From the NCBI GenBank assembly GCA_903836465.1, contig CAILRB010000035.1, forward strand, positions 1 to 64,000: DNA of 64,000 bases, read 5' to 3'. Each line of letters begins with the position of its first letter. The first letter of the stretch is position 1. The DNA comes from an uncultured Chlorobiaceae bacterium (GTDB taxonomy: Bacteria; Bacteroidota; Chlorobiia; Chlorobiales; Chlorobiaceae). Position numbers and translations under genes: made by a program. Positions 1-64,000 of this stretch are shown here, piece after piece. The notes beneath the pieces were generated by a model, which did not search any database, was not told the origin of the DNA, and saw nothing but the letters and a program-made list of their open reading frames with translations.

Positions 1-244
1 GAATTGTATGAAAATAATGTTTGTTGCGTACTCTCTGAAGTGACTATATTCGGCTGAAGGGGTTGCATAAATATCGAGTCTTATTTATTGACTTAAGCAC
101 CAATAATATAAGCGATTACGATATTTTTTGCCCCCTTTTTTTATTGTTTTGATGAATAATTCAGGTTATTAAACTTAGTAAAAACGATTTTGCTGGTTGC
201 GTTCGTGCTTTTTTGAGTATTTTTGCGGAAAGCGACCTGCAATT

Positions 245-496
245 ATGGAAAAATTGTTTCAGATATTCAGTTCCAGCGTTCAAGCTGTGGATGCCTCTTT
301 TCGACGATATCTGTGGTATGATATCGACTGGAAAAACAGGCTGATAGCGATTACAGGGGCCAGAGGTGCGGGTAAGACCCCTCTGCAGCTCCAGTACATC
401 AAGGAAACATTTTGCAAAAAATATACGCAGTGTCTTTTGCAAACCGTTAACCAGACCATTGAAAGTGATTTTCCTGCCGTTGCAAGAGTTGATTGA
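245..496 (+). pseudogene. AAA ATPase N-terminal fragment (AAA_14/DUF4143-like)
   Basis: Only the first 83 residues of what looks like an AAA_14-type ATPase remain. An intact P-loop (GARGAGKT) sits near residue 39, preceded by the usual helical lead-in (sequence beginning MEKLFQIF) and followed by a strand-helix stretch, then a stop. Full members of this family are about 380-450 residues with a C-terminal DUF4143 domain, and nothing of that domain is visible downstream. The ATG at 245 is preferred to the upstream ATG at 197 because family similarity starts here. Another frame after the stop, up to about 617, keeps 30-40 residues of protein-like sequence (SLSYELASIAFLFQG), possibly a second remnant. 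I read this as a dead gene. Confidence 0.5.
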
Positions 497-625
497 ACTT
501 GTTGTAAAAAGCCATAGAGTCCAAAATAATAAAATGCGGGGCAGGGAAGACCGCAGCCTTTCCTACGAACTGGCCAGCATTGCCTTTCTCTTTCAGGGTG
601 CCGAGAGAACCATGTAGTCGAAACA

Positions 626-748
626 TTATTTGGTAAACAATATTTCTTTGTGACGGGTAAAAAGATCTAAAAATTCTCCATTAAGCTTTGCCAGCTTTTT
701 GTTAAACTCTTCGTTTTCTTCAGTCAATGCAAGGGTTTTCTTGTTCAT
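626..748 (-). other. Small charged ORF, 40 residues, unrecognised
   Basis: A short minus-strand reading frame starts MNKKTLALTEENEEF and continues with a lysine/glutamate/leucine-rich, probably helical pattern to a TAA. I recognise no family. An in-frame stop lies two codons upstream of the ATG, so it is either a real small protein or the 3' scrap of a decayed gene. It lies in the eroded stretch between the ATPase fragment and the DUF4258 remnant, where I see nothing else between about 620 and 880. Confidence 0.2.
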
Positions 749-880
749 AACATTTCAATCAGAGCGGGTACAGTGTCAAACTATTGACCAATTCAATGAT
801 TTTATGAGCTGCATGAACTGGCTCCAAACCCGAAATGTCAACTTGGAGAGTTTAAGGCTGAGCAGTGTGACACAAAAAAT

Positions 881-1099
881 TCACGCGGCTACCGTCGATA
901 ACGCATAAACCTTTTTCGCGTATGTATTGGCAGTAGCAACATCACCTGACTGGAGTGCCTCTCGCACCCTGTCGAGTTTTAACGCATCATCAAGAGTGAT
1001 ATAAGGCGCCCAGCCATCTTCAGAATCAATAATTTCGATTTCTACTTCGGCAGCATAGTTACCTGCACGAACAAACTTTGTATGTTTTCTGGTATTCAT
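881..1099 (-). CDS. Small hypothetical protein paired with a DUF4258 remnant
   Basis: A 72-residue acidic protein beginning MNTRKHTKFVRAGNYAAEV. The middle (EIEIIDSEDGWAPYITLDDA) and a helical C-terminus resemble the small proteins encoded directly downstream of DUF4258 genes in many bacteria, which I infer to be antitoxin-like partners. The start codon overlaps the TGA of the upstream DUF4258 frame (ATGA), a coupling typical of toxin-antitoxin operons. A GGAGGAAAAG ribosome site precedes the ATG. The reading frame is intact although its partner is damaged, so it may be an orphan antitoxin. The function is inferred only from context. Confidence 0.55.
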   Translation of the reverse strand: MNTRKHTKFVRAGNYAAEVEIEIIDSEDGWAPYITLDDALKLDRVREALQSGDVATANTYAKKVYALSTVAA

Positions 1100-1266
1100 C
1101 TTTTCCTCCTGGTAAAATTATTGGCCCATTTATCAGGATCTGGCCGATAGGCAGTTATAAGCACGGCTGGTGATAGTTTGCCACTGGCGATTCCCCAAAC
1201 AACATGAACAGGTTGCCTGTTTTTATCCTCTTGCAACACAAGCACACACGGACGCTCGTCACCGTA
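1096..1266 (-). pseudogene. DUF4258 protein, C-terminal remnant
   Basis: The minus-strand frame from 1266 to the TGA at 1096 reads YGDERPCVLVLQEDK, then HVVWGIA, then ITAYRPDPDKWANNF. This is the conserved C-terminal half of DUF4258 (RelE/BrnT-like fold) proteins. A TAA immediately upstream (1267-1269) cuts it off, and I could not find a continuous N-terminal half, so frameshift plus decay is likely. It was probably the toxin partner of the 72-residue gene that it overlaps. Between about 1270 and 1385 I see nothing coding. Confidence 0.55.
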
Positions 1267-1385
1267 TTAGCCAATTCAATCCACAATTTAATCGAGTCTA
1301 AAGATGGAACAGATACCTGAAATTAAATCCATTCAAACCGCAGACAACAAACTTTATCCGTCAAACTCTTTTTGAGGAGATCAAG

Positions 1386-1874
1386 TCAGTGAGTCAGGGC
1401 AAAATCGATAACATTTTGGCTGAGCCAAATGCCGTGCTCGCGCATCCGGCTTATTGCATCAGCCATTGATACTTGATACCCCCTGGATTTTGCCTTGAGC
1501 AGTACGCCGATAGCACCGGTAACATTCAGGTTTGACAAACGAGCCGCACGCCTGCCAAGTATTTCATCAATGCAGACCAGATTGATGCCAAGCTGTAAGG
1601 CCGTTTGTATGACCGACGCTTCTCCGCTATCGAGCGTGTTTTGCAGATAGGGCATGAGCGCCATTGGCTCAGGGCTAATGTCTAACCAGGATGCCTGCTC
1701 AAACACCTCGACCCCAAAAGCATCACGACCACCAGCCCTGATTTCTTTGGCCACCTCATAGGGCACAACTACCCTTGAATACAGACAACGAAGTACGTCA
1801 AGATTGCCGGTTGCGGCGGTCAATGCAATAAGCGGTGTGGTGTTGATAACAACCACTTTAGCTTGATCAGGCAT
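1386..1874 (-). CDS. DUF3368 PIN-domain protein (VapC-like toxin)
   Basis: 162 residues from the ATG at 1874 (MPDQAKVVVINTTPLIAL). DUF3368 proteins are PIN-fold nucleases, and the N-terminal NTTPLIAL strand corresponds to the first catalytic acidic position, with Asn in place of the usual Asp. Central LDSGEASVIQTA and CIDEILGRRAA segments carry the conserved acidic residues. The start chosen here overlaps the end of the UPF0175 gene by 8 bases, the standard arrangement for this pair; the longer frame to 1913 would run deep into the antitoxin gene. It likely acts as an RNase toxin neutralised by its neighbour. The family call is firm; the activity is inferred. Confidence 0.8.
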   Translation of the reverse strand: MPDQAKVVVINTTPLIALTAATGNLDVLRCLYSRVVVPYEVAKEIRAGGRDAFGVEVFEQASWLDISPEPMALMPYLQNTLDSGEASVIQTALQLGINLVCIDEILGRRAARLSNLNVTGAIGVLLKAKSRGYQVSMADAISRMREHGIWLSQNVIDFALTH

Positions 1875-2115
1875 TGCTGACATCCTGGGCAAGTTCATTC
1901 TGATCCAAATCAATCATTGGTACACCGTACCGGTGCAGATCAGCAAGAAATTCGATTCTGCTCATCCCAATAAACGCAGCAGCCATTCCCGACGACAGCC
2001 GGTTCATTTCAAAAAGTTTGATCGCCATTGCCAGTTTGGCCTCTTTTATGAATTGCTGCGGTGTGCAGTGTGCTGCATCAGGCAGATTGTTTGGCACTTC
2101 AAGAAGGAGTTGCAT
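1867..2115 (-). CDS. UPF0175 family antitoxin-like protein
   Basis: An 82-residue helical protein. FIKEAKLAMAIKLFEMNRLSSG is the signature UPF0175 helix, and GMAAAFIGMSRIEFLADLHR is a helix-turn-helix-like segment. UPF0175 genes commonly precede DUF3368 or PIN genes and are taken to be the DNA-binding antitoxin. An 8-base overlap with the downstream DUF3368 gene supports co-translation. A purine-rich AAGAAGGAG site lies inside the first codons and a short upstream region, 2116-2285, holds no gene and presumably the promoter. Confidence 0.8.
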   Translation of the reverse strand: MQLLLEVPNNLPDAAHCTPQQFIKEAKLAMAIKLFEMNRLSSGMAAAFIGMSRIEFLADLHRYGVPMIDLDQNELAQDVSNA

Positions 2116-2285
2116 GGTTTTCTATGGTACACATGATTAGGAGCCCCTGATTGGTGAAAGCCAACCAATAGTCAAGAAACACATTTTTAACGAAAAAAGA
2201 ACCGATTTTATTTTTAAGCATTTTTTTCAGCGTTCGGATTGATCCGTGAAATTATGGTATGGCACCTGGAATGATGATGTTGATA

Positions 2286-2810
2286 TCAGCGAATATGAAC
2301 TCCAGACGAAGTGTCCTCCACACCAACAATATCAATCTCTTTCATGATTCGATCGGTCTCTGTCAACGAGACGATGATGCGCTGGTAATGGCGGACATCC
2401 TCAAAGCTGAGTTTGCGGCTTTTGCGGTCTTTGAGCCACTTTTGGGCGGGCTGGTAGCCGCCGATGTAGAATTCCCATGCGATTGATGGGACACCATCGA
2501 AATACTGGGTTTCGTTGATGTACACTTTATCGTCCTGATAGTGCAGTTTGTCCACCATGTTATCTCCGCTGACGGGATAGCTGGTCAAGCGCTGGTCAAC
2601 GGTCGGGCTTTCGAGCAGGTGGAGCGCACGCAGTTCGCTGCCAAGAGCGACGAGTTGCCGGAAGGTTTGCTGATCTTTTGGGTATGGTACTCTTGGGAAG
2701 TCGATCTTCAGGAACTCTTTGTATTTCTCGCGGTAGCTCGGGCTGTGCAGCACGGCGTAGATATAGTTTTGTTTTTTATAGTAACTTGTTTCCCAGAAAA
2801 AATTACTAAA
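2286..2810 (-). pseudogene. Type ISP restriction-modification enzyme, C-terminal fragment
   Basis: This minus-strand frame contains YIYAVLHSPSYREKYKEFLK, then DFPRVPYP, and ends VSLTETDRIMKEIDIVGVE. These are hallmarks of the C-terminal specificity domain of type ISP (single-chain helicase-methyltransferase) restriction enzymes, normally over 1000 residues. The frame stays open to about 2810, with recognisable sequence (YYKKQNYIYAVLH) before the first in-track ATG, so the fragment is the tail of a longer gene. The rest is missing because the SDR gene begins at 2825 on the other strand. A deletion junction must lie near 2810-2825. Confidence 0.65.
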
Positions 2811-2824
2811 AGGTCAGCAGTAAC

Positions 2825-3610
2825 ATGCCAAAAACAGTCGTCATAACCGGCAGCAGCAGGGGCATAGGCTTTGGCCTTGCCTGTCGCTTTCTTGAGAGAG
2901 GGTTTAACGTGGTGCTTAACGGCAGTTCTCCTGAAAGTACTCGTAAAGCCATGGAGCGGCTTACGGGTTATCGTGAGCATCTGATCGCTGTTTCCGCCGA
3001 TATCAGCAGCAGCGAGGGAATTATCCATCTCTATGATGAGGCGGTCAGCCATTTTGGGCGTGTTGATATCTGGATCAACAATGCGGGCATTGGCCATGAA
3101 ATGCGTAACGCATGGGAGGTTGACTCTAACGAACTCAGCCAGGTACTGAGGGTCAATCTTGACGGAGTGGTGTCGGGCACGATTATTCCTTTCCAGCGCA
3201 TGAAAGAGCAGGGCGGGGGGAAGATTTTCAATATGGAGGGGCTTGGCAGTGACGGCTTTATGCTTGATGGTATGACCATTTACGGCACAACCAAAAGTGC
3301 GCTCACCTATTTTACCCGCTCTTTTGCCCATGAGGCTCGCGGCACTGCAGTGCAGATAGGGACGATCAGTCCCGGGATGGTGGTGACCGACATGCTTCGC
3401 CGAACGGTCAGTGACGGTTCTCCTGAAAGCCTCAAAAAACAGCAATTTTTCAATATCATGGCTGATGATGTTGCGACTGTTGCCGCTTTTCTTACCGAAA
3501 AAATTCTTGCTGCGACCGCTCAATCTCCAAGAATACGATGGCTTACCAAACCAAGAATGGCAGGCAAGATTCTTATGGCGCCTTTCAGGAGAAGGAACTT
3601 CTTTTCCTGA
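2825..3610 (+). CDS. SDR oxidoreductase, NYC1/NOL (chlorophyll b reductase)-like
   Basis: A 261-residue short-chain dehydrogenase. The Rossmann motif TGSSRGIG is at residues 8-15, NNAGIG near residue 88, and the catalytic pair YGTTK near residue 155. The segment MEGLGSDGFMLDGMTIYGTT followed by a PGMVVTDM block matches what I remember of the plant chlorophyll b reductases NYC1 and NOL, which reduce the C7 formyl group of chlorophyll b to hydroxymethyl. It converges with a 7-hydroxymethyl-chlorophyll-reductase-like gene only 12 bases away, which strengthens a pigment role. The substrate here is inferred; a C7-modified bacteriochlorophyll or intermediate is the natural guess. No room for a terminator is left between the two genes. 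Confidence 0.7.
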   Translation: MPKTVVITGSSRGIGFGLACRFLERGFNVVLNGSSPESTRKAMERLTGYREHLIAVSADISSSEGIIHLYDEAVSHFGRVDIWINNAGIGHEMRNAWEVDSNELSQVLRVNLDGVVSGTIIPFQRMKEQGGGKIFNMEGLGSDGFMLDGMTIYGTTKSALTYFTRSFAHEARGTAVQIGTISPGMVVTDMLRRTVSDGSPESLKKQQFFNIMADDVATVAAFLTEKILAATAQSPRIRWLTKPRMAGKILMAPFRRRNFFS

Positions 3611-3622
3611 AGCTCTCTTCTT

Positions 3623-4867
3623 TCAAAGGGGAAGCGAGTATTCTTCAAGGATAACCCTGACATGCTGGGGAACCAGCTTTTCAAGGAGTTCCGGATGGCG
3701 GAATTTGAGGTAGTAGTAATGCCTGATCAGATGAAAATCAACCGAATAGTGGGCAAACCCTACCCCTTTCGGTCCTATGATACCCAGCACACCCGCAAGG
3801 ATATGGCCAAGCCAAAGGGGAATCCTGCTTTTTGAAGAATATTCTTTTTTCTCTGCCTTCATGCTTTCGATGATACGTTTCGTGGTGTTCTGGACAAACG
3901 AGTGGCACTCCCATTTGCCGGTTTCAGGAAAACGTTCAAGTTCAGCCTCGATAAGTTTCAGCAGTTTGCGACCGGTTTCAGTCCGTAACAGAATCCACTG
4001 CCTCTTTTGTTCCTGCAGCAGTTCTGCCCCGATATAGCCCACGGTAATGTCGGCAAGACTGTTGAGATAGTCAAAACAGCTCATACAGGCTGCGGGGAAA
4101 ATAGCGGGGTTTGAGAGCTCTTCCGGAAGGCTGAAGAAAGGAACTTTTTCAATGCGGCCGTTTTTGTGCTTGATGTGAATCCTGAAATCCTGCATGAATT
4201 CCATAAAGCAGGCGGTATCGGGCGATTGCGACATTCGTTCCAGAATCCACGGCCATTTTGAACGAGCGACATTATCGACGCAGGGAATCCCGATGGTCAG
4301 GATCTCGATCTCCCTGAGGTATTCGAAGCGCTCCTGAAAATCCCGGAGTGTGTGCAGATGACATGCTGCTCCGATGACAAGGACTTTTTTCATCCCCTGA
4401 CGATATGCGCTTTCCAGAGAGGATAACACAGGCGAGAGCACCGGTTTATTGCCTCGTGTCGCATGGATCTCCTCCAGATTTTTGGCCAGGACAGGTTGAG
4501 AGAAAAAATGGTGGCCAGGTGTGTGCTGCAGCGACACAACTCCGTCCACAAGCTTCTCTTCAAAAGCTCTCATAGCCATTCGGGTAATGATGCCGTTCCA
4601 CTGCGAACCGGGTAAGGGATTTTTCAGTTGAGCAGTAAAGCGGTCAATCGTTATGCCAAAACGCATTTCCACCGGATCATCAAGACGTCGTTCCCGTCCG
4701 AACAGCTTTTTCTCCCTCTCGCCCAGCCATCCATTTTTAAATACACAGCTTTTGATGCTTTGCTCAACCGGCCATGCCTGAATGGAACAAAGACCGCATG
4801 AACTGCAAAGCCCGTTTTCCCGCTCCTTTTGTTCCTTTTCAGGGTTGGCTGTTTCAATGCTGCTCAT
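3623..4867 (-). CDS. BciB/HCAR-like FrhB-family iron-sulfur flavoprotein
   Basis: 414 residues of the coenzyme F420 hydrogenase beta subunit family. Cluster ligands visible are CSSCGLC at the N-terminus followed by KSCVF, then GAACHL, GIPCVDN and [20 protein letters not shown]. The C-terminal block [19 protein letters not shown] matches the tail of plant 7-hydroxymethyl chlorophyll a reductase and of BciB, the 8-vinyl chlorophyllide reductase of some green sulfur bacteria and cyanobacteria. It differs from both in the first 20 residues (shorter, charged) and in the loop after the first cysteines. It could therefore be BciB itself or a paralogue acting at C7. The adjacent NYC1-like SDR favours the second reading; I leave the symbol blank. 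Confidence 0.7.
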
Positions 4868-4957
4868 GGTGTTTTTGATGAAGATTTCATTGCCCGCGTC
4901 TGCGACTGAAATCGCAAGGTGGTTGATGTTCAGGTAACGAGCAGAAGAGGTAATGTC

Positions 4958-6379
4958 TTATCGAAACAGGTCAAGATCATTGGCCATAAGGCACATGATG
5001 GTTTCGCGTGACTCCACAATGCGCTCAACCAGATCGGGGCGGCAGAGGAGCCTGAACTTTTTGGTGTACCGCTCAAAGGCGAGAATAAAGTCTGACTGAA
5101 AGACCGACTCATGCAGATCATCAAACCGGACATACTCCGACGTACACTGCAGGGCGTAGTGAATGTGCTCCGAGCGTGTCGGGTAAACCCGAAGCTCTTT
5201 CAGGTCGGCGTAATCGAAAATATCCTTCTTTGAGGGCGGATCAATCAGCACCTCATGACCGTGCAGCCCGAGATGGTAGCGTTTGTTGAGAAACTCACAG
5301 ATCTCCAGCTCCATCTTGCGGCGCATTTTGTTGTCAGCGTTGTAGATAAACCACCGCTCATCCTCTTTGGAGGAGTCGCTCAGATAGGGTTGTACTGTTA
5401 TTGCTCTTTTGTAGACTCGTCGCCTGAGGATATCATCAAGCAGGGCAGAGACTGGATGATCTTTCTCCGGCAGCAGTTGTTTCAGTTCATGCAGCACCCG
5501 GTCATCGGCATTCCCGTAAAACAGCTCACGCAAGGCTGCTGGCGAGAGCATCCCTTCACTGGCAATATCCTGCAACAGCCTGCGGAGCATGGCCGAGAGC
5601 GCCCGGCTGGTATGGTGCCAGTAGACATTGCGCATCATCATGTACTTCGCAAACATCAGGCTCTCCAGCGGCGCAATACCCTTTTCTGTAATGGCAAACC
5701 GCTCGCGCTGCGGGTCGGGCACAAACGACTCAATCAGCCGATCAATATCAATACTCCCGTAAGGAATATTACAGTGGTGCGCGTCACGCATGAGGTAGTC
5801 CATCTTGTCAGGGTCGAGCGTGCCGCTGATGAGCTTGCTGAAGCGCGTTTTGCCCACAATCAGTTCAATAACCGATTCGGGAGATACCTTCCACTCATCA
5901 TGCAGAATTTCAGCAATCGTCGGAACTCCGGGATGTTGCTCATAGATAAAGTACTTGCAAAGCTCTTCATGATGCGAGAAGACCGGCTCGTTGCCGAACT
6001 GGGGAATCTGCTCCTCAATGATGTGGGCATGGGGAAAGTGGCCAATATCGTGCAAAAGCGAAGCCGAAAGCAGCACCCGGCAGTTGTGGTCATCAAACCG
6101 GAACTGCTCATCCTGAAGGCTCTGGGCTAAAGGGCTCGTCAACATGCGCTGCAAAATCAGCTTCATCAGATGATAGACCCCGATCGAGTGCTCAAATCGT
6201 GTGTGCGTTGCCCCAGGGTAGACCTGCTGCGAGAACGAGAGCTGCCGAATCCCCTTGAGGCGCAGAAACGAAGGGTGCGACAGGATTTTTTTCAGCGGTC
6301 CGCTCAGGGGGATGTGGCCCCAGATCGGGATACGAATAAATCCGCCGTCAGATTGAAAAAGCAGGTGTTCGGCTATCAT
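4958..6379 (-). CDS. HD-superfamily phosphohydrolase (COG1078 type)
   Basis: 473 residues. The HD metal site is intact: a GATHTRFEHSIGVYHL block near residue 58, then HDIGHFPHAH near residue 112 and the later LDPDKMDYLMRDAHH block. These are the landmarks of the dNTPase-like COG1078 family, whose members hydrolyse nucleotides or remain uncharacterised. It lies downstream of the methyltransferase gene on the same strand with a 91-base gap, so co-transcription is possible. Nothing suggests a specific substrate. Confidence 0.85.
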   Translation of the reverse strand: MIAEHLLFQSDGGFIRIPIWGHIPLSGPLKKILSHPSFLRLKGIRQLSFSQQVYPGATHTRFEHSIGVYHLMKLILQRMLTSPLAQSLQDEQFRFDDHNCRVLLSASLLHDIGHFPHAHIIEEQIPQFGNEPVFSHHEELCKYFIYEQHPGVPTIAEILHDEWKVSPESVIELIVGKTRFSKLISGTLDPDKMDYLMRDAHHCNIPYGSIDIDRLIESFVPDPQRERFAITEKGIAPLESLMFAKYMMMRNVYWHHTSRALSAMLRRLLQDIASEGMLSPAALRELFYGNADDRVLHELKQLLPEKDHPVSALLDDILRRRVYKRAITVQPYLSDSSKEDERWFIYNADNKMRRKMELEICEFLNKRYHLGLHGHEVLIDPPSKKDIFDYADLKELRVYPTRSEHIHYALQCTSEYVRFDDLHESVFQSDFILAFERYTKKFRLLCRPDLVERIVESRETIMCLMANDLDLFR

Positions 6380-6470
6380 GGGGGCGCTCAGGTTTTATGG
6401 GGTTGAACTAGAAGATACGCAAGAAAGGGCGGGCGACAAATTTTGGAAAGAGTGCTGCGAAGTATGTTGC

Positions 6471-7388
6471 TCAGTTCGGCCTTCTCCCATCGAACCGAAC
6501 GGTTAAAATACTCAACGGCCAGTCGCAGATGACGGTATGATCTCTTTTGCCGGTAGCAATCTCCGCAATAAGATCAAGCTCCAGTTCGCTGTAAAATTTT
6601 CGGGCGGAAATAAGTCCGTCCAAGGCAAATGAAGGAATGCACTGTATGCTTGCCATGAGGGGGACGCCGCCAGTGAGCAGAATGCTGCGGTATCCATCAA
6701 TACCGACAAACGCTGTTTTTGTCTGTTGTGCTGCCTGGGCGATCATGATGGCAAGTTGACCGGGGGTGAAATGGTGGAGACTCTGGGAGATGACCATAAG
6801 GTCAAAAGAACCTTCAGGAAAGAGTGGCAGGTTGAAGGCATTGAGGAGTTGAAAGTTGACTGGCAGTTGTTTTGCTGCGGCCTGCCGGTTGCCCGCCTCA
6901 ACAAATTTCGGCACGATATCAGAGCCGGTAACAGAGATGGGCAGATTTTTTCGCAATGCCTCTTCGGCAAGTGCCAGCGCCAATCCTCCTGAGCCGCTTG
7001 CCAGTTCAAGTACCCGCATCTTTCGTTGTTCACCTGTTGTGACTTCTTCAAGAAGGGAAAGAAGCAGTTCGACATATCGGGGATAGAGCTGCATTTTATG
7101 ATTTTGACGGTCAAGCGCCAGTACCAGTTCCAGCTTTTCGGCTTCAGACAATTTGGTATCGTCCATACATTCTGTGTCTGAAGTGCGCAGTACCCTGTCG
7201 AGTAGTTCTGTCAAAAGAGAGCCCCCACCAAGTTCCCTGGATACCTTGAATCTTTCATCAAGATAACGTGACACAATGTCGTTGGTTGTGGTTTCAAGTT
7301 CCTCCATGCTTTGCCAGGAAGGAGGAAAGCTCCCTTCTGAGCGGAGGTTTTCAAGAGCCTGACTTCCAGCTTTTTTTAATTGAAGCAT
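6471..7388 (-). CDS. Class I SAM-dependent methyltransferase
   Basis: 305 residues. The SAM-binding motif I is VLELASGSGGLALALAEEA near residue 125, with an acidic motif II (ITGSDIVPKF-like, VTGSDIVPKFVEAG) and the LMVISQSLHHFTPGQL post-motif. A helical N-terminal 110 residues precede the fold. The gene follows the DUF4070 radical SAM gene by 51 bases on the same strand, and I infer that both work on the same kind of lipid or pigment substrate. No substrate signature is visible. Confidence 0.75.
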   Translation of the reverse strand: MLQLKKAGSQALENLRSEGSFPPSWQSMEELETTTNDIVSRYLDERFKVSRELGGGSLLTELLDRVLRTSDTECMDDTKLSEAEKLELVLALDRQNHKMQLYPRYVELLLSLLEEVTTGEQRKMRVLELASGSGGLALALAEEALRKNLPISVTGSDIVPKFVEAGNRQAAAKQLPVNFQLLNAFNLPLFPEGSFDLMVISQSLHHFTPGQLAIMIAQAAQQTKTAFVGIDGYRSILLTGGVPLMASIQCIPSFALDGLISARKFYSELELDLIAEIATGKRDHTVICDWPLSILTVRFDGRRPN

Positions 7389-7439
7389 GATGTAATCAGA
7401 AAGTTTTTTGTCGGCAATACCCTGCCTGAATTACAGATG

Positions 7440-8942
7440 CTATCCTGCCGCCCGTTGCGTTTCCTTCAAATGCAGTTTGCAGACCTTGCGGAAGTGGTGT
7501 CCATAGATAGCCAGCGTTATGGCATGAGGGAGAGCTCGCTGGCGGTGAAAAAAGGTCCAGATCAGCATCTTCCAGTACTGGAACCGTTCTCTGCCAACCA
7601 TGCCAAGCAGCACCGTTGAGCGCAAAAAAGCCATAAGATGACTGAAGCGGAATCTCTCTTTGGACTTCGGTGTCCGATATTCAAGCAACAGTGTCCGGAT
7701 TCTTTTATAGTACTGTTTTGGGGCATAGAGTTGCGTCATCATCTCGGTATATCCCCGGCGCAAAATTTCTATATCCATTTTTGGCACGATATTGGTATTG
7801 CTGTCGGCATTGTCACCGCTTGAGTTGTGCAGAAGACGGCCCTCTTTTTGCATCCGCTCGTACAGTCTGGTGCCGGGAAGCGCCTGAAGAATACCGACCA
7901 TCGCGGTGACAATGCCACTCTTCTGGATGAATTCAATCTGCTTCTGGAAAATCGATGGTGTGTCGCTGTCAAAACCAACGATAAAGCCGCCCTGTACCTC
8001 CATGCCTGCCTGCTGGATTCTTTTGATGTTGCCGAGCATATCCCTTGAGGTGTTGTGCTGTTTGCCGCAGGCTTCAAGGGCTGTGTTTTCAGGGGTCTCA
8101 ATGCCGATAAAGACCTGATAGAATCCTGCCTGGAACATCAGCTCCATCAGTTCTGGATCATCGGCAAGATTGATTGAGCATTCAGTATAAAGCCTGGTCG
8201 TTGTTTTGTTCTTTTTCTGCCATTCGATCAATCGGGGAAGCAGCTCTTTTTTCAGATAACTCTTGTGGGCAATGAAGTTGTCATCGACAAAAAAGATGGT
8301 GTCCTGCCATCCCATACGGTGTATTCCATCAAGTTCAGCAATAATCTGGGCGCTGTTTTTTGTGCGGATTTTATGGCCTAAAAGCGCAGTGACGTTGCAG
8401 AAATCGCATTGGTAAGGGCAGCCTCTGGAAAACTGCAGCGCCATTGAGGCGTACTTTTTTATGTCGAGCAGATTCCACTGCGGAATGGGTGTGCGGGTAA
8501 TATCAGCAAAGAGTTCTGACGAGTAGACTCTTTTTGGTGTTCCCTTATTCAAGTCATCGAGAAAGGGCTGAAGGGTAAGTTCGGCTTCGTTCAGCACAAA
8601 ATGATCGACCAAAGGGAATGCTTCGTGCTCTGATGTGAAGAGAGGCCCTCCGGCAATTACTTTCAGGCCAGCCTTGTTGCACAGGGTAATTATCTTTCGG
8701 GCGGATTCCTGTTGTACGGCCATCGCGCTTATGAACGCCATGTCGGCCCATGCTATATCTTTAAGGGTAAGGGTTGAGACATTGAGATCAACAAGTCTCC
8801 TCTGCCAGCTTTCCGGAAGCATCGAGGCTATCGTTAAAAGGCCAAGCGGCGGAAGGGAAGCCTTTTTGTTCACAAACTTCAGGGCGTGCTTGAAACTCCA
8901 GAAGGTGTCGGGAAATTCGGGGTAGATCAGAAGAATATTCAT
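7440..8942 (-). CDS. B12-binding radical SAM protein with DUF4070 (BchQ/BchR/HpnP-like)
   Basis: 500 residues. An N-terminal cobalamin-binding domain begins MNILLIYPEFPDTFWSFKHA. The radical SAM cluster motif CPYQCDFCNV (CxxxCxxC) lies near residue 175. A C-terminal DUF4070 domain follows the TIM barrel (IVGFDSDTPSIFQKQIEFI, LQALPGTRLYERM). This architecture is shared by the bacteriochlorophyll c/d/e side-chain methylases BchQ (C8) and BchR (C12) and by the hopanoid 2-methylase HpnP. In a chlorosome-bearing organism a BChl methylase or a close paralogue is the likeliest role, but sequence alone does not let me say which. Confidence 0.75.
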   Translation of the reverse strand: MNILLIYPEFPDTFWSFKHALKFVNKKASLPPLGLLTIASMLPESWQRRLVDLNVSTLTLKDIAWADMAFISAMAVQQESARKIITLCNKAGLKVIAGGPLFTSEHEAFPLVDHFVLNEAELTLQPFLDDLNKGTPKRVYSSELFADITRTPIPQWNLLDIKKYASMALQFSRGCPYQCDFCNVTALLGHKIRTKNSAQIIAELDGIHRMGWQDTIFFVDDNFIAHKSYLKKELLPRLIEWQKKNKTTTRLYTECSINLADDPELMELMFQAGFYQVFIGIETPENTALEACGKQHNTSRDMLGNIKRIQQAGMEVQGGFIVGFDSDTPSIFQKQIEFIQKSGIVTAMVGILQALPGTRLYERMQKEGRLLHNSSGDNADSNTNIVPKMDIEILRRGYTEMMTQLYAPKQYYKRIRTLLLEYRTPKSKERFRFSHLMAFLRSTVLLGMVGRERFQYWKMLIWTFFHRQRALPHAITLAIYGHHFRKVCKLHLKETQRAAG

Positions 8943-9079
8943 TCTTGCATTGCCTCCGGCCTTTCAGTCGGCATTATAATTTCAAACAAGAATATCTAAA
9001 GCCCATCCAATGAGCTTACTCTACATGAAACACTGGATATCTGCTTCAAAGTTTCATAATATGCAATTTATGAGTGTAG

Positions 9080-9814
9080 TTAATACCTTTCGAGGGTGAA
9101 TTTTTCACCGAGGTACATTTTTCTGACCTCAGGATTGGCTGCGATTTCTTCAGAGGTGCCCTGCATGAAGATGCTGCCGTCAAAAAGCAGGTAGGCGTGA
9201 CTGGTAATGGAAAGAGTTTCGTGGACATTATGGTCGGTGATAAGCACTCCGATGTTGCGTTTCGCAAGTCCGTTGACGATCTGCTGGATATCTTCGACAG
9301 CAATGGGGTCAACCCCGGCAAAGGGCTCGTCAAGCAGAATAAATTTCGGGTTAAGCGCCAAAGCTCTCGCTATTTCTGTGCGGCGGCGTTCACCGCCCGA
9401 GAGTGCATAGCCCATGCTTTTGCGGATAGGGGAGATGTTCAGCTCTTCGAGCATCATGTCGGCTCTCTCCTTTCTTTCCGTTTTTGAGAGCGTGGTGAAT
9501 TCGAGAACGCCCAGAATGTTCTCCTCGACGGTCAGATTTCGGAACACGGAGGCTTCCTGGGGAAGATAGCCTATACCGAGGCGCGCCCGTTTGTACATGG
9601 GCAGTCGGGTAATATTTGTTGCATCAAGAAATACGTCGCCACCGTCTGGCCGTACCAGTCCGACAATCATGTAGAATGTTGTTGTTTTGCCCGCGCCGTT
9701 CGGTCCGAGAAGCCCCACGATCTCACCCTGCTTCACCTCAATGGATGAGCTTTTGACAACGGCTCGTTTATTGTAGATTTTCTTTAACTTGCTGCAGCTC
9801 AGTGTTGCTTTCAT
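9080..9814 (-). CDS. lptB: LPS export ABC transporter ATP-binding protein LptB
   Basis: 244 residues, the usual LptB length. Walker A is GPNGAGKTT near residue 37, the Q-loop segment is [18 protein letters not shown], the signature is LSGGERRR, and Walker B is [13 protein letters not shown]. The LptB-specific phrase [16 protein letters not shown] and the closing EKFTLERY region support LptB rather than a generic branched-chain amino acid ATPase. It powers LPS transport from the inner membrane together with LptFG, which are not in the window. A strong hairpin at 9851-9879 separates it from the csm gene upstream. Confidence 0.9.
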
Positions 9815-9850
9815 GCCGATGAAGTTACTTTTCCGGGTGGGTGGTGCAAT

Positions 9851-9879
9851 AAAAAACGAGGCAGAAAACCTCGTTTTTT
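9851..9879 (-). terminator. Rho-independent terminator after the csmE-like gene
   Basis: A perfect 11-base stem (AAAAAACGAGG paired with CCTCGTTTTTT) around a 7-base loop. On the minus strand the stem ends in a run of U, so it stops transcripts of the chlorosome gene about 50 bases after its stop codon and before lptB. Being symmetrical, it would work in either direction. Confidence 0.85.
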
Positions 9880-9929
9880 AAAGACGTTAATGATGACCGG
9901 GAAAACTCGGTCAGAAACCGGGATTTTCG

Positions 9930-10181
9930 TTAATCCTTGAATCGTTGTCCAACTTCCTTTGTTGGTTGAGCATAACCAGACTTATCAGGAGAAGTTCCCC
10001 TGAGCCCTGATGAGGTTCCACCGTAGAGATGTGGATAAGCATTGGCACCCAGTCTTTTGGTGGTTTTTCCAATGTTTTCGAGTGCGTCGCCAACAACCCA
10101 CCAGTGACCATCTATGAAAACTTCAAGAAACTTTCCATAGGCCGTAGCCGCGTTTGTAAAAGCCCCTGATATATTTGGCAT
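9930..10181 (-). CDS. csmE: Chlorosome envelope protein of the CsmA/CsmE family
   Basis: 83 residues. The core FLEVFIDGHWWVVGDALENI, then GKTTKRLGANAYPHL, aligns with the CsmA baseplate protein. The histidine of the GHW motif corresponds to the CsmA residue that binds bacteriochlorophyll a. A C-terminal tail (GLRGTSPDKSGYAQPTKEV) resembles the CsmA propeptide that is removed on assembly. The double tryptophan GHWW and the KTTKRLGANAYP stretch fit what I recall of CsmE, a minor paralogue, better than CsmA itself; the paralogue assignment is therefore moderate. It is monocistronic: a hairpin follows, and a 185-base gap with the promoter precedes it, divergent from the carbonic anhydrase gene. 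Confidence 0.75.
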   Translation of the reverse strand: MPNISGAFTNAATAYGKFLEVFIDGHWWVVGDALENIGKTTKRLGANAYPHLYGGTSSGLRGTSPDKSGYAQPTKEVGQRFKD

Positions 10182-10366
10182 CGTTGCGTATTTAGTGGTT
10201 TAATTCCTTTATAAACGAACTTAATAAATCTGCTCATCAATAAAAAATATTTTATGTTCAGGAGATGAGATAATTCGTTAATACTGAGTTTTCCTGAACG
10301 GATGGTTTATGAGGCAAACGGATAAAGTCCGGGCATGATTTTTTAAATATTATAAAATTACAGATT

Positions 10367-10894
10367 ATGGGAAAAGTGATGTCTTACAAGGGCGTCTGGC
10401 CGCAACTTCATGACACGGTGTTTATGACGGACGGAGCTTATGTTATTGGTGACGTGCATATCGGCGCCAATTCGAGTATCTGGTTCAATGCGGTTGTCCG
10501 GGGTGATGTCTGTCCCATCCGCATCGGTGAAAAAACCAGTGTGCAGGATAATGTGACCCTTCATGTCACGCATGATACCGGCCCGCTGAACATAGGAAAC
10601 TGTGTGACTATCGGCCATGGCGCTGTGCTGCACGCCTGTACGGTCAAAGATTATGTGTTGATCGGGATGGGCGCGGTTTTGCTTGATGACTGTGTTATTG
10701 AACCCTGGTCGATTGTCGCTGCCGGTTCACTGGTCAGGCAGGGATTTACCGTGCCATCAGGGATGCTGGTTGCAGGTGTTCCCGCAAAAGTGATGCGTCC
10801 GATTACTGACGCTGAGCGTCAAAATATAGAGGAGTCGCCAGAAAACTATGTGCGATACTCGCAAAACTATCGCGAAGAGGAAAAACAGCGATAA
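10367..10894 (+). CDS. Gamma-class carbonic anhydrase family protein
   Basis: 175 residues with a left-handed beta-helix of hexapeptide repeats (VIGDVHIGANSSIWFNAVVR, RIGEKTSVQDNVTLH, VTIGHGAVLHACTV). Zinc-ligand histidines are visible in TLHVTHD, IGHGAVLHAC. A short C-terminal helix (AERQNIEESPENYVRYSQNY) closes the trimer. Homologues include YrdA and CaiE/PaaY-type proteins, many without proven carbonic anhydrase activity. It is transcribed away from the csm gene, and I see no operon partner. Confidence 0.85.
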   Translation: MGKVMSYKGVWPQLHDTVFMTDGAYVIGDVHIGANSSIWFNAVVRGDVCPIRIGEKTSVQDNVTLHVTHDTGPLNIGNCVTIGHGAVLHACTVKDYVLIGMGAVLLDDCVIEPWSIVAAGSLVRQGFTVPSGMLVAGVPAKVMRPITDAERQNIEESPENYVRYSQNYREEEKQR

Positions 10895-10986
10895 TTACAA
10901 GCGGTCTTCTTCCTTGATTTCACTAAATTGCGCCCGGAAGTCAGTCCTGTTTTTTTTAACAGTTATTCGGTAATTCTTTGTCTCTT

Positions 10987-12183
10987 ATGATGCAAAACGA
11001 TGTTGTCGTAGTCGGCGGTGGTATAAGCGGCTTGAGCCTTGCCTTTTATAGTGTCGATGCAGGTTTTAAAACCACCCTGCTTGAAAAGAGTGATACTCTC
11101 GGGGGCTCTTTTGCTTCTCCCCAGTACAACGGAAATGGAAAGAAATTTTGGTTGGAACTTGGAGCGCACACCTGTTACAGCTCTTATCAGAATCTGCTCG
11201 ACATTGTTGAATCTTGCGGAATCACAGAATCAATCATTCCGCGCGAAAAAGTACCGTTTACCCTGCTGGTGAATGATAAAATCAAGTCTATTGTCTCCCG
11301 GCTCAATATTCTGGAACTGCTTCTTTCAGCTCCTAATTTTTTTAAACTGAAGAAAGACGGCCTGAGTGTGAAGTCCTATTACTCAAAAATTGTGGGAGAG
11401 AAGAACTACAATGAGGTCATCAGTCATTTCTTCAATGCAGTGCCTTCGCAGAAAACCGATGACTTTCCTGCTGACATGATGTTCAAAAGCAGGGAAAAAA
11501 GAAAGGATATGCTGAAGAACTACACCTTCAAGGGAGGTATGCAGAGTGTTGCCCGGGTGATTGCTGCAAAAAGCGGGCTGAACGTCTTTACCAGCCAGGA
11601 TGTGAATTCTGTGAAGTATGAGAATGGTTTATATATAATCAGGAATGCCAGTGGGGGAGAATATTCAGCGAAAACCCTTGTTATGGCAACGCCATCTTCG
11701 GTCGCCTCAAAGCTGCTGTGGGATATCAATCCTGATATAGCCAACCATCTCGGTCAGCTCAAGGCGGCTGAGGTCGACTCTGTCGGGGTTATTGTCCGCA
11801 AGGATACGGTTACAGTCAAACCAGTTGCGGCCATGATTTCGCCAAACGACGTGTTTTTCTCGATAGTCTCCCGCGATACGGTCCCTGACGACAACTATCG
11901 CGGGTTTACGTTTCATTTCAAGCCCGGCCTTGATGACAAGACCAAAAGAAGCCGCATAACCGAGGTGCTCGGGGTGAGCTTTTCAAAGATAGAGCATACC
12001 ATTTCAAAGATCAATACGGTTCCTACGCTCGGGATGGGCCATCATAAATGGCTGGAAAAAACCGATATGCTGCTGAAGGGGAAAAAGAACCTTCTCCTGA
12101 CCGGCAACTATTTTGGCGGAATGGCCATTGAGGATTGTGTGAGTCGCTCGAAGAGTGAAATGGCAAGGCTGAAAGAAGGATAG
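10987..12183 (+). CDS. FAD-dependent amine oxidase / protoporphyrinogen-oxidase-like protein
   Basis: 398 residues from ATG 10987; a TTG three codons earlier is less likely. The FAD-binding GGGISGLSLAFYSVDAG fingerprint is at the N-terminus, followed by LLEKSDTLGGS. The C-terminal motif LLLTGNYFGGMAIEDCV is typical of HemY/HemG2-like protoporphyrinogen oxidases and related carotenoid desaturases. In green sulfur bacteria, which make large amounts of bacteriochlorophyll, an oxygen-independent porphyrinogen oxidation role is plausible, but phytoene-desaturase relatives share the fold. The upstream 10895-10986 region holds no gene. Confidence 0.65.
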   Translation: MMQNDVVVVGGGISGLSLAFYSVDAGFKTTLLEKSDTLGGSFASPQYNGNGKKFWLELGAHTCYSSYQNLLDIVESCGITESIIPREKVPFTLLVNDKIKSIVSRLNILELLLSAPNFFKLKKDGLSVKSYYSKIVGEKNYNEVISHFFNAVPSQKTDDFPADMMFKSREKRKDMLKNYTFKGGMQSVARVIAAKSGLNVFTSQDVNSVKYENGLYIIRNASGGEYSAKTLVMATPSSVASKLLWDINPDIANHLGQLKAAEVDSVGVIVRKDTVTVKPVAAMISPNDVFFSIVSRDTVPDDNYRGFTFHFKPGLDDKTKRSRITEVLGVSFSKIEHTISKINTVPTLGMGHHKWLEKTDMLLKGKKNLLLTGNYFGGMAIEDCVSRSKSEMARLKEG

Positions 12184-12234
12184 GTTATAAAAAAACAGGT
12201 TAAGAGGGTTTCTTGCGGCTTTGATTATGGTTAG

Positions 12235-13284
12235 ATGCCTATGGATACAACAGTGAATTTATGGAATTCGCCGCAGGGCGTTTACCTGATACCGGCGATA
12301 ATTGTTGTCTTTGCCCTGCTCTTTTATGCAGGGGCAAATTCCCTTTTCAGAAAGGTTATAGCTGTGATTCGCTCATCGGTCAGGGATGTCACTATTCCTC
12401 TGGAGCTCATGGCTTTGCCTTTCAGGGTGCTGGTCTCTCTGGTTGGTCTGGCCATTCTTGTTCGTTATGTGCCGGTGGATTTGGCTATAAAGGATCTGCT
12501 TCATCATACGCTCCTTATTCTTGGCATTATCGGGTTTTCATGGTTTGTCATGCGGTTACTCATGGTGCTGGAGCAGTCTGTCCTGAAGCACTATGCAGCG
12601 AAAGTCGGTGAAAACGAAGCCGCAAAAAAAATTGCCACACCTGTTCATCTGGCTCGCAAGATTCTGACTGTGCTCTGTGTGCTTCTGGCTATTTCCGGCG
12701 TGTTGATGACCTTTGATACTGTTCGACAGGTTGGGCTGAGCATTCTTGCCTCAGCAGGTATTGCTGGCGTGATGCTTGGTTTTGCGGCCCAGAAAAGTCT
12801 TACAACCCTGATAGCCGGTATCCAGATTGCTATAACGCAGCCGATCAGTATTGGCGATGTGGTTGTTGTTGAAAATGAAAGAGGCGTGGTTGAAGAGATC
12901 AGCCTCACCTACGTCGTTGTGCAACTCTGGGATCAGCGCCGGATGATTGTACCCATTACCTGGTTTATTGATCGTCCGTTTCAGAACTGGACCAGAACAT
13001 CGTCAGAGCTTCTTGGTACGGTTTATCTCCACACTGATTATACTATTCCACCAGAAACGCTTCGTGATGAGCTGGAGAGAATCGTCTCTGCAACACCGTT
13101 ATGGGACAAGAGGGTGGCAAAAATACAGGTAACCAATACTACTGAGAAGTCGGTCGAGATACGGGCGCTTGTCAGTGCAGCGAACTCTTCGGATGTCTGG
13201 GAGTTGCGTTGTTTTGTTCGTGAACAGTTGATTGCGTTCCTGAGGCTTAACTATCCGGGATGTTTGCCGAAAGTTACAGGATAA
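12235..13284 (+). CDS. MscS-family mechanosensitive channel
   Basis: 349 residues. Three or four membrane segments fill the first 200 residues. The pore helix and beta domain follow in GIAGVMLGFAAQKSLTTLIAGIQ, then TQPISIGDVVVVENERGVVEEISLTYV. These match MscS TM3 and the beta-domain, where a glycine/alanine-packed helix lines the pore. It would release solutes on osmotic downshock. The start ATG at 12235 gives MPMDTTVNLW and could be the second ATG at 12241. It stands alone between the flavoprotein gene and the FKBP gene. Confidence 0.9.
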   Translation: MPMDTTVNLWNSPQGVYLIPAIIVVFALLFYAGANSLFRKVIAVIRSSVRDVTIPLELMALPFRVLVSLVGLAILVRYVPVDLAIKDLLHHTLLILGIIGFSWFVMRLLMVLEQSVLKHYAAKVGENEAAKKIATPVHLARKILTVLCVLLAISGVLMTFDTVRQVGLSILASAGIAGVMLGFAAQKSLTTLIAGIQIAITQPISIGDVVVVENERGVVEEISLTYVVVQLWDQRRMIVPITWFIDRPFQNWTRTSSELLGTVYLHTDYTIPPETLRDELERIVSATPLWDKRVAKIQVTNTTEKSVEIRALVSAANSSDVWELRCFVREQLIAFLRLNYPGCLPKVTG

Positions 13285-13370
13285 ATGGAGGCAGGTGGAG
13301 TAGAGGGTGTTTATAAAGGTTAAGGTTAATACAGGTAAGTCGTTTTGACAAGAAAAAAAAGGAGGAGTGC

Positions 13371-13799
13371 ATGGCGCAAGCAAAACAAGGTGACACGGTG
13401 AGAGTTCATTATACCGGAACGCTTGATGACGGTACAATGTTTGATACTTCCGTTGAACGTGAACCGCTGGAGTTTACCATTGGGGGAGGAGATGTTATTC
13501 CCGGATTTGATAGAGCCGTCCTTGATTTGTCACCCGGAGAGGTCAGGGTTTCGGTTATTTCTGCTGCAGAGGCATACGGAGAGCACAGCCCGGAGCTTGT
13601 TACTGACGTCGATCGGGAGCGTTTTCCCGCCGATATGGAACTTGAAATCGGTCAACAGCTTCAAGTCAATCTTGCTGACAATCAGCAGGCGATTGTGATG
13701 GTTGTTGACTTGAGTGACACCTCAGTGACGCTTGATGCCAACCATCCGCTTGCCGGTCAGCAGCTCACTTTTGAGATTGAGCTTGTGGAGATTCTCTGA
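13371..13799 (+). CDS. FKBP-type peptidyl-prolyl isomerase, SlyD-like
   Basis: 142 residues with a strong GGAGG ribosome site eight bases before the ATG. The FKBP core is [20 protein letters not shown], then [21 protein letters not shown]. The insert-in-flap region ([15 protein letters not shown]) and the closing [20 protein letters not shown] are those of SlyD/FkpA-short types. SlyD proteins often serve in nickel delivery to hydrogenase through a C-terminal His-rich tail; that tail is absent here. Proximity to the hydrogenase operon is therefore suggestive only. Confidence 0.85.
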
Positions 13800-13806
13800 G
13801 TGCAGG

Positions 13807-13834
13807 TGCAGGGAAGCAGACCCGCTTCCCTGCA
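13807..13834. terminator. Hairpin between the convergent FKBP and hydA genes
   Basis: An 11-base stem (TGCAGGGAAGC with GCTTCCCTGCA) and a 6-base loop lie eight bases after the FKBP stop and 20 bases before the hydA stop. There is no U-run on either side, so it would be a weak or factor-dependent terminator, usable in both directions. Confidence 0.55.
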
Positions 13835-13854
13835 TTGTACATGCGCATACTCTC

Positions 13855-15129
13855 TCAATGCACCGAGCATGATATACAGGGGTCGTAAGAACGTACCACC
13901 ATCTCACACAGTTTTGTAATCTCCCCGTCATTTTTTCCCTCCCTGAGCGCCTGTTCAACGAGTGCCCGCAGATCATCATGGATGTTACCATTATTCTGGG
14001 TCGTTGGAATGATGCAGTCGGCCTTGGCCACTTTTCCCTGCTCATTAATTTCGATATGGTGATAGAGTACCCCGCGCGGTGCTTCAACAGCTCCGGTGGC
14101 TATGCCGGCTTTTGGCGTGTAAGGTGTTTTGATCTCTGAAAGATCACTGTCAAGCAGCGAGTTAACAAGATCCCCGGCATCCTCAAGAATATGAACACAT
14201 TCAACAAGCTGGGCGATGTTGTTCATGAAAGGATTGTGACACACCGGCTGAAGCCCAAAGCTTTCGGCGACCTCCTTTGCTTTCGGGTGCAGAAGATCGT
14301 AGTTATTGTTGAAACGTGCCAAAGCTCCTGCCGCAGAGGATTTCCGGCTGAGTCGGGTGAATTTTGAGGTGGAGAACTCCTGCGTGTACTCGTTGGTCAT
14401 CAGGAGATAGTCATTTTCCTCCAGGTTAACCCCGTCCGATGAGACAAGACGTCCGCCAATTGAAGGATAGGTTGATCCGTTGGAGAGCGAGATAAATTCG
14501 GTTTCCCGGCTGAAATCAGGAATGGTGAGGGTGTGGAAAAAAGAGCACGTTGTCTCAAGCGCTGGTTTTCTCTCCTGAATCATCGCTCGAAGGTGTAAGA
14601 GCTTCTCCTTGTCAGGGGCTTTGCTGAGACCACCGACCACGAGGCTGACCGGGTGGGTGCAGCGTCCGGTTGTTACCGTGCTGATTTCGTTGCCAAGCTC
14701 TTTGAGTTGCAGTCCCGCTCTGACCAGATCGGGGTGCGACTGAATCAGAGGGAGGACACTGGACGTGCCCGCAAAATCAGGGGCGATGAGAAAAAAAAGA
14801 TGGAGGGCATGGCTCTGGAGGGTTTCGCCATGCATTGCCAGCAATCTTGTTTTTTCTGCTGCAACCGGTGGCACAATGTCCATTGCCCGTTCAACCGCCC
14901 TGATGCTTGCAAGTGAATGGCTGATGGAGCAGATCCCGCAGATTCTTGAGGTCAGAAATGGTACCCGCTCAGCGCTCATCCCCTTGAGCATTACCTCAAA
15001 AAAGCGTGGGGTCTCAACGATAGCCCAACGGGCATCAACAAGCTGACCATCCCTGACCGTGATCTGGATGTCGGCGTGCCCCTCCACTCTGGTCAGGTGA
15101 TGGATATCAAGTGAGTAGTCACGTTTCAT
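13855..15129 (-). CDS. hydA: NiFe hydrogenase large (alpha) subunit, group 3b type
   Basis: 424 residues from ATG 15129 ([20 protein letters not shown]), which overlaps hydD by 11 bases; the longer frame to 15165 overlaps more. The nickel ligands are both present: [14 protein letters not shown] at the N-terminal L1 site and DPCISCSVH at the C-terminal L2 site. The protein stops directly after that histidine, so the usual C-terminal extension cleaved by a maturation protease is missing. It is the catalytic subunit of a cytoplasmic NAD(P)-linked bidirectional hydrogenase / sulfur reductase. It is the last gene of hydBGDA. Confidence 0.85.
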
Positions 15130-15883
15130 CAGTAGCGAATGGTTCAAAGGCGTTATAAAAGGCAAGCATTTCGTGCAGGTCGTTGAGGCTTAGTGCCCTG
15201 TCTTTTACCAGCTCAAAAAAAGCTGGCATATTAAGCTCCTCTGCAGGACCACGGCACCCGAGGCAGGCGCTCTTTCCTGTTGTGCATACCGCATTGCAGC
15301 CAGCGCGGGTAATCGGCCCGAGGCAGAGTTCGCCAAGGTCGAAGAGGCAGGTGTTCAACTGTTGCTTGCAGTCCACGCAAACCGGGTACGTCGGCAAGCT
15401 GACCTGCGAACGGGTGACAATACCAACCAAAATCTGTTCTACCTCATCTTTGGAAACCGGGCAACCGGGAATAGAGTGATCGACCTGGACGACATCACTG
15501 ATTTTCATGGAGGGCATTGTCTCGACCGCTTTGTTGTCATAGACCTCACGGATTGCCTCCTCTTGAGGAATTCGGTTCTTGAGACTGTTGACCCCGCCGA
15601 AACAGGCGCAGGTGCCGAAAGCGATTAACACTTTTGCTTTTGCGCGGATGGCCTTCAAACGCTCAATCTCGTCAGGGCGCGTGATGCTTCCCTCGACAAG
15701 GGCGATATCGTAGTCGTCGAGTCGCTCGGAGGATATTTCCCTGAAGTTGCGGATATCGAGGAGGGCGAGGAAATCAGGCAAGGTCGATTCCTTGTTGGCC
15801 AACTGCAGTTGGCACCCTTCGCAGCAGGTAAAGTCGAACGATCCGATCTTCACCTTTTCCATTTCAAAACCAAGATGGTTCAT
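15119..15883 (-). CDS. hydD: NiFe hydrogenase small (delta) subunit, sulfhydrogenase type
   Basis: 254 residues. The proximal cluster ligands are CCEGCQLQL near residue 20, GTCACFGG near residue 93 and [10 protein letters not shown] near residue 140. A C-terminal ferredoxin-like set of cysteines follows ([40 protein letters not shown]). It passes electrons from the NiFe site to the gamma subunit. An in-frame ATG seven codons in ([12 protein letters not shown]) is an alternative start. It overlaps hydA and lies 10 bases after hydG. Confidence 0.85.
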
Positions 15884-15893
15884 GAGGTTTTTC

Positions 15894-16811
15894 CTAAATC
15901 GCTTCTTTGAGGTTCATGACCGACCAGTAGTCAAACACCGGGCCGTCGAGGCATGTAAAGGTGGAACCGACCATGCACCGGCAGCATTTGCCCATGCCGC
16001 AGTGCATGCGGCGCTCCAGCGACACAAACATCCTGTTCATCGGAATGCCCAGCCGGTCAAGATGGCTGCAGACAAACTTGAACATGACCGGAGGGCCGCA
16101 GACGATCGCGTAGGTCTCCTTGGGGTCAAAGGCGAATTCGTCGAGCAGGGCGGTGATCATGCCGCTTCGGCCTGTCCAGGATGCATCGGGGTTTTCGACG
16201 ATAGTGCTCATCTGCACATGGCTGACCTTTTTCCACTCTTCGAACTGGTACGTGAAGAGCATCTGTGATGGTTCCTTGGCTCCGTAGAGTAGGAAGACCT
16301 CCTTGTACTTGTCGCGGTGGTCGTTGATCCAGAAAAGGGGTGCGCGCATCGGCGCTATGCCAAGCCCTCCGGCAATCAGGAGCACGTTCTGATCCTGCAT
16401 CTCCGCCATAGGGAAGGCTGTCCCGAACGGGCCCCTGATGGAAACGAAGGCCCCCTGGGAGGCTTCGAAGAGCGCTGAGGTGACATGGCCAGCCTTGCGG
16501 ATGCAGAGTTCGATAAACTCGTGGTTGCTGGTTGAACTTGATATTGATATCGGTGCTTCACCGTATCCCGGTACTTCGAGCATAAGGAACTGACCGGGTC
16601 TGAAGTTGAACACTTCCCGCTCGAGCGGATCGATGATACGGAGCTGGAAGAGCCGTTCAAGGCCGGAGAGCGGCACGATGTTGGTAATCCTGCACTTGTA
16701 GCCCCTGTCGGTGATCATGACCTCTGACTTTTTCTGAAAATCCGGGATCTTGACGGCGAAAGGTTCACGGTTCAGGTCTTGTCCGGGGATGGTGAAACGC
16801 ATATCATGCAT
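15894..16811 (-). CDS. hydG: Hydrogenase gamma subunit, FAD/NAD(P)-binding reductase
   Basis: About 305 residues from the ATG at 16811 ([13 protein letters not shown]), which follows a GAGCGAG ribosome site and overlaps hydB by 40 bases. A flavin-binding ferredoxin-reductase fold is clear: [25 protein letters not shown], then [15 protein letters not shown] and VCGPPVMFK for NAD(P). A C-terminal 2Fe-2S site reads CGMGKCCRC...C before LDGPVFDYW. It exchanges electrons between NAD(P)H and the iron-sulfur chain of the hydrogenase. The longer frame to 16883 is not favoured. Confidence 0.8.
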
Positions 16812-17851
16812 GATTCTCGCTCTAGTCTGAGGTCGTTGATGACGTCTTTCGGGTTGATGTCGGCAAGGCAGGCCCGTCCGCAACGGTTGCAGCCTACGCA
16901 GATCTGCTGGTTGTCGTTGGCCGCAAATCCACGGTAATGGTGGTAGTAGCGATATTTGAGGCGGTCGCCGGTTTTCGGTCTGAAGTTGTGTCCGCCGGTG
17001 ACCTGCGCAAAATCAACCAGATTGCATGAGTAGAGATGGTTCTGCCGTGTCGAGCCTTTAAGATCAATATCGAAACACTCTTCCACGCTGTAGCAGTAGC
17101 AGGTAGGGCAGACCATTGCGCAGGAGCCGCAACTGAGACACTTGTCACCCCATTTCTGCCAAATCGGAGAGTCAAATTCGATATCGAGGAAACAGGGCAG
17201 TCCGGACACCTCAATTTTGGTTGCAAAGCTGTTCTTGATGTTCTTGCGCCGTTCAATCAGGAGGCAATTGTCCTCATACGTCGGCTCCTCGATTTTGAAC
17301 TCCTTGAGGAAGTTGAATGCTTTCGAGGAGTTGATCGAAAGGTAATAACTGTCGCCGATGTCGGAGCAGAAGAGGTTGAATCCATGATTGACGGTGTGCC
17401 GGTTCATCGAATGGCAGAAGCAGTCCGGCAGAGGCATGTGGTCCATGCCGATAATGAAATTGTTTTTCCGGCGTGCCAGATAGTAGGGAGAAGGGTAGGC
17501 GCCATGGAGCATCACATCGTCAAGAATGTTGACCGCATTGATGTCGCAGGGCCTTAGCCCGATAAGGATGATGGGTGGAGCCTCGTACCGGATCTCCTGT
17601 TCCCAGTTTCCGTCACTGAAGTTGAAGTGGGAGAGCTCGTCGCGGTAAGGCAGAAAAAAGTGCTTGGCCGATGAGTGTGTTACGGTATAATCAAAATCGA
17701 TTTCATCGACCGACTTCACGGGCATAAACTGATAGATCGGTTTTCCGTTGCTTCCGGTATCTACCTTTCGAGGTCCGAAAGAGCTGTTATTCTGAACAAG
17801 TGCGTCAATAAAAGCCTTGAACTCACCTTTGGAAATGACTTTGTAGATCAT
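16772..17851 (-). CDS. hydB: Hydrogenase beta subunit, 4Fe-4S dicluster protein
   Basis: 359 residues. Two ferredoxin motifs are in the C-terminal third: [17 protein letters not shown] and [17 protein letters not shown]. The upstream domain matches the sulfhydrogenase subunit B / anaerobic sulfite reductase A family ([14 protein letters not shown]). It relays electrons within the hydrogenase and is the first gene of the hydB-G-D-A operon. The promoter should lie in the 220-base gap between 17852 and the OMP terminator; I see no clear box there. Confidence 0.85.
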
Positions 17852-18008
17852 TGCTCATGTTCCCGATTCAGGCATTGCAGAGAAGCGCTGTAACAACATG
17901 CAGACCTTGCAGGAAAAGCTACATAAAAGGGAGTGCAATTGAAAACATAAAATACCCTTTTTCTGCTGATAGCAGCGTTTTTTCACTGGAGAGGCCAAAG
18001 GATCTGGC

Positions 18009-18044
18009 AAAAAAAAGCCACCTCCTGATGGCTCAGGAGGCAGC
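18009..18044 (-). terminator. Rho-independent terminator of the beta-barrel gene
   Basis: CCTCCTGA pairs with TCAGGAGG around a TGGC loop, extended by flanking pairs. On the minus strand it is followed by an eight-base U run. It sits about 30 bases past the stop of the outer-membrane protein gene. Confidence 0.85.
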
Positions 18045-18072
18045 GAAACATTGTGGCTTCAATATGCTTCAG

Positions 18073-18681
18073 TTACTGAAAGTCATAGCGAATACCGGCA
18101 AGGATGTTGGTGTAGGAAAGAGATATTTTGCCGCTTTGATTATTGACTTCACCCTCAAGTGATCCTGGTTTCAGGTAACGAAAACCAAGGTCAACGGTCA
18201 AGTCCTTTGCTGCCTTGACGCCAACACCGGCACCAATCTGCCAGACAAAGACACTCTTTGATGTATCACCCTCTGGTTTCAATGATGCGCCACCAAGCCC
18301 AGCCATCACATAAGGAGAAACGCTGGACTTGTTGAGATTAATATCATAATAACCATTGGCCATATAAGTAAGCGCTGAAAGCGAGTTTGTGCCTTCTGGA
18401 GTTTCATAAACACCTGGTGCTGTAAGTATTTTATCAATATCATGAGTCTGATATGAAAGAGCTGCCTCAACGCGGAATCCGTCCTGTTTGATACCTACTG
18501 CGGCACCAAACGGAACACCGGATTTCCATTTAATAACATCGTTAACTTCACCGACACCTGCTATTGAAATAGAAGAGTTCCCAGCAAATCCTAACCCAAC
18601 CGACCCGCTGACATAAGGCGTGGCTAAAGCTGGAGCTGCAGACATACCGGCAATCAATGCGGTCAACAATAATTTTTTCAT
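18073..18681 (-). CDS. Small outer-membrane beta-barrel protein
   Basis: 202 residues with a clear signal peptide (MKKLLLTALIAGMSAAPALA) and probable cleavage before TPYVSGSVG. Alternating hydrophobic strands and a C-terminal aromatic (GIRYDFQ) indicate an OmpW/OmpA-like eight-stranded barrel of the Opacity/'outer membrane protein beta-barrel' type. A second gene at 24268 shares the opening TPYVSGS and the ...AWQ(I/F)G(A/G)GxGV motif. It is transcribed alone with its own terminator. The function is unknown. Confidence 0.75.
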   Translation of the reverse strand: MKKLLLTALIAGMSAAPALATPYVSGSVGLGFAGNSSISIAGVGEVNDVIKWKSGVPFGAAVGIKQDGFRVEAALSYQTHDIDKILTAPGVYETPEGTNSLSALTYMANGYYDINLNKSSVSPYVMAGLGGASLKPEGDTSKSVFVWQIGAGVGVKAAKDLTVDLGFRYLKPGSLEGEVNNQSGKISLSYTNILAGIRYDFQ

Positions 18682-18783
18682 TTTCGTGATGATTTCGTTA
18701 ATTAAATAATAAAAGTTACATGTTGCGATGTACTTCTTGATAAAAAGGTAAGTATAAAAAATTACATTTTTACAAAAAAAGTC

Positions 18784-20073
18784 TTATCTCCTCTTTTCCA
18801 GCAGGTAAACCTTGTCGTTTTTTCTTACCGTCGGACACTTGATGGTGACGCTGTCGCCCTTGACGGCATCGAGATCTGGCAGGTCGTTCGTGAAAAAAGT
18901 ATCAGCCATCACCGTGACAACTCCTGTTTTCGGCCCCAGAATAGAGAGCTTGTCTCCCCGCTTGAGACCACGGGCATAGATAAGCATCTCTGCCACCCCC
19001 GCCTTTGGATAGTATTTTTTTATCTCTCCGATATAGGTTTTTTTCTCCTGAGCAAGAGAGCCATACTCTTTTGTCCATGAATCAAGAGGTTTTCCAAAAT
19101 AAAATCCTGTGGAAAATCCCCGGTTATAGACCTTGGCCAGATCACTCTTGAGGCTGATAGTCAATTCACTGTATTTACTCCTGAATTCCGGGTCAGTGCG
19201 ATAGCGGGTACAGAGGTCGAGTGCCTGACGGTAAGCGTTGGTGGTTGTATGGACATATTCAGGACTGCGGCTTCTTCCCTCAATCTTGAATCCGCTGATT
19301 CCCGCATCAATGAGCACATCAAGAAACTCAATGGCACAAAGGTCTTTCGGGCTCATCACATAATCAGTACCAAGCTCAAGCTCCTCGTTTTCCTCCGGAT
19401 CAGTAATAAGGTACTGCCTTCGGCAGGGCTGCACACATTGCCCGCGGTTTGCCGATCGCCCGAAAAGTTCCTGCGACATAAAGCAGCGCCCTGAAACGGC
19501 AACACACATCGCGCCATGTACAAAGCACTCAAGACGCACAGCAAGCCCATCGTTCCTGATTTTTCCGGTGATATGGCGCACCTGCTCAAGCGTGAGCTCT
19601 CGCGCCAGCACAATCATTTTTGCGCCAAGGGCTGCATAACATTGAACCGCACTGTAGTTGCTGACCGACGCCTGTGTCGAGATATGAAACGGCATACCAA
19701 TCTTCCGGCAAGCTTCGATGACCGCCATATCCGAGCAGATCACGGCATCAATCCCTGCCGTTTTAGCGGCAGTGACCGTTTGAGTCATCTTTTTCAGCTC
19801 ACTATCATAGACAATCGTATTCAGTGCCAGATAAGCCTTTGCTTCGTAATTATTGCAAAGCGCTCTTGCGGCAGGGAAGTCCGCCGGGGTGAAATTGCAG
19901 CTTCCGGCTCGCATATTGTAGCCTTCAGCACCGAAATAAACGGCGTCCGCCCCCGCCTTCAGCGCAGTCACCAAGCAAGTCATGTCCCCAGCCGGGGAGA
20001 TGAGTTCAACAGTTTGTTCCCGGTCAGAGCCCGCCTGAAGCGACAAGCTCAACCCCGCATTGGTCAACGCCAT
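18784..20073 (-). CDS. Peptidase U32 family protein (TrhP/YegQ-like)
   Basis: 429 residues from ATG 20073 ([13 protein letters not shown]); the frame continues to 20145 but family similarity starts at [19 protein letters not shown]. The U32 signature [19 protein letters not shown] is present near residue 178, with CVQPCRRQY shortly after. U32 proteins of this kind install 5-hydroxyuridine in tRNA (TrhP) or act in other O2-independent hydroxylations, despite the peptidase name. The C-terminal beta-barrel ([13 protein letters not shown]) is complete. It is a single gene; 20146-20310 is empty. Confidence 0.85.
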
Positions 20074-20310
20074 CGGTGATTTCCTTTTGTCTGAAGGTGT
20101 TGTTTTGTTGAGCTGACAATGTACGCATGAGGCAAGAGAAATCAAGTATCGAATTTGATTTACGGTGTAAGGGGAGTTACATTACTGAACAAAAGTGTGG
20201 TGAATTCTTCGGGTTTTTGCTTCCTGTAATTGCTCTCGAAGCGCATATCACTGTGTGGGTCGGAAATAAGTTATTGCATTGATTAATGTCAACTGTTATA
20301 AAACAGCACT

Positions 20311-21126
20311 ATGAATGAGCGTTTTTTCCTGAAACTTCTTCTCACTCTCTTCTCCGGACTGGTAGCTGCGGAGTTGCTTGTGGTGCTGCTGTTTGGCTTC
20401 AAGCTGGAGCTGATTCTTTTCTGTTTCGTTATTGCAGTTGCCTTGACGGGCATTCTTGTGGTCTTGCGGCTCCTGTTGCAGCAGCCTCCTGAGATGGACT
20501 CTGTTTCGATGAGGCGTGCAAGGGAGAAGCATACTGATATCATGCGGGATCGGCTCAGGGAATATAGTGTGGATGAGGAGTTTCTTGGCGGGGGGAGTGT
20601 AAAAGGTGTAAACGAAAATTCTGTTGCATCTCCGATAAACGCTGCGCAAAAAAAGGGCAACCAGTCGGCAGGTGAACCTGCGGTATCTCTTGAAGAGGCG
20701 ATCAAGGTTCATGCGGAGAGGTACGGAGGGCTTGAACCGTTGCTTCAGATGATGGAAAAGATTGATGAAGCCTCTTTTTACCGGTTGGTGAAAAAAGCTG
20801 GTCTGGGTGAGCTGTCACGGGAGGAGGTGATGTGCAAGATTAGCTTCATGATTGAAGCATCCTCTTCTTCGATTCGCGATACAGGGGGAATTGACGGGGA
20901 GCAGCAGTCAGCTCTGGAAGGGCACTCGATGGAGAAGGAGAGTTTTGATGAGTACATCCGTCGTTGTATGACCGGTGCAGAGGATGATTCGAAGGGCGCA
21001 GATGGCTTCTCCGTTGAACTTGACAGCGCGGCTCTTTCACGGGGCGCTGGCGTTCCCCCTGCTGATTTTTCCCATGATCCGACATCGGTGATTTCAAGTC
21101 TGAAAAGAGCCGGAGCGCAGTCATGA
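20311..21126 (+). CDS. Hypothetical protein with two N-terminal membrane segments
   Basis: 271 residues, not recognised. Two hydrophobic segments fill residues 6-55, and the rest is soluble, acidic and low in structure except for a helical part (LEPLLQMMEKIDEASFYRLV) near residue 145. Its stop overlaps the start of the RNA methyltransferase gene (ATGA), which points to co-translation, but no functional link can be drawn. Confidence 0.65.
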   Translation: MNERFFLKLLLTLFSGLVAAELLVVLLFGFKLELILFCFVIAVALTGILVVLRLLLQQPPEMDSVSMRRAREKHTDIMRDRLREYSVDEEFLGGGSVKGVNENSVASPINAAQKKGNQSAGEPAVSLEEAIKVHAERYGGLEPLLQMMEKIDEASFYRLVKKAGLGELSREEVMCKISFMIEASSSSIRDTGGIDGEQQSALEGHSMEKESFDEYIRRCMTGAEDDSKGADGFSVELDSAALSRGAGVPPADFSHDPTSVISSLKRAGAQS

Positions 21127-21914
21127 ATCTGGTTGCGTTAAGCAAGTCCAGACTCCGGGACTTTGTAAAACTCCATCAAAAGAAGTTCAGGGATTCGAAA
21201 GGGCTTTTTCTTGCCGAAGGGCTTCGTACAGTCAGGGAGCTTTGTTTGAACCTGCCAGATGAAGAGATGCTTGTTGCTTTGCTGATCAGGGAGGGAGAAG
21301 CAGATGTTGCCCACTTTGCTCAAACGTACAAGGGAAAGGTCTTTTCTGTAACCGAAAAAGAGGGCGATCAGCTTGCCCAGACATCGACGTCGCAAGGGAT
21401 TTTTGGTGTTTTTCGCCAGCAGCTACCGAACGGGTATGAGGGTAAGGAGAAGCCGGGGCAATCACTTCTTGTTGCCCTTGATGATGTTCAGGATCCGGGT
21501 AATGTGGGTACCATTCTCAGAACGGCAGTCTGGTTTGGTGCTGATGCGATGATCTGCAGCGTCGGAACCGCAGACCGGTATAATGCCAAGGTTGTACGAT
21601 CATGCGCAGGAAGCATCTTTGCGCTCCATCATTACGGAGTGGAGTCTCTTGCCCATGAACTCCGTTGCCTTCAAAGACGTGGCTATACGATAGTTTGCTC
21701 GTCACTGGACGGAAAGGATTTCAGAGAGTTTTCTGGCTGGCCTGAAAAAATGGTGCTGGTGATCGGTAACGAGGCCAATGGCATCAGTGAACCGGTAAAA
21801 GCGCAGACGGACTTGCTTGTCAGGATTCCGCATAGTGGTAAAAAAGAGCAGGTAGAGTCGCTCAATGCCTCCATCTCTGCCGCTATTCTTATGGAACGTT
21901 TGGTGCTGCACTGA
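21123..21914 (+). CDS. SpoU/TrmH-family RNA 2'-O-methyltransferase
   Basis: 263 residues. The N-terminal substrate-binding domain (KKFRDSKGLFLAEGLRTVREL) is followed by the SPOUT knot: VALDDVQDPGNVGTILRTA, VLVIGNEANGIS and IPHSGKKEQVESLNASISAAI. These are the three SpoU motifs. It methylates a ribose in rRNA or tRNA; the target cannot be deduced. A weak hairpin (CAGCC/GGCTG with T-rich tail) follows at about 21929-21955. Confidence 0.9.
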   Translation: MNLVALSKSRLRDFVKLHQKKFRDSKGLFLAEGLRTVRELCLNLPDEEMLVALLIREGEADVAHFAQTYKGKVFSVTEKEGDQLAQTSTSQGIFGVFRQQLPNGYEGKEKPGQSLLVALDDVQDPGNVGTILRTAVWFGADAMICSVGTADRYNAKVVRSCAGSIFALHHYGVESLAHELRCLQRRGYTIVCSSLDGKDFREFSGWPEKMVLVIGNEANGISEPVKAQTDLLVRIPHSGKKEQVESLNASISAAILMERLVLH

Positions 21915-22019
21915 ATTTCACCAAAAATCCAGCCATCAGGCTGAACGTCTTTTTCGTTACATTGCAATCGGAAGTATTGGCAGGAGGAGTGTGGTGGTAA
22001 TGGTTTAGAAACATCTCTA

Positions 22020-23411
22020 ATGCAAAATGATCAGGTGTTTCCCGAATTGGCGTTGTTGAGAGAGAGCTTTCAGCAGGGTATAACGCGGGAATTGACGTGG
22101 CGGAGATTGCAGTTGCTTGCACTTGACAGGTTTCTTGTTGAGCGGGAAAAGGATATTGCGGATGCGGTGCGTGATGATTTCAGAAAGTCGGCAGCAGAGA
22201 CTTTTTTAACTGAAACAGGATATCTTCGTGATGAGATACGCTTTGCCCTGAAGCATCTCAAATCATGGACAAAGCCCTGCCGGGTTTCTGTTCCTCTCCT
22301 CTATCAACCAGCAAAAGGCTCTTATTCGCTTGAGCCCTATGGAGTTGTTCTTATCATTGGGGCATGGAACTATCCCCTTCAACTCTCTCTTGCGCCTCTT
22401 GTCAGCGCTCTTGCAGCCGGAAATTGTGCGGTTATCAAACCCTCAGAACATGCTCCGCATACCTCATCCATTATTGCTGAAGGGTTGGGGCACTATCTTG
22501 ATGGTAGCGCGGTATGGGTGATTGAAGGTGGTGTTGAAAAGGCCAAAGCTCTTCTTGAACAGCAATTTGATTACATTTTTTATACGGGAAGTCATGCGAT
22601 TGGCAGAGAGGTTATGTCTGCGGCCGCAAGGTATCTGACTCCATTGACTATGGAGCTTGGAGGAAAATGCCCCTGCATTGTCGATGAGAAGACGGATATC
22701 CGGGTGGCGTCACGCCGTATTGTTTGGGCAAAGTTTCTGAATGCAGGCCAGACCTGTCTTGCGCCGGATTATGTTCTTGTGCATGAGAAGCGGGAGGATG
22801 AACTTCTTCGCTTTATGCAGGAGGCCATCACCGCATTTTACGGTGATGATCCGAGGATGAGTGGCGATTATCCCCGAATTGTTAATGAGTTTCATCTCAA
22901 GCGTCTTGAAACGCTTCTTGCTGATTCCTCGCCCTTGAGTGGTGGTGAAACCGAGGCTGGTGAGCGTTATGTCGCTCCGACAATTCTTCGCGGAGTGGCG
23001 CCTACTTCAGCGCTCATGCAATCGGAGATTTTTGGACCTCTGCTGCCGGTAATTGCTTATAAAGAGCTTGGAGAAGCGCTTGATATTATCCGCAACGGAA
23101 AGGAACCTCTCGCAATTTATCTTTTTTCTTCTGACAGAGAAGTGCAGGAGCGAGTCATGCATCACTCCCGTTCAGGCGGAGTGTGTATCAATGATCTGCT
23201 TTTTCAGGCGGCTCTTCACACTCTTCCCTTCGGAGGAATCGGCAGCAGCGGATTTGGTGCCTATCACGGCAAGGCTGGCTTTGAAACTTTTTCCTTTCAG
23301 CGAAGCGTGTTGCACCGAGCGCTCTACCCCGATCCTGCTCTGCGTTATCCACCCTACAACAGCAGGAAGTTCGGTTTTCTCAAACAACTGCTCACCCTTT
23401 TTTCTTTATGA
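22020..23411 (+). CDS. Aldehyde dehydrogenase (class 3 / fatty-aldehyde type)
   Basis: 463 residues, the short ALDH3 length. Motifs are [32 protein letters not shown], the glutamate in [11 protein letters not shown] and the catalytic cysteine in [12 protein letters not shown]. The C-terminal [22 protein letters not shown] is typical of ALDH3. It oxidises medium- or long-chain aldehydes with NAD(P). The stop overlaps the patatin start by four bases, which suggests a lipid-related unit that releases and handles fatty chains. Confidence 0.9.
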
Positions 23412-24196
23412 AAAATACTGCTCTTGCACTTGGCGGTGGTGCCGTTCTTGGTGCGGCCCATGTTGGAGTGCTGAGGGCACTGACCGAACTGCATATCCCG
23501 GTTTCGATGATCAGCGGAACCAGTATCGGCGCTTTTATTGCCGCGCTTCACGCCTTTGGTAAAAGCTGGCAGGAGATTCGCGACATCGCTCTCGATCTTG
23601 ACTGGCTTGATCTTTCGGGTCTGGAGCTTTCACAGTACGGCCTTCTGTCGAATAAAAAATTTGGTGGTATTGTCACAGAACTGCTGGGCCATAAAAATAT
23701 TGAGGATGCTCCGATAGCACTTTCAATGGTTGCTACAGATATTGGGACGGGGAAAAAAGTAGTCTTTTCTGAAGGAGATGTTGCATCTGCAATCATGGCA
23801 AGTAGTTGTATTCCCGGTCTTTTCAGGCCGGTTGAATATTGCGGGGTGCTCCATGTTGATGGGGTTCTTACAGAAAATGTTCCGGTTTCCCCTCTCATTG
23901 ACAGTGGTGCTGAATCGGTCATCTGTGTTGATCTCCTTGCTCGCCATGCCTTCAAAAAACCTTATAATATAATAGGGCTTTTGCTCAATGCCTTTTATAC
24001 AACTATCACCAATACGACTGCCTTGCAGACAGAGATGGTGGATTTATGTATTTCGCCCGATCTTTCGGAATTTAACCTGGTCGATTGTTGCCAGATAGCT
24101 GAGCTTATTGACGTAGGATACCGAACAGCTCATCCTGCATTAAAAGAGTGGGTCCGAGGAAACAGACCGTCGTGCAGCTTGGTCGTTTTGCCGTAA
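23408..24196 (+). CDS. Patatin-like phospholipase
   Basis: 262 residues. The oxyanion hole [17 protein letters not shown], nucleophile elbow GTSIG and the aspartate of [14 protein letters not shown] are all visible, so the Ser-Asp dyad is intact. The RssA/YchK-type bacterial patatin length fits. It overlaps the aldehyde dehydrogenase gene (ATGA) and is followed by a 71-base gap before the second beta-barrel gene. Confidence 0.88.
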
Positions 24197-24267
24197 TGTG
24201 TTACTTTTACATCAAGAGCTTTGGTGCAGGTATTATTGGAATAAACGATAAAAAACGAGAACCAGTA

Positions 24268-24828
24268 ATGAAAATAACAGTAGCGGGAATTGTGCTTGGC
24301 GTTATGTCATTAGTCTGTTCCCCGCCCTCAGCAAATGCAGCAACACCTTATGTGAGCGGGTCTTTAGCTCTTGCTTCGCTGGGTGATTCTGAGCTTACGG
24401 TCAGATCCTATGATGCCGGTTATGATCTTGTTGGAGCCATAGGGCTTGATGGCGGTCAATATCGTCTTGAAGCCGAACTGGGTCACCAGAAAAACGGAGT
24501 TCACAACAGTGATGCTTCGCAGTCGATGACTACCGTTATGGGTAATGGTTATATCAATCTTGATCTTCCTTTTTTTCCTCTCAAGCCTTTTGTCATTGCT
24601 GGAGTCGGCATGGCAAAGGTTAACGAAGATAATGGTTTTGGCACTACTGTTGGCGACACGGTTTTTGCCTGGCAGTTTGGAGGAGGCGCAGGCATCAGTG
24701 TCGCGCCTTTTGCCATACTGGATGCACAGTATCGCTATTTTAGTGCATCCAGCGCTGAACTGGCCGGTAATCATAAATATAGTATCGGCACGCATAACGT
24801 CATGCTCGGTCTGAGGGTCGGCTTCTGA
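24268..24828 (+). CDS. Small outer-membrane beta-barrel protein, paralogue
   Basis: 186 residues from ATG 24268; the frame upstream overlaps the patatin gene and carries no family sequence. A signal peptide (MKITVAGIVLGVMSLVCSPPSANA) ends before ATPYVSGSLAL. Strands and a final aromatic (MLGLRVGF) indicate a barrel. It shares TPYVSGS, the GNGYINLDL (GNGYYDINL) strand and VFAWQFGGGAGISV motif with the gene at 18073, so the two are paralogues. The function is unknown. Confidence 0.75.
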   Translation: MKITVAGIVLGVMSLVCSPPSANAATPYVSGSLALASLGDSELTVRSYDAGYDLVGAIGLDGGQYRLEAELGHQKNGVHNSDASQSMTTVMGNGYINLDLPFFPLKPFVIAGVGMAKVNEDNGFGTTVGDTVFAWQFGGGAGISVAPFAILDAQYRYFSASSAELAGNHKYSIGTHNVMLGLRVGF

Positions 24829-24891
24829 AACGTGACGCCTCATGATTTTTTGATGTCTTGTCATTATAACCGTTTAACAGGGGAGGTTGCT

Positions 24892-25362
24892 ATGCCTATC
24901 CGCAAATTAAGGGAGTTTCTTGACAGTCATGCCGTGAGGTATTTCGTGGTCAGCCATTCTCCTGCCTATACGGCTCAGGAGATAGCGGCGGCCGCCCATG
25001 TTCCGGGAAAAGAACTCGCCAAAACCGTCATGGTTACTCTTGACGGCAAAATGGCCATGGTTGTTTTGCCTGCCTCCCGTCAGCTTGATTTTGAGTTATT
25101 GCGTCAACTGACCCCAACACGAGAGGTGGAGCTTGCCAGTGAGAAAGAATTTGCTGATTTGTTTCCTGAATGCGAGATAGGTGCCATGCCGCCCTTTGGT
25201 AATCTTTATGGTATGGATGTTTATGTCTCTGAAGAGCTTGAAGATGATGATGAAATTGCCTTCAATGCAGGAGCTCATACCGAATTGCTCAGGCTCTCCT
25301 ATGAGAATTACAAGAAGCTGGTCCATCCCAAAGTTGCGAAACTCTCTCTTGCCGTCAGTTGA
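24892..25362 (+). CDS. YbaK/ProX-type aminoacyl-tRNA deacylase
   Basis: 156 residues from ATG 24892 after a GGGGAGG ribosome site. The YbaK fold is clear: FVVSHSPAYTAQEIAAAAHV, GKELAKTVMV (the conserved lysine), and IGAMPPFG followed by VYVSEEL. These proteins hydrolyse mischarged tRNA in trans. Genes of this length that carry the GAMPPFG motif are widespread as stand-alone editing domains. The substrate is not determined. Confidence 0.88.
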   Translation: MPIRKLREFLDSHAVRYFVVSHSPAYTAQEIAAAAHVPGKELAKTVMVTLDGKMAMVVLPASRQLDFELLRQLTPTREVELASEKEFADLFPECEIGAMPPFGNLYGMDVYVSEELEDDDEIAFNAGAHTELLRLSYENYKKLVHPKVAKLSLAVS

Positions 25363-25473
25363 ATGAGGCTGATATGATGGACTTTTCATGGGAAATGTTA
25401 CCTTCAAGTTCATGATTGCCGGTCGTGTCTGGAACGGTCTGTAAGAGATTGGCTGCATGGAAACTTAATTCTT

Positions 25474-26652
25474 ATGAAGATTGCCTTATACGCGGGGACT
25501 TATGTCAAAGACAAGGACGGCGCGGTAAAATCCATCTATCAACTGGTTTCTTCTTTCAGGAAAAAAGGGCATGAGGTGGCGGTATGGTCCCCTGATGTTT
25601 CAGCCAAAGATAATCAGAACGGGTTGGTCGTCCACACCATGCCTTCGGTGCCGATACCCCTCTATCCTGATTACAAACTTGGTTTTTTCAGGAATGAAAC
25701 TCGTCAGCAACTCGAAGCGTTTTTGCCTGATATTGTGCATATTTCGACGCCCGATATCATTGGCAGGGAGTTTCTTCTGTACGCCCGAAAAAAAAATATT
25801 CCGGTGGCATCCGCCTTTCACACGGATTTCCCTTCCTATCTTGCCTACTATCGTCTCGGGTTTGCTGTTAAGCCTGCCTGGAAATATCTGACCTGGTTTT
25901 ATAACAGTTGTGATCTTGTTCTGGCTCCGAATGAGTGTGTTCGATCGAAGCTGGCTGTTTATAATATCAGAAACATTGCCATCTGGTCGCGGGGGATAGA
26001 CAAAGAGCTTTTCGACCCGTCACGCCGTTCCGAAAAGATGCGGTCAGCGTGGAATGTCGGGAACAGGACTGTTGTGGTGTATGCCGGTCGTTTTGTGCTC
26101 TACAAGGATATTGAAGTTGTCATGAGGGTTTACGACAGGTTTATGCAGGGTGAATATGCTGACAAGGTGAGATTTGTGATGATTGGTTCTGGTCCGGAGG
26201 AGGAGGAGATGAAGCGAAGAATGCCGGAAGCTATTTTTACCGGATATCTTACCGGAGTGGAATTGCCTGTGGCCTATGCCTCTGGAGATATATTTCTGTT
26301 TCCTTCAACAACTGAGGCTTTTTGTAATGTCGCTCTTGAAGCGCTTGCGTCAGGCTTGCCTGCCGTAGTTTCGGATGCTGGTGGCTGCCGGGACGTTGTG
26401 GAACGGTCGACAGCCGGACTTGTTGCCTCTGAAGGGAATGTCGGCGATTTTTATGAAAAGTGTCTTGAACTGCTTGATCATTCTGTCCGATACAGGGAGT
26501 TGAAAGCCCGAGGTCTTGCTTTTGCAAAGACACAGTCATGGTGTGCAGTAAACGGCGTTGTTATTGATTACTATCAAAAGATGGTGGATCAGTCCAAAAG
26601 CCGGGTTGAGATACTTGACCGGTTGGCGGTTTCAGCTCATAATACTGATTGA
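25474..26652 (+). CDS. Glycosyltransferase family 4 (SqdX/MgtA-like)
   Basis: 392 residues with a GT-B fold. KIALYAGTYVKDKDGAVKSI is the acceptor-side start; VVYAGRFVLYKDIEVVM and FLFPSTTEAFCNVALEALAS are the NDP-sugar-binding features, with the EX7E glutamates in the last phrase. The N-terminus is similar to SqdX and lipid alpha-mannosyl transferases (IVHISTPDIIG, SAFHTDFPSYLAYY), so a glycolipid product is inferred. It lies eight bases upstream of gnd, which makes one operon with the pentose phosphate genes likely. Confidence 0.8.
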   Translation: MKIALYAGTYVKDKDGAVKSIYQLVSSFRKKGHEVAVWSPDVSAKDNQNGLVVHTMPSVPIPLYPDYKLGFFRNETRQQLEAFLPDIVHISTPDIIGREFLLYARKKNIPVASAFHTDFPSYLAYYRLGFAVKPAWKYLTWFYNSCDLVLAPNECVRSKLAVYNIRNIAIWSRGIDKELFDPSRRSEKMRSAWNVGNRTVVVYAGRFVLYKDIEVVMRVYDRFMQGEYADKVRFVMIGSGPEEEEMKRRMPEAIFTGYLTGVELPVAYASGDIFLFPSTTEAFCNVALEALASGLPAVVSDAGGCRDVVERSTAGLVASEGNVGDFYEKCLELLDHSVRYRELKARGLAFAKTQSWCAVNGVVIDYYQKMVDQSKSRVEILDRLAVSAHNTD

Positions 26653-26659
26653 GGGAGTT

Positions 26660-27562
26660 ATGAAAGCAGGCGTTGTCGGGCTTGGAAAAATGGGGTTCAA
26701 TATGGCACTGCATCTTCTTGAATGTGGCCATGAGCTTGTGGCTTTTGATCTCTCTGAAGAGCCTGTTGCAGCCCTTGCAGGTAACGGAGCTGTTGCAGCC
26801 TGTTCTCTGGAAGAGCTTGCCGGTAAACTGGAATCTCCCCGCCTGATATGGCTGATGGTACCTGCTGGCGCTTCGGTCGACAGTACCATTGCCCATCTTG
26901 CTCCGCTGCTTGAGAGGGGAGACATCATTGTTGATGGAGGTAATTCACATTATAAGGATTCTGAACAAAGAGCTGCCCGCCTTAAAGAACAGGGGATAAG
27001 CTTTCTTGATGCAGGCACAAGCGGAGGGCTTGAAGGGGCCCGTCATGGCGCCTGCATCATGGTTGGGGGTGAAAAAGCGGCTTATGAAGCTATTGAGCCC
27101 TTGCTGAACGATCTCTGTGTGGAAAACGGGTATGGTTATATGGGCAAATCCGGGTCAGGTCATTTCGCCAAAATGGTTCATAACGGTATTGAGTACGGTA
27201 TGATGCAGGCCATTGGCGAAGGCTTTAATCTCCTTGATGCAAGTGGTTATGATTTTGATCTTGAAGAGCTCTCCCGTGTCTGGGCGCATGGATCGGTAAT
27301 TCGGGGCTGGCTGATGGATCTGATGGTTCAGGCGTTGCAGAAAGATCCAAAGCTTAGCTATCTCAGGGGCGCAATTGCGGATTCTGGAGAGGGCCGCTGG
27401 ATGGTTGAGGCTGCTCTTGAACATGAGGTATCAATTCCTGTCATTGCGGCCTCTCTGTTCAATCGTTACCGTTCTCGTTCTGACGAGAATTTATCTGACA
27501 GGGTTGTAGCGGCATTGCGCCATGAGTTCGGAGGGCACGCCTTTGTTGAAAAACCATCATAA
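26660..27562 (+). CDS. gnd: 6-phosphogluconate dehydrogenase, NAD-type short form
   Basis: 300 residues from ATG 26660 (MKAGVVGLGKMGFNMALHLL), with a GGGAG site before it. The short length marks the GndA/YqeC type, often NAD-linked, rather than the 470-residue enzyme. Substrate motifs are DAGTSGGLEGARHGACIMVGG-like (GTSGGLEGARHG) and the catalytic lysine region AKMVHNGIEYGMMQ. It decarboxylates 6-phosphogluconate to ribulose 5-phosphate. It is followed after nine bases by zwf. Confidence 0.9.
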   Translation: MKAGVVGLGKMGFNMALHLLECGHELVAFDLSEEPVAALAGNGAVAACSLEELAGKLESPRLIWLMVPAGASVDSTIAHLAPLLERGDIIVDGGNSHYKDSEQRAARLKEQGISFLDAGTSGGLEGARHGACIMVGGEKAAYEAIEPLLNDLCVENGYGYMGKSGSGHFAKMVHNGIEYGMMQAIGEGFNLLDASGYDFDLEELSRVWAHGSVIRGWLMDLMVQALQKDPKLSYLRGAIADSGEGRWMVEAALEHEVSIPVIAASLFNRYRSRSDENLSDRVVAALRHEFGGHAFVEKPS

Positions 27563-27571
27563 GGCACCATC

Positions 27572-29008
27572 ATGCAAATAAAACCTGATAATTGCTCAAT
27601 TATTATTTTTGGCGCCAACAGTGATCTTGCCGCCCGCAAACTGTTTCCTTCGCTTTATGAACTTGCCCAATGGGGGAATCTTCCTGATGATTATCGCATT
27701 ATCGGGGTTGGGCGCGCGGATCTTTCCCACGAAGAGTTCCGTTTAACCGTTCAGGAAAAGATGAGCAGGTTGTTTCCGGAAACCTTTCAGGATGATGCGG
27801 CTTTCAGGTTGTTTTCCGGCAGGCTCTTTTATGTGAAGGTAGATCTGACTGAGATTGATGGCTATCACGCTCTTTATCATGAGCTTATGGATGGTTCGGG
27901 AGAGTTGGGTATCTGCAGGAATCTGCTTTTTTATCTATCCACTCCACCCACTCTTGCGCCGGTTATTGTCAGGAACATCGAACTGGCTCGACTCGGGGAA
28001 AAGGATGGTATTTGCGGCGGGTGGCGCAAAATCATTGTTGAAAAACCTTATGGCAGGAACTTGCAGACAGCATGCGAGCTGAATAATGTTATTGGAAAGG
28101 TTTTCAGCGAGAAGCAGGTTTTCCGTATTGATCATTATCTCGGAAAGGAGACGGTACAGAACATTATGGTTTTCCGTTTTTCCAATGGAATTTTTGAACC
28201 GTTGTGGAATCGCAATAATATTGCCGATGTAACCATTACCATTGCCGAAGATTTCGGTATTCGTGACCGTGGGGCATTCTATGAAGAGGCGGGTTTGCTT
28301 CGGGACATCATGCAGAACCATGCTCTTCAGCTTCTTGCCGCAGTAGCCATGGAGCCACCGGTTGACTTCTCTGCCGATGCGGTGCGTGATGAAAAAGCCA
28401 AGGTACTTCGCTCTATCCGTCCATTTAATCCTTACAATGTGGAGCAATCGGTTGTGCTTGGACAGTACGAAGGGTATCGTTCTGAAAAAAATGTTGCTCC
28501 TGAATCAACCGTTGAAACCTTTGCAGCGATAAAGTTTTTTGTTGATAACTGGCGCTGGAAAGATGTGCCCTTTTTTGTAAAGGCAGGCAAGAATCTGGCC
28601 GAAACAGTGACCGAGATCGTCATTACCTTCAAATGTCCTCCCCAGAACTATTTCGGCCCTGCCGAAAGCTGCAGCTATACTGCCAACCAGGTTATCATGC
28701 GCATCCAGCCGGAAGAGACCATTGCCTTAAAATTCGGCGCCAAGCGTCCCGGTGAAGCGGTGATTACCGATCCCGTCTACATGAGATTTGATTACAAAAC
28801 CTCTTTTACCGAGGTTGGGTTGACTCCCTATCACCGTCTGCTTCTTGATGCCATGGCTGGCGAGCAGATGAATTTTATCCGTCAGGACAGTGTCGAATAT
28901 TCCTGGTCGATTGTTGATTCCATCAGGGAGGCGGTTGGAGCTCAATCACCGGAATCGTACCCGGTTCATTCCCGGGGGCCGGAGTCGGTGGAGAGGATTT
29001 ACTCGTAA
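27572..29008 (+). CDS. zwf: Glucose-6-phosphate 1-dehydrogenase
   Basis: 478 residues. [21 protein letters not shown] is the dinucleotide fold, EKPYGRN the conserved P-loop neighbour, and [13 protein letters not shown] the active-site signature. It performs the entry step of the oxidative pentose phosphate pathway. The last 86 bases are antisense to the end of pgl. All three oxidative enzymes (zwf, pgl, gnd) lie within 3.2 kb. Confidence 0.95.
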
Positions 29009-29795
29009 ACCAGAAAACAGTTCCGTTTTCCGGCTTGACGAAACTTGCCGGAACACTCTTCTCTTGTTCAAGAAATATTTTTTCAGCCAGTTTGCTTTTT
29101 GAACTGCCGGTTGTAAAAAAAAGTATGTGACGGGCTTGGTTGATGACCGGCAGGGTCAGGGTCAGCCTCTTTCCCGGTGGTTTTGCGTGAGGTGCGTTCA
29201 CCGAAAGCACCCATTGTTTTGTTTCCTGAAGCACTTCGGTATTTTCCGAAAAGAGCGATGCGATATGACCGTCTTCGCCAAGGCCGAGTACGATGAGGTC
29301 AAACACAGGAAACTCCAGGGGCGCCAGAGTGTCTGTAAAGAAAAAATCCCGAATGGCAACTTCATACTCTCTTGCAGCAAGTTCCGGGTCAGGGTGTTCC
29401 CCAGCCATTCTGAAAAGATGATCTTCAGGAATGGCTGATTTTGAAAGCAGTGACTCTCTGATCATCCGGTAATTGCTGTCAGGATGGTCAATCGGGACGC
29501 ACCGTTCATCCCCCTGGAAAAACCATGTATTTAGAGGAAGAGGGTGGAGTGTTTGCTTGTTTTTCAAGTTGCTTTCTGGCACAGGAAGTGCGTAATGCTC
29601 CAGTACTGCGGTTGAAACTCCTTCTGCAAGTTGCGCATAAAGAATCCGGGGAGAGTTTCCGCCAGCCAGTACCAGTGAAAACCGTTTATGATCGGCAACA
29701 GCCCGATACCCTACAGCAATAATGAGTGCCGCCGCACGCAAAGCTGTTTCGGCTTCATTATCACTGTAGAAAAATTTTGGTACAAGAGTATTCAT
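28923..29795 (-). CDS. pgl: 6-phosphogluconolactonase
   Basis: 290 residues from ATG 29795 ([16 protein letters not shown]). [39 protein letters not shown] and [14 protein letters not shown] are the DevB-type lactonase motifs. The C-terminus extends about 25 residues with a Pro/Ser-rich tail ([15 protein letters not shown]) encoded opposite the zwf 3' end. This tail probably arose through the overlap. It hydrolyses 6-phosphogluconolactone. Confidence 0.9.
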
Positions 29796-29992
29796 TTGCG
29801 ATAGCAATATCTTTCCGGCTGACCTGGTCTATAACGGCAATTTCTTTTCTCTGCAGTACTAACCCCGAGGTTCGGAAGAAAGGTTCCCCTGGCGGGATAG
29901 TTCTTGGCTTCCGTGTAGTCATTGCGTAACTTGAGCTGATATTTTTATAAGACGTGTCAGGGATTCTTGCATCGTTCGAATAATTCTAATAT

Positions 29993-30661
29993 ATGGCAAC
30001 GGAAATGGCAGCCTTTGATTTTGGTGAAAAAGTCGATCCTGAGCTCTTTGCAAAACAGCTTCATTCGACCTGCTCAGTCAATGTACAGAGCTATGTCTTG
30101 CAGGGATGGGAGATGTTCAAGGAGAATATCGGTGAATTCACAGGATTTACGCTCATTATTTTTGCTGTTTCTGCTGTATGCTCCGTTTTTTATTCAGTGA
30201 GTCCGCTTGTCTTTTCGGCAATTGGTGCGGCACTCTATGCTGGATACAGTATTGCCGCATTCCGGTTGTTGAGTGGGAAGTCGATCCAGTTCAATGATTT
30301 TTTCCGGGGATTCAATTACTTTCTTCCTCTTTTTCTGGCAGCTCTTGCAACCAGTATTGCCGTAGGCATTGGTCTTGTCCTTCTCCTTGTTCCTGGGCTC
30401 TACCTTGCTATCGGTTATATATTTACTACCTTTCTTGTCATTGATTACCGTATGGAGTTCTGGCAGGCCATGGAAACAAGTCGCAAAATTATTACCAGGA
30501 ACTGGTTTGCTTTTTTTGGTTTTGCCCTTGTTCTTCTTGCTCTTAACTTTCTCGGAGCGCTTGCCCTTGGTGTCGGTTTGCTGGTCACTATTCCTGTGAC
30601 CTCTTGCGCTGCAGCAATAGCCTACAAGGAGATTGTAGGGCTCTACTCTTCGGAGTGGTAG
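29993..30661 (+). CDS. Integral membrane protein, unrecognised (DUF975-like)
   Basis: 222 residues. A soluble N-terminus of about 50 residues (VQSYVLQGWEMFKENIGEF) is followed by five or six hydrophobic segments. An amphipathic stretch FLVIDYRMEFWQAMETSRKI resembles the YciC/DUF975 and glycerophosphodiester-phosphodiesterase membrane domains. No enzyme motif is seen. It is 47 bases upstream of the SIMPL gene on the same strand. Confidence 0.65.
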   Translation: MATEMAAFDFGEKVDPELFAKQLHSTCSVNVQSYVLQGWEMFKENIGEFTGFTLIIFAVSAVCSVFYSVSPLVFSAIGAALYAGYSIAAFRLLSGKSIQFNDFFRGFNYFLPLFLAALATSIAVGIGLVLLLVPGLYLAIGYIFTTFLVIDYRMEFWQAMETSRKIITRNWFAFFGFALVLLALNFLGALALGVGLLVTIPVTSCAAAIAYKEIVGLYSSEW

Positions 30662-30708
30662 GCAGAAATTAAATTTTAGTAACGGGAAACCGAAAATTCG
30701 GATTTATT

Positions 30709-31434
30709 ATGAAACAGAAGCTGCTCTTTATCACAATTTGTTGTTTTTTTGTGCTGTTTGGTTTCTCTGTTGCTGGATATGCTGAAGAGAGTCAGGTCGT
30801 GGTGTCGGCCTCGGGGAAGGTTTCAGTAAAGCCGGACATGGCCCAGTTCGGAATAGTGGTAAAATCGGATGCAAAGACAGCAGACAAGGCAGCCGCTGAA
30901 ACTGCTGAGAAGTACCGTAGAGTGCAGGATGCTTTGAGAGCTGCAGGCATTTCACTTGAGGATGCTCCAACGTCAAGTTATACGGTTTCTCCGCGTTGGG
31001 AGTGGGATCAGTCCCAGGGGAGGAGTCTTCTGATGGGTTACAGTGCACGTCATACGATTATGGTCAAGGTGCACTCTCTCGGAAAAACAGGGAAGGCCAT
31101 TGATGCCGTTGTACAGGCCGGTGCAGATGAAGTACAGAGTATCAGCTTTTCATCGGGCAATGAAGAAATGCTTCGTGAACAGGCACTTGCTGCGGCGGTC
31201 GTCAATGCCCGCCGGGATGCCCTCATCATGGCCAAGGCCGCAGGGGGGCGCCTTGGTCAGTTGATCGAGGTCAGTGTCAGTCAGCCGGTATACGGCGATC
31301 GGCCGTCAATGGAACCAATGGCAATGAAGGCTGCTTCAATGCCGGCTCCGACGGAAATCGCCCCTTCTGAGCAGGAAATCGTCATTACGGTTCATTCCCG
31401 CTGGCGTTTTTTTGGTACTTCAGTCGCCAAGTAA
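30709..31434 (+). CDS. SIMPL domain (DUF541) periplasmic protein
   Basis: 241 residues with a signal peptide (MKQKLLFITICCFFVLFGFS...) and cleavage near AGYAEESQ. The mature part has the SIMPL hallmarks VVVSASGKVSVKPDMAQFGI, a YTVSPRWEWD segment and the repeated helical pattern AAVVNARRDALIMAKAAGG. Family members (YggE and relatives) are periplasmic or outer-membrane proteins associated with oxidative stress; the mechanism is unclear. Confidence 0.85.
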   Translation: MKQKLLFITICCFFVLFGFSVAGYAEESQVVVSASGKVSVKPDMAQFGIVVKSDAKTADKAAAETAEKYRRVQDALRAAGISLEDAPTSSYTVSPRWEWDQSQGRSLLMGYSARHTIMVKVHSLGKTGKAIDAVVQAGADEVQSISFSSGNEEMLREQALAAAVVNARRDALIMAKAAGGRLGQLIEVSVSQPVYGDRPSMEPMAMKAASMPAPTEIAPSEQEIVITVHSRWRFFGTSVAK

Positions 31435-31449
31435 CCCGGTTAGAGGCAC

Positions 31450-31482
31450 TTGACTCTCCTGCAGGTTCAGCAGGAGAGTCAA
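31450..31482 (+). repeat. Strong 13-base inverted repeat
   Basis: TTGACTCTCCTGC and its exact complement GCAGGAGAGTCAA flank a 7-base loop, 15 bases after the SIMPL stop codon. The hairpin lacks a U run on both strands, so it may be a terminator of an unusual kind or an RNA-stability element ahead of the L,D-transpeptidase gene 109 bases downstream. Confidence 0.6.
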
Positions 31483-31590
31483 CGGTTTGAGCATGCTGAA
31501 AAAAAACTTATCTTTTTTGCACTTCATTGTGCTGTTCACAGAACGCCATGTAGGGGCGGCGGAGGTTTAACTACAGTAGAGCTTATAGTT

Positions 31591-32316
31591 ATGATTCGAT
31601 TGATGTCTCTTCTTTTTATGGCGCTTGTGATGGCGTTTCCCGTGCAGGGGCGCTCAATGACTGTTGATATACCTTCCATCAGAAAAAACATTTCCGTAGT
31701 CACTCAATTTCCTGAACTCAGCAACAGGATAAATCCGCAGGTGCTCAGAATGGCGCTCATCGGCTATTATTCGCTCAAAGCGCAGGGCAAGGTCAGCCGT
31801 GATGGCATTTTGACCGTTATTGATTTTAACCGTCCATCAGTTGATGAACGTCTTTTTGTTATTGATATCAACCGGGGTCGATTACTGTATTCAGGACTTG
31901 TTGCTCACGGAAGAGGCAGCGGGGATAACTATGCCCAGAGTTTTTCCAATGCGCCCGGTTCTCATCAGAGCAGTCTTGGTTTTTATACAACAGGAAATAC
32001 CTATGATGGCAAGCATGGTTATTCGCTCAGGCTTCTTGGGCTGGAACGGGGTATCAATGATAACGCTGAATCAAGAAGCATAGTCATTCATGGTGCGGAT
32101 TATGTTTCTTACGATTTTATCCGAAAACATGGTCGCCTCGGAAGAAGTGAGGGGTGTCCGGCTCTCTCTTTTGAAAGTTTCCAGCAGGTTATCAACATGA
32201 TCAAAGGAGGAAGCTGCCTGTTTATCTACCATGGCGGCAGGGATTACGTCAGCAACTCCACATTTATCAAGTCAGTTATTCTCCGGCGGCAGGCTGTTTC
32301 TGAGCATGTTTCATAA
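31591..32316 (+). CDS. Murein L,D-transpeptidase catalytic domain protein
   Basis: 241 residues from ATG 31591 (MIRLMSLLFMALVMAFPVQG, a signal peptide). The YkuD-like catalytic motif is HGADYVSYDF followed by LGRSEGCPALSFE, with the nucleophile Cys in EGCPA. The domain arrangement (FDLPSxR-like start DINRGRLLYSGLVAHGRGSG) is the 'murein L,D-transpeptidase catalytic domain' family found in Bacteroidetes and relatives. It crosslinks or trims peptidoglycan in the periplasm. The gene is directly before a YcbB-type enzyme. Confidence 0.85.
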   Translation: MIRLMSLLFMALVMAFPVQGRSMTVDIPSIRKNISVVTQFPELSNRINPQVLRMALIGYYSLKAQGKVSRDGILTVIDFNRPSVDERLFVIDINRGRLLYSGLVAHGRGSGDNYAQSFSNAPGSHQSSLGFYTTGNTYDGKHGYSLRLLGLERGINDNAESRSIVIHGADYVSYDFIRKHGRLGRSEGCPALSFESFQQVINMIKGGSCLFIYHGGRDYVSNSTFIKSVILRRQAVSEHVS

Positions 32317-32330
32317 CGCACAATGCCCGT

Positions 32331-33983
32331 ATGATCGGTATTCTTCTTTTTTGGTTTGCATTTTCTCTTGTTCCGCTTGTTCCTGTAAAACATTCTCCCT
32401 CTCATCAGGAGCAGTTGCAGCAAGGCAAAGAGCCTCCGGTTGAGCAGCGAAAGGATGTGGTAAACAATGCGGCAGCAAACAAGATTCGTGACTATTGTAA
32501 CCGGAAGCTCCAGCAAAAGGGCTCAGTGAACATTCAGCTTGCGCACGTTTATTCAGCCAGAGACTTTCAGCCCTTATGGACAAATCGGATGATGATTGCG
32601 CAACTCATTGGCGCGGTTGAAGAATCTTTTAATGACGGCCTTGATCCGTCAGATTATCATCTCAGTGAAATCAGGGGGTTGTACAACAATCCGCCAGCAG
32701 ATCCTGAACAGGAGGCCCGCTACGATCTTCTTCTGAGCGAAGTTTTTCTTACTCTTGCCGGTCATCTCCACTATGGAAAGGTTGATCCGGAAAGCCTTGA
32801 TCCACATTGGAACATTACTGCTTTACGAAGCCGAAAGGTTCTTGAAGAGAGGCTTCACTATGCCATTGACTCTCGGCAAATCGCACTTGTTTTGAAAGAA
32901 CTTCGTCCTCGGCACACCAAATATGAGGAGCTCAGAAAATGGCTTGCCCGGTATCGAGTCATTGCCCGTGAAGGCGGATGGCCGGTTATAGCAGACGGGT
33001 CGAAACTTCAGGAAGGTAGCAGGGATCGCCGCATTCCAATGCTGCGCAAACGCCTCACTGTTTTGAGTGAGAGTAAAGTGACGGGTGAGGATACTTCAAC
33101 GGTCTATAACAGAGAGATGGTTGATGCCGTCAGGCGCTTTCAGAAACTGAACAATATCGATGCTGATGGAGTGGTTGGAGCAGCCACACTTCATGTTATG
33201 AATATTCCTGTTGAGCGTCGTATTGAACAGATTCGCCTCAACCTCGAAAGGTATCGATGGTTTTTAAGTGATGTTGAGCCGACCTGTGTCATGGTGAACA
33301 TTGCAGGGTTTTCTCTGGAATATGTAGAAAACGGTCACTATCGTTGGGAAACACGGGTTATTGTTGGACAGCCTTCCCGTAAAACTCCTGTTTTCAGGGC
33401 GAATATGCAGTACATTATTATCAATCCTCAGTGGGTTATTCCGCCGACCATTCTTGCCAAAGATGCCCTTCCTGCTCTCCGCAAAAGCAGCTCCTGGCTC
33501 AATAAAAAAAAGCTGAAAGTTATTGACCGGAGTGGTCATGTTGTTCAACCCGAATCGGTCAACTGGTCACAGTATTCTGCTGCGAACTTTCCTTACCGAC
33601 TACAGCAGACAGCCGGAGACCATGGGGCACTGGGGAGGATAAAGTTCCTGTTGCCGAACAGGTATATTATTTACCTGCACGACACACCCAACAAGGAGCT
33701 TTTTGAAAAAAGCAGAAGAACTTTCAGTTCAGGCTGTATCCGGGTTGAAAACCCTGCTGATCTTGCTGAACTGGTGTTGCAGGACAAGGGGCGCTGGAGC
33801 CGATCACAGATACTGGATGCTATCAATAAAGGCAAAACACTAACGGTTGCTCTTCAGAAGCAGATTCCTGTTTATATTCTTTATCTGACAGCCGTAGCGA
33901 AAGGCGACGAACTTCTGTTTCCCGATGATGTATATAATCTTGACGGCAACGTATTGAAAGCATTGAATAAACCGGTTCATTAA
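32331..33983 (+). CDS. L,D-transpeptidase, YcbB/LdtD type
   Basis: 550 residues. It begins with a hydrophobic leader (MIGILLFWFAFSLVPLV). Then come a scaffold domain, a PG_binding_1 motif near residue 265 (VDAVRRFQKLNNIDADGVVG) and the YkuD catalytic domain with HDTPNKELFEKSRRTFSSGC. The nucleophile is the Cys of SSGCIRVENP. Length and order match E. coli YcbB (LdtD). It makes 3-3 crosslinks in peptidoglycan. Only 14 bases separate it from the preceding transpeptidase gene, so the two are co-transcribed. Confidence 0.9.
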   Translation: MIGILLFWFAFSLVPLVPVKHSPSHQEQLQQGKEPPVEQRKDVVNNAAANKIRDYCNRKLQQKGSVNIQLAHVYSARDFQPLWTNRMMIAQLIGAVEESFNDGLDPSDYHLSEIRGLYNNPPADPEQEARYDLLLSEVFLTLAGHLHYGKVDPESLDPHWNITALRSRKVLEERLHYAIDSRQIALVLKELRPRHTKYEELRKWLARYRVIAREGGWPVIADGSKLQEGSRDRRIPMLRKRLTVLSESKVTGEDTSTVYNREMVDAVRRFQKLNNIDADGVVGAATLHVMNIPVERRIEQIRLNLERYRWFLSDVEPTCVMVNIAGFSLEYVENGHYRWETRVIVGQPSRKTPVFRANMQYIIINPQWVIPPTILAKDALPALRKSSSWLNKKKLKVIDRSGHVVQPESVNWSQYSAANFPYRLQQTAGDHGALGRIKFLLPNRYIIYLHDTPNKELFEKSRRTFSSGCIRVENPADLAELVLQDKGRWSRSQILDAINKGKTLTVALQKQIPVYILYLTAVAKGDELLFPDDVYNLDGNVLKALNKPVH

Positions 33984-34021
33984 TCCATTTCCAAAAAAGG
34001 AAAGCTTCGGCTTGTAAAACT

Positions 34022-34492
34022 ATGGCATTTTCTGTAGCAATCAACCTTCAAAGGGAGTTCGAAACCTCCTGCACTCCCGAAAAAGTTTTCGCACTTCTTG
34101 CCGATGTGCCGCAGTCAGCATCTCATTTTCCAAAAGTAGATCAGCTTGTTGATCTTGGCGGCAACACCTTCCGCTGGGAGATGGAGAAAATCGGTATTGG
34201 CAGCTACACCCTGCAACAGACAATCTATGCCTGTCACTATACCTCCGATGCAGCAACAAAGACGGTTACCTGGACGCCGATTTCCGGCGTTGGCAACGCC
34301 ATTGTCGAAGGCGGGTGGGCTATAACTCCCAAAGAGGGCGGCAGCAAGGTCTCTATCAAAACCAAAGGTGACCTGACAGTCGATTTTCCATCATTTCTCC
34401 AGTTCATCATCTCCCCGCTTGTCGAGATGGAATTCACCGGTATGATAGAGCACTATCTCACCAACCTGCAGGAAACTTTAAAAAAGGGGTAG
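34022..34492 (+). CDS. SRPBCC-fold (CoxG/polyketide-cyclase-like) protein
   Basis: 156 residues. It opens VAINLQREFETSCTPEKVFALLADVPQSASHFP, the classic START-like helix-grip pattern, followed by WEMEKIGIGSYTLQQ and a closing long helix EFTGMIEHYLTNLQE. It likely binds a hydrophobic ligand or lipid. No catalytic residues are assignable. It lies 38 bases after the YcbB gene. Confidence 0.75.
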   Translation: MAFSVAINLQREFETSCTPEKVFALLADVPQSASHFPKVDQLVDLGGNTFRWEMEKIGIGSYTLQQTIYACHYTSDAATKTVTWTPISGVGNAIVEGGWAITPKEGGSKVSIKTKGDLTVDFPSFLQFIISPLVEMEFTGMIEHYLTNLQETLKKG

Positions 34493-34540
34493 GTCGTTGA
34501 CTGAGTGGATTTTCTTTTCGGCAATAACCGTGGAAGAAAA

Positions 34541-34575
34541 AAAAGCACTTTATGCCCAGGGCATAAAGTGCTTTT
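34541..34575 (-). terminator. Rho-independent terminator of the csmB-like gene
   Basis: A perfect 15-base stem (AAAAGCACTTTATGC with GCATAAAGTGCTTTT), extendable by one C-G pair, with a 3-5 base loop. On the minus strand the stem runs into eight U residues. It lies 20 bases after the chlorosome gene's stop. Confidence 0.92.
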
Positions 34576-34595
34576 CCATTAAATGAGACCATCCC

Positions 34596-34823
34596 TTACT
34601 TTTTTGGAGCAAAAGCTGATGTGATGTTCTGGATAATCTGGCAGCAGTTGGTGAAAAGGTTGCCAACAAGATCGGAAGATGTTTTAACAAGAGGCTCTAC
34701 AAGCTGTCCTGCTGTTTTGATTCCGATGCCTACCAGCTCAACCTGCTGCTGGGCAAGTGTCCCCAGGGTTTGCAGAACATTGTTAAGGGCAACGGAAAAA
34801 TCATTGATTGCATCGTTTGACAT
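34596..34823 (-). CDS. csmB: Chlorosome envelope protein of the CsmB/CsmF family
   Basis: 75 residues. LGTLAQQQVELVGIGIKTA, then VEPLVKTSSDLVGNL, then IQNITSAFAPKK form the long amphipathic helical pattern and the fixed C-terminal end of CsmB/CsmF, the 7.5 kDa envelope proteins. I name it csmB by length and the conserved ends, but CsmF cannot be excluded without alignment. It is a single gene with a very strong terminator, as expected for an abundant structural protein. The 309 bases upstream to 35132 are AT-rich, hold no gene and presumably contain its promoter. Confidence 0.75.
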   Translation of the reverse strand: MSNDAINDFSVALNNVLQTLGTLAQQQVELVGIGIKTAGQLVEPLVKTSSDLVGNLFTNCCQIIQNITSAFAPKK

Positions 34824-35132
34824 GGCTGTTATTGTTTAGAATTAGAAAGACACCTTGGTTAAAATGGATTTCCGCAGATAAAACCTGCTTTACCTACTAA
34901 GTTAAAAGATTTTATGAATAGTGTTGTCAAAATAATGGTGAAATTTCTCTCATACCTGATTTATTGTTCAGTGATGACATTATGACGAATTAGTTTTGCA
35001 AGAGGATGACTAATAGAAGATACATCAGAATTATTGTGTAAGTTAAAATAAAAAAATCGAAGTGTATCATACTTGCAGCCCCGGAGACCCTTCAACAGAA
35101 TTACATCATTGTTATAACTGAAGCAAGACGAT

Positions 35133-35675
35133 ATGAATGTTCTTACCGATTCCGCTCTGCTTGATGAAGTGCTGGCTACTTACCGGCAAGTATTAACGGT
35201 TGATTATGATGCTTACCGGAATCACTGTATGCGTGTTTTCAACTTTTGCCTTGCTCTTTCTGTTGATCGTATGGCAGACGCTGAGGAAAAAATTGCAATT
35301 GCATCTCTTTTCCATGATTTGGGGATATGGACGGACAAGACCTTTGACTACATTCTCCCCTCTCAACTCCTCGCCCGTCGTTATCTTGAAAAAAGTGACC
35401 GCGCAGCCTGGTATGATGAAATTGAAGCCATGATTGGCGAACATCACAAGCTGACCCGGTATCGGGCTGATTCTTCAACTCTTGTGGAAGCTTTCAGAAA
35501 AGCGGACTGGATAGATGTGTCAGGCGGGTTGCTTCGGTTCCGTTTGCCGGATGATTTTGTTACGGATGTCCTTGAGGCCTTTCCTAACGCCGGATTCCAT
35601 AAAAAACTTCTCGCGCTCTCTGTTGAGCGGCTGAAAACCCATCCGTTCAGTCCCTTACCAATGATGAAGCTTTAG
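35133..35675 (+). CDS. HD domain-containing protein
   Basis: 180 residues. The HD motif is SLFHDLGIWTD near residue 68, preceded by YRNHCMRVFNFCLAL (first His) and followed by GEHHKLTRY, so the metal site is complete. It belongs to the small HD hydrolase group of the YpgQ/COG1418-like type; the substrate is unknown. A single gene, divergent from csmB. Confidence 0.8.
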   Translation: MNVLTDSALLDEVLATYRQVLTVDYDAYRNHCMRVFNFCLALSVDRMADAEEKIAIASLFHDLGIWTDKTFDYILPSQLLARRYLEKSDRAAWYDEIEAMIGEHHKLTRYRADSSTLVEAFRKADWIDVSGGLLRFRLPDDFVTDVLEAFPNAGFHKKLLALSVERLKTHPFSPLPMMKL

Positions 35676-35810
35676 AAATCTTGAATCCGAAGGGGTTTTG
35701 AGAAAAAGGAATGATTATGTAACCGGAAAATATGATAATTTGCAGGCTGACAAAACTTCTTTAAAATTGTTGCTTTTTTCTGGCCGGAAGTTGTGTCGTA
35801 AACTTAAACC

Positions 35811-36356
35811 ATGGTAATAATGAAAATACTCAAGCCGTCTTTAAGATCTTTTGTCATTCCAGGGATGCTCTTTCTCAGTGCTTGTTGCTGTGGCAAAGAT
35901 GTGGTTGTTGCTCCACAGCCGGCACCAGTTCCTGCCCCTGCCCCTGCACCTGCACCCGTGCCTGTACCCATACCTTTGCCACCGCCTGCGCCCGTAAAGC
36001 CACCAGCGCCAGCTCCTGTTGTTGTGCCTCCCCTCGCTGACATATTTTTTGATTTTGACAAGTCAGAAATACGCAGTGATGCTGCTGCTCAATTGGAGAC
36101 CGATGCGAACTGGATGAAGGCAAATCCGACAAAGAGTATTATTCTTGAAGCTCATAGTGATTCCAAAGGATCAAGTGAGTACAATATTGCTCTTGGTCAA
36201 CGTCGTGCTACCTCTGCAAAGAATTATCTCGTTAAACTTGGTATTAATCCGACGCGCCTGAAAGCGGTCAGTTATGGTAAAGACAAACCAGTTGTGGCAG
36301 GTACCTCCGATGAGGTCAGGGCTCAAAACAGAAGAGTCCGTTTTGTTGTTGAATAA
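35811..36356 (+). CDS. OmpA-family (Pal-like) lipoprotein with proline-rich linker
   Basis: 181 residues. The leader ends in a lipobox (LFLSACCCG), giving a probable lipid-modified cysteine. A linker of about 40 residues is Pro/Ala/Val (PAPVPAPAPAPAPVPVPIP and on). The C-terminal OmpA domain has FFDFDKSEIRSDAAAQLE, EAHSDSKGSSEYNIALGQRR and a NRRVRFVVE end, so it should bind peptidoglycan. ATG 35811 and ATG 35820 are both possible starts. The linker DNA is a degenerate CCTGCxCC-type repeat at about 35920-36030. Confidence 0.85.
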   Translation: MVIMKILKPSLRSFVIPGMLFLSACCCGKDVVVAPQPAPVPAPAPAPAPVPVPIPLPPPAPVKPPAPAPVVVPPLADIFFDFDKSEIRSDAAAQLETDANWMKANPTKSIILEAHSDSKGSSEYNIALGQRRATSAKNYLVKLGINPTRLKAVSYGKDKPVVAGTSDEVRAQNRRVRFVVE

Positions 36357-36405
36357 GATTCGTTGAGGAAGAAAGCCCTTTTATGAATGTTCCTGCTGGT
36401 AGCAG

Positions 36406-36444
36406 AAACCCCTCGATGACCAGGTCATCGAGGGGTTTTTTCCT
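36406..36444. terminator. Bidirectional terminator between ompA-like and metH
   Basis: AAACCCCTCGATGAC pairs with GTCATCGAGGGGTTT around three bases and is followed by a U run on the plus strand. It ends the OmpA-like transcript and lies at the 3' end of metH on the other strand. Confidence 0.85.
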
Positions 36445-39400
36445 TATTCCGGGGTGTAATTCAATACAGGTGCAAGCCATTTTTCCGCATCTTTCAAGCT
36501 CATTCCTTTCCGCTCAGCGTAATCCTTAACCTGGTCTTTTCCGATTTTTCCAAGCACAAAGTATCTCGCTTCAGGGTGTGCGATGTAGAGGCCGCTCACT
36601 GAGGCTGCCGGGTTCATGGCGAAGGTTTCTGTCAGTGTGACGCCTGTGTTTGCTTCAGCGTTCAGCAGTGTGAAGAGTTCCGCTTTTTCGGTGTGGTCGG
36701 GGCAGGCCGGGTAGCCTGGTGCCGGACGGATGCCCTGATACTTTTCTGCCAGAAGCTCATCGATACGGAGCGACTGACGCTTAAGCTCAGGATGGCAGGC
36801 ACACTTTTTCTCACTCTTCTCAGTGACTTCGTAACCCCAGAATTCCTGGCGCACGCGCTCGTGCAGCATTTCAGCAAAGGCATCTGCCAATCGGTCGGCA
36901 AGGGCCTGTGTCATGATGCGGTGATAGTCGTCCTGCTCGTCACTGAACTGTTTGAGCACTTTTTCAATGCCAAGACCGGCGGTGACGGCAAATCCGCCAA
37001 TGTAGTCCGGAAGCTGCGATTCAGTTGATGCGATAAAGTCGGCAAGGGCAAGATTTGCTTCACCAGAGCCCTTCTCCTGCTGCTGACGGAGAGTGTGGAG
37101 AGTCATGAGCACTGAAGAGCGGCTTTCGTCCGCATAGACCTCAATATCATCTCCCTTGCTGTTGGCTGGAAAGAGTCCTGCTACGCCTTTCAGTCCAAGC
37201 AGTTGCTCCTTTTCAATCCGGTCGAGCAGCCTGTTGGCATCGTCGAGCAGCTTTTTGGCTTCAGTGCCGTATTTCGCATCGTCAAGAATCTGCGGGTAGT
37301 GGCCATGCAGTTCCCATGCCATGAAGAAGGGTGTCCAGTCGATATAGGGGCGCAGCTCTCCGACGGTAACATTTTCCAGCAGGGTAATGCCCGGTTGCAG
37401 CGGTTTGTAAACCGTTGGTTGCAGTGAAGCGCGGTTCTTGCGGGCATCCGCCAGCGAAAGGTATTTTTTTGAAGTGCTGTTCGACGAGTGGCTCTCTCTC
37501 AATCCCGCCTGCTCCTTTTTGAGCGCTTCGATATACGAGGGGCTAAGTGCCGGGTTAAGAAGGCTGTTCACCACAGGAACGCTCCGTGATGCGTCAAGCA
37601 CCTGAACGACCGCGCCAGAATAGACCGGCGCAATTTTTACGGCAGTGTGCATTCGTGATGTGGTGGCGCCACCAATAAGCAGTGGTATCTTTATGCCGAG
37701 CCGCTCCATTTCGCTGGCGACATGCACCATTTCATCAAGCGACGGGGTGATGAGGCCGCTCAGACCGAGCAGGTCAGCCTTTTCGCGCTCAATCGCCTCA
37801 AGAATTTTTTCGCAGGGCATCATGACGCCGATATCAACCACATCATAGTTATTGCAGGCAAGCACAACCGCGACAATATTTTTACCAATGTCGTGCACAT
37901 CACCCTTGACCGTTGCCAGAAGTACCTTGGCGGCTGCGCGGGTGTCCTTGTTCTTCGCCTTCTCTGCGGCGATATAGGGCAGAAGGCAAGCGACCGAGCG
38001 CTTCATGACGCGGGCACTTTTAACAACCTGCGGCAGAAACATCTTGCCCACCGCAAAGAGATCGCCGATAGCATTCATGCCATCCATCAGTGGCCCCTCA
38101 ATCACCTGGAGCGGACTTGGATAAAGCTGGCGGGCCTCTTCGGTATCCTCCTCAATAAACTCGACAATGCCTTTGATCAATGCGTGACGCAGTCGCTCTT
38201 CTACCGGCGCACTCCGCCACTCTGCAGCTTTGGCTTCGATCTTTTCTCCGCCGGTAGCGATGGTCTCGGCAAAGCTGACCAGCCGTTCGGTAGCGTCAGG
38301 GCGACGGTTGAGCAGCACATCCTCAACCCGCACCAGCAGCTCAGGCTCAATATCCTGATAGATGGCGAGCTGTCCGGCATTGACGATGCCCATATCGAGC
38401 CCCGCACGGATGGCGTGATAGAGGAAGGCGGCGTGCATCGCTTCCCGGACAGGTTCGTTGCCACGGAAGGAGAAAGAGACATTGCTGATACCGCCGGAGA
38501 CCTTTGCATAAGGTAGAGTCTCCTTGATCCAGCGGACACTCTCAATGAAATCGACGGCGTAGTTGTTGTGCTCATCAATGCCGGTAGCAACCGTCAACAC
38601 GTTGGGATCAAAAATAATGTCTTCGGGAGGGAAGCCCACCTCCTGAGTGAGAATATCATAGGCACGTTTGCAAATTTCAATGCGGCGCTGATAATTATCG
38701 GCCTGTCCCTGTTCGTCAAAAGCCATCACCACGGTGGCAGCGCCGTACTGTAACACCTTGCGGGCTCTCTCCCTGAAAAGCTCCTCACCCTCTTTAAGGC
38801 TGATGGAGTTCACGATGCTTTTGCCCTGAACGCACTGCAGGCCGCTCTCAATAACCGACCACTTTGAACTGTCGATCATCACCGGCACACGGGAGATGTC
38901 GGGCTCGGAGGCAATCAGGTTGAGGAACTCCTTCATCACCTTCTCGGAGTCGAGCATCCCCTCATCGACATTGACATCAATCACCTGGGCACCGCTCTCT
39001 ACCTGCTGGCGGGCAATGGAGAGCGCTTCGTCGTAATTACCCTCCTTGATGAGACGGGCAAATTTTTTCGATCCGGTGACGTTGGTGCGCTCACCGATGT
39101 TGATGAAGCCGGTTGTCTGGTTGACAAAGAGGGGTTCAAGGCCGGAGAGTTGCAGCTCATGTTTCTTTGCAGGGCGTTTGCGTGGCTGAAGATTCTTGAC
39201 CGCATCCGCAATTGCCTTGATATGTTGTGGAGTGGTGCCGCAGCATCCCCCGACGATATTGACAAATCCCGATGTGGCGAAGTCGGCAATCTGAGCGGCC
39301 ATGTATTCCGGAGAGTCGTCATATTCACCAAATTCGTTTGGCAGACCTGCATTCGGATAGACGCTCACATAACTTTCAGCAATACCCGACATAGCCGCAA

Positions 39401-40166
39401 TGAAGGGACGCATCTGCTTTGAACCGAGCGCACAGTTCAGGCCTATTGAGAGCAGATCCGGCAGGTGGGCAATGGATGTCCAGAAAGCCTCGGTGGTCTG
39501 GCCGGAGAGGGTGCGCCCGCTTGCATCCACCACGGTGCCGGAGACCATCACCGGCACACGCCAGCCGGTGCGTTCGAAAAACTCTTCAATGGCAAAAAGG
39601 GCAGCCTTGCAGTTGAGGGTATCGAAGACGGTTTCAACGAGCAGCAGATCAACTTCGCCCATCATAAAACCTTCAAGCTGCACGATGTAGTTATCGACCA
39701 CCTCCCGGAAGGTGACAGCCCGGTAACCGGGACGGTTGACGTCCGGAGAGAGAGAAAGCGTCTTGTTGGTTGGGCCGATAGAGCCTGCCACAAAGCGCGG
39801 TTTGTCGGGAGTTTTTGCGGTATAGTCGTTGGCCGCACGTCGCGCAAGGCGGGAGGCCTCAACATTCAGCTCCCTCACCAGCTCTACGGTATTATAGTCT
39901 CCCTGTGATATCGGGTTGGCGTTGAAGGTGTTGGTTTCAATAATGTCTGAGCCAGCCTCAAGAAAGTCGCAATGAAGGTTGTAGATAATCTCCGGTTGCG
40001 TCAACACCAGCATATCATTGTTTCCAAGGAGCGGATGGGAGTGCGAGGCACACCGTGTGCCACGGTAATCCTCCTCCTTTAATTTATGTCGCTGTATCAT
40101 GGTGCCCATCGCACCGTCAAGCACAAGAATGCGCTGTTCAAGCAGGCTTAAAAGGGTGTCCTTCAT
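36444..40166 (-). CDS. metH: Methionine synthase, cobalamin-dependent
   Basis: 1240 residues, all four modules in order. The homocysteine domain starts [12 protein letters not shown] and ends with the zinc cysteines of [11 protein letters not shown] near residue 312. The pterin domain contains [13 protein letters not shown] near residue 360. The cobalamin domain has [13 protein letters not shown] with the B12-ligand His near residue 765. The AdoMet reactivation domain closes the protein, including [12 protein letters not shown]. It methylates homocysteine from methyl-tetrahydrofolate. I found no cobalamin riboswitch in the 107 bases upstream. Confidence 0.97.
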
Positions 40167-40273
40167 TCGTCTTTCATTGTTAAAGCATGGCGGCGGTTTA
40201 AAAAAAGGGAATATACGGATAACCCCGGGAATTACGCTCGTTCAGGCGATTCTGATCATGGAATTTCGTGTTT

Positions 40274-40933
40274 CTATGGCATGAACGATACTCTTTCTTT
40301 CAGCCAGGAGTGAATCAGGGCAATACCACTGTCAGCAATCTGGTGTGCTATCGGATATTCCTGGTACGTGAGGTCATCCACTCGTTGTTGCAGGAAGTCG
40401 TTTGCCGCTCTTCCTTTTGCAATCGGCAGGATATCGTCATGGAGACCGTGCAACACCAGAAAAGGAATTTTTCTGATGCTGTTGTCATCCTTTGGGCGCG
40501 TCTCTGGCAACTGCCCCGAACAGGCAATAACCCCATGCACCAACTCCGGTTCACTGAAGGCTGTCATGTAGCTCATAACCGATCCCTGGCTGAATCCCAT
40601 CAGAAAGACCTTGTTGCCCGCAGGCTGGTATTCGGCAAGAATATCCTTGACAAAACCGATGAATTGCCGGCCAGCTTTTTCTGCTGCGGTATAATCGACA
40701 GTAATGCCGGTAGGGGTAAAGCTGAGAGGAAACCAGCCGAACATGCCCATATCAAGCGTGTGAGGAGCTCGAACGCTGATATAGCGCATCCCCTCATGCA
40801 GTGAAGGTGCAAGCTGGATCAAATCTTTTTCATTGCTGCCATAGCCGTGCAGCAGCATCATGATCGGAGCATGTTCAGGCGCGGCAGGGGCAAGATCAAG
40901 AAAGGTGAGAGAAAGATGTCTTCGTTGCAGCAT
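40274..40933 (-). CDS. Alpha/beta hydrolase, carboxylesterase (YpfH/EstB type)
   Basis: 219 residues. LLHGYGSNEKDLIQLAPSL is the oxyanion strand, GFSQGSVMSYM the nucleophile elbow, HGLHDDILPI the aspartate and YPIAHQI the histidine, so the triad is whole. This is the phospholipase/carboxylesterase family. It lies 15 bases downstream of mnmA on the same strand and 107 bases before metH, which makes co-transcription with mnmA likely. Confidence 0.85.
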   Translation of the reverse strand: MLQRRHLSLTFLDLAPAAPEHAPIMMLLHGYGSNEKDLIQLAPSLHEGMRYISVRAPHTLDMGMFGWFPLSFTPTGITVDYTAAEKAGRQFIGFVKDILAEYQPAGNKVFLMGFSQGSVMSYMTAFSEPELVHGVIACSGQLPETRPKDDNSIRKIPFLVLHGLHDDILPIAKGRAANDFLQQRVDDLTYQEYPIAHQIADSGIALIHSWLKERVSFMP

Positions 40934-40948
40934 AATATCAAAAAGAGT

Positions 40949-42049
40949 TTATGGTTGAGATTCGTGAAAAACGTTGGAAATAAAGCCGCCGCCGAGCACT
41001 TCGGTATCGCGATAAAAGACAGCAGCCTGCCCGGATGCAATGGCGCTTTTTGGTGAAGCGAACGATACGGCGACATCATTGCTCTCAAGTGGTTCAAGAG
41101 AGCAGGGGGTCTCTTTGTCACGATACCTGATTTTCCCGAGAGCCTCCATCGGGCTGCTCAGCTTTTCAATACCGATCCAGTTGAGCCCCGAGGCCACCAG
41201 ACGACGGCTTTCAAGCGCAGATTTTTTGCCGACCTGAATACGGTTGTGCTCCGTGTCGAGCCCTGTCACGTAGAGCGGGACTTTGGCCGAAACACCCAGT
41301 CCCCGCCGCTGGCCGATCGTGTAAAAAGGGTAGCCCCGGTGCTTGCCGATAACCTGGCCAGTTTCATCCACAATGTCGCCGTTCGCCACCTTTTCTGCAA
41401 GGCCTGGGATGGCTCCGGCAAGGTAGCTGCAATAGTCATCCTGCGGCACAAAACAGATCTCCTGGCTCTCCTTTTTTTCAGCCGCCCTGACACCAAAAGA
41501 ATGAGCCAGCTTGCGAACCTCCGGTTTGGTCAGTGCGCCAAGCGGCAGGATGGTTTTCGCCAGGTCGCTCTGGGAGAGCATCCAGAGAAAATAGCTCTGG
41601 TCTTTCTCTGGATCAACCCCCTTGTAGAGCCGGTATCGTCCATCGCTGAAAGAGGTGGAGGCAAAGTGGCCGGTAGCGACAAACTCCGCATCGAGCATCT
41701 TCGCTCCCTCAAAAAGGCCGAACCACTTGATCTTTTTATTGCAGACCATGCAGGGGTTTGGTGTCCGCCCTCCAAGATAGTCATCATGAAAATAGCTGAT
41801 AACATCATCCCTGAACTTGCGGCTGAGGTTCAGGGTAAAGACCGGAATCTGAAAATCGGGATGGTCGCTGATAACGAGTGGCGAAGGCTGAATCGAAGGG
41901 CTTTCATCAAGGGAGTCGAGCACCTTGATGTTCAGGCCCGTCACCTGATAGCCCTGCTGGACGAGCAGGCACGCCGTAACAGCAGAGTCAACACCGCCCG
42001 AAATACCGACAAGAACTGTTTTCTTTGCGCTCATGGGATGCATTATCAT
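40949..42049 (-). CDS. mnmA: tRNA-specific 2-thiouridylase MnmA
   Basis: About 366 residues from ATG 42049 (MIMHPMSAKKTVLVGISGGV); the frame runs on to 42142 but family sequence begins here. The PP-loop is GISGGVDSAVTAC, the first catalytic Cys is in NPCMVCNKKIKW, and the second in SQEICFVPQDDY. Further conserved blocks are DQSYFLWMLSQ and YTIGQRRGLG. It inserts sulfur at U34 of tRNA for Lys, Glu and Gln. It is followed by an esterase and preceded by a BrnTA module 73 bases away. Confidence 0.93.
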   Translation of the reverse strand: MIMHPMSAKKTVLVGISGGVDSAVTACLLVQQGYQVTGLNIKVLDSLDESPSIQPSPLVISDHPDFQIPVFTLNLSRKFRDDVISYFHDDYLGGRTPNPCMVCNKKIKWFGLFEGAKMLDAEFVATGHFASTSFSDGRYRLYKGVDPEKDQSYFLWMLSQSDLAKTILPLGALTKPEVRKLAHSFGVRAAEKKESQEICFVPQDDYCSYLAGAIPGLAEKVANGDIVDETGQVIGKHRGYPFYTIGQRRGLGVSAKVPLYVTGLDTEHNRIQVGKKSALESRRLVASGLNWIGIEKLSSPMEALGKIRYRDKETPCSLEPLESNDVAVSFASPKSAIASGQAAVFYRDTEVLGGGFISNVFHESQP

Positions 42050-42122
42050 TTTTTTTTCTTGCTTTTCATGGTCGGCCATAAAAATCGGCAATATCGCAGG
42101 TTTTGCGGCGCAGACACTCGAT

Positions 42123-42395
42123 TTACAGCAACTCTCTGTCAATCCTCTCTTTGAGAAACATTTTCAGGAGCGATTGATACGGCACATCACGCTCGTTAGC
42201 GAGAACCTTTAAGCGGTTGAGCATAGGTTCCGGCAAGCGAAGCGAAATGGTTTTCATCGTTGGCTTCAGGTTGGGGAAAAGTGCTGACGTGGCTTTACTC
42301 CAATCAATATAATCGGTTGAGTCATGCGTTGCCCAAAATTCCTGCTCCTCTGTTTCACTCCTGAATTCAGGAATTACCTTTCTCTCGTGTTTCAT
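42123..42395 (-). CDS. brnA: BrnA/CopG-type antitoxin
   Basis: 90 residues. The N-terminal half has the WATHDSTDYIDWSKA segment common to BrnA-like antitoxins. The C-terminal ribbon-helix-helix is MKTISLRLPEPMLNRLKVLA, followed by PYQSLLKMFLKERI. It overlaps the toxin gene by 29 bases and should bind both the toxin and its own promoter. It is the second gene of the pair, the usual order for brnTA. Confidence 0.8.
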   Translation of the reverse strand: MKHERKVIPEFRSETEEQEFWATHDSTDYIDWSKATSALFPNLKPTMKTISLRLPEPMLNRLKVLANERDVPYQSLLKMFLKERIDRELL

Positions 42396-42675
42396 AAACA
42401 GCTTGCTCCTTATTATTCATACTCCGTGCTGATATCACCCGAATGGTTTCTGCTCGTACAGTAAAAGCTACAAAAAGCCTACGCCCGGCATCAGTTTTGC
42501 CTAACGCAAAAAATTGTTTCTCTATGGCAGAGTGCTTTTCATCATCGGCAACTATCAACGGCTTATTGAAAAATATTTCTTCGCATTCAGCACTCGATAC
42601 TTGATGTTTCTCCCAATTTTTGGAGAGATTGCCAACATCCCATTGAAACCCTGCTATACCCTTAAAAATCTTCAT
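42367..42675 (-). CDS. brnT: BrnT-family ribonuclease toxin
   Basis: 102 residues from ATG 42675 (MKIFKGIAGFQWDVGN). The BrnT hallmarks are FQWDVGNLSKNWEKHQVS, then AECEEIFFNKPLI, and IRVISARSMNNKEQAVYE at the C-terminus, where the basic and aromatic RelE-fold active residues lie. The longer frame to 42729 adds a stretch with no family match. It is likely an mRNA-cleaving toxin repressed with brnA. The intergenic 42730-42945 carries no further gene. Confidence 0.8.
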   Translation of the reverse strand: MKIFKGIAGFQWDVGNLSKNWEKHQVSSAECEEIFFNKPLIVADDEKHSAIEKQFFALGKTDAGRRLFVAFTVRAETIRVISARSMNNKEQAVYETREKGNS

Positions 42676-42945
42676 GGCATTTTTGTATATGGTTAAAGTA
42701 TACAAAACGCACTCAACCCAATCAAACAAAAAATCAACACAAATTTATTAAACCACTTGACTACAGGCTCTGGAGCGTCACCAGTTTAGTTCCTGGCGAG
42801 TTGACTTGACGTTTCAACAGTTCAGAATTGGACAAATTCACGACGTGCGTTGTCGTGGCGCGGGTGTTGAAATGGTGAAACTTATGGTACATTCCCTGCG
42901 TTGCCTCTTTTTTTCACAGTCGTATGGCATTATCAGTAGTGCTCT

Positions 42946-43941
42946 ATGGATGTCAATTTGCCTCTTAAAGTTATTGGCCTTGGCCGGTATCTTCCTTCTC
43001 GTATTGTTCAAAGTTCTGAGCTTGAGCGTACCTTCGCCTTGCCTGCAGGATGGGTGGAGCGGCGCAATGGTGTGCGTGAACGGCGGTGGGTTACTGCCGA
43101 AACGGCTTCATTTATGGCTGGGGAGGCTGCGCATGAGGCGCTTGATGAGGCTGGGCTGAGGCCAGACCAACTCAGCCTGATTATCAATGCATCAGGTACT
43201 GCTGAACAGGCAATCCCTGATACCGGCGCCTTGATTCAGCGGCAACTTGGTCTTGGGAGCTCGGGGATTCCTGCTATGAGTGTGCACACGACCTGCCTCA
43301 GTTGTATTACCGCTCTTGAGGTGGCCGCAACCTTCCTTACTACCGGGCGCTACACCACGATTCTCATCGTCAGTTCCGATATCGCTTCGTGCGGTATAAA
43401 CCCGAAGGAGCCTGAGTCGGCTACGCTGGTGGGTGATGCGGCGGCGGCTCTGGTTGTAACCCGTTCAGGCCCGGATGACAGCGCAGCCATTCACCACGCC
43501 CATTTCAAAACTTATGGTGATGGAGCCTCTTTTACCGCCATCAGGGGAGGGGGCTCGGCACGCCATCCCGCCAAAGCTGACCATAACTCCGATGATGATC
43601 TTTTCAGAATGGATGGTCCGGCACTGCTTCGCATGGTGCGGAGCTTTGATGAAGCTTTTCTTGAGGAACTCTATGCGGGCCTTTCAAAAAGCCTGAGAGA
43701 TATTGACCTTGTTGTTCCGCACCAGTCGAGCAAGGTTGGTCTGCTCCTCCTTCAGCGTTACGGGTGGCCGGAGTCGAAAATCATGCACACTCTTGAATGG
43801 CTTGGTAATTGCGTGGCGGCTTCCATTCCGGCAACTCTCTACCAGGCAGTGCGCGACGGCGAGCTCCGACGAGGTCAGAAATTTCTGCTTGTCGGCACCG
43901 GCGCCGGGCTCTCCATTGGCGGGCTGGTAATGACCTATTGA
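42946..43941 (+). CDS. 3-oxoacyl-ACP synthase III / thiolase-fold protein
   Basis: 331 residues. The catalytic Cys is in VHTTCLSCITAL near residue 123, the His in DLVVPHQSSKVG and the Asn in WLGNCVAASIP, so the FabH triad is intact. The N-terminal region (GRYLPSRIVQSSELE, WVERRNGVRERRW) is divergent from housekeeping FabH. OleA-like or starter-unit enzymes share this pattern. No acyl carrier protein or Fab partner lies next to it, so a specialised acyl condensation is inferred. Confidence 0.75.
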   Translation: MDVNLPLKVIGLGRYLPSRIVQSSELERTFALPAGWVERRNGVRERRWVTAETASFMAGEAAHEALDEAGLRPDQLSLIINASGTAEQAIPDTGALIQRQLGLGSSGIPAMSVHTTCLSCITALEVAATFLTTGRYTTILIVSSDIASCGINPKEPESATLVGDAAAALVVTRSGPDDSAAIHHAHFKTYGDGASFTAIRGGGSARHPAKADHNSDDDLFRMDGPALLRMVRSFDEAFLEELYAGLSKSLRDIDLVVPHQSSKVGLLLLQRYGWPESKIMHTLEWLGNCVAASIPATLYQAVRDGELRRGQKFLLVGTGAGLSIGGLVMTY

Positions 43942-43944
43942 TTC

Positions 43945-44059
43945 CACCATGACATGTGTCGTCCAGCCTTGAGCCATAGAGCCAGACGAGAGCACTCGTT
44001 CCAGCAACGGCACGGCAGGTGGTGACTATGGTGTTGATTTGCTCTGTTGTCAAGCGCAT
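43945..44059 (-). pseudogene. Nucleotidyltransferase (MNT type) N-terminal remnant
   Basis: The minus-strand frame from 44059 starts MRLTTEQINTIVTTC and reaches SALVWLYGSRLDDTCHGG, which is the GSx-DD-GG(D) entry of the minimal nucleotidyltransferase fold. Exactly where the catalytic DxD should follow, the sequence runs into the 3' end of the FabH-like gene and the frame becomes unrelated. It is a truncated antitoxin/MNT partner; no HEPN gene is present. Confidence 0.5.
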
Positions 44060-44183
44060 GGTATCATTGATCGGATATTGTGAAGTTCCGAATCAAGAAA
44101 AAAGATTTTTTCATTTAGAAGCAGGGAAAGCTGAGTTAGAGTCCCGCCTGAATCAATCCTGGATATACCCACTCCAGAGATTT

Positions 44184-45578
44184 TCAGAGAAGGATGCCCC
44201 CCAGCAGGAGCGACGCCACGCTGAAGTAGATCACGATGCCCGTTACATCAACAAGGGTTGCTACAAAGGGAGCTGATGAGACCGCCGGGTCGAGGCCGAG
44301 CCGTTTCAGCAGCAGGGGAAGCATAGAGCCGGTCAGGGTGCCGAAGAGCACAATTCCCACCAGAGAGAGACCTATGGTCAAGGCGATGAAAAACCATTGG
44401 GTGTTAAGATGGCCGAGGGCCATCGCCCAGAGGAGTACCCTTACGATACCGATAGTACCGAGAATACACCCAAGCGCCAGTCCTGAAAACAGTTCGCGTC
44501 GCATCACCTTCCACCAGTCATTGATGGTTATCTCGCCAAGTGAGAGCGATCGGATGATCAGCGATGCTGCCTGTGAACCGGAGTTTCCTCCACTCGACAT
44601 GATGAGCGGTATAAAAGTTGCCAGAACAATAGCTTTTGCCATCTCATCCTGAAAAAATGCCATCGCCGAGGCGGTCAGCATCTCTCCTACAAAGAGAATG
44701 ACCAGCCAGCCCGCCCGTTTTTTGATAAGCTGGGGTATCGGCAGATCGATGTAGGGCTCTTCAAGCGCTTCGATACCGCCGAATTTCTGGATGTCTTCGG
44801 TCTCCTCCTCTTCGGCCACGTCGAGCATGTCATCGACGGTCACGACTCCGATCAGATAACCGTTGGAATCGACAACCGGCAGGGCAACCGTGTCGTAACG
44901 CTTGAAGGCTTCGAGAGCATCTGCCTGATCTTGTGCGGCGGTCAGGGTGATCATCTTCTCTTCGTCGATAATATCACTCACCTTTTTTTCAGGAGAGGAG
45001 AGCAGAAGCGTTCGCGCCAGCAGCTCTCCCCTGAGTTTGCCGATGTCGTCCACGACGTAGATGACGTTCAGGGTTTCGCTCTCATGGCCGTAGGTGCGGA
45101 TGTAGTCGAGCACCTGGTTGATATCCCAATCTTTTTTCACGCTGAGGTAGTCGGGAGACATGAGTCGTCCAACACTTCCTTCAGGGTAGGCAAGGAGGGT
45201 TTTTGCAATCTTGAACTCTTTGAAGGAGAGCAGTTTCAGAAGCTCATGCGCCACGGTGCCCGGCAGCTCTTCAAGCAACGCGGTACGGTCATCGGCCGAC
45301 ATGCTGTTGAGAAGATGAGTGACATGCTTCTTGGTAAGCGCACTCAGCAGGTTCTGTTGAGAGTCAAAATCAAGATATTCAAAGGTTTCAGTCGCAACAT
45401 CTTTCTGAAGCAGGCGGAAAAGGATGCCTTGCTCGCTATCAGGAAGATCGGAGATGAGTTCTGCAAGGTCAACCGGCAGCCAGTCGTTGAAAATTCTCTG
45501 GAGGGCGCTGAAGTTGCGTTGTTCGATCAGTTCCCTGATTTCCGGTAAAAGTGGGGTTCCGATCATGAAAAGCAACAT
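44184..45578 (-). CDS. mgtE: Magnesium transporter MgtE
   Basis: 464 residues. An N-terminal MgtE domain ([20 protein letters not shown]) comes first, then two CBS domains around residues 140-265 ([32 protein letters not shown]). Five membrane helices follow, with the signature [20 protein letters not shown]. It is a Mg2+-gated Mg2+ channel. ATG 45566 (MIGTPLLPE) is an alternative start. Confidence 0.93.
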
Positions 45579-45666
45579 TTAATGTGGATTATCGCCACTT
45601 CCAGAGAGAGAGGCTCAGCCTCAAAAAGAGTTATTTTCTGGAACTTTCCAATATGCGTTTCTTTTT

Positions 45667-46263
45667 TTACACACACGTAACGTTACCTTTGGAAACATGA
45701 GGATTGTTGCGAATGAATTTTCGCCAGGGAAGTTCCCGGCTTCTTGAAATTCCCACTCTGTTACTGGAGCCGATCATCTCTTTTGGCAGTGGTGGAGCAT
45801 CTTCCACAAAGAACTCTTCACCGAACAGATCTTTTCCGTTGCAACTGACGTCGATGGCAAATGCTTTGGCAAGTTTGCCGGGGCCGCTCATCAGATTGGT
45901 GATAATGGCTGTCCCTCTTTGCTCCTCCATAAACGATACTCCTTCAACAGGTTCCATTGCTCTGATGAGTACCGCTCCAGCGCTGTTTTCAGGTTCGCTG
46001 ACAATATTGAGCATATAATGGCTTCCATAGGTAAAATAAACATACATGGTGCCGGGTGCCCGGTACATCATCTGGTTTCTTGCGGTTCTGCCCCTCCATG
46101 CATGGCAGGCTTCGTCCTGCTGGCCGAGATAGGCCTCAGTTTCAACAATTCTGCCTTTCAGCCTGATATTTCCCGGCAGTATGCGGACAAAGATTTTTCC
46201 GAGCAGTTTTTCAGCAAGTTCAAGTGTCGGTGTTTCATAGAATTGTCTTTTCAGCCGTTCCAT
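45667..46263 (-). CDS. DNA-3-methyladenine glycosylase (AAG/MPG family)
   Basis: 198 residues. [20 protein letters not shown] and [20 protein letters not shown] give the catalytic glutamate region; [20 protein letters not shown] is the substrate pocket. It excises alkylated purines in base-excision repair. It is divergent from parA, with a 95-base shared promoter region. Confidence 0.93.
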
Positions 46264-46358
46264 GAAGCAAGATTAATATTTGTAATGGTTGATGTAAGTA
46301 GTATAATGTACCAGGATATGAAAAAACTTCAACTGCTGAAAATTTCCCTGGTTGGTAC

Positions 46359-47156
46359 ATGGGCAGAGTTATTGCGATTGCAAACCAGAAGGGTGGGGTA
46401 GGAAAAACAACCACTTCTGTCAATATAGCGGCCTCTATTGCTATTTCTGAGTTCAGGACATTGCTTATAGATATTGACCCTCAAGCCAATGCTACCTCGG
46501 GCTTCGGTCTTGAAATCGGCGATGAGATTGACAATACCTTTTACCAGGTGATGGTAAAAGGCGGAAACATACAGGATGCCATCAAATCCTCCAGTCTGGA
46601 GTATCTTGATGTTCTTCCTTCCAACGTCAATCTTGTCGGAATGGAGGTCGAACTGGTCAATATGCGGGAACGCGAGTATGTGATGCAGAAAGCGCTCAAA
46701 GGGATTCGCGATCTTTACGATTACATCATTATCGACTGTCCACCTTCGCTTGGGCTTATCACTCTTAATTCACTTACTGCGGCGGATTCCGTACTTATTC
46801 CCGTTCAGGCGGAATATTATGCGCTTGAGGGGTTGGGAAAACTGCTCAATACGATCAGTATCGTCCGCAAACACCTGAATCCCAAACTGGAAATCGAGGG
46901 AGTTCTGGTCACCATGTTCGATGCGCGGCTTCGTCTTGCATCGCAGGTTGCCGAAGAGGTGAAGAAGTTTTTCAAGGACAAGGTGTACAAGACCTATATC
47001 CGCAGGAATGTAAAGCTTTCAGAAGCGCCGAGCCATGGTAAACCAGCTCTGCTCTATGATGCACAGTGTATAGGGTCGAAAGACTATCTTGATCTGGCTC
47101 AGGAGATTTTTGAGAGGGACGGCAATATTAAAAAATTTAAAGTTCGTCAGCCGTAG
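46359..47156 (+). CDS. parA: Chromosome partitioning ATPase ParA (Soj)
   Basis: 265 residues. The deviant Walker [19 protein letters not shown] is at the N-terminus, with [13 protein letters not shown] and [15 protein letters not shown]. Together with ParB it segregates the origin. A good parS-like palindrome (TGTTTCACGTGAAACA type) was not seen in the window. It is 15 bases upstream of parB. Confidence 0.95.
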
Positions 47157-47171
47157 CTGACTGGTAAGCTG

Positions 47172-48074
47172 ATGGGTGATATGCCTAAAAATGCGTTGGG
47201 ACGAGGTTTGAAAGCACTGATTCCGGATGAAGGCTTTGTCTCTGTGACTCAACAGGATGAGGAACATGAGCTTGCCCAGGATGGAACTATCGGCAGTCTT
47301 CCTGTCGATAAAATACGTGCAAATCCGTTTCAGCCCCGCAAGGAATTTGATGCCACGGCTCTTGAAGAGCTGAAAAACTCCATTATAGAAAACGGGGTTA
47401 TTCAACCGGTTACCGTGTGCAGGGATGGAGATGGCTACCAGCTCATCAGTGGAGAGCGACGGCTCCGGGCGGTCACGCTCGCCGGGTTCAAGTTTATTCC
47501 CGCTTATGTTATTGAAGCCCATGATGATTCGAGCAAGCTTGAACTTGCTCTTATTGAAAATATTCAGCGCGAAGATCTGAATGCCATAGAGGTAGCGCTT
47601 GCCCTGAAAAGTCTGACCACGAAGTGCAATCTGTCGCAGGAGGAGATAGCGCAGAAGGTGGGCAAAAACCGCTCAACGGTCAGCAATTTTCTGCGCCTTT
47701 TAAAGCTGCCGCTGCAGATTCAGGACAGCATCAGAAATAGAGAAATCTCTTCCGGACACGCAAGGGCGCTTATTAACCTTCCTGGTGAGCAACAGCAGTT
47801 GAAGGTCTGGAAGCAGGTGCTCAGCCATCAGCTTTCGGTTCGTCAAACAGAGGCGCTGGTGAGCAGGATGTTCAAGGATCAGTCGTCAAAACCTCTGCAG
47901 TCTGCATCCTCAGAGCGTTCATCCTACATTACCGAGCTTGAGGCCCATCTGAGGAATAACCTTGCAACGAAGGTGCGTATTGTTGAAAAGAAAGAGGGCA
48001 AGGGTGAGATTCATATCCAATACTTCTCACACGACGATCTTGACCGGCTTCTTGAAATCATGCGCCACGACTGA
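47172..48074 (+). CDS. parB: Chromosome partitioning protein ParB
   Basis: 300 residues from ATG 47172; ATG 47181 (MPKNALGRGLKALIPDE) is equally possible and gives the classical N-terminus. The CTP-binding domain has ANPFQPRKEF, SGERRLRAVTLAGF and ENIQREDLNAIE. The helix-turn-helix is SQEEIAQKVGKNRSTVSNFL. The C-terminal dimerisation region (LRNNLATKVRIVEKK) is complete. It loads on parS sites and stimulates ParA. Confidence 0.95.
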   Translation: MGDMPKNALGRGLKALIPDEGFVSVTQQDEEHELAQDGTIGSLPVDKIRANPFQPRKEFDATALEELKNSIIENGVIQPVTVCRDGDGYQLISGERRLRAVTLAGFKFIPAYVIEAHDDSSKLELALIENIQREDLNAIEVALALKSLTTKCNLSQEEIAQKVGKNRSTVSNFLRLLKLPLQIQDSIRNREISSGHARALINLPGEQQQLKVWKQVLSHQLSVRQTEALVSRMFKDQSSKPLQSASSERSSYITELEAHLRNNLATKVRIVEKKEGKGEIHIQYFSHDDLDRLLEIMRHD

Positions 48075-48124
48075 GTTACCACTGCAACGGGTGCGGCTGC
48101 TATGAAATATCACGTTAAAAGATT

Positions 48125-48871
48125 ATGAAGTTTACCCTTGTAGGGAATGGAAGAATGGGCCAGCAGGTTGCTCAGGTGATTCGGCAGTCCGGTAACCATG
48201 AGGTTGCGGCTGTTCTTGATGTTGATGCCACGATTTCGCCTGATGTTTTTCGGGGAAGTGATGTCATCATAGATTTTACGGTCAGGGAGGCTTTTCTTGC
48301 CAATCTGCCAGCCATGCTCGCATCGGGCGTTCCGGTTGTTGTGGGTACCACCGGGTGGGACGATGTACTGGAAGAGGTAAAACGGCAGATAACTGCTGCT
48401 GGAGCTTCTTTACTTTATTCAGCAAATTTTTCACTTGGGGTCAATATTTTCTTGCGGACGGTGCGGGAAGCGGCAAGGCTGATTGCCCCGTTTGGGCAGT
48501 TCGATATTGCCTTTGCCGAACAGCATCATACCGGCAAGGCTGATTTTCCGAGTGGCACGGCGGTGAGGGCGGCAGATATGATTCTTTCGGCAAACAGCCG
48601 CAAAAAAACTGTTGTCCGGCAGCTTTCGGATGATAAAAAGCTTGCGCCAGATGAACTGCAGGTTGCCTCTCTGAGGCTTGGAAGTGTCTTTGGAAAGCAC
48701 TCCGCATTTATTGATTCGGATGCTGATGAAATTGTGATATCCCATACCGCAAAAAACCGCTCCGGTTTTGCCTCTGGCGCAGTTGAAGCGGCCGCATGGC
48801 TTGCCTTGCGGCACAAAACCGCTCCGGGTTTCTATACGATGGAGGATTTCCTGAATGAAAAATTTTCCTGA
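48125..48871 (+). CDS. dapB: 4-hydroxy-tetrahydrodipicolinate reductase
   Basis: 248 residues. [13 protein letters not shown] is the NAD(P) fingerprint and [16 protein letters not shown] the substrate-binding signature with the His-His-Lys catalytic set. It catalyses the second diaminopimelate/lysine step. The spacing to parB is 50 bases and to the DUF4199 gene five, so an operon is likely. Confidence 0.95.
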
Positions 48872-48876
48872 GGTAT

Positions 48877-49422
48877 ATGACTGCTGAAAATCCGGTTCAA
48901 TCTCTTTTGCCAGTTGAGGGTAAACTGTACGCTGTTCTTCTTGGTACTGCAATCATTGTTCTGACGACAACAGTTCCCTACCTGACCCTGGTGAATGTGT
49001 TCCTCTTCGTCGGAATTTTTCTTGCTGGAGTGATTTCGCTTCATCATACCATCATGCGATTTCAGGTGAAACTGACCTTCAGGGAGGCTTTTGCGCTCGG
49101 TTGCATGGCGGGTTTTGCTGGAGGTGTTGTCTCTGAGGTTGTTACCTCATTACTTATGGTATTTTTGCATTACCGGCCGGGGACGGAAAGTCTTGCCCTT
49201 GTAATTGACTGGGCGCTTGAGATGGCCAGGGAACGTCCCGAGCTTCAGCCACAGGTGCAGGCGCTGGTGGCTGCCGAAAAGCTTGCCCTTGCTCCGGTTT
49301 CATTAAGCTTCACCGATATCCTGATGAATATGGCTTTTTCCGGTGTTTTTTATGCGCCGATAGCTGGCCTTGGTGGGGCGTATGCGGTGCGCAGGCTCAA
49401 GCGTCAGGCGGCAAGAGGCTGA
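48877..49422 (+). CDS. DUF4199 membrane protein
   Basis: 181 residues with four hydrophobic segments (residues 20-60, 70-100 and near 150-170) and a long soluble loop between the third and fourth (EMARERPELQPQVQALV). This pattern matches DUF4199, common in Bacteroidetes/Chlorobi and uncharacterised. The tail overlaps the end of menE by 26 bases on the other strand. Confidence 0.75.
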   Translation: MTAENPVQSLLPVEGKLYAVLLGTAIIVLTTTVPYLTLVNVFLFVGIFLAGVISLHHTIMRFQVKLTFREAFALGCMAGFAGGVVSEVVTSLLMVFLHYRPGTESLALVIDWALEMARERPELQPQVQALVAAEKLALAPVSLSFTDILMNMAFSGVFYAPIAGLGGAYAVRRLKRQAARG

Positions 49423-50854
49423 GCTTTTTGTAAAATCCCCGGTCGATTTTCTGTGATCCCGGCAGTGTTGCCCACTCCTTTACCCGAGAGTAATGTGTCG
49501 GGCTTTTCAGTTTTCCAACCATTGAGCCCATGGCCTTGGTGATCGTGATCTCATCCGGTTTATTCTCTTCAACGGTTTTGATGAATGCCACAGGACGCTG
49601 GCCATACTCATCCTCATTCACTGGCACAACAAGCGCTTCAAGAACTCCATCAATCATCATCAGCGCAGTTTCAATCTCTTCGGGATGGATGTTTTCTCCC
49701 CCTGAAATAAACATGTTGTCTTTCCGGCCTGCCACGGTGACGGAGCCGTCATCGGTAACAGTTCCGATATCCGAGGTATGAAACCAGCCGCAGTTATCGG
49801 TTTGAGGCTCGATTTTTCCCTCCCGGAGGTAGCCCTGAAACAGGCAAGCTCCCTTTACAAGTAATTCTCCATCTTGTGAAACCTTCAGCTCGCGCCAGGG
49901 AAGCAGCCTGCCGCTGTTCTCCTGAATGCCCACTATCGGCGCAGGGGTGGTGGCAATCTGTGAACTCATCTCGGTTGAACCATAGCTCAGATAGAGCGGA
50001 ATATGCTGAAGGACAGCCTCCTCAATCAGCGATTTTGGTGCTGAACTGCCCCCAAGCAGCACCGCTTTCATCGCTTGCATCAGTGCAGTGCTCTTATTGT
50101 CGGCAAGCAGACGGTAAAGCTGTGTCGGGACAACGGAGAGATGGGTTAGCGGAAAGTTTTGCAAAGACTGCCCGAGAGATTCATCCGATTTTCCTAAAGC
50201 AAGGGAGCCGCCGGAGATAAGTGAGCGGAAGAGAAGCGAGTAACCCCCGATGTGGTAAAGCGGCAGCGAAAGAAGCCAGCAATCGCCAGCGCCAAAAGGA
50301 ATATTTTCATTGGAGCCGAGGGCGCTGTACCAGTGGTTGGCAAAACTGTGAACGGCAGCTTTTGCCTCTCCTGAGCTTGCGGAGGTGTGGATAATGGTGA
50401 CGGGCTGGTGCATCTCTTCCAGGTTCTCAGCCATATCAAACGGATTGTTGGCTGGCACTGTATTTGTCGTTGCATGAAGTGCCGTGCCAGGCAAATCGCT
50501 GTCAAGCAATTCAGCAATACTGATGCTGCCCTTTAGAGCTGTTGTGCCGGAGGTTACAATCAGGCTGGGCTGAAGCTTTTCAATCGTGTTGCCAAGCAAG
50601 TGTTCAGGAAAACGATAATTCAGCGGTGCAGCAATTATCCCTGCTTTCAGGAGTCCGAAGAGCAGCATGACCAGCTCGGGTGTGTTTGGTGAAATGGTGG
50701 CGACAATCTCGCCCGGGCTGATGCCTCTGCTGCTGAGGCGGCTGGCAATGCCTTCTGCGACTGCGTTGCATTCGTTGAACGACAACGTCCTGTCGGCTGT
50801 TTGCAGTGCGGGCGAGTTGCCGAAAAGTTGGGCTGCGCGGGTTACAATGTCCAT
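49397..50854 (-). CDS. menE: 2-succinylbenzoate-CoA ligase
   Basis: 485 residues of the acyl-adenylate family. The phosphate loop is IIHTSASSGEAKAAVHSF (less Gly/Thr-rich than usual). The adenine motif is PLYLSYGSTEMSSQIA, followed by GWFHTSDIG and GRKDNMFISGGENIHPEEIE. It activates o-succinylbenzoate for menaquinone synthesis. It is the last gene of menHBCE and overlaps menC by 13 bases. Confidence 0.9.
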   Translation of the reverse strand: MDIVTRAAQLFGNSPALQTADRTLSFNECNAVAEGIASRLSSRGISPGEIVATISPNTPELVMLLFGLLKAGIIAAPLNYRFPEHLLGNTIEKLQPSLIVTSGTTALKGSISIAELLDSDLPGTALHATTNTVPANNPFDMAENLEEMHQPVTIIHTSASSGEAKAAVHSFANHWYSALGSNENIPFGAGDCWLLSLPLYHIGGYSLLFRSLISGGSLALGKSDESLGQSLQNFPLTHLSVVPTQLYRLLADNKSTALMQAMKAVLLGGSSAPKSLIEEAVLQHIPLYLSYGSTEMSSQIATTPAPIVGIQENSGRLLPWRELKVSQDGELLVKGACLFQGYLREGKIEPQTDNCGWFHTSDIGTVTDDGSVTVAGRKDNMFISGGENIHPEEIETALMMIDGVLEALVVPVNEDEYGQRPVAFIKTVEENKPDEITITKAMGSMVGKLKSPTHYSRVKEWATLPGSQKIDRGFYKKLSLLPPDA

Positions 50855-51915
50855 AAGGAAGTGCGTCGAAGGCTTCTCTGCTTCACTTTCACCCCATCTC
50901 GATAGAGCTTATGCGGATCAAGCAGAGCATTCTCAGCTTCAAACGGGGTCTCAAGCAGGTCGTGTTGCAGGTAGCGGTACGTGTCGAGGCCACATGCGGC
51001 TGGTTTTGTGGCGGTTGAGGCAGCCAGCCAGGTGTAAAAGCTCAGGCTGATGCCGGTTTCAAAAGCGGAGCTGAACACTGCGAGCAGATTTTTTTCGCAG
51101 GCATATCGGGCGAATTGTTGTGCGACAAAGATTCCTCCAATCCGGTTTGGTTTCAGTATCAGCGCAGCAAGGGAGGCTGTCGGAATCTTGAAGAGCAATT
51201 CAGGTTTCTGCCAGAGTGTTTCGTCAAGTGCTGAGTGAAGCGCTGTTTTAGCATAAAACTTGCCAATACCTTCCGCATGTTGCAGCGGCTCTTCGATATA
51301 GGCAACACTTCCCGGAGGAATCTGTTTGGCAAACGAGATCGCCTCATCAAGGGAGAGCGATTGATTGGCGTCAAGCCGGAGTTCAACCGTATCGCCAAAG
51401 GTGCGGTGCAGCTCCATGATGCTGTTGATCGAGTTTGTCAGGGTATCGGCGCTGACTTTCAGCTTGAAGGTGCGGTATCCAAGAGCAAAATAGTTCTCCG
51501 CCCGCTGCATGATAAGCGCAGTGTCCCCAAAGAGCAGAGCGTTGACCGGTACCTGTTGAAAAGCCTCTTCTGTTTCAGAAAACGAAGGAAAAACTCCTGA
51601 TATTGCGGCATCAAGGTTGATCATCGCCATTTCCACTCCGGTGCGTACCGATGGGTAAAGCTCTTCCGGCAAACTATCGGGAGTCGTCAGGCCCCGTTTT
51701 GAAAGCAGATCCACAAGCTGCGCCTCTGCCAGTTCAAGGGTTTCATTATGAAGTCCCGGGAGCGGAGCTATTTCACCGTAGGCAATATGTTCTCCATCCG
51801 TACTTTTCAGTGCGATGATAATGCCCTCCCTTTGCACCAGTCGCTGCCGTTTTACGGTGACAGGCTCGGTGAAAGGGATGGTATATCGATAGAGAACTAC
51901 ATGCGAAGCGTTCAA
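50842..51915 (-). CDS. menC: o-succinylbenzoate synthase
   Basis: 357 residues of the enolase superfamily. [16 protein letters not shown], the Lys of the FKLKVSADT block (second K of the KxK) and [15 protein letters not shown] with YIEEPLQ carry the metal-binding carboxylates. It dehydrates SHCHC. Its start overlaps the menB stop by four bases (ATGA). Confidence 0.9.
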
Positions 51916-52733
51916 GGTCTCTTTGGAAATTTGTTGAAATCGGGTTTTCTTTTTTCGACAAAGGCATTTCTTCCCTCCTGCCCTTCCTCACTCATATAAT
52001 AGAGCATTGTGGCATTTCCTGCAAGCTCCTGCAGGCCGGATTGTCCATCACAATCGGCATTGAGGGCTGATTTCAGGCAACGAATAGCAAGCGGAGAGTT
52101 GGCCAGGATTTCGCGGCACCATTGTACGGTCTCCTCTTCAAGGCGCTCAAGCGGCACAACAGTGTTCACCAGCCCCATGGCAAGCGCCTCGGCAGCATTG
52201 TACTGGCGGCAGAGAAACCATATTTCGCGAGCCTTTTTCTGGCCCACAAGACGTGCCATGTAGCTTGCGCCCCATCCTCCGTCAAACGAGCCAACCTTTG
52301 GGCCGGTCTGGCCGAAGATGGCGTTTTCCGCTGCAATGGTGAGGTCGCAAAGCATGTGCAGCACGTGGCCGCCGCCGATGGAGTAACCGGCAACCATGGC
52401 AATGACTGGTTTCGGACAGGTACGGATATCGCGCTGGAAGTCGAGAACATTCAAGCGGTTAACTCCTTTACCGTCAGCATAACCGGCGTTACCCCTGATT
52501 TTCTGGTCGCCTCCCGAGCAGAAGGCAAGATCGCCCTGACCGGTGAGAATGACAACACCAATTTTCTCGTCATTTCGTGCATCCGAAAGGGCGGCAATCA
52601 TCTCATCGACAGTCTGGGGACGGAATGCGTTCCTCACCTCCGGGCGGTTGATGGTGATCTTTGCAATACCTTCCGCTTTATGGTAGAGGATGTCCGTAAA
52701 ATCACCTGCATGTATCCAGTTCACTGTGCTCAT
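51912..52733 (-). CDS. menB: 1,4-dihydroxy-2-naphthoyl-CoA synthase
   Basis: 273 residues, crotonase fold. The MenB-specific blocks are [35 protein letters not shown] and [20 protein letters not shown]. It closes the second ring of the naphthoquinone. It overlaps menH by four bases. Confidence 0.95.
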
Positions 52734-53554
52734 TGGTTCTTCTTCTCTTGCTGGTTGAAAAAATGCTTCAAACGATCCAGAAATAGATCCCTGTTTTCAA
52801 GGTGCAGGGTATGGCCGCAATGCGGAAAAATTTCCAGGTCGGATAAAGGTGATAACTTAACCATTTGGTGGCCAATCTCAACGTAGCGCTCATCTTTTTC
52901 TCCCGTAAAAAAGCTCACCGGCACACTGTTGTTCTTTAATGCTTCCCAAAGTGACGGCTGTCGTCCTGTTCCCAAAAGCCTCAGCGCCAGAGCGAGGTTC
53001 TGAGGGTCATTGATTTTTCTTTCGCTCTCGACCTCTTTGAAGATCGGATGGCTTTTCAGTGTGGCGAAGAGAGGCTGCTCATACCATGCATCAATAAAAC
53101 TGTCAAAGCTCCTTTCAATTTTCCGTGCCACTTTTTCGTCATGCTCCTGCCTGTCGATTTGCTCTTTTTCTGTCTTGAGCCCCGGTGAAGCGGAGATAAT
53201 AACCGCCTTGCTGAAAAGTTCCGGGTGACGAAGCAGCAGCGCAAGCGCAATACGGCCACCCATCGAATAGCCCACCAGAGAGCAGGGAGGCGCGGCTGAT
53301 TGGCGAAGCAAATTGGCAAGCGCATCAACGGTCTGGATAAAAAAATCATCTGGAGGCTGTGTTTGCAGGAGGTTGGCGCTCCCGTGACCGGGAAGATCAA
53401 CCATCAGGCAGCAGTAGTCGTTCTGAAGCTCCCTCGTCACGGGAAGCCAGTCACTGCCTGAGCCGAGAAAGCCGTGCAGAAAGACGATGCGCGGCAGGGA
53501 TGGATTGCCGAGGGTGATGGTGTGGAGGGGGATGCCGTTTATGGTTGTTGGCAT
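52730..53554 (-). CDS. menH: SHCHC synthase, alpha/beta hydrolase
   Basis: 274 residues. [14 protein letters not shown], the nucleophile [11 protein letters not shown] and a C-terminal [10 protein letters not shown] histidine form the triad. Its place ahead of menB, menC and menE makes MenH certain. menF and menD, usually adjacent, are not upstream here; the 53555-53774 stretch is intergenic, AT-rich and probably holds the operon promoter. Confidence 0.88.
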
Positions 53555-53774
53555 GGGGATAAGGTGGGGTGGTTTATATGGTGATGTTTCCTTTTGATAA
53601 TAACTTATTGTGAAATTTACTATTTTTTATTTGACGGCAGCTTGCGTTTAAAACAAAGGCAGCCTGTTTTGGCTGAAGCTGAGATTCATCAAGAGGGGCT
53701 TATTTGCTCATTGGGAACTGGCATCAAATGGTGAGCTTCCTTTTGTCATTGAACCTCTGAAATAGGAAACAGCT

Positions 53775-54017
53775 ATGTATTTATCTGTAATTGGGGTGAC
53801 TCTTTTGGGCGATCATACGTTGATGCTTGAGTTTGAAAACCGTGAAAAGAGAATTTTTGATATGAGGCCATATCTTGATACAGGAAAATTTTCTGAATTG
53901 CGGGATCCTTTGCTTTTTCGATCAGTAGCAGTAAAGTATGATTCAATAGAATGGCCGAACCGACTGGATCTTGATCCGGAGTTTTTGTATGAAAAAAGCA
54001 TCGCTGTCTCGGGGTAG
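53775..54017 (+). CDS. DUF2442 domain protein
   Basis: 80 residues. LLGDHTLMLEFENREKRIFD, followed by YLDTGKFSELRDPLLF and SIEWPNRLDLDPEFLYE, is the full DUF2442 pattern. DUF2442 genes usually follow DUF4160 genes and are treated as putative antitoxin components; no DUF4160 is here. A GGAAAC box precedes the start. Another DUF2442 gene lies on the opposite strand 79 bases away. Confidence 0.8.
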   Translation: MYLSVIGVTLLGDHTLMLEFENREKRIFDMRPYLDTGKFSELRDPLLFRSVAVKYDSIEWPNRLDLDPEFLYEKSIAVSG

Positions 54018-54028
54018 TTAACTGCTAT

Positions 54029-54098
54029 GGTAGCAAAGCTCTCCCTGAAAATCTGCTGCTTCATGAGTTGCTCGTTTCGTTCGGGAAGTCGTGCTGTT
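54029..54098 (+). pseudogene. Scrap of a ParE-type toxin gene
   Basis: Translation here gives SKALPENLLLHELLVSFGKS, close to the segment CRKALPENPLLRELLVSFGN in the intact ParE gene at 54856. About 70 bases are alike at DNA level (compare 55010-55080) and similarity stops at both ends. It is a decayed duplicate or recombination remnant, sandwiched between the two DUF2442 genes. Confidence 0.7.
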
Positions 54099-54387
54099 AT
54101 ACCTGTGAAAGAAGTCGCTCAGGAGTGATATCGCTTTGAGTTTGCAGGATTTTATCATAGAGCGTTTCAGGTGCAATGTCGGCACCATTTGGCCATGATA
54201 TGGTACCTCCTTCAATTGATGCTTTCCGGAAAAAGGCTATCTCCTTCAAAGGCTCAAAAACAGGGCCTGTTGAGAGATATTCGGAAAAATCAACATCGCC
54301 ACTGATGCCGTTATCAAAGATGATATGGTAAATATACCCCTCTTTGCAGGTGATACGCACAATGTCATTCATGTTCCACACAGGCAA
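54097..54387 (-). CDS. DUF2442 domain protein, second copy
   Basis: 96 residues. [20 protein letters not shown], then [17 protein letters not shown] and [16 protein letters not shown] mark DUF2442. It is only distantly similar to the copy at 53775 and is inverted relative to it. The C-terminus is a little longer ([13 protein letters not shown]). Confidence 0.78.
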
Positions 54388-54589
54388 AAAATCGGGAGAT
54401 TTCAGGTATATTCTAACTATAATCGATAAAATCAGTTATGAATCATGGGCGAAGTATGTGACTACAGGAACTGGCTCCGCACAGGTAAAATAGCTATTAT
54501 CTGTGACATGAGAAGCGTTTGCAGATTTCCGGTCAGATAAGAGTATATTGTATTGCATTTGCAACGCTAACATGACTATCGCAGGACGT

Positions 54590-54859
54590 ATGAAAAGCGC
54601 ATCATTACCGTCACTCCGCGTCGAACCCGAGCTTCGCCAAGCGGCCGAACAGGCTCTGCAGCAGGGGGAAACCCTCTCTTCATTCATCGAGGCATCGCTT
54701 CGGGCGAACATCGAACGTCGGCTCAGTCAGAAGGAGTTCATTGCCCGAGGTCTTGCTTCGCAGGAGCGAGCCCGCAGGACCGGAGAGTATGAGGACGCTC
54801 AGGTAGTCTTGGACCAGCTTCAGAAGATGCTCCTCGAAGAAAAAAAGAAGAGGCCGTGA
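54590..54859 (+). CDS. Ribbon-helix-helix antitoxin (YlcI/YnfO-like)
   Basis: 89 residues from ATG 54590, chosen because GCAGGA precedes it; in-frame ATGs at 54548 and 54572 exist. ASLPSLRVEPELRQAAEQAL is the ribbon and first helix, LSSFIEASLRANIERR the second, and the acidic-basic tail (AQVVLDQLQKMLLEEKKK) should wrap the toxin. It overlaps the next gene by four bases (GTGA). Confidence 0.75.
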   Translation: MKSASLPSLRVEPELRQAAEQALQQGETLSSFIEASLRANIERRLSQKEFIARGLASQERARRTGEYEDAQVVLDQLQKMLLEEKKKRP

Positions 54860-55155
54860 AATTCACCGTCCGCTTTACCCCCGATGCTAAAGATGACCTT
54901 GTCCGGCTCTATACATTTCTTCTCGAACAAGATCTGAAGGCTGCGGAAGAGGCGCTTGATGCACTGTCAAAGGGGTTCGACTTTTTAAGGGAATTTCCTT
55001 TCAGTTGCCGCAAAGCCCTTCCTGAAAATCCGCTGCTTCGGGAACTGCTCGTTTCATTCGGAAACTCGGGTTATGTTGCCCTTTTCGAAATTGAGGATCA
55101 GGCTACAGTAACCATTCTCGCAATACGCCACCAGCGGGAGGATGACTATTATTGA
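54856..55155 (+). CDS. RelE/ParE-family toxin
   Basis: 99 residues with a GTG start overlapping the antitoxin stop. VRFTPDAKDDLVRLYTFLLE, then GFDFLREFPFSCRKAL and VTILAIRHQREDDYY are the ParE pattern, including the C-terminal arginine-rich strand. ParE proteins poison gyrase. A degraded copy of its middle part is at 54029-54098. Confidence 0.82.
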   Translation: MKFTVRFTPDAKDDLVRLYTFLLEQDLKAAEEALDALSKGFDFLREFPFSCRKALPENPLLRELLVSFGNSGYVALFEIEDQATVTILAIRHQREDDYY

Positions 55156-55288
55156 TTCCTGCAAGATAGGGGAATGATTTGAAAACGGTTCTTGCTGCGT
55201 GAGAAGTGACCGGGATTAATTTTATTTTATTGACAAGTGTAAGCAGTTTATAACGTCCCCATCAATGTGATGCCAAACGATACCCAAT

Positions 55289-58200
55289 ATGCCACGTGAT
55301 TTCAAGGGAGTTATGGTTTCGAGCACCTTCACCGACCTGGAGGAGCACCGTGCTGCGTTGATCAAAATTATTAATGCTGCTGGGTTTATGGCTGTGGTGA
55401 TGGAGCATGATTCAGCTAAATCTGACGTGGATGTGATTGACTCTTCGTTGGGGATGGTTGGAGATGCCGCAGTCTATATTGGTATCATCACAAAGAAGAT
55501 TGGCCAGATTCCGAAATGTTCCACACGTAATCCTGGTAATGTTTCAATCACTGAACTGGAATTCAACAAAGCGGTTAATCTCGGTCTGCCAATTCTGTTG
55601 TTCCTCATGGGAGATGGACATCCTGTTCTTGAATGCCAGATTGAAATTAAGGCTGGTAATCGCAAGAAACTGAACGCCTTCCGTGAGCGGGCAAAGAAGA
55701 TGGGGCCGGATTCGGAGGTTCATCGTGTTTATGCCGAGTTCAACAGCCTTGATGAGTTCAAGGAAAAGGCTGCGAAAGCACTTTCCGATCTGCGCCTTGA
55801 TTTTCAGAAAACCGATTCTACATATTCAGCAGGCAAGGAAACTCCTCAACCCGATGACACAAAGCATAAAGAGAACGTAGAGTGCTTCCAGACCATCCTT
55901 AAACAGGAGTTGGGTTACATTCGTATGCTTGGGCTTCCGGGTGTTGAGAGTATCAAGGTCAACCTGAACAACGACACCTTTGTGCCCTTGCGCCTCTCCG
56001 ACAGGCAGGAGAGAGGTGGCCTTGTTTCAAAAGAGAGCGACCAGCAAGGGAGTGACCATATTCTCTATCCCGACGAGATCATGAAGCAGGCTTTCCATGA
56101 CCGGAGAGGTCGCCGGATGTTGCTTGTTATCGGCGACCCTGGCGCTGGCAAAACAACGCTGCTCAAGTATTATGCCCTTTGTGCGCTTGAGGATTACATG
56201 AAGCTTGGATTCAGCGCTCCAGTCAATGTCTTCTACCTGCCATTGCGCGATCTTGTTCGCGACAAGGAGGGGCGTTGCACTGAAAATCTGCCAGCAGCCC
56301 TTGCCGGATGGTCAGCAAAGCATCATCAAACCATTGATGCAAAGGTTTTCAATGACTGGCTGAACAATGACATTTCACTGGTGCTGCTTGATGGCCTTGA
56401 TGAAATCAGCAATATCGAAGAGCGAAAAGAGGTGTGCCACTGGATCGACCATGCCTTCAGCGGCTTCAGCAAGGCATATATTGTGGTGACATCCCGGGCG
56501 ACAGGGTATCGCAAAGATGAAGGTATTGAGCTTGAGTCGGAGTACGAACGAGCCGATGTGCAGGACTTTACAGCGGAGCAGCAGGAGCGATTTTTGCGAA
56601 ACTGGTTCAGGGCAGCATTTCTGAAAGAGCCTTGTGAGAAGGGCGTTAACGAGGAGAGTTGGCAGGAAAGGCAAAAAGCAGAAGCCGAAAAACGCACCAC
56701 TACCATTGTTGCGCACCTCAAGGTCGAGAAAAACAAGGGGCTTCGTCAACTGGCTGCCATACCCATGATTCTGCAGATCATGGCTATTTTGTGGAAGGAC
56801 AGGGACTATATGCCTGAAAGCCGCGTGAAACTTTACGAAGCTGCACTCGATTATCTGCTTGAATTTCGCGACAAACGCCGGGATATCAAACCCCTGCTCT
56901 CTGCAATGTGCGCCCGGCGAGTACTTGCTCCGGTCTCACTCTGGATGCAGGAAAGTCTCAAAAAAGATGAAGCGACCAGAGCCGACATCCACACTGAAAT
57001 GCAGAAATTACTCGATACGCTTGATACTCCCCCAACGGCAGAAGCGTTTTGCGATTATCTGGTCAAACGAGCAGGTTTGCTTGTCGAGACCGGTGGCAAA
57101 GAGTATCTCTTCCGCCATAAATCATTCCGTGAATATCTTGCAGGAGTTCAGCTCAAGGATGATCGACCCTATGAGCATCTTAACCAGCTTGTTGCACATT
57201 TCGGGGAAGATTGGTGGGAAGAACCACTTCGCTTTTTTATTGCACTGGTTGATGCCAACGTGTTTGACCTCTTTATGCAAAAGCTCTTTGATGCATCACA
57301 GAGTGAGGAGATGACACCAAAGCAGCAATTGTTGCTGCAAACAATTATCGAAGAGGCTCCGCAGAAAAAGGTTGATGCCCTGTGCGACAAGCTGCTTGAA
57401 CCGGCGACAACAGCCAGTCGGCAGCGGGTGATTCTCGACTGCCTCAAAGCCATCAATAAACCGGCCTCTCTTGACGCGTTGCTGGAGTTCCGGGAGAAAA
57501 AACTTGCCGGAGAGAACAGGGACGTTATCAACCGCACTGAGGAGGTGATTCTGGCGCTTGGAGGTCAGCCACTTGCGTCAAAAGCTGACAAAAGTGAGAG
57601 CGGAAAACCGGCATCGTTCCGTAATCCCAACGAACAGAATGCGGAGTACATCCTGATTCCGGGTGGAAACTACTGGTATTCAGTGACAGACAAAATTGTT
57701 GATGTGCCGGATGCTTACTTTGCCAAGTATCCGGTAACCAACAAACTTTACCGCTTCTTCATTGCATGGTTGCAGGCAAAAGAGTCACCAGTTTTGTATT
57801 CAGCATTCACCTCTGAACTGGATGCTATCGCAAATGATAACAAGTGGGGAAATAAGTTTGGCGGCTATTACAATCAAGATAAAAGTGATCTTGCCGGACT
57901 TTTTCGTTCACGGTTGGGTGAGGATCGCAAATACGATGGAGAAGATCAGCCTGTGGTTGGGGTCACCTGGTATGCTGCCAAAGCCTATTGTCTCTGGCTT
58001 TCGTTGCTTGAAGGTGATAAAACACGTTACCGTCTTCCTGATGAAAAGGAGTGGGAGTGGGCAGCAGGTGGAAAGCAAGGAACAACGGGGCAGAAAGTAC
58101 GTCCTTATCCGTGGTCGGAAGGGAAGGGCAAGCCCAACTCAACACTTGCGAACTATAATAACAACATAGGCACAACGACACCGGTTGGGAACTATCCTGA

Positions 58201-58417
58201 AGGTGCTACCCCGGAAGGGCTGTATGATATGGCGGGTAACGTTTGGGAGTGGATGGAGAATGAACATGAACAATATCCTGCATCCCGTGCATGGCGCGGG
58301 GGCTCTTGGCACATTGATGCTCTGCGCTGCTCCTCCCGGGGCGGCAGCTTTCCGGACCTCTGGGGCGGCAGCGATGTTGGTTTTCGAGTGATTCGTTCCA
58401 GTCTCTTTTCTTCCTGA
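55289..58417 (+). CDS. DUF4062-NACHT-FGE protein, NLR-like defence candidate
   Basis: 1042 residues in three parts. Residues 1-115 are DUF4062 (GVMVSSTFTDLEEHRAALIK, VYIGIITKKIG, SITELEFNKAV), an N-terminal effector or adaptor seen in bacterial NTPases. Residues about 275-640 are a NACHT NTPase with Walker A GDPGAGKTTLLKYY near 282 and Walker B LVLLDGLDE near 363. A helical region with a broad sensor-like pattern follows. Residues about 780-1042 are a formylglycine-generating-enzyme fold (YPVTNKLYRFFIAW, YRLPDEKEWEWAAGG, LYDMAGNVWEWMENE). NACHT proteins with C-terminal sensors are the bacterial relatives of NLR immunity. It is a single gene with a 130-base upstream region. Confidence 0.85.
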   Translation: MPRDFKGVMVSSTFTDLEEHRAALIKIINAAGFMAVVMEHDSAKSDVDVIDSSLGMVGDAAVYIGIITKKIGQIPKCSTRNPGNVSITELEFNKAVNLGLPILLFLMGDGHPVLECQIEIKAGNRKKLNAFRERAKKMGPDSEVHRVYAEFNSLDEFKEKAAKALSDLRLDFQKTDSTYSAGKETPQPDDTKHKENVECFQTILKQELGYIRMLGLPGVESIKVNLNNDTFVPLRLSDRQERGGLVSKESDQQGSDHILYPDEIMKQAFHDRRGRRMLLVIGDPGAGKTTLLKYYALCALEDYMKLGFSAPVNVFYLPLRDLVRDKEGRCTENLPAALAGWSAKHHQTIDAKVFNDWLNNDISLVLLDGLDEISNIEERKEVCHWIDHAFSGFSKAYIVVTSRATGYRKDEGIELESEYERADVQDFTAEQQERFLRNWFRAAFLKEPCEKGVNEESWQERQKAEAEKRTTTIVAHLKVEKNKGLRQLAAIPMILQIMAILWKDRDYMPESRVKLYEAALDYLLEFRDKRRDIKPLLSAMCARRVLAPVSLWMQESLKKDEATRADIHTEMQKLLDTLDTPPTAEAFCDYLVKRAGLLVETGGKEYLFRHKSFREYLAGVQLKDDRPYEHLNQLVAHFGEDWWEEPLRFFIALVDANVFDLFMQKLFDASQSEEMTPKQQLLLQTIIEEAPQKKVDALCDKLLEPATTASRQRVILDCLKAINKPASLDALLEFREKKLAGENRDVINRTEEVILALGGQPLASKADKSESGKPASFRNPNEQNAEYILIPGGNYWYSVTDKIVDVPDAYFAKYPVTNKLYRFFIAWLQAKESPVLYSAFTSELDAIANDNKWGNKFGGYYNQDKSDLAGLFRSRLGEDRKYDGEDQPVVGVTWYAAKAYCLWLSLLEGDKTRYRLPDEKEWEWAAGGKQGTTGQKVRPYPWSEGKGKPNSTLANYNNNIGTTTPVGNYPEGATPEGLYDMAGNVWEWMENEHEQYPASRAWRGGSWHIDALRCSSRGGSFPDLWGGSDVGFRVIRSSLFSS
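58288..58414 (+). other. Candidate DGR-type variable end of the FGE domain
   Basis: The protein ends with RAWRGGSWHIDALRCSSRGG, then SFPDLWGGSDVGFRV. This is the C-type-lectin/FGE end that diversity-generating retroelements mutate (the WRGGSW...GFR frame). Codons between (CAC, ATT, GAT, CTC, GGC, AGC, GAT, GTT) could come from A-rich template codons. No template repeat, reverse transcriptase or Avd gene is in the window, and ordinary FGE proteins have a similar end. Confidence 0.3.
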
Positions 58418-58777
58418 AAATCTGGCAATCTGATATCTGGAACTCTGAAAAAAAGACCTTCGGAAAAAGACAAGCGTACAGGGTGGGATGGAAATTTTTT
58501 TTGTATTTCGTAGGGGAATCGAAAGGCTCCTGTCTGGCAGTTTACGGTTCAGCCATATCAAATTGCTCTTGCTGGCATGGAAGATGGCTATTTTGATCCT
58601 GTCGAAACCGCAGAAAGGAGATATTGCCACCGATTGTTATGACTTGATATTGTTGGGGATAATGGTGTGAACAAAAAAAGGATCTGGTGCTGTTCCCGAA
58701 ATGGAAAACTCGATTACCGGATTTTTTGTGTTAAAGCCAAGTGTGAAAATGGCTGAAAAATTGAAGGAGATCATCCG

Positions 58778-59518
58778 ATGAACTTCGAAAAACTGGATGC
58801 AATGAAAGCCCGGCTGGAGAGCTTCAGGCCGTTCAGCCCTGAGATGCTCGGCAATCTGCATGAGGATCTGGTGCTGCGATGGACCTATAATTCCAATGCA
58901 ATTGAGGGAAATACGCTCACCCTCAAGGAGACCAAGGTTGCGCTTGAAGGCATAACCATTGGCGGCAAAACCATGCGCGAGCACTTCGAGGCTATCAACC
59001 ACCGGGAAGCCATTCATTATGTTGAAGCTCTTGTTCAGAAAAACGAGCCTCTTTCGGAGTGGCAGATAAAATCATTGCATCAGCTTATCCTGAAAAATAT
59101 TGATGACCGGAATGCCGGGCGATACCGGATGCAGAATGTTGTTATTTCCGGCGCTGAGCACCGCCCGCCTGATTACCTGAATGTGCCTGAAGAGATGGAG
59201 GCTTTTGCTGTACAGACGGCAGTGAATAAACAATGTTTGCATCCTGTTGAACATGCGGCAAGAGTGCACGGCGACTTTGTAAAAATCCACCCCTTTGTCG
59301 ACGGCAATGGACGAACCGCACGCCTGCTGATGAACCTTGAACTGATGAAGGCCGGGTTTCCCCCTGCCGTGCTGACCGTAGAAAAGCGTCTTGGCTATTA
59401 CGAAACGCTTGATATTGCTCACATAAAAGGTGACTACGAGCCCTTTCTGTCGTTGATGGCTGAAACGGTTGAACAGGCTTTTGAACCTTACTGGTATGTG
59501 CTGGGTGTTGGCAGATGA
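58778..59518 (+). CDS. Fic family protein
   Basis: 246 residues. The active motif HPFVDGNGRTARLL is near residue 172 and matches HxFxDGNGRxxR. The class II inhibitory helix motif (S/T)xxxE(G/N) reads SNAIEG at residues 39-44, so the enzyme is self-restrained. It should transfer AMP or a related group to a hydroxyl of a target protein. A GGAG box precedes the ATG. The 360 bases between it and the NACHT gene hold no gene I can support. Confidence 0.9.
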   Translation: MNFEKLDAMKARLESFRPFSPEMLGNLHEDLVLRWTYNSNAIEGNTLTLKETKVALEGITIGGKTMREHFEAINHREAIHYVEALVQKNEPLSEWQIKSLHQLILKNIDDRNAGRYRMQNVVISGAEHRPPDYLNVPEEMEAFAVQTAVNKQCLHPVEHAARVHGDFVKIHPFVDGNGRTARLLMNLELMKAGFPPAVLTVEKRLGYYETLDIAHIKGDYEPFLSLMAETVEQAFEPYWYVLGVGR

Positions 59519-59522
59519 TGGG

Positions 59523-59690
59523 ATGAAAAACAGAAGTGAAAATTATTCGGGTAAACTCATGAATCAATCGAAACTTCAACTGCTGTTGAAACGTAGAATC
59601 ATCGCTGGTAATACGGTAAAAATATCGGAACCGAGAATGGATCGTAATTGGTTTACAACAGTCAGCAAGATATATTGGCTACAGGAGTAA
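59523..59690 (+). other. Small ORF, 55 residues, unrecognised
   Basis: An ATG at 59523 opens a basic 55-residue frame (MKNRSENYSGKLMNQSK...). It starts five bases after the Fic stop, and no family is recognised. It could be a small partner or just a chance frame. The remainder of the 59519-59863 gap shows only AT-rich sequence that may carry the DUF499 operon promoter. Confidence 0.2.
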
Positions 59691-59863
59691 GGGATGCGAA
59701 AGTTAGAATATTGAGGGATTTTTTTCCCCGTGTCAGTTGCTTTTTTTGTGTTCATTATAAGCCTCAGGCAATCGATATCTTTCTTTGCAATACATCTGAT
59801 TATGCCATGATGAGCTAATTTTTGCTTAAAAGCCACTTAACCTACTTTCATTCGGAATTACGC

Positions 59864-62644
59864 ATGCTGGGATTAAAACTTAGGGATGAATTTCTTGGGG
59901 CGCACATGCCCGGCACCGCAATTTCGTTGAGAACAAGCGATAATAAAGGCGCCGCACAGAGGCCTGCCGATTACATTTTGTCGATCACCTGGCCCACTGC
60001 CGATATCCAGACAGCCCTGAAGGCGCTCAGCCTGAAAAACAGTGGACGTCCGGTCGTTCTCATTGGAGGTCGTGGCCGAGGCAAATCGCACATTATGGCG
60101 GTGATGCATCATGCTCTTCACTCTCCTGAGCTTGTGGAATCCTGGCTCAAAGAGTGGGGTGGAAAGCTTGGAGGTAATGAGCTGAACAAGCTGGAGCCGC
60201 TCAAGGGGTATTTTCCCATCTCCGAGCCTGTGCAAAATCAGGAATATCCGCTTCTCTGGGATCTGTTGTTTGAACGTCATCCGAAAGGAGAGTATTACCG
60301 AGGCCATTTTGAAAGCATGCATCAACCATTCCCTCCCCGTACTCTGCTGGAGAAGATGTTTGAAGAGCAGCCCGTTGCTTTAATCCTTGACGAATTTCAG
60401 ACCTGGTATACCGGCCTGCCTGATAAAAACCCTGCAACCGGCCTATTGCTCAAGCAGTATGCCTTCAACTTTATACAGATTCTCTCTGAAATTTCAGTTG
60501 ATCGCCCGGAACTGCTTATTTTTGTGATCTCGGTGCTCAATAATGAAAATGACGCCTTTCAGCAGGTACATCGGCAATCACCAGTTATCATTGATTTTCG
60601 GGGACCGTCAGCCAAGCAGGATCGACAGAAACTTCTTTTGCATAGGCTTTTTGAAAATCGGCGTAATATTGAGCAATCCAGCATCATCTCAACGGCCACT
60701 ACCTACTCAACCGAGAGGTTTCGCTTGCTCTATCCCAACAAATCTGAAGCTGAAAAAGAACGAATTCAGCATGAGGTCTTTAGTTGCTGGCCCTTCAGTC
60801 CTGAGCTGCTCGACCTTCTTGAAGACCACATTTTGCTCTCTTTGGCGGCACAGGAGACAAGGGATCTTATCCGGATTCTTGCCCAGGTATTTCGCAGTCG
60901 TGGGGAAGCTGTCCCGGTCATCACACCCGCTGATTTTTTTGTTGATGGAGAATCGGACGAAGTACAGACACTTGTTGACTCCATCGCAGTTCAGGCAGGT
61001 CAGGAAAAACTCCGCCAGATAGCCCAACGAAACCTTTTTACCGTGCGTGAATCTGGCACCAATGTCCCCAATGTTCGTGAACTTGTCAGCTCAATCTGGA
61101 TGCGCTCTATATCTCCCGGAAAAAATGCGGGTGGAACCCCGGCTGAGCTGCACCTTGATATTACTCGTGGCGTTTTTATCGACAACAACTCCTTTCAGGC
61201 AGAATTGGCTCTGCTCATTGAGAACAGTGTCAATATTCATGGTGACGAAGTGCCGGGCGGGCCTCTCTGGTTTGGAATCAACGAGAACCCTCGTGCAAAA
61301 GTACGGGCATGTGCCAAAAACGACAAACTCTGGCATCTCAATGCGGTTCAAACGGGAGGTACAATTCTCTATCCAGGTCAGGATATCCAGTGGATTCGGA
61401 AAAACCTGAAATATGAACTTGCAGGTCAGGATACTCGCGAAAATATCTCCCGAATTATTGTTCTTGGTCCGAACTGGCGTGATGATCCCTGGGCCGAGCT
61501 TGACGAAACTGACAACCCTTCAAAATGGGACAGACCGGTGCTTCTGGTCATTCCTGAAAACATAGAGAGCGGTGAATTGAATGCAGCACTGGGCCTATGG
61601 CTGGCAAAGCACGTCCAGAAAAGGCGCAACACCATTCGTTTTTTACTTCCATCCGCCGATATGCCGGGCCTCTACAACGATGAAGAGCTTCTCTACTCTG
61701 CCCGTTGCAGCTACCTTTGTTCCCCTGAAGGTTGGGGCTCCGACCCTGTATATCGAGCTTTACACCAGGATTTCAACAGACCTTTTCGTACATCGTTAAA
61801 GTCTCGCTGCAATCGGCTGGCTCTCTTGCGAAAATGGAATTTTCAGCAACCACAGCACTGTATTTTTGATGTCGAAAAAATAGCCGCGCAAGGTGGAGAG
61901 ATTCCGCCCGCTGTTGAGGCAAAGATTCTCTCTGACCTTTTTGACAAAAGTGAATTCCACTCTTTTGTACTGCAACGAGCAAAAGACTCCGATTTCATCG
62001 GCTCACTGCTCGACGATCTGATTGAGCCACCACCCCCAAATGCCGGAGAGGCAATTCCCTTTCTTGGTGAGACAAAAATCCACGAGTTTGTGCTTGAAAT
62101 TGCCGCCGCTGGGGATATTGTGCTTAATGTTGATGGCAGATGGATAGTCCGGCGCTCCGAAGATGGTACCGATAAGGAGGCATTGAACTACTTTAAATCC
62201 AACGCATTTCGCACTGGTCAGGAGATGCGTCAGATTCAGCTTGGACTGCCAGGAGCTGTTGGTGGTGGAACCGTCACAGCCACACATGTCCCTGCTGCTG
62301 TTGCTGTTGTTCAGCCAGAGAGTAAGGATAGTAAGCCGTACTCATCTTCCGGATCCGGGGAAGGTATCATCAGTGGAATCGGTGGTCAGAATGCTGATGG
62401 TGAAATTACCCGGCCAAGCCCCCTTCCCGTCGCCAGCAACCGTAAATCTGCTGAGCCAGCAACCGGTATCAACCTTTCAGGCTGTTTTGAGTCATGGGGA
62501 GTCTCTTCGGATCAACCGATTGAAACCGCACGTATTGAATTTTCTGGTCTTACCTCTCAGCAGATCAAGCAGATTCTGCAACGCATACCCTCTTCATTCA
62601 AAGCGACACTTGATATCACCTGGCGTGAAGGAGGCGTGCAATGA
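59864..62644 (+). CDS. DUF499 AAA-type ATPase of a PglZ-linked defence operon
   Basis: 926 residues from ATG 59864 (MLGLKLRDEFLGAHMPGTAI); a TTG frame extends to 59822 but DUF499 proteins begin with this phrase. Walker A is GGRGRGKSH at residues 68-76. Walker B is PVALILDEFQTWY near 165. The C-terminus passes through a low-complexity linker (SSSGSGEGIISGIGG) near residue 830 to a small domain. DUF499 ATPases occur in phage-resistance gene sets next to PglZ or DUF1156 methyltransferases. The stop overlaps the PglZ start by four bases. Confidence 0.85.
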   Translation: MLGLKLRDEFLGAHMPGTAISLRTSDNKGAAQRPADYILSITWPTADIQTALKALSLKNSGRPVVLIGGRGRGKSHIMAVMHHALHSPELVESWLKEWGGKLGGNELNKLEPLKGYFPISEPVQNQEYPLLWDLLFERHPKGEYYRGHFESMHQPFPPRTLLEKMFEEQPVALILDEFQTWYTGLPDKNPATGLLLKQYAFNFIQILSEISVDRPELLIFVISVLNNENDAFQQVHRQSPVIIDFRGPSAKQDRQKLLLHRLFENRRNIEQSSIISTATTYSTERFRLLYPNKSEAEKERIQHEVFSCWPFSPELLDLLEDHILLSLAAQETRDLIRILAQVFRSRGEAVPVITPADFFVDGESDEVQTLVDSIAVQAGQEKLRQIAQRNLFTVRESGTNVPNVRELVSSIWMRSISPGKNAGGTPAELHLDITRGVFIDNNSFQAELALLIENSVNIHGDEVPGGPLWFGINENPRAKVRACAKNDKLWHLNAVQTGGTILYPGQDIQWIRKNLKYELAGQDTRENISRIIVLGPNWRDDPWAELDETDNPSKWDRPVLLVIPENIESGELNAALGLWLAKHVQKRRNTIRFLLPSADMPGLYNDEELLYSARCSYLCSPEGWGSDPVYRALHQDFNRPFRTSLKSRCNRLALLRKWNFQQPQHCIFDVEKIAAQGGEIPPAVEAKILSDLFDKSEFHSFVLQRAKDSDFIGSLLDDLIEPPPPNAGEAIPFLGETKIHEFVLEIAAAGDIVLNVDGRWIVRRSEDGTDKEALNYFKSNAFRTGQEMRQIQLGLPGAVGGGTVTATHVPAAVAVVQPESKDSKPYSSSGSGEGIISGIGGQNADGEITRPSPLPVASNRKSAEPATGINLSGCFESWGVSSDQPIETARIEFSGLTSQQIKQILQRIPSSFKATLDITWREGGVQ

Positions 62645-63600
62645 CCGAGGCTGTAAACTGGAAGACTCTCATTTTCGGTGTGCACGAACCCGCAATGGCC
62701 TGGGTGAAGATATTCTCCGCCCTGCTCTCTCTTGCCCGGCAGAGTTCATCGCCGGTTACGCTTCATGATGCAACAGTTACTCCTGACCGACTGTTGAGCG
62801 AAGCCGCTTGGGAACTTTGGGAAGCCTTTCCCCTGACAGCAGTAAAAACTTCAGCCAGCCTCAAAGAGTGGACACGTCAAAGTCCGGGAAAGGCTGTTCT
62901 CATCCTTGACGCTCTTTCATTACGGGAGTTGTCTCTTCTGCTTGGCGCGGCAGAAGCAAGGGGTATTCAGCCGCTGGAGGTCAAAGTTACTGGTTCAGAG
63001 TGTCCCTCAACCACCGACCACTTTGCCAAAGCCATCGGGTTGTCATCAAGAAGCGCCTTGGCCAACGACGGGAAACCTGGCACCCTGTCACTTTTCGACG
63101 GCAATTGTTTTACGGATGTGCTCAGTATGCCATTCGAGGATTGCGCCATTCCTCCTGCACCAAACATAGTGGTCTGGCACTCCTGGCTTGATGACCTGAT
63201 TCACCTTCAACTGAAAAATCCTGACCAGATCGCCAGCATCTCTTCAACCGTTTTGCAGAGCGACGGCTTTTGGAGTTTTATCAACAAGCTTCGGCAGGGA
63301 AGGGCTCTGGTTATCACTTCAGACCATGGGTATGCTGTCAGTAAACGCTTCTCTTCTGAAATTGAAGAACCGGCCGCAATAGAGACATTAAGAAAAACCT
63401 TTGGAGCCTCCCGCAACAAGGCAGTCGCTGACATAGGGCCAAAAAAATTTATGCCCCCAATTGTCATGACGCACAACAATCAGCAGATCATTATGGGGCA
63501 ACGCAAATGGAAGGTTCAGGGTGGATTCCCCAACGTATGTCATGGAGGAATGACGCTTCTGGAAGTTGCTGTACCCTGGATAGAGTTTTCCGCACTATAA
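62641..63600 (+). CDS. Short PglZ-domain protein
   Basis: 319 residues of the alkaline-phosphatase superfamily. The metal-binding landmarks are VLILDALSLREL (Asp 90, Ser 93), HSWLDDLIH near 180-188 and VITSDHGYAVS (Asp 228, His 229). PglZ domains are found in BREX and related phage-exclusion systems; here the domain is alone, without the long N-terminal extension of BREX PglZ. It is translationally coupled to the DUF499 gene and ten bases before the DUF4365 gene. Confidence 0.8.
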   Translation: MTEAVNWKTLIFGVHEPAMAWVKIFSALLSLARQSSSPVTLHDATVTPDRLLSEAAWELWEAFPLTAVKTSASLKEWTRQSPGKAVLILDALSLRELSLLLGAAEARGIQPLEVKVTGSECPSTTDHFAKAIGLSSRSALANDGKPGTLSLFDGNCFTDVLSMPFEDCAIPPAPNIVVWHSWLDDLIHLQLKNPDQIASISSTVLQSDGFWSFINKLRQGRALVITSDHGYAVSKRFSSEIEEPAAIETLRKTFGASRNKAVADIGPKKFMPPIVMTHNNQQIIMGQRKWKVQGGFPNVCHGGMTLLEVAVPWIEFSAL

Positions 63601-63610
63601 TATTCCGACT

Positions 63611-64000
63611 ATGCTGACTATTCAACATACTGAAGAGGATCTGAGCCGGGCCTACGTTCAGGCAATTGCCGCAAAAGCAGGGGTGAACCTGAGTATGAAA
63701 GATCGCTCACACGATTATACCATTGATGGCACATTTCATCAGGTATCATACTTTAATGGCCATTACCACGAAACCGGCTTCAGCCTTGATTTTCAGCTCA
63801 AAGCATCCAAAAACTGCATCATTGGGGATACGCATCTTCGTTATGACCTCGATATTGAAACCCATAACTATCTGGTTGATCGTGCACAAAAATCAGGGAC
63901 GACACCGGTAATACTTATTGTGATGGCATTACCTGAAGCTGAAAGTGAGTGGTTATCACTCTCGGAAGAGGAACTGGTGTTACGTCGCTGCTGTTACTGG
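63611..64000 (+). CDS. DUF4365 protein, N-terminal part, cut by the window edge
   Basis: 130 codons from ATG 63611 with no stop before the edge. LSRAYVQAIAAKAGVNLSM, then HDYTIDGTFHQVSYF, and DFQLKASKNCIIGDTHL with NYLVDRAQKSGTTPVILIVM fit DUF4365, a restriction-endonuclease-like fold (D...QLKA) often in defence loci. It is ten bases after the PglZ gene, so it belongs to the same operon and is a good nuclease candidate. Confidence 0.72.
   Translation, partial: MLTIQHTEEDLSRAYVQAIAAKAGVNLSMKDRSHDYTIDGTFHQVSYFNGHYHETGFSLDFQLKASKNCIIGDTHLRYDLDIETHNYLVDRAQKSGTTPVILIVMALPEAESEWLSLSEEELVLRRCCYW

Follow-up and report, generated by a model that had tools for sequence, protein, structure and literature searches.

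A Type-3 BR-like locus of an uncultured Chlorobiaceae bacterium with a DUF4365-M02B pair and a HEC-01 pair as putative accessory modules

Among the defence systems related to BREX, the Type-3 BREX-related (BR) systems are described as combining a DUF499 ATPase, a DUF1156 N6-methyltransferase, a stand-alone PglZ and a helicase devoid of the fused nuclease that is found in the Type-1 BR helicases (PMC12839542). An iSTAND protein is present in 82% of the Type-3 BR taxa (PMC12839542; Rakesh and Krishnan 2026), and auxiliary nucleases have also been reported in Type-3 BR operons (PMC12839542). The description of these systems, whose published loci span 569 taxa, also includes an RRM-like domain at the C-terminus of the ATPase. 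With regard to the individual components, the PglZ of Type-1 BREX was characterized as a metal-dependent nuclease (PMC12205998), while the accessory position between pglX and pglZ of BREX was reported for about 7,000 of about 9,000 genomes in which the two genes are co-localised (PMC11341690). Finally, DUF4365 is the DNase domain of the SPARDA protein TmuRE, which becomes active only once its Argonaute partner has been triggered, the Q62A/K64A variant having been used as inactive control (PMC10810196).

The window considered here, i.e. the whole stretch of 64,000 nucleotides that was analysed, corresponds to positions 1-64000 of contig C35 from a 2.77-Mb draft genome. A sequence-only reading of its right edge had proposed that a DUF499 ATPase and a short PglZ regulate a DUF4365 nuclease in a defence operon, the combination of the short stand-alone PglZ with DUF4365 matching no named system.

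Layout of the operon and of its core

When the contig is read on past the edge of the window, the operon comprises nine genes, unbroken on one strand (contig numbering continues that of the window):

59864..62644, + strand: DUF499/BrxC-related AAA+ ATPase, 926 aa (940 aa if translation began at the TTG at 59822, further upstream)
62641..63600, + strand: stand-alone PglZ, 319 aa (4-bp overlap with the DUF499 gene)
63611..64132, + strand: DUF4365 nuclease-like protein (PADLOC PDC-M02A), 173 aa (10-bp gap after PglZ; crosses the window edge at 64000)
64129-65286, + strand: M02B (PDC-M02B), 385 aa (4-bp overlap with DUF4365)
65289-68828, + strand: DUF1156 methyltransferase, 1179 aa (2-bp gap after M02B)
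68850-70037, + strand: OLD-type/AAA_21 ATPase, 395 aa (member of the HEC-01 pair)
70034-70591, + strand: DUF4276 protein, 185 aa (member of the HEC-01 pair)
70595-71092, + strand: 165-aa iSTAND-like protein, in the place of the BrxB-like iSTAND
71073-73862, + strand: Snf2/RapA-like helicase, 929 aa from the ATG at L002:16073
3' of the helicase gene, opposite strand: menD (named from its translation read by eye, without family search)

The coordinates and frames agree with the coupling of the first three genes by a 4-base overlap and a 10-base gap, as previously noted, and the methyltransferase and helicase genes that were to be sought past position 64000 both lie downstream. The long intact reading frames, the family matches and the conserved gene order exclude a chance arrangement.

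In the ATPase, the Walker A (GGRGRGKS, at residue 68) and Walker B (ALILDE, at residue 172) motifs are both intact. Its Pfam match to DUF499 is weak (E 4.9e-4, 18.4 bits for a cut-off of 23 bits), its orthologs carry the DUF499 annotation in RefSeq, and a DUF499 ortholog heads 34 loci. No match to the HmaC models of PADLOC was obtained for this ATPase. The 319-aa PglZ, which is without extra domains, has no match in Pfam and is recognised by the PglZ model of PADLOC (E 1.7e-5); searched against the PDB, its profile retrieves PorX (E 1.7e-4) and a BREX PglZ chain (E 3.4e-4). A fold model of low confidence (mean pLDDT 63) gives PorX as all 11 of its 11 best structural matches, and the candidate metal ligands (D90, D184, H188, D228, H229 and H301), together with the candidate nucleophile S93, are invariant in 21 homologues. 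The protein is thus predicted, from homology and modelling, to be a metal-dependent hydrolase of the alkaline-phosphatase/PorX type.

The methyltransferase matches DUF1156_antiphage of NCBIfam (E 4e-22, under the cut-off of that model) and DUF1156 of Pfam (E 9e-5), and contains the motifs FMGGG and DPPF. The Pfam scores for DUF499 and DUF1156 are both under their curated cut-offs. According to PADLOC, the methyltransferase is related to HmaB and the helicase to HmaA, and the domain content given by NCBIfam and Pfam is in agreement. The helicase matches Snf2 and RapA_C, its best relative in the PDB is RapA, and no nuclease domain was recognised across its 929 aa. As for the 165-aa protein, its position is conserved among the loci; its model (pLDDT 78) gives weak fold matches, mostly of P-loop type, the best one having an E-value of 0.13, with BrxB at rank 47 (E 1.2).

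A PglZ-anchored scan of genome contigs yielded 15 loci, further ones being supplied by genome, plasmid and viral collections. Once the inserts are removed, the core order DUF499-PglZ-methyltransferase-165-aa protein-helicase recurs among the 34 loci that were mapped: it is found in Chlorobiaceae, Desulfosarcina, Desulfotignum, a Methylococcaceae MAG, several Alphaproteobacteria and an Eremiobacterota MAG, as well as on plasmids of Ensifer, Aminobacter, Candidatus Tenderia and Klebsiella and on contigs classed as viral. The locus presents four of the features by which Type-3 BR systems are recognised, namely a DUF499-type AAA+ ATPase, a DUF1156 N6-methyltransferase, a nuclease-less Swi2/Snf2 helicase and a stand-alone PglZ with a conserved metal site, and is best read, on homology, as an ordinary Type-3 BR core bearing a newly seen accessory load. 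The relation to Pgl/BREX defence operons proposed earlier is in this way borne out, while the view that the combination matches no named system is not, the downstream genes completing a catalogued one (PMC12839542).

Other assignments were considered and set aside. A canonical BREX system (types 1-6) does not fit, the operon's proteins matching BrxC only at E 0.053 (PADLOC) and its PglZ not being of the large multi-domain kind; nor does Hma or Type-1 BR, given that PglZ is present and that a fused nuclease was not found. SPARDA was rejected because no protein of the operon matches APAZ or Argonaute, and DISARM because, among the PADLOC and NCBIfam matches considered, it would rest only on a DrmD-like helicase similarity.

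Probable accessory genes between PglZ and the methyltransferase

With a junction counted as occupied when its gap exceeds 350 bp, occupancy amounts to 0/34 between DUF499 and PglZ, 9/32 between PglZ and the methyltransferase, 6/25 between the methyltransferase and the 165-aa protein, and 1/25 between the latter and the helicase; since the loci are related and the sample is not independent, these figures are to be taken as counts, not as a test. Besides DUF4365-M02B in the present operon, the PglZ-methyltransferase junction contains RHH and PIN genes in L052 (similarly in L080), SIR2 and HerA (Klebsiella plasmids, L060), Fic in L078, PDC-M47A/B, related to PD-T4-4, in L077, a Gabija-like GajA homologue with a UvrD-like gene and others in L081, and a 288-aa gene with a PemK-like gene in L022, the UvrD-like and PemK-like genes being named from their translations. 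An OLD-type ATPase gene lies 3' of PglZ in L018, on a contig that stops before any methyltransferase. Empty sites read by eye revealed neither a target-site duplication nor a mobile element at the insert.

The OLD-type ATPase and the DUF4276 protein of the operon correspond to HEC-01 (PADLOC; 678 bits over the full length and 275 bits, respectively), and such a pair occupies the junction between the methyltransferase and the 165-aa protein in five loci. These two genes would constitute a second, PARIS-like accessory module.

Compared with L015 and L020, the present locus shows a synonymous divergence of 0.76-0.94 in DUF499, PglZ and the helicase, whereas this value falls to 0.22 in M02B and 0.13 in the OLD ATPase and is low at both ends of the methyltransferase gene. 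Codons about 450-900 of the latter are near synonymous saturation in the same comparison, and the amino acid identity goes from about 96% to 50-75% in the central block and then to about 98-100%. This pattern suggests that a central block of the methyltransferase, perhaps one that bears the specificity, was replaced, and that its flanks and the accessory genes recombined recently; L015 and L020 are MAG contigs, in which assembly artefacts are possible. By the occupancy counts, the PglZ-methyltransferase junction is a recurrent insertion position. That it would be a true cargo socket is a tentative proposal to which we give somewhat less than even chances: self-sufficient defence modules would enter it, recombination would exchange them at a later date than the core, and they could persist after that core has been lost. 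If it holds, DUF4365-M02B would be an independent, uncharacterised DNase defence module, embedded in one genome and stranded in others.

The DUF4365-M02B pair within and outside the operon

The DUF4365 protein has a clear Pfam match (74 bits). In PADLOC, it corresponds to PDC-M02A (204 bits) and its neighbour to PDC-M02B (307 bits), the two genes being adjacent and in the PDC-M02 order; PDC-M02 is a PADLOC candidate on which a literature search found no paper. The QxK motif lies at Q62/K64, hence at the same numbers as in TmuRE, and Q62-L63-K64 is invariant in 11 homologues. The intact P-loop, PglZ metal residues and DUF4365 core described earlier are all confirmed. Neither a single-sequence nor a profile search of the PDB revealed a relative of DUF4365, which leaves its Pfam family, the QxK motif and published work as the grounds for reading it as a nuclease; by analogy with TmuRE, a DNase of PD-(D/E)XK type is predicted. 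As to M02B, no recognisable domain or solved relative was detected, either in the PDB (by single sequence and profile) or in Pfam (across 13 homologues), while some of its residues are invariant across distant homologues. No M02B was confirmed among viral contigs.

As judged from gene content, the pair is independent of the core. No other intact core locus contains it. A second Chlorobium locus (L015) retains a truncated M02B and has no DUF4365. In G002, M02A is missing and M02B is internally deleted, the neighbouring core genes that could be seen remaining open. Conversely, plasmids of Methylobacterium, Pusillibacter, Rhizobium, Gluconobacter, Phaeobacter, Tistrella and Pigmentibacter bear M02B but no core genes; in five of the seven, DUF4365 lies directly upstream, annotated or recovered. 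Around the solo pairs of plasmids and chromosomes, the sole nearby match to a core gene is a Snf2-type helicase in L050, and among 297 Desulfobacterota genomes, seven contain this PglZ and two contain M02B, with an overlap of 0.

Three Chlorobium genomes (G014, G018 and G030) possess an intact DUF4365-M02B pair, at 87-88% nucleotide identity, whereas the core is gone. On one side of the stranded pairs there remain 57-69 bp from the 3' end of PglZ, and on the other the initial bases of the methyltransferase gene. In the one genome in which it was translated, the PglZ remnant has in-frame stops (NVYC*GMML*DV), the same decayed sequence being present in the others, and no PglZ of the window type was found in the three genomes. 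Most simply, these genomes lost the core and retained the module, which suggests that DUF4365-M02B probably works by itself. In line with this, dN/dS between stranded and embedded pairs is 0.07-0.08, and values of 0.13 and 0.07, from few changes, were obtained between two orphan copies; these data point to purifying selection on the stranded pair, although either branch could account for most of this constraint. Embedded and stranded copies in closely related genomes thus provide a natural comparison for the independence of an accessory defence module.

Proposed mechanism and comparison with described systems

The locus is very probably a Type-3 BR restriction-modification-like system with two accessory modules, in which DUF4365-M02B would be a backup effector in its own right rather than the one that serves the ATPase and PglZ. 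Sequence comparison shows the identities, order and recurrence of the genes and the independence of DUF4365-M02B from the core, and the activities are predicted as follows. The methyltransferase would mark host DNA; the ATPase, the helicase and the 165-aa protein would scan and sense unmarked invading DNA, which PglZ would cut or nick; M02B would hold or trigger the DUF4365 DNase, and the OLD-DUF4276 pair would act as another backup effector. The PglZ nuclease of Type-1 BREX, the DUF4365 DNase of SPARDA and the shared Q and K residues lead to this division, with a core that would methylate and restrict and modules that would back it up.

Alternatively, DUF4365-M02B could have become an integral BR effector in this lineage, the ATPase, helicase and PglZ detecting phage DNA and switching DUF4365 on. 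Type-3 BR helicases, unlike those of Type-1 BR, are without fused nuclease (PMC12839542), and the pair is tightly packed between its neighbours (10-bp gap, 4-bp overlap with M02B, 2-bp gap to the methyltransferase gene), which makes co-expression likely. However, no other intact Type-3 BR locus has the pair, three Chlorobium genomes retain it without the core, and in G002 it is degraded next to open core genes, so that this scenario seems very unlikely to us; DUF4365 as a core effector was discarded given its absence from the other loci. The pair might also be a toxin-antitoxin or addiction module stabilising the defence operon, with no defence role of its own. Its retention after core loss would fit, as would the toxin-antitoxin-type RHH and PIN genes at the same junction in L052 and L080, but M02B, with its 385 aa and its residues invariant in distant homologues, does not resemble a small antitoxin, and the DUF4365 of SPARDA is an activated DNase effector (PMC10810196); we hold this explanation to be unlikely.

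As to a new three-gene DUF499-PglZ-DUF4365 defence system, in which the ATPase and PglZ would regulate the nuclease, the three genes do lie side by side here, with coupled reading frames. Nevertheless, the operon has six further genes, the triplet was found in 0/15 loci from the PglZ scan of genome contigs, the window being the only place where it was seen, all other intact loci are without DUF4365, and DUF4365 pairs with M02B, also where ATPase and PglZ are absent. The sequence-only reading had named two outcomes that would refute it, a catalogued system downstream and a failure of the three genes to recur together, and both were observed: its observations and the defence relation stand, and the three-gene interpretation is refuted. 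The DUF4365 gene is better regarded as half of a separate DUF4365-M02B module inserted between PglZ and the methyltransferase than as a core component, and its annotation belongs with that of M02B, not that of PglZ, which removes a false "new triplet".

Among described systems, Type-3 BR (PMC12839542) is alike in the ATPase, the methyltransferase, the nuclease-less helicase, the stand-alone PglZ and a small protein in the iSTAND place; the present operon differs by its DUF4365-M02B pair between PglZ and the methyltransferase, DUF4365 being unmentioned in the main text of that paper. Hma (PADLOC; Type-1 BR; PMC8565338) has counterparts in the helicase (HmaA), the methylase (HmaB) and, through DUF499, the ATPase (HmaC), but consists of three genes, without PglZ and usually with a nuclease-fused helicase, whereas the present operon has PglZ, no recognised fused nuclease and no match to the HmaC models. 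The two-gene PDC-M02 of PADLOC comprises the same genes in the same order but stands alone, whereas the present copy lies inside a BR operon, and HEC-01, a PADLOC candidate embedded in Hma, is alike in its OLD-type ATPase and DUF4276 protein, with no notable difference. The short Argonaute nuclease of SPARDA (PMC10810196) shares DUF4365 with its QxK motif, while the protein of the window is without recognised APAZ or adjacent Argonaute gene. Finally, in the pglX-pglZ slot of Type-1 BREX (PMC11341690), BrxU and PARIS lie between the methyltransferase and PglZ genes, as accessory genes do here, although the system is different and the gene order reversed, PglZ preceding the methyltransferase in the present operon. 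The insertion position described here would echo that slot and extend it from BREX to the BR systems.

Genes upstream of the BR operon

Ahead of the Type-3 BREX-related (BR) operon, the window encodes:

54548-55155, two small genes as a pair, the second coding for a ParE-like toxin (Pfam, 7.6e-16)
55289-58417, a 1042-aa STAND-type protein with DUF4062, NACHT and FGE-sulfatase-like domains
58778-59518, a Fic-domain protein matching PADLOC PDC-S04 and SoFic

In the small pair, the first gene probably codes for the antitoxin of the ParE-like toxin. The STAND-type NACHT protein is encoded directly upstream, suggesting a defence island. The Fic-domain gene is placed between the NACHT protein gene and the operon.

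Probable exchange and mosaicism among related loci

Within the window's own BR locus read past the edge (L002), the HEC-01 accessory pair (13850-15591) comprises an OLD-type ATPase, fitted by PDLC04144 (named HEC-01B in PADLOC) and by other HEC-01A models, and a DUF4276 protein, fitted by PDLC04143 (HEC-01A); the PADLOC labels of these two models look swapped. The ATPase (L002 13850-15037) is 98% identical to its counterpart in the Chlorobiaceae locus L020 (13001-14188), with a dS of 0.13, whereas the DUF499 and helicase core genes of the same two loci have a dS of 0.76-0.84, pointing to a recent exchange of this accessory gene. Besides, the L002 methyltransferase (10289-13828), compared with those of L020 and the second Chlorobium locus, L015, is nearly identical at both ends and highly divergent in between (codons ~450-900), where a specificity region may have been swapped.

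Altered genes and plasmid-borne loci

In the BR locus L015, M02B, the DUF4365 partner, has an in-frame internal deletion (gene at 7576-8178; residues ~98-278 gone), and the locus has no DUF4365 gene. In the Chlorobiaceae MAG with L020 (9992-12979; also represented by L051 10059-13046), the methyltransferase from ~residue 351 onwards is joined in frame to the first half of PglZ, a fusion that is a deletion or an assembly artefact.

Finally, a KPC-2 conjugative plasmid carries a Type-3 BR core (L060 8683-21285), in which SIR2-HerA fills the PglZ-methyltransferase junction, and this PglZ is present in 37 plasmid records. Similar plasmids occur in Klebsiella, Enterobacter and Citrobacter.
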